Assembly (NCBI GenBank): GCA_030043285.1
Contig: JASHXZ010000044.1
Location: 1-12,319 of the forward strand
Direction of reading: 5' to 3'
DNA: 12,319 nucleotides
Source: Xanthobacteraceae bacterium
GTDB lineage: Bacteria > Pseudomonadota > Alphaproteobacteria > Rhizobiales > Xanthobacteraceae
Under the pieces are notes generated by a model, which searched no databases, had not been told where the DNA came from, and saw only the letters and a program-made list of their open reading frames with translations. Positions 1-12,319 of this stretch are shown one piece after another; the stretch's first letter is position 1; each line of letters begins with the position of its first letter. A program made the position numbers and the translations under genes.

Positions 1-363
1 CTCGTTGCCGCCGACCACGGTGCCTACGAGGGTGAGCTGCAATTGTTCAGGTGCGACGGCCGCCGCGCGTGGTTTTGGCGGTGGCGGTGCGGCGATGGCC
101 TGCGCTGGTGGCCGCCGCGAGGGAGAGAACAACGGCCGCTCGCGAGTGGACGACAGCGACTCCAGAGGAATCACCCATAACTGATTGCCGGTTTGCAGTC
201 CTCGCTCGTCGTTCCGCCCGGGTTTGACCGCAGTGTTGACGAATGGCGTGAGCCTGGTCTCCATCAGGCCGCGTTGCACCGGCGTTGTTGCGGCATAAGC
301 ACAAGGCGGCAGCCAGCCTATCGCGAGAATGCCGGACATGAATCGCAGCATCCAATATCGCAT
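1..363 (-). CDS. gspN: GspN-like type II secretion protein, 5' part (runs off left edge)
   Basis: The frame is open from ATG at 363 to base 1 with no stop, so 121 codons of a longer gene are visible. The N-terminus (MRYWMLRFMSGILAIGWL...) looks like a signal peptide or membrane anchor ending near AYA-AT, around residue 25. It is followed by QLWVIPLESLSSTRERPLFSPS and a Pro/Ala-rich linker with several PPP/PKP steps. The visible end is LQLTLVGTVVGGNE. This order (anchor, 'WxIPLxSLxxTRERPLFSPSRRPP', proline linker, 'LVGTVxG') is what I know from GspN/GspC-like inner-membrane components of alphaproteobacterial type II secretion systems, which bridge the inner membrane to the secretin. The neighbouring gsp genes would lie to the left of the window. 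A 102-codon frame on the same strand overlaps it but has no recognisable protein character. The family call is from memory of the motif pattern. Confidence 0.62.
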   Translation of the reverse strand, partial: MRYWMLRFMSGILAIGWLPPCAYAATTPVQRGLMETRLTPFVNTAVKPGRNDERGLQTGNQLWVIPLESLSSTRERPLFSPSRRPPAQAIAAPPPPKPRAAAVAPEQLQLTLVGTVVGGNE

Positions 364-547
364 GGTCCCACGCCTGCCGAGTTCCGCAGCCAAGTTTGAG
401 GTAGTGTAATCTAGCAAAGGTAGAAGGGCCACTTCTTTTTTCTCCGTTTGAGCCTTGCCGGACGCCAGGCGCATCCGCAGGTTGTGTTCGGCTCCTTTAC
501 TCAAGTACGTTTTCACCGCGACCACTGCGTGGAGCTCATGACAATCC

Positions 548-588
548 CCGGGTCCGCAGCGCACCACTGAGTACTGCGCTGCGCCCGG
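548..588. repeat. Long hairpin (14-bp stem) in the gspN-propeller gap
   Basis: The nine-base arms CGCAGCGCA (555-563) and TGCGCTGCG (575-583) are perfect complements around an 11-nt loop. The stem continues outward with CCGGG (548-552) and CCCGG (584-588) after a 2-nt bulge. It lies 25 bp past the stop of the minus-strand propeller gene and upstream of the gspN-like gene, so it could end that transcript. No T-run follows on either strand in the proper place, so it is not a textbook intrinsic terminator. The rest of 364-613 shows no gene and no confident promoter. Confidence 0.5.
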
Positions 589-613
589 AAAACACAGTGA
601 TGTCAGGCGCTAA

Positions 614-1795
614 TTACTGCGCGTTATTATTGCCTGACCCGCCCGAGATCGGTGGAATGGAGGCGGGAATCGCCGAAACCGTGTAGCCCTTGACCTCCAG
701 GGTCCAGTCCGAATCGATCGCTGGATCCGCTCCGGCATATGGCAGAAACAGCGTCAGATTCGACACATAGAGCGTGCGGCCGTCCGGGCTGAAGGCCAGA
801 CTCGCCGGGAACAGAAAACCCTGAGCGATGCCGTTCTGGTCGATGCCGTCGAAATCACCGAGCTTGGCGATCACCTTTGCCAGCGTGGCGCCGGTCACCG
901 GGTTCTTAGCCTTGGGATCGATGACGACGATCTCGTCCTCCTGGTTGGAGCAGATCCAGATGTTGCCGGCGCGGTCGACCATGATGCCGTCTGGCGCGTT
1001 GATGCCGGTGATCAGGATCGAGGGCGTGCCAGGAACGAGCGTGCCGTTATTGTTGGTCACCGGGATCTGGATGATCTGGTGAAACGCCGTGTCGGCTACG
1101 TACATGACGGAGAAATCATTGCTGAACTCGATGCCGTTGGCGCCGAACGGCGGCGTCAATCCCGATCCCGGCCCGAGCAGCGACGGGAAGTTGACCCATG
1201 GCTTGAACTGGCAGCCGCCGCAATTCGGCGGCGCTGTCCAGATGACGCCCTGGAAGGAATCCGACACGTAGACATTGCCGGAATGGTCGAAGGTGAGCGC
1301 ATTGATGCCGGGTACCGTTCCCGAGCCGGCCACGGTCGGGATTGTCCCGAACACGCTGAACGCGCCAGTCTGCGGGTCGACATCGAGCACGTTGGCGGTG
1401 CCGGTCGCCTGCCCGGAGCCGAAGTCGAGCACCAATAGGTGATTGTTAACCGGATTGAACGCGAGGCCGAGCATGTGGGGGCTTGCCGCCGGCGAACCGC
1501 TCAGGGTCACTTGCCGGATGACCTTGCCGCTGGGATTGATGACGAACAGATCCGCAGGCCCCGTGGTCGAGCCCGTGGTGTTGAAGCCGAACGAGGGTAC
1601 GTAGACATTGCCGTCGGGCCCGACCGTGAGCCCTTCGACGCTGCTCGGCGCACCCGACTTCAAGGGCGGCAGTACAGTGAGCGTCTGCACCTGCCCGCGA
1701 TCCCACGCCGTCGCCGGTGCCGCAGCGAGCAGCGTCAGTGCCAGCGCCGAGCCGGCCGCGGTCGCGAGGGCCGCACCGATCTTCGATCGTGCCAT
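614..1795 (-). CDS. Secreted NHL/SMP-30-like beta-propeller protein
   Basis: The protein has 393 residues. The start at 1795 is supported by a GGGAGG ribosome binding site 6 nt upstream. Residues 1-30 form a clear Sec signal peptide (basic MARSK, Ala/Leu-rich core, cleavage after APATA), so the protein is periplasmic or exported. The mature part repeats blades of the type 'GLTVGPDGNVYV', 'ALTFDHSGNVYVSD', 'GIMVDRAGNIWICSN' and 'SLAFSPDGRTLYVSN', typical of NHL, SMP-30 and gluconolactonase-like beta-propellers. A CGGC pair (Cys192/Cys195) could form a disulfide or bind metal. The C-terminus is a Gly/Asn-rich tail. Such propellers may be lactonases or carbohydrate- or ligand-binding proteins. 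I cannot assign a substrate, and the catalytic residues are not certain. It appears monocistronic, with 250 bp to the next gene. Confidence 0.8.
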   Translation of the reverse strand: MARSKIGAALATAAGSALALTLLAAAPATAWDRGQVQTLTVLPPLKSGAPSSVEGLTVGPDGNVYVPSFGFNTTGSTTGPADLFVINPSGKVIRQVTLSGSPAASPHMLGLAFNPVNNHLLVLDFGSGQATGTANVLDVDPQTGAFSVFGTIPTVAGSGTVPGINALTFDHSGNVYVSDSFQGVIWTAPPNCGGCQFKPWVNFPSLLGPGSGLTPPFGANGIEFSNDFSVMYVADTAFHQIIQIPVTNNNGTLVPGTPSILITGINAPDGIMVDRAGNIWICSNQEDEIVVIDPKAKNPVTGATLAKVIAKLGDFDGIDQNGIAQGFLFPASLAFSPDGRTLYVSNLTLFLPYAGADPAIDSDWTLEVKGYTVSAIPASIPPISGGSGNNNAQ

Positions 1796-2084
1796 GTCGT
1801 CCTCCCTGTTTCCCTGAATTGATTACTTCGCGCCTGACCGCTGCGCCCATTCTCCGGGTGTGCGGCAAGCACCTTTTAGCTTGAACGCTGGGCTCCGCAA
1901 AGGTTGTAATAATTTTCAAGGTCGAAAACTTGGCCATGTCCGTGCAACGCCAAAATCATGTCATCGTTCGGACATGCTGATAGGCCAGACTAGCACAGCG
2001 GCCGCTGTCCGGAAGCAGCGGACGATGCTCGCCACGGCCAGCACAGGCCGCAGGGCATTGGTCCTCGTATGCTTCTAACGGTCG
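1796..2084. other. Gene-free spacer between propeller and TlpA-like genes
   Basis: This is 289 bp between two minus-strand genes. It should hold the promoter of the propeller gene and the 3' end of the TlpA-like transcript. A short hairpin (CCGCTG 2002-2007, CAGCGG 2016-2021, 8-nt loop) lies about 64 nt past the TlpA stop but lacks a U-tract. An AT-rich stretch at about 1905-1925 may belong to a promoter, but I found no convincing -35/-10 pair. The short frames here carry no recognisable protein. Confidence 0.4.
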
Positions 2085-2705
2085 TCAGTTGGTGTGGGGA
2101 TCCGCGCGGCCGGCGCGATCGTCGGCTTCCAGATAGTGCGCCAGCAACGACAGCATCGCGTGGCCGTCCCATGCGGCGGGGCCGATGACGTGCCCTAGTT
2201 CACGGCCTTGCGCGTCGATCAACAGTGTCGTCGGCATGCCGACCGCGTTGACGGCGGAAATGGCATTCGCCGATTTGTCGACGTAGATCCGGAGTGCCTT
2301 CAGCCCAAGTTCGCGATAGAAACGCGCGACAACGTCACGGCCGCGGTGATCGATCGACAGCGGCACGACGGTGAATCCCGGCCCTCCCAGTTTTGCCTGT
2401 AGGCGATCGAGCGCCGGCATTTCCTTCCGGCACGGCACGCACCAAGTTGCCCAGACGTTGAGCAGCACCATGCGCCCGTGAAAGTCCGCAAGCGTCAACG
2501 GCGCATCGTCGCCGTTGGCGAAACTCAGCGGCGGCACCGGGCGTGGCGTCAGCAAGGGGATGAAGGGTGCCCCGTCAGATGGACCAAGCGTCGCCATCGA
2601 CCCACTGCCGATGGATGGAAATAGTGCCGCTTCCCGAGCGATCAGCACCGCACCGATCGCGGCCGCGAGCGCCGCGCTCACGCTGGCTATCGTGCGAACG
2701 CGCAT
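2085..2705 (-). CDS. TlpA-like membrane-anchored thioredoxin (thiol-disulfide oxidoreductase)
   Basis: The protein has 206 residues. An N-terminal hydrophobic segment (about residues 6-23, after MRVR) is a signal anchor or signal peptide, placing the redox domain in the periplasm. The AhpC/TSA-Redoxin-like fold starts near residue 55 with 'PPLSF...PLTLADFHGRMVLLNVWATWC'. The active site is WCVPC (Cys89, Cys92), followed by RKEMPALD. The cis-proline loop is VGMPTT (Pro158), followed by LLIDAQGREL. These are the standard hallmarks of TlpA/ResA proteins, which usually reduce disulfides in cytochrome c or copper-protein maturation. GGAG lies 10 nt before ATG. It is divergent from the bufferin-type operon and separated from it by 139 bp. 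A redox role connected with the Cys-containing BufA peptide or with copper is an inference from position only. Confidence 0.88.
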   Translation of the reverse strand: MRVRTIASVSAALAAAIGAVLIAREAALFPSIGSGSMATLGPSDGAPFIPLLTPRPVPPLSFANGDDAPLTLADFHGRMVLLNVWATWCVPCRKEMPALDRLQAKLGGPGFTVVPLSIDHRGRDVVARFYRELGLKALRIYVDKSANAISAVNAVGMPTTLLIDAQGRELGHVIGPAAWDGHAMLSLLAHYLEADDRAGRADPHTN

Positions 2706-2774
2706 GATGGAACTGCTCCGGTGCGCCTCTGGGTTGAGAAAATGCTGGCGAATAGTTTCGCTTGCGGGTAAGAT

Positions 2775-2802
2775 CGTATATAGGGGCGTCCTCCGGTGTC
2801 AA
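2775..2802 (-). promoter_or_regulatory. Candidate sigma70-type promoter of the TlpA-like gene
   Basis: On the minus strand TTGACA (plus coordinates 2797-2802) is followed after 16 nt by TATACG (2775-2780). This would start transcription near 2768, giving a leader of about 60 nt before the ATG at 2705. The -35 box is a perfect match and the -10 is 4 of 6. The gap 2706-2844 must also contain the promoter for the bufA side, for which I see no clear box pair. Confidence 0.42.
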
Positions 2803-2844
2803 ACAAAACCAAGAACTCCTGCGGCAAACGGGTAGAAGGGCATC

Positions 2845-3159
2845 ATGAAAACAGTGTGTGGTACGACAGCTCTGTCGGCTGCCATCGGTCTCGCGCTGGC
2901 ACTGCAAGGTTCGCCGAGTAGAGCCGCCATGCCGGACGACCCGGCAATGCAGGCGATGATGAAAGTCATCAAGAAGAGGATGGAAAGAGAGCACCTTGAA
3001 ATGTGCTATGGCATCAACGCTGCGGGCAAAAACGATTGTGGCACGGCGACGCATTCGTGCCACGGCATGGCCAAGCAGGCGCGCGATCCGGCATCGTATG
3101 TTCTGGTGCCGGCCGGTCTTTGCACGCACATCGCCGGCGGCAGCCTGGAGCCGCGCTGA
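2845..3159 (+). CDS. bufA: BufA-like bufferin precursor (DUF2282), exported Cys-containing peptide
   Basis: The protein has 104 residues. AGAAGGG lies 4 nt before the ATG. Residues 1-27/28 are a Sec signal peptide (K2, hydrophobic 6-20, cleavage at SRA-A). The mature part has the DUF2282 signature: CYGIN (Cys54), GKNDC (Cys65), SCHG (Cys72) and VPAGLC (Cys93), ending in IAGGSLEPR. In characterised bufferins, cysteines of this motif set are oxidatively modified by a DUF692 enzyme with help from a DUF2063 partner, and the exported product binds copper. The immediate bufB and bufC neighbours here match that arrangement. The stretch between the signal peptide and Cys54 is Met-rich (29, 35, 38, 39, 46, 53), and the mature chain has His50, 70, 73 and 95, all possible copper ligands. 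DPASY replaces an aromatic position that I remember as Trp in many relatives. The product chemistry is inferred from the family. Confidence 0.88.
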   Translation: MKTVCGTTALSAAIGLALALQGSPSRAAMPDDPAMQAMMKVIKKRMEREHLEMCYGINAAGKNDCGTATHSCHGMAKQARDPASYVLVPAGLCTHIAGGSLEPR

Positions 3160-3176
3160 CAGCCACCGGTCCGATC

Positions 3177-4067
3177 GTGTCCTCTGTTTGCGTGTCGAGC
3201 GATCGCCGGCAAGAGACGATACCCGCATTGCCGGGCATCGGGCTCCGCTTCCAGCATCACGACGCTGTCATCGCGCAGCGCCCGCGGGTGGCCTGGTTCG
3301 AAGTCCACAGCGAAAACTACATGGGTGGCGGCGCCGCCATTCGCGATCTTGAAACGATCCGCCGCGACTATCCGGTGTCGCTTCATGGCGTCGGACTATC
3401 ACTGGGCGGCGCCGAGGGTCTCGATGCCGTGCATCTTGGTCGCCTCGTCCGTCTGGTCGAGCGCATCGAGCCCGGCCTGGTCTCCGAGCATCTGAGTTGG
3501 AGCGTCAGCGAGGGCCATTATCTCGGCGACCTGTTACCACTGCCGCTCACCGAGGAGGCACTCGATGTCGTCTGCGACAACGTGCAACGCTTTCAAGATG
3601 CGGTGCGGCGCCGGATTCTGCTCGAAAATCCCTCGAACTATTTGCAGTACCGCCATTCGACCATCCCCGAGAGCGCGTTTCTCAGCATGGTCGCGCGGCG
3701 CACCGGCTGCGGCATCCTGTGCGACGTCAACAATATCTTCGTCAATTCCGCCAACCACGGGTGGGACGCGCAAGCCTATCTGAACGCTTTGCCTCCAGAC
3801 GACGTCAAGGAGCTGCATCTGGCCGGCCATGCCGTGAAGCCCCTGAGCAACGGTGCCGTGGTTCTTATCGACGACCACGGCTCGCAGGTCGATGCGGCGG
3901 TATGGGAGCTGTTCGGCAAAGCCGTGCAGCGCTTTGGAGCGCTGCCGACATTGATCGAATGGGACACCAATATTCCGCCGCTGGCCGCATTGCTCGAGCA
4001 GGCGAACCACGCTGCCGCCATTCTGTTGCAATCGTACCAGGCTTTGGCACATGGCGACCTTACGTGA
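3177..4067 (+). CDS. bufB: BufB-like DUF692 multinuclear non-heme iron oxidative enzyme (MNIO)
   Basis: With a GTG start at 3177 the protein has 296 residues, close to the usual 280-300. The frame is open upstream inside bufA to an ATG at 3003, but that would overlap bufA by 157 bp. GTG 3192 is an alternative, and neither GTG has a good ribosome binding site. The DUF692 TIM-barrel metal residues are all present: GLRFQHH (His27/28), WFEVHSENY (Glu42, His44, Glu46), LHGVG (His70), SEHLSW (Glu104, His105), LLENPSNY (Glu150), CDVNN (Asp183, Asn185), ELHLAGH (His214, His218), DDHG (Asp233, His234) and IEWDTNIP (Glu261). The family binds two or three irons and oxidises cysteines of a precursor peptide, as in methanobactin (MbnB) and bufferin maturation. 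It sits 17 nt after bufA, so BufA is the expected substrate. The enzyme should be cytoplasmic, acting before export. Confidence 0.93.
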   Translation: MSSVCVSSDRRQETIPALPGIGLRFQHHDAVIAQRPRVAWFEVHSENYMGGGAAIRDLETIRRDYPVSLHGVGLSLGGAEGLDAVHLGRLVRLVERIEPGLVSEHLSWSVSEGHYLGDLLPLPLTEEALDVVCDNVQRFQDAVRRRILLENPSNYLQYRHSTIPESAFLSMVARRTGCGILCDVNNIFVNSANHGWDAQAYLNALPPDDVKELHLAGHAVKPLSNGAVVLIDDHGSQVDAAVWELFGKAVQRFGALPTLIEWDTNIPPLAALLEQANHAAAILLQSYQALAHGDLT

Positions 4068-4830
4068 CATCCAGCGTGACTTTGCGCGCAGTCTTCTTGT
4101 GCCGGGCGACGGCGCGGCACTCGTCCACATCGCCGATGATCTCGCCGGCCCTGCCGAGCGGTTTAATATCTATCGTAACAATGTAGCGATTACCCTCGTC
4201 GGGGCGCTGCGCCTCGTCTATCCGGCCGTCGACAAGCTAGTCGGGTCGGATTTTTTTGACGGCGCCGCGCGGGCATTCATCAAGCGATACCCGCCGCGCA
4301 CCGCGTGCCTTGACTATTACGGCGACGACTTCCCCGACTTTCTCGCAGTGTTTCCTCCCGCCGCTACACTCGCCTATTTGGCCGATGTGGCTCGGCTTGA
4401 ATGGATAGCGCATATGGCGCTCCATGCGCCCGATGCGCCGGCGCTGCGGCCCGATGCGCTAACCAACCTTGCCGCCGGCGAACACGACCGCGTGCGCTTT
4501 GTGCCGCATCCGTCGGTCCGGCTGTTGGCCGTCCGCTATCCCGCCGACGCGATCTGGCGCGCCGTACTCGACGGCGACGCGGCGGTGCTCGGCGGCATCG
4601 CCTTGAAGGAGGAGCCGCGCTGGCTCGTCGTGCAGCGCCAGGCATCAGGCGTCGTGGTTGCCCGCCTTGACGAAGACGAAGCAAGCTGGAGCGACCTTTT
4701 ATTTTCGGGCGTGGCGCTGGGCCAAATCATGCCGGACGAGGAGAGCACGCGCTTTGTTGCGCTGCTCGCCGATCACCTCGCTTGCGGCCGCTTTGCCGGA
4801 TTTGATGTTGCGTCAGGAGCGGGTGTTTGA
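4051..4830 (+). CDS. bufC: BufC-like DUF2063 partner of the DUF692 enzyme
   Basis: The protein has 259 residues. Its ATG lies inside the last 17 bases of bufB, so translation is probably coupled. The N-terminal DUF2063 domain is clear: 'LRDIQRDFARSLL' (residues 4-16), 'RFNIYRNNVAITLVGALRLVYPAV' (about 37-60) and 'YPPRTACLDYYGDDFPDFLA' (about 79-98), then a second alpha/beta domain to the C-terminus. Proteins of this family (BufC, HvfC) accompany DUF692 enzymes. They are thought to bring the precursor to the enzyme, much as MbnC does for MbnB, although they are a different family. There is no signal peptide, consistent with a cytoplasmic complex. No intrinsic terminator is visible between its stop and the convergent TPR gene at 4907. 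Confidence 0.9.
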   Translation: MATLRDIQRDFARSLLVPGDGAALVHIADDLAGPAERFNIYRNNVAITLVGALRLVYPAVDKLVGSDFFDGAARAFIKRYPPRTACLDYYGDDFPDFLAVFPPAATLAYLADVARLEWIAHMALHAPDAPALRPDALTNLAAGEHDRVRFVPHPSVRLLAVRYPADAIWRAVLDGDAAVLGGIALKEEPRWLVVQRQASGVVVARLDEDEASWSDLLFSGVALGQIMPDEESTRFVALLADHLACGRFAGFDVASGAGV

Positions 4831-4863
4831 GATTGCGCCTGCAAACCAGCCGAGAGGAGCGCA

Positions 4864-4971
4864 ATGAAAGCCGAGGCGCTGCACATCCGCGGCAGCGCAG
4901 CAGGGCTTATGCAAAGGTGCGCTCGTCGTAGACTTGCAACAGCTTTTCGAGCTCGACGACAACCCGGCTGA
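4864..4971 (+). other. Short reading frame with strong RBS after bufC (possible remnant of a lost gene)
   Basis: ATG 4864 is preceded by GAGAGGAGCGCA, the best Shine-Dalgarno in the operon, 33 nt after the bufC stop. The frame (MKAEALHIRGSAAGLMQRC...) closes after 35 codons and overlaps, antisense, the 3' end of the TPR gene at 4907. Bufferin operons often continue with a DoxX-like membrane protein (BufD), and none is present here. The first residues do not look like an obvious DoxX N-terminus. It could be a genuine small peptide, a broken gene start or chance. Confidence 0.25.
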
Positions 4972-6832
4972 TCACACCCGACCAATCACCTGGGGCATTT
5001 TGTCGAAACAGCCGCGCGGTCGGATACCACGGGCTATCGTCCCGATCGGTGAGCCAACGCCAACAGGTGCTATAGCGGTTGAGCAGCCAGAACGGCTTGC
5101 CGAGTGCGCCGGCGAGATGGGCCACCGATGTATCGACCGTGATGAGCAGGTCCAGATTATCGATCAGCGCCGCAGTATCCGAAAAGTCATGCAGGTCGTC
5201 GGCGCAGTCCACCACGCGGTGGCGATGCGCGCTGTTGCGCAATTGCGCGAGCGCGTGTTCGCCCTTCTGCAGGCTGTAGAATTCGCAGCCGGTGACGTGC
5301 AAAATAGGCGCCAGCTGTTCAAATTCGAGACTGCGCATGCGGTCGATGCGATGTGCGTTGGGTAGCTGCTTCCGCGGATCGCCGGCCCAGACCAACCCAA
5401 CCCGCGGCCTGTTGCGCCCACCCAGGTGAGTCCGCCACGCGTTCGTCTTTGCGGCTGCTGCAAACAGATAAGGCGTCTGCGCCGGTATCGTCCCGAGGCT
5501 GGTGCGGAAGGCGAGCGGCAGGCTGAGCAGCGGACACTGCAGTTCGAAACACGGCAGCTTGTTCGGCGCAGAAATGACCTCGGCCACGCCGGCTAAGCTC
5601 GCCATGAGGTCATTGAGTGGCGGCGGCACTTCCAGCAGTACGCGCGCGCCACGTCTGGCGACCAACGGCGCGTAGCGGCAGAATTGAATAGTGTCGCCAA
5701 ATCCCTGTTCGGCGTGCAGCAAGATTGTCTTGCCTTCGATCGACGTCTGCCCGAGCCAAAGCGGCTGGGTAAAATCGCGCTTTAATAGCGTAAGGTCTTC
5801 CTCTTTCCGGCGACGCCACTCATATTCCTGCCACCCCGCGGCAAAATCTCCTTTGAGAAGCTGCAACACTGATTTGTTGAGGTGTGCGTCAACGTAATCG
5901 CGACGCACCATAAGGGCGTGGTCGTAGCTCGCCAGCGCCTCGTCGAGCCGCATCAGTTCATGCAGCGCCACAGCTCGGTTGTAGAGCGTCTCGGCGTGAT
6001 CGGGCTGCAGCGCAAGGGCGTGGCCGTAGCTCGCCAGTGCCTCATCGAACCGCTTGAGTTCATGCAGGGTGTTGCCGCGGTTGCTGAGCGCTTCGGCATG
6101 ATCCGGCCGCACCGCGAGCGCACCATCGTAGCTCGCCAGCGCCTCGTCGAATCGCTGGAGGTCATGCAGCGTAATGCCCCGGTTATAGAGCGCCTCGGCA
6201 TGACCCGGCTGCAGCGCAAGGGCACGGTCGTAGCTCGCCAGCGCCTCGTCTAATCGCCGGATGTCATGCAGCGTGTTGCCGCGGTTGCTGAACGTCCCGG
6301 CATGGTGCGGCTGCAGCGCAATTGCGTGGTCGTAGCTCGCCAGCGCCTCGTCGAACCGCCTGAGTTTATGGAGCGTAATGCCGCGGTTGTTGTACGCGGG
6401 GGCATAATTCGGCCGCACCGCGACGGCGCGGTCGTAGCTTGCCAGCGCCTCGTCGAACCGCCGGAGTTCATGCAGCGTAATGCCGCGGTTATAGAGTGCA
6501 TCGGCGTAATCCGGCTGCACCGCGAGGGCGCGGTCGTAGCTTGCCAGCGCTTCGTCGAACCGCTTCAGTTTGTGCAGCGCCGCACCGCGGTTGCGGAGTG
6601 CCTCGGCATGATGCGGCCGCAGCGCAAGGGCATGGTCGTAATTCGCCAGCGCCTCATCGAGCCGCCGTTGCTGCGTTCTGATCACGGCGATCAGATGCAG
6701 CGCATCGAAATAATCGGCCTTAATACCAAGGATTGCGCGCGCCAAGTCATCGGCTTCACGTAACCGCCCGTCCCGATAGGCTGCAATGGCACGCCGCATT
6801 GCTTCGGGCAATGTTGGCGTCACATTGGCCAT
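4907..6832 (-). CDS. TPR-glycosyltransferase fusion protein, paralog 1 (8 repeats)
   Basis: The protein has 641 residues. I chose ATG 6832 (MANVTPTLPEAM) because GGGAGG lies 6 nt upstream and the same start is used by its tandem paralog. The frame is open further up to 7006 but without conserved protein. Residues 1-55 are a degenerate leading TPR. Residues 56-327 are eight perfect-length 34-residue TPRs of the form FDEALASYDRALAxxPDxAEALxNRGxTLHEL. Residues 328-641 are a GT-B fold domain related to GT9 heptosyltransferases. It has a glycine-rich loop (HAEQGFGDTIQFCRYAPL) and the nucleotide-sugar region (TVDTSVAHLAGALGKPFWLL), and ends SPWYPTARLFRQ...EKLLQVYDERTFA. The architecture recalls O-GlcNAc-transferase-like and protein- or surface-glycan-modifying enzymes. 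Donor and acceptor are unknown. It is 110 bp downstream of paralog 2 on the same strand. Confidence 0.85.
   Translation of the reverse strand: MANVTPTLPEAMRRAIAAYRDGRLREADDLARAILGIKADYFDALHLIAVIRTQQRRLDEALANYDHALALRPHHAEALRNRGAALHKLKRFDEALASYDRALAVQPDYADALYNRGITLHELRRFDEALASYDRAVAVRPNYAPAYNNRGITLHKLRRFDEALASYDHAIALQPHHAGTFSNRGNTLHDIRRLDEALASYDRALALQPGHAEALYNRGITLHDLQRFDEALASYDGALAVRPDHAEALSNRGNTLHELKRFDEALASYGHALALQPDHAETLYNRAVALHELMRLDEALASYDHALMVRRDYVDAHLNKSVLQLLKGDFAAGWQEYEWRRRKEEDLTLLKRDFTQPLWLGQTSIEGKTILLHAEQGFGDTIQFCRYAPLVARRGARVLLEVPPPLNDLMASLAGVAEVISAPNKLPCFELQCPLLSLPLAFRTSLGTIPAQTPYLFAAAAKTNAWRTHLGGRNRPRVGLVWAGDPRKQLPNAHRIDRMRSLEFEQLAPILHVTGCEFYSLQKGEHALAQLRNSAHRHRVVDCADDLHDFSDTAALIDNLDLLITVDTSVAHLAGALGKPFWLLNRYSTCWRWLTDRDDSPWYPTARLFRQNAPGDWSGVISRVVVELEKLLQVYDERTFA
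5852..6667 (-). repeat. Array of eight 102-bp TPR-coding repeats (paralog 1)
   Basis: Exactly 8 x 102 bp, each coding one 34-residue TPR and starting with the codons for RRLDEAL or KRFDEAL. Core stretches such as the one coding DEALASYDRALAL are nearly identical in DNA between units, and the period is unbroken. Such an array can gain or lose units by slippage or unequal recombination. Confidence 0.85.
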
Positions 6833-6853
6833 CCGGAGCCTCCCAAGCGTATA

Positions 6854-6879
6854 TTGGCATGCCAACAACCGCCTTTCAA
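6854..6879 (-). promoter_or_regulatory. Shared upstream element of paralog 1 (TTGAAA plus 12-bp palindrome)
   Basis: Minus strand: TTGAAAGGC (TTTCAA at 6874-6879 on plus), then a 20-nt stretch that ends in the perfect palindrome TTGGCATGCCAA (6854-6865), then TATACG (6848-6853). The same layout with the same 20-nt spacing precedes the other two paralogs. It may be an operator or promoter. A start site 6-8 nt after TATACG would fall inside the ribosome binding site, which argues against a simple promoter reading. Confidence 0.35.
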
Positions 6880-6942
6880 TTTCCTCGCTTCGGGCGGGAG
6901 GCTGTGATCGTTCTTCTGCTGTAGCACGATGCAGACGCATAC

Positions 6943-8928
6943 TCAGCGTAATCCCTGCAACAGCCTTTCGAGCTCGACAACAACGTGGCTGACCACACCC
7001 GGCCAATCACCTGGGGTTTTTTGTCGGAACAGCCGCGCAGTCGGATACCAGGGGCTGTCCTCGCGATCGAGCAGCCAGCGAAAGTCTGGGACAAAAGGCA
7101 ACAGGATCCAGACCGGTTTTGCCAATGCGCCCGCGAGATGCGCGACGCTCGTATCGACTGAAATCACCAAGTCCAAATTCGCGATCACGGCCGCCGTATC
7201 GGCGAAAGTGTCAAGCTTGTCGGCAAAATGCGCAATATCGCTGCGCTCTTTCAGCACCGTCGCGTCGTCGGCGCGAACGTCCTTTTGCAGGCTGATGAAT
7301 TCTGCATCGATATTGAGAAGCGGCAGCAGGGAGCGAAGATCAATCGACCGAATAGCGTCCGCCTTGTGGGTCGGGCTGCCTGACCAGGCGAGACCGATTA
7401 GCGGCTTGCCTTTTGGCCCGACCAAGCCGCTCCACCTGCCCAGGCTTCCCGGCGGAGCGGTAACATAAGGCACCTGCGCCGGAATCGACTCGACGCGTGT
7501 TCCCAATGCCAGCGGCAGGCTGAGCAACGGGCAATGCAGATCGAAATCCGGGGACTTCTCTTGTGGGGAAATGACCTGTGCCACGCCCGCCAAGCCCGCC
7601 ATCAGCTCTTTGAGCGGGAGGGGCACTTCGAGCAACACGCGAGCGCCGCGGCCGGCGACCAACGGTGCATAACGGCAAAATTGGATAGTGTCGCCAAATC
7701 CCTGTTCGGCATGGAGCAGGATTGTCTTCCCCTCTATCGCCGTCTCGCCAAGCCAACGCGGTTGAGTAAAATTGCGCTTAGCCGACAGGCGGATTTCGGT
7801 TTTCAGGCGCCACTCATATTCCGTCCAACCGGCGGCAAAGTCGCCTTTAAGAAGCCGCAAGAGAGATCTGTTGAAGTGCGCCTCGGCATAGTGCGGCTCT
7901 ACAGCCAGGGCACGGTCGTAGCTTGCCAGTGCCTCGTCAAACTGCTTCAGCTTATTCAGCGTCGCACCGTGGTTGCGGAGCGTTTCAAGATGGTCCGGTC
8001 GCAGCGCGAGAGCGCGGTTGTAGCTCGCCAGTGCCTCTTCATATCGCTTCAGTTCATACAGCGTGACGCCGCGGTTGCCGAACGCGTCGACGTGATCTGG
8101 CCGCAGCGCCAGGGCGCGGTCGTAGCTCGCCAGCGCTTCATCGAACCGCTTAAGTTCATGCAATGTCGTGCCACGGTTGCAGAGCGTCTCGACGTGGTCC
8201 GGCCGCAGCGCCAGGGCGCGGTCGTAGCTCGCCAGCGCCTCGTCGAACCGCTTCAATCGCCGCAGCGAATCGCCGCGGTTGCCCAGCGCGCCGGCATGAT
8301 CGGGTTGCAGCGCCAGCGCGCGGTCAAAGCTCGCCAGCGCCTCGTCGAACCGCTTGAGTTCATGTAACGTATTGCCGCGGTTATAGAGCGCCCCGGCATA
8401 ATGCGGCTGCAGGGCGAGCGCGTCGTCGTAGCTCGCCAGCGCCTCGTCAAAGCGCCGCAGTTCATACAGCGTGTTGCCGCGATTGCAGAGGACCTCGGCA
8501 TGATTCGGCTGCAGTGCGAGGGCGCTGTCGTAGCTCGCCAGCGCCTCGTCGAGCCGCTTCAACTGCCTTAGCGCGTTGCCGCGGTTATAGAGCGCCCCAG
8601 CACAATCCGGCTGCAGGGCAAGGGCGCTGTCATAGCTCGTCAGCGCCTCGTCAAACCGCCTGAGTTCGTGCAGCGTCGCACCGCGGTTGCAGAGCGCCTC
8701 GACGTGGTCCGGCCGCAGCGCAAGAGCGCGGTCATAGCTCGCCAGTGCTTCGTCGAGCCGCTGCTGCTGCGTTCTTATCACTGCGATCAAGTGCAGCGCA
8801 TCGAAATGATCGGCTTCAATAGCGAGGATTGCGCTCGCCGAGTCAGCGGCCTCACGTAACCGACCGCACTGATAGGCGGCGACCGCGCGCCGCATTGCCT
8901 CGGGCAATGTTGGCGTAACGTTGGCCAT
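6943..8928 (-). CDS. TPR-glycosyltransferase fusion protein, paralog 2 (9 repeats)
   Basis: The protein has 661 residues. ATG 8928 (MANVTPTLPEAM) has GGGAGG 6 nt upstream, identical in placement to paralog 1. Residues 56-361 are nine 34-residue TPRs. The remainder is the GT9-like GT-B domain with HAEQGFGDTIQFCRYAPLV and ISVDTSVAHLAGALAKPVWILLP. The linker after the TPRs differs from paralogs 1 and 3 (WRLKTEIRLSAKRNFTQPRWLG against WRRRKEEDLTLLKRDFTQPLWLG), and the tail is short (ERLLQGLR). The GT domain from the glycine-rich loop onward is almost identical to paralog 3. There is no signal peptide or membrane segment, so the protein is probably cytoplasmic. It and paralog 1 lie in tandem and could share a transcript. 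Many TPRs suggest binding of a protein acceptor or an assembly partner, which is an inference. Confidence 0.85.
   Translation of the reverse strand: MANVTPTLPEAMRRAVAAYQCGRLREAADSASAILAIEADHFDALHLIAVIRTQQQRLDEALASYDRALALRPDHVEALCNRGATLHELRRFDEALTSYDSALALQPDCAGALYNRGNALRQLKRLDEALASYDSALALQPNHAEVLCNRGNTLYELRRFDEALASYDDALALQPHYAGALYNRGNTLHELKRFDEALASFDRALALQPDHAGALGNRGDSLRRLKRFDEALASYDRALALRPDHVETLCNRGTTLHELKRFDEALASYDRALALRPDHVDAFGNRGVTLYELKRYEEALASYNRALALRPDHLETLRNHGATLNKLKQFDEALASYDRALAVEPHYAEAHFNRSLLRLLKGDFAAGWTEYEWRLKTEIRLSAKRNFTQPRWLGETAIEGKTILLHAEQGFGDTIQFCRYAPLVAGRGARVLLEVPLPLKELMAGLAGVAQVISPQEKSPDFDLHCPLLSLPLALGTRVESIPAQVPYVTAPPGSLGRWSGLVGPKGKPLIGLAWSGSPTHKADAIRSIDLRSLLPLLNIDAEFISLQKDVRADDATVLKERSDIAHFADKLDTFADTAAVIANLDLVISVDTSVAHLAGALAKPVWILLPFVPDFRWLLDREDSPWYPTARLFRQKTPGDWPGVVSHVVVELERLLQGLR
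7846..8763 (-). repeat. Array of nine 102-bp TPR-coding repeats (paralog 2)
   Basis: Exactly 9 x 102 bp without a break in period. Units 6 and 7 (both with ALASYDRALALRPDHV) are closest to each other, pointing to a recent local duplication. The last unit (ending AEAHFNRSLLRLLK) is the divergent capping repeat that also ends the other two arrays. Confidence 0.85.
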
Positions 8929-8944
8929 CCAAAGCCTCCCAGAC

Positions 8945-8976
8945 ATTATACTGGCATGCCAGCAGTCGCCTTTCAA
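8945..8976 (-). promoter_or_regulatory. Shared upstream element of paralog 2 (TTGAAA, palindrome, TATAAT)
   Basis: Minus strand: TTGAAA (8971-8976), a 20-nt spacer containing the perfect palindrome CTGGCATGCCAG (8951-8962), then a perfect TATAAT (8945-8950). The ATG is only 16 nt beyond TATAAT and the GGGAGG ribosome binding site lies at 8935-8940. If TATAAT were the -10, the message would start within or next to its own ribosome binding site. The conserved palindrome suggests a protein-binding site. Confidence 0.4.
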
Positions 8977-9202
8977 TTTTGTCGATCCAGCCGGGAGGTT
9001 GCGACAGCCGCCGACAATTTGCATTTTCGGAAATCCCAAACCGTGGCACCTCGCAAGGAAAGCGAAGATCGGGTTTGGCGGCCAGTCGCGCAACCAACGA
9101 AAGAAGGTTGAGATACGGCGCCCATTTCAAACTCATGTTTGCTTGGGAATTTCGAACACGCAATCGCCATTGAGGTGTGGCCCTGCTTCGCCAATCACGA
9201 AA

Positions 9203-9234
9203 TTGAAAGGCAATCGTCGGCGTGTCAGTATCGC
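9203..9234 (+). promoter_or_regulatory. Shared upstream element of paralog 3 (degenerate palindrome)
   Basis: TTGAAA (9203-9208), 20-nt spacer, TATCGC (9229-9234), the same spacing as paralogs 1 and 2. The palindrome is decayed here (CGGCGTGTCA in place of TGGCATGCCA). The ribosome binding site GGGAGG follows just before the start. Confidence 0.33.
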
Positions 9235-9251
9235 GCGAGGGAGGATGGCCG

Positions 9252-11429
9252 ATGTCCAACGCGACGCCGACATTCCCGGAAGCAATGAAACAGGCGGTTG
9301 CGGCCTATCAGCATGGGCGGCTAGGTGAGGCCGCTGACTTGGCGCGCGCGATACTCGGTGTGCGACCGGACTATTTCGACGCCCTTCATCTAATTGCCGT
9401 GATTAATGCGCGGCAACGACGGTTCGGCGAGGCGCTGGCGAGCTATGATCGGGCCCTTACGGTGCAACGGGATCATGCCGGGGCGCTCTGCAACCGCGGC
9501 GTGACGTTGCATGAGCTGAAGCGCTTCGACGAGGCGTTGGCGAGTTATGACCGAGCCGTTGCGGTACGGCCGGATTACGCCGAGGCACTCTTCAATCGCG
9601 GCATCACATTGCAGGAGCTTAAACGCTTCGAGGAGGCGCTGGCGAGTTACGACCGCGCGCTTTTGCTGCGACCGACTTATGCCGAGGCGCTCAGCAATCG
9701 CGGCAATACGCTGCATGAACTCAAGCGGTTCGACGAGGCGCTGGCGAGTTATGACCGCGCGCTGGCGCTGCGGCCCGATCATGGTGGAGCGCTCAGCAAC
9801 CGCGGCAATACGTTGCATGAACTCAAGCGGTTCGACGAAGCACTGGCGAGCTACGACCGCGCCCTGGCGCTGCAGCCCGATCATGCCGAGGCGCTCTTCA
9901 ACCGCGGCATGACGCTGCATGAGCTCAAACGGTTCGAGGAGGCGCTGGTAAGCTACGACCGCGCCGTCGCGGTGCAGCCGGATCATGCCGAGGCGCTGTG
10001 TAATCGCGGCAACGTGCTCTTGGATATGAAAAGGTTCGGCGAAGCGCTGGCGAGCTACGAGCGCGCCCTTACGGCGCGGCCGGATTACGCCGAGGCGCTC
10101 TATAACCGCGGCATGGCGTTGCGTGAATTGAAGCGGCCCGACGAGGCGCTGGCGAGCTACGAGCGCGCTCTCGCGGTTCGGCCGGATCATGCCGAGGCGT
10201 TTTACAGTCGCGGCGTCATGCTGCGAGAATTAAAGCGTCTTGACGAGGCGCTGGCGAGTTACGACCGCGCGCTCGCAGTGCGGCCGGATTATTTCGAGGC
10301 GCTCAACAACCGCGGCGTGACGCTGCATGACATGGCGCGGTTTGACGAGGCGTTGGCGAGCTATGAGCGTGCCCTTACGGTGCGGCCGGACTACGTCCCC
10401 GCGCTCACCAATTGCGGCGTCACGCTGCACCAATTGCGGCGGCTTGACGAAGCGCTGGCTTGCTACGACGGCTCGCTCGCCTTGAACCCGGGTTATGTTG
10501 ATGGACACTTTAACAAGGCTCTTCTGCAACTGCTCAAGGGAGATTACGACGCCGGCTGGCGGGAATATGAGTGGCGGCGCTGGAAAGAGGAAAACCTCAC
10601 GATATTCAAGCGCGATTTTGCCCAGCCACTTTGGCTCGGTCAGACGGCAATCGCAGGCAAGACAATCCTGCTCCATGCCGAACAGGGATTTGGCGACACT
10701 ATCCAATTTTGCCGGTACGCGCCGTTGGTCGCCGGCCGCGGCGCTCGCGTGTTGCTCGAAGTACCCCTCCCGCTCAAAGACCTGATGGCAGGCTTGGCGG
10801 GCGTGGCACAGATCATTTCGCCACAAGAGAAGTCGCCGGATTTCGATCTGCATTGCCCGTTGCTCAGCCTGCCGCTGGCATTGGGAACACGCGTCGAGTC
10901 GATTCCGGCCCAGGTGCCTTATGTTACCGTTCAGCCGGAAAGCTTGCGAAGATGGAGCAGCGCATTAGGGCCGAAAGGCAGGCTGCGAATCGGTCTCGCC
11001 TGGTCAGGCAGCTCAGCCCACAAGAGCGACGCTATTCGGTCGATCGATCTTCGTTCCCTGCTGCCGCTTCTCAACATCGATGCAGAATTCGTCAGCCTGC
11101 AAAAAGACGTTCGTGCCGACGACGCGACGGTGCTCAACGAGCGTGGCGATATCACGCATTTTGGCGACAAGCTTGACAGCTTCGCCGATACGGCGGCCGT
11201 CGTCGCGAACCTGGACTTGGTGATCTCGGTCGATACGAGCGTAGCCCATCTGGCCGGAGCGTTGGCAAAGCCCGTCTGGATCCTGTTGCCTTTTCTGCCG
11301 GACTTTCGTTGGCTGCTCGAGCGCGATGACAGTCCCTGGTATCCGACCGCGCGGCTGTTCCGGCAGCGGACCCCAGGCGATTGGTCGGACGTGATTAGCC
11401 GCGTTGTTGTTGAGCTCCAAAAACTGTAG
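9252..11429 (+). CDS. TPR-glycosyltransferase fusion protein, paralog 3 (11 repeats)
   Basis: The protein has 725 residues. ATG 9252 (MSNATPTFPEAM) aligns with the starts of paralogs 1 and 2 and follows GGGAGG. An ATG at 9222 in frame would add only ten non-conserved residues. Residues 56-429 are eleven 34-residue TPRs, the largest array of the three. Residues 430-725 are the GT9-like GT-B domain with the same glycine-rich loop and SVDTSVAHLAGALAKPVWILLP. The linker (WRRWKEENLTIFKRDFAQPLWLG) and the final segment (DWSDVISRVVVELQKL) resemble paralog 1, while the centre of the GT domain is nearly identical to paralog 2. It ends at TAG 11427-11429, five to ten residues earlier than its paralogs, with homologous codons continuing after the stop. 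Donor and acceptor are unknown. It is convergent with the multicopper oxidase gene. Confidence 0.86.
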   Translation: MSNATPTFPEAMKQAVAAYQHGRLGEAADLARAILGVRPDYFDALHLIAVINARQRRFGEALASYDRALTVQRDHAGALCNRGVTLHELKRFDEALASYDRAVAVRPDYAEALFNRGITLQELKRFEEALASYDRALLLRPTYAEALSNRGNTLHELKRFDEALASYDRALALRPDHGGALSNRGNTLHELKRFDEALASYDRALALQPDHAEALFNRGMTLHELKRFEEALVSYDRAVAVQPDHAEALCNRGNVLLDMKRFGEALASYERALTARPDYAEALYNRGMALRELKRPDEALASYERALAVRPDHAEAFYSRGVMLRELKRLDEALASYDRALAVRPDYFEALNNRGVTLHDMARFDEALASYERALTVRPDYVPALTNCGVTLHQLRRLDEALACYDGSLALNPGYVDGHFNKALLQLLKGDYDAGWREYEWRRWKEENLTIFKRDFAQPLWLGQTAIAGKTILLHAEQGFGDTIQFCRYAPLVAGRGARVLLEVPLPLKDLMAGLAGVAQIISPQEKSPDFDLHCPLLSLPLALGTRVESIPAQVPYVTVQPESLRRWSSALGPKGRLRIGLAWSGSSAHKSDAIRSIDLRSLLPLLNIDAEFVSLQKDVRADDATVLNERGDITHFGDKLDSFADTAAVVANLDLVISVDTSVAHLAGALAKPVWILLPFLPDFRWLLERDDSPWYPTARLFRQRTPGDWSDVISRVVVELQKL
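9417..10538 (+). repeat. Array of eleven 102-bp TPR-coding repeats (paralog 3)
   Basis: Exactly 11 x 102 bp. Units 4 and 5 (both KRFDEALASYDRALAL..., at about 9723-9926) are nearly identical in DNA. Units 7-10 use YERAL or YDRAL with RPDY/RPDH and form a second sub-group, suggesting growth by block duplication. Confidence 0.85.
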
Positions 11430-11611
11430 AACGTTTACGATGTGCGGGCCTTTCCGATAAGCGTGCCGACGGCCGATGGCTGGCGTGTAGATCGGCTGAC
11501 GCACGCGGCTGCAATAGGCGGTGCTGCGCTGCGCCGACGCCCACTATGAGGGGCGGGCGCTGGAGCCGGAGCGTTCGTCCGTGGCCGGCTCGGCCCGGCG
11601 TCGCCAGCGCC
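11430..11611. other. Convergent spacer with coding remnant of paralog 3
   Basis: The first codons after the TAG read NVYDVRAF, matching the VYDERTFA tail of paralog 1. The frame then stays open to a TGA near 11550. Further right a 7-bp inverted repeat (GAGCCGG/CCGGCTC, about 11570-11600) without a T-run might act as a weak bidirectional terminator for the two convergent genes. No other gene is seen. Confidence 0.4.
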
Positions 11612-12319
11612 TCAGCTGCCGCCAGGCTTGCCATTCTTCAGGCTGTCGTACGGTGGGAAGGCGCCGGCCAGAATTTCGTCTGGCGCCTCGAAGGTCACTC
11701 CGGTCGGCGCTGGGATCGGGGTCGGCAGCGGATTGAGGAAGACGCCGCCGGCAGGGTTGACATCCCAGCGCAACAGCATGCCGTTGTCCTCATGCATGGT
11801 GTTGTGGCAGTGCTCCATGAACATGCCGCCCCAATCGCGGAACTGGATGAACAGCGTGAGACCAGTGGCGCCGGGGTGCAGCCGATAGACATCCTTGCGG
11901 CCGCCTTCCCAAGCCGGAACGTTGGTGGCGGTGCCGCTGCGGGCAAGGATGTGACCCTCCTCGAAGTGGATGTGGATCGGGTGGTCCCATGTGCCACCGT
12001 TGACCAGCGTCCACGTCTCCGCTGTGCCACTGGTCGGCGCCGAGCTGATGCGGCCGAAGTCCGACAACAACTGACAGTTAGCATCGTCGTTGCCGCTGCC
12101 GATCGTGCCGCTGCCGATATCGCAGATAGTGTGGCCGGTGCCGGAGAAGAGCGTATTATTGTTAACGGTTGCGATGGCCCAGCTCCCGAGACCTTGACCG
12201 TTGCCGCCGTTCGTGCCGTTGCCGGTGTAGGTCGTGACCGGATCGTTTTGGGTCAGATAGCCTTGATGGCCGAATACGAACGTCCGATTATTGGTGATCG
12301 TCGGCTCGACCGGATTGGG
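11612..12319 (-). CDS. Multicopper oxidase, C-terminal part (5' end beyond right edge)
   Basis: The frame is open from base 12319 to the TGA at 11612 (235 codons visible) and has no start in the window. It carries the C-terminal cupredoxin domain of multicopper oxidases. HPIHIH (coded at 11966-11983) supplies type 1/2/3 copper ligands. HCHNTMHEDNGM (coded at 11777-11812) is the HCHxxxHxxxGM motif with the type 1 Cys, His and axial Met. The preceding part is Gly/Asn/Thr-rich (TGNGTNGGNGQGLG, GSGTIGSGNDDANC) and looks like a loop or insert. Possible roles are copper or manganese oxidation, or phenol oxidation. The family alone does not decide, and export is expected but the N-terminus is not visible. 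It is convergent with TPR paralog 3. Confidence 0.9.
   Translation of the reverse strand, partial: PNPVEPTITNNRTFVFGHQGYLTQNDPVTTYTGNGTNGGNGQGLGSWAIATVNNNTLFSGTGHTICDIGSGTIGSGNDDANCQLLSDFGRISSAPTSGTAETWTLVNGGTWDHPIHIHFEEGHILARSGTATNVPAWEGGRKDVYRLHPGATGLTLFIQFRDWGGMFMEHCHNTMHEDNGMLLRWDVNPAGGVFLNPLPTPIPAPTGVTFEAPDEILAGAFPPYDSLKNGKPGGS

Follow-up and report, generated by a model that had tools for sequence, protein, structure and literature searches.

A probable Buf1-type bufferin operon with a divergent tlpA-like gene and a methionine-rich pre-core helix in an uncultured Xanthobacteraceae bacterium

The stretch of DNA analysed here (the window), 12,319 bases long, is one entire contig from the metagenome-assembled genome (65.7% complete) of an uncultured, soil-type member of the Xanthobacteraceae. 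It very probably carries a Buf1 bufferin operon, whose chemistry and copper role we infer from homology. The bufABC core is already a known kind, ordinary and well supported, and its setting is a modest, unusual variation. The original prediction had described a plain trio, of which the bufABC part stands; it was silent on the divergent tlpA, on the absence of DoxX and ECF/NrsF genes and on the precursor's Met-rich helix.

The bufABC core and its surroundings

As originally predicted, translation of the window places three genes with intact frames at 2845-4830 on the forward strand, and all three products pass their Pfam cut-offs (Table 1). The small peptide does carry the four cysteines of the DUF2282 type, C54, C65, C72 and C93 of the core, which are invariant across the 46-row BufA alignment, while a fifth, C5, falls within the signal-peptide-like part. 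The HMM search, set beforehand as a possible refutation, assigned the small gene to DUF2282 and to no unrelated family. In BufB, the residues H70, H105, E150, D183, N186, H214, D232, H234, E261 and D263 are identical in at least 98% of 81 BufB sequences; in MNIO structures, residues of this kind serve as metal ligands. The third gene is, as had been proposed, a DUF2063 gene overlapping bufB, in this case by 17 bases.

The proposal of a bufferin-type operon is borne out by the NCBIfam model MNIO_BufB (NF050167), a curated bufferin-maturase model that BufB passes with 366.9 bits (cut-off 310), and homology supports the bufferin interpretation. The PF05114 model that matches BufB is named MbnB_TglH_ChrH, and the best PDB match of the protein is 3bww. 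BufC stays under the cut-off of the NCBIfam HvfC model (31.3 of 142 bits). Membership of the Buf2 bufferins was rejected, given 23.5 of 60 bits with the NCBIfam BufA2 model NF050166 and four core cysteines against 6 or 12. The window's genome has one DUF2282 match and one MNIO match; a second, distant MNIO-like match is present in the congener G008. The open frame of bufB extends over 3003-4067, and its start is most likely the GTG at 3177, 17 bases past the bufA stop, with a 296 aa product, because the BufB proteins of relatives align from residue 1. In G008 the codon aligned with this GTG is no start codon.

Table 1. Features of the window and of other bufferin loci
Feature	Locus	Position	Strand	Description	Evidence or remark
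SMP-30/NHL gene	window	614-1795	-	beta-propeller protein, signal-peptide-like start	
tlpA-like thioredoxin gene	window	2085-2705	-	206 aa, hydrophobic N-terminus, WCVPC	Redoxin and AhpC-TSA over cut-off
bufA/tlpA intergenic region	window	2706-2844	.	139 bases	stretches conserved in four-genome alignment
bufA	window	2845-3159	+	Buf1-type (DUF2282) bufferin precursor, 104 aa	PF10048 69.7 bits, cut-off 22.4
Met-rich linker helix	window	2929-3003	+	BufA residues 29-53, ahead of first core Cys	conservation in 53 sequences
bufB	window	3177-4067	+	MNIO family (DUF692) bufferin maturase, 296 aa	PF05114 338.7 bits, cut-off 25
bufC	window	4051-4830	+	DUF2063 partner (PME-type 1), 259 aa	PF09836 82.9 bits, cut-off 27.2
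TPR paralog	window	4907-7006	-	TPR array, glycosyltransferase-9-like C-terminal part	Glyco_transf_9 over cut-off
TPR paralog	window	6943-9093	-	TPR array, glycosyltransferase-9-like C-terminal part	Glyco_transf_9 over cut-off
TPR paralog	window	9222-11429	+	TPR array, glycosyltransferase-9-like C-terminal part	
Multicopper oxidase fragment	window	11612-12319	-	C-terminal part, running off contig end	PF07731 60.2 bits
MNIO-like match	G008	C254:12257-13087		second, distant match	28% identity
Thioredoxin + CcdA pair	L037			Paraburkholderia podalyriae	Pfam-checked
Thioredoxin + CcdA pair	L038			Hyphomicrobiales MAG	same contig as L119, Pfam-checked there
Thioredoxin + CcdA pairs	L069, L076			Rhodospirillales MAGs	L069 Pfam-checked
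Thioredoxin + CcdA pair	L094			Comamonas	about 4 kb away
Thioredoxin + CcdA pairs	L121, L123, L124			family genomes	Pfam-checked
VKOR-family gene	L121	7742-8134			after thioredoxin and CcdA

The gene identities, the selection acting on the genes and their conserved arrangement are direct observations. Over six pairs from four genomes dN/dS was 0.10-0.16 for bufA, 0.24-0.47 for bufB and 0.25-0.30 for bufC, values that mark the three as selected genes and not chance frames, and in the same comparison tlpA is likewise under purifying selection. The order bufA-bufB-bufC together with the divergent tlpA is kept in all three bufA-bearing congeners and also outside the genus, in the genome G109. Downstream of bufC lie three adjoining large paralogs with TPR arrays, relatives of which are also found downstream of bufC in the congeners; the SMP-30/NHL gene was not found beside bufABC in the three congeners. 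Among plasmid records, 83 have DUF2282 matches and none of these spans 80% of the query, so a plasmid origin is not argued.

The divergent thioredoxin gene and redox genes at bufferin loci

The product of the gene divergent to bufA resembles TlpA; its best PDB matches are the Bradyrhizobium-type TlpA structures 1jfu and 4txo, with which it shares the WCVPC motif. However, it falls under the cut-off of the NCBIfam TlpA equivalog NF047696 (163.1 of 230 bits), and we do not file it as the TlpA of cytochrome oxidase maturation. Inspection by eye of the intergenic region in the four-genome alignment led to no promoter assignment. The gene stands divergently beside bufA in the three congeners, with identities of 81 to 85% and 74%, and in G109 (63% identity over 150 residues). 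Across 20 genomes of the genus, bufB orthologs (at least 77% identity) and tlpA orthologs (at least 74%) occur in the same four. This perfect co-occurrence comes cheap, since tlpA and bufB are close neighbours and, on the BufB tree, the five copies of bufB (those of the window, the three congeners and G109) form one clade.

A reductive partnership, in which TlpA would keep the bufferin or its disulfide in a copper-holding state, is a tentative reading and on the doubtful side. Bradyrhizobium TlpA reduces the copper-site proteins ScoI and COX II (PMC6696091). Against the partnership, the co-occurrence may reflect mere adjacency on one inherited block, tlpA lies outside the bufABC operon, and these genomes have canonical TlpA-like and DsbD_TM genes at other sites, which would supply a reductant in any case.

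The main rival is that tlpA is an unrelated neighbour, for instance a thioredoxin of cytochrome oxidase maturation, riding on the same block as a plain bufABC trio, and to this we give even chances. Being divergent, tlpA is not co-transcribed with bufABC, every linked case falls in one clade, the NHL-repeat and TPR proteins surrounding the operon show no copper link, and the closest solved relative, the Bradyrhizobium TlpA, serves cytochrome oxidase (PMC6696091). On the other hand, a second TlpA-like protein of 41-49% identity is found, additionally or alone, in 18 of the 20 genus genomes, with or without bufB, and the tlpA copy next to bufA is therefore an extra one in three of the four bufB genomes. 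The unrelated-neighbour explanation also has to account for further bufferin loci in the clade that have thioredoxin or thioredoxin-CcdA genes.

A survey with profiles built in this analysis covered 89 bufferin loci (87 distinct). DoxX is present at 76 of the 89 (74/87 distinct), an ECF sigma factor at 45 (43/87) and NrsF at 30 (28/87), and CcdA/DsbD_TM at nine (8/87), each of the nine with a small thioredoxin. In a profile search at E<=1e-3, DoxX, ECF sigma, NrsF and CcdA were all absent from the window and from the loci L022-L024 and L118. The first three are frequent accessories of Buf1 loci and not defining ones, and they are absent from the locus of this lineage. Elsewhere in five genomes, DoxX-family genes are found in all and DsbD_TM once in each; NrsF was found in none of the five, whose assemblies are incomplete (65.7 to 90%).

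The BufB tree has 86 rows and is midpoint-rooted, and the 39-row clade that includes the window depends on that root and was picked post hoc. A thioredoxin-fold gene lies near bufB at 13 of the 39 loci of this clade as against one of 46 others (Fisher p 1.7e-4), a comparison that, like that of linker length below, was chosen after the data were seen and is inflated by related rows. The remaining 26 clade members show no such gene nearby, some of their contigs being short. Loci bearing CcdA appear, as we read the drawn tree, to be scattered over several places; the computed change count for the CcdA group is 1, ungrouped rows being left uncounted. At one of these loci, L121, the thioredoxin and CcdA genes are followed by one of the VKOR family, which puts an oxidising and a reducing thiol system next to each other.

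The methionine-rich helix of BufA

BufA has a signal-peptide-like start (residues about 1-27, by eye), followed by the Met-rich segment. The homolog search returned 183 proteins at E<=0.001, and conservation was taken from the best 52 of the 183 plus the window. In all 53 sequences M38, H50 and M53 are identical, M53 directly preceding C54, and M46 is found in 48, M35 in 42, M39 in 40 and M29 in 34. The methionine content of the pre-core region is 15.9%, 18.3% and 16.9% in three sets of near relatives (28, 25 and 15 sequences), as against 0.3-2.0% for their cores. Other bufferins, too, are fairly rich in Met ahead of the core, with 11.6% in the distant homologs among the 120 matches listed (P0069-P0120, 52 sequences). 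The pre-core share is 13.2% inside the window's BufB clade and 8.7% outside, and the distance from the hydrophobic region to the first core cysteine has a median of 29 residues in the clade versus 9 outside (36/39 and 38/46 BufA parsed), with the limits given above for such clade comparisons. Some relatives (P0053-P0068) carry Met/Gln/His-rich insertions of 40-60 residues. With P0065 as the query for Met-rich long-linker members, matches were found in four of 397 genomes of the order, the window's own included. A Met-enrichment p value of 8.9e-7 was discarded for two reasons: the background of 0.97% Met came from seven window proteins, three of them Met-poor TPR proteins, and the linker cut took in part of the signal peptide.

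The AlphaFold2 model of BufA has middling confidence (mean pLDDT 67.1, pTM 0.45); residues 33-49 are predicted to be helical, and block pLDDT in that part is 77 to 85. A fold search of the model against the PDB gave 13 matches, none at E<=0.001, and a PDB sequence search with BufA gave one match (E 0.4). The likeliest role of the Met-rich segment is that of a docking helix, one face of which may bind copper, and docking is preferred for the window's short form.

Whether it would be a recognition helix only, leader-like, for the BufB-BufC complex, with methionine as a generic hydrophobic residue, could go either way. The predicted helix abuts the core, M35, M38/M39, M46 and M53 are spaced for one helix face, and relatives without the Met richness retain a helix-like segment of like length; moreover, according to preliminary results in PMC12452194, the recognition sequence includes the signal peptide. 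However, M38 and M53 are not freely replaced by L, I or V, which does not fit a generic hydrophobic role, nor do the 40-60 residue insertions resemble a single docking helix.

Proposed working of the operon and its significance

PMC12452194 describes DUF2282 precursors that come with BufB and BufC as Buf1 bufferins. In these the central cysteines are modified, the outer two are disulfide-linked, and both Cu(I) and Cu(II) are bound by the product; the same paper reports copper protection by the Caulobacter Buf1. Related products carry 5-thiooxazole (PMC13097082). By analogy with these, we infer every chemical and physiological step in this organism, BufA modification and copper binding included. 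BufA would carry a Sec signal peptide when synthesised, BufB and BufC would convert the central C65 and C72 into 5-thiooxazoles before export, and C54 and C93 would pair as a disulfide. The exported bufferin would then sequester periplasmic copper and ease copper stress, and the divergent, membrane-anchored TlpA-type thioredoxin might keep it, or its disulfide, reduced or correctly paired for holding copper.

Compared with the Buf1 operons described in PMC12452194, with Caulobacter vibrioides as the type case, the window shares the DUF2282 precursor, here with a signal-peptide-like start, the four core cysteines, the MNIO BufB, the DUF2063 BufC and the gene order, but it lacks DoxX, ECF sigma and NrsF at the locus and has the divergent tlpA and the long Met-rich pre-core helix. 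Captophorins, among them fontiphorin and oxazolin, are 5-thiooxazole products that come from MNIO-PME1 clusters (PMC13097082). They likewise involve an MNIO enzyme and a DUF2063 partner, and DUF2282 precursors are one of the three precursor groups named in that paper; the window's BufA differs in having no EGKCG repeats and in belonging to the DUF2282 precursor group. That the mature product acts on another metal or stress than copper is quite improbable, since, although gold-induced (gig) operons and MerC fusions occur among bufferins (PMC12452194), the Caulobacter Buf1 is reported as copper-protective in the same paper and the multicopper oxidase fragment 6.8 kb downstream of the operon on the same contig is a weak circumstantial pointer to copper.

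The main text of PMC12452194 has no mention of TlpA, thioredoxin, CcdA, DsbD, Met-rich or methionine, and that of PMC13097082 none of thioredoxin, TlpA, CcdA or methionine; PMC13038864 mentions bufferin and TlpA in separate contexts. The survey of PMC12452194 took in genes of unknown relevance only if they lay within 10 bp of a known gene, and a divergent tlpA 139 bases off would therefore be left out, a blind spot of that rule. How the redox state of the sulfur ligands is kept up after export is not addressed in the portions of the bufferin literature drawn on here.

Bufferins have recently been described as a large copper-defence strategy. It is conceivable, though we think it unlikely, that one Buf1 branch has its own reductive recharging, in which either a thioredoxin of the TlpA type or a thioredoxin paired with CcdA, a membrane electron carrier, would hold thiooxazole thiols or bound copper in the reduced state in the periplasm and the Met-rich helix would add a second, thioether Cu(I) site, making the bufferin a regenerated two-module copper buffer and not a single-use one. 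If a thioredoxin or a thioredoxin-CcdA pair does serve bufferins, RiPP metallophores would be linked to the periplasmic thiol-reducing system, an idea that four genes would suffice to test.
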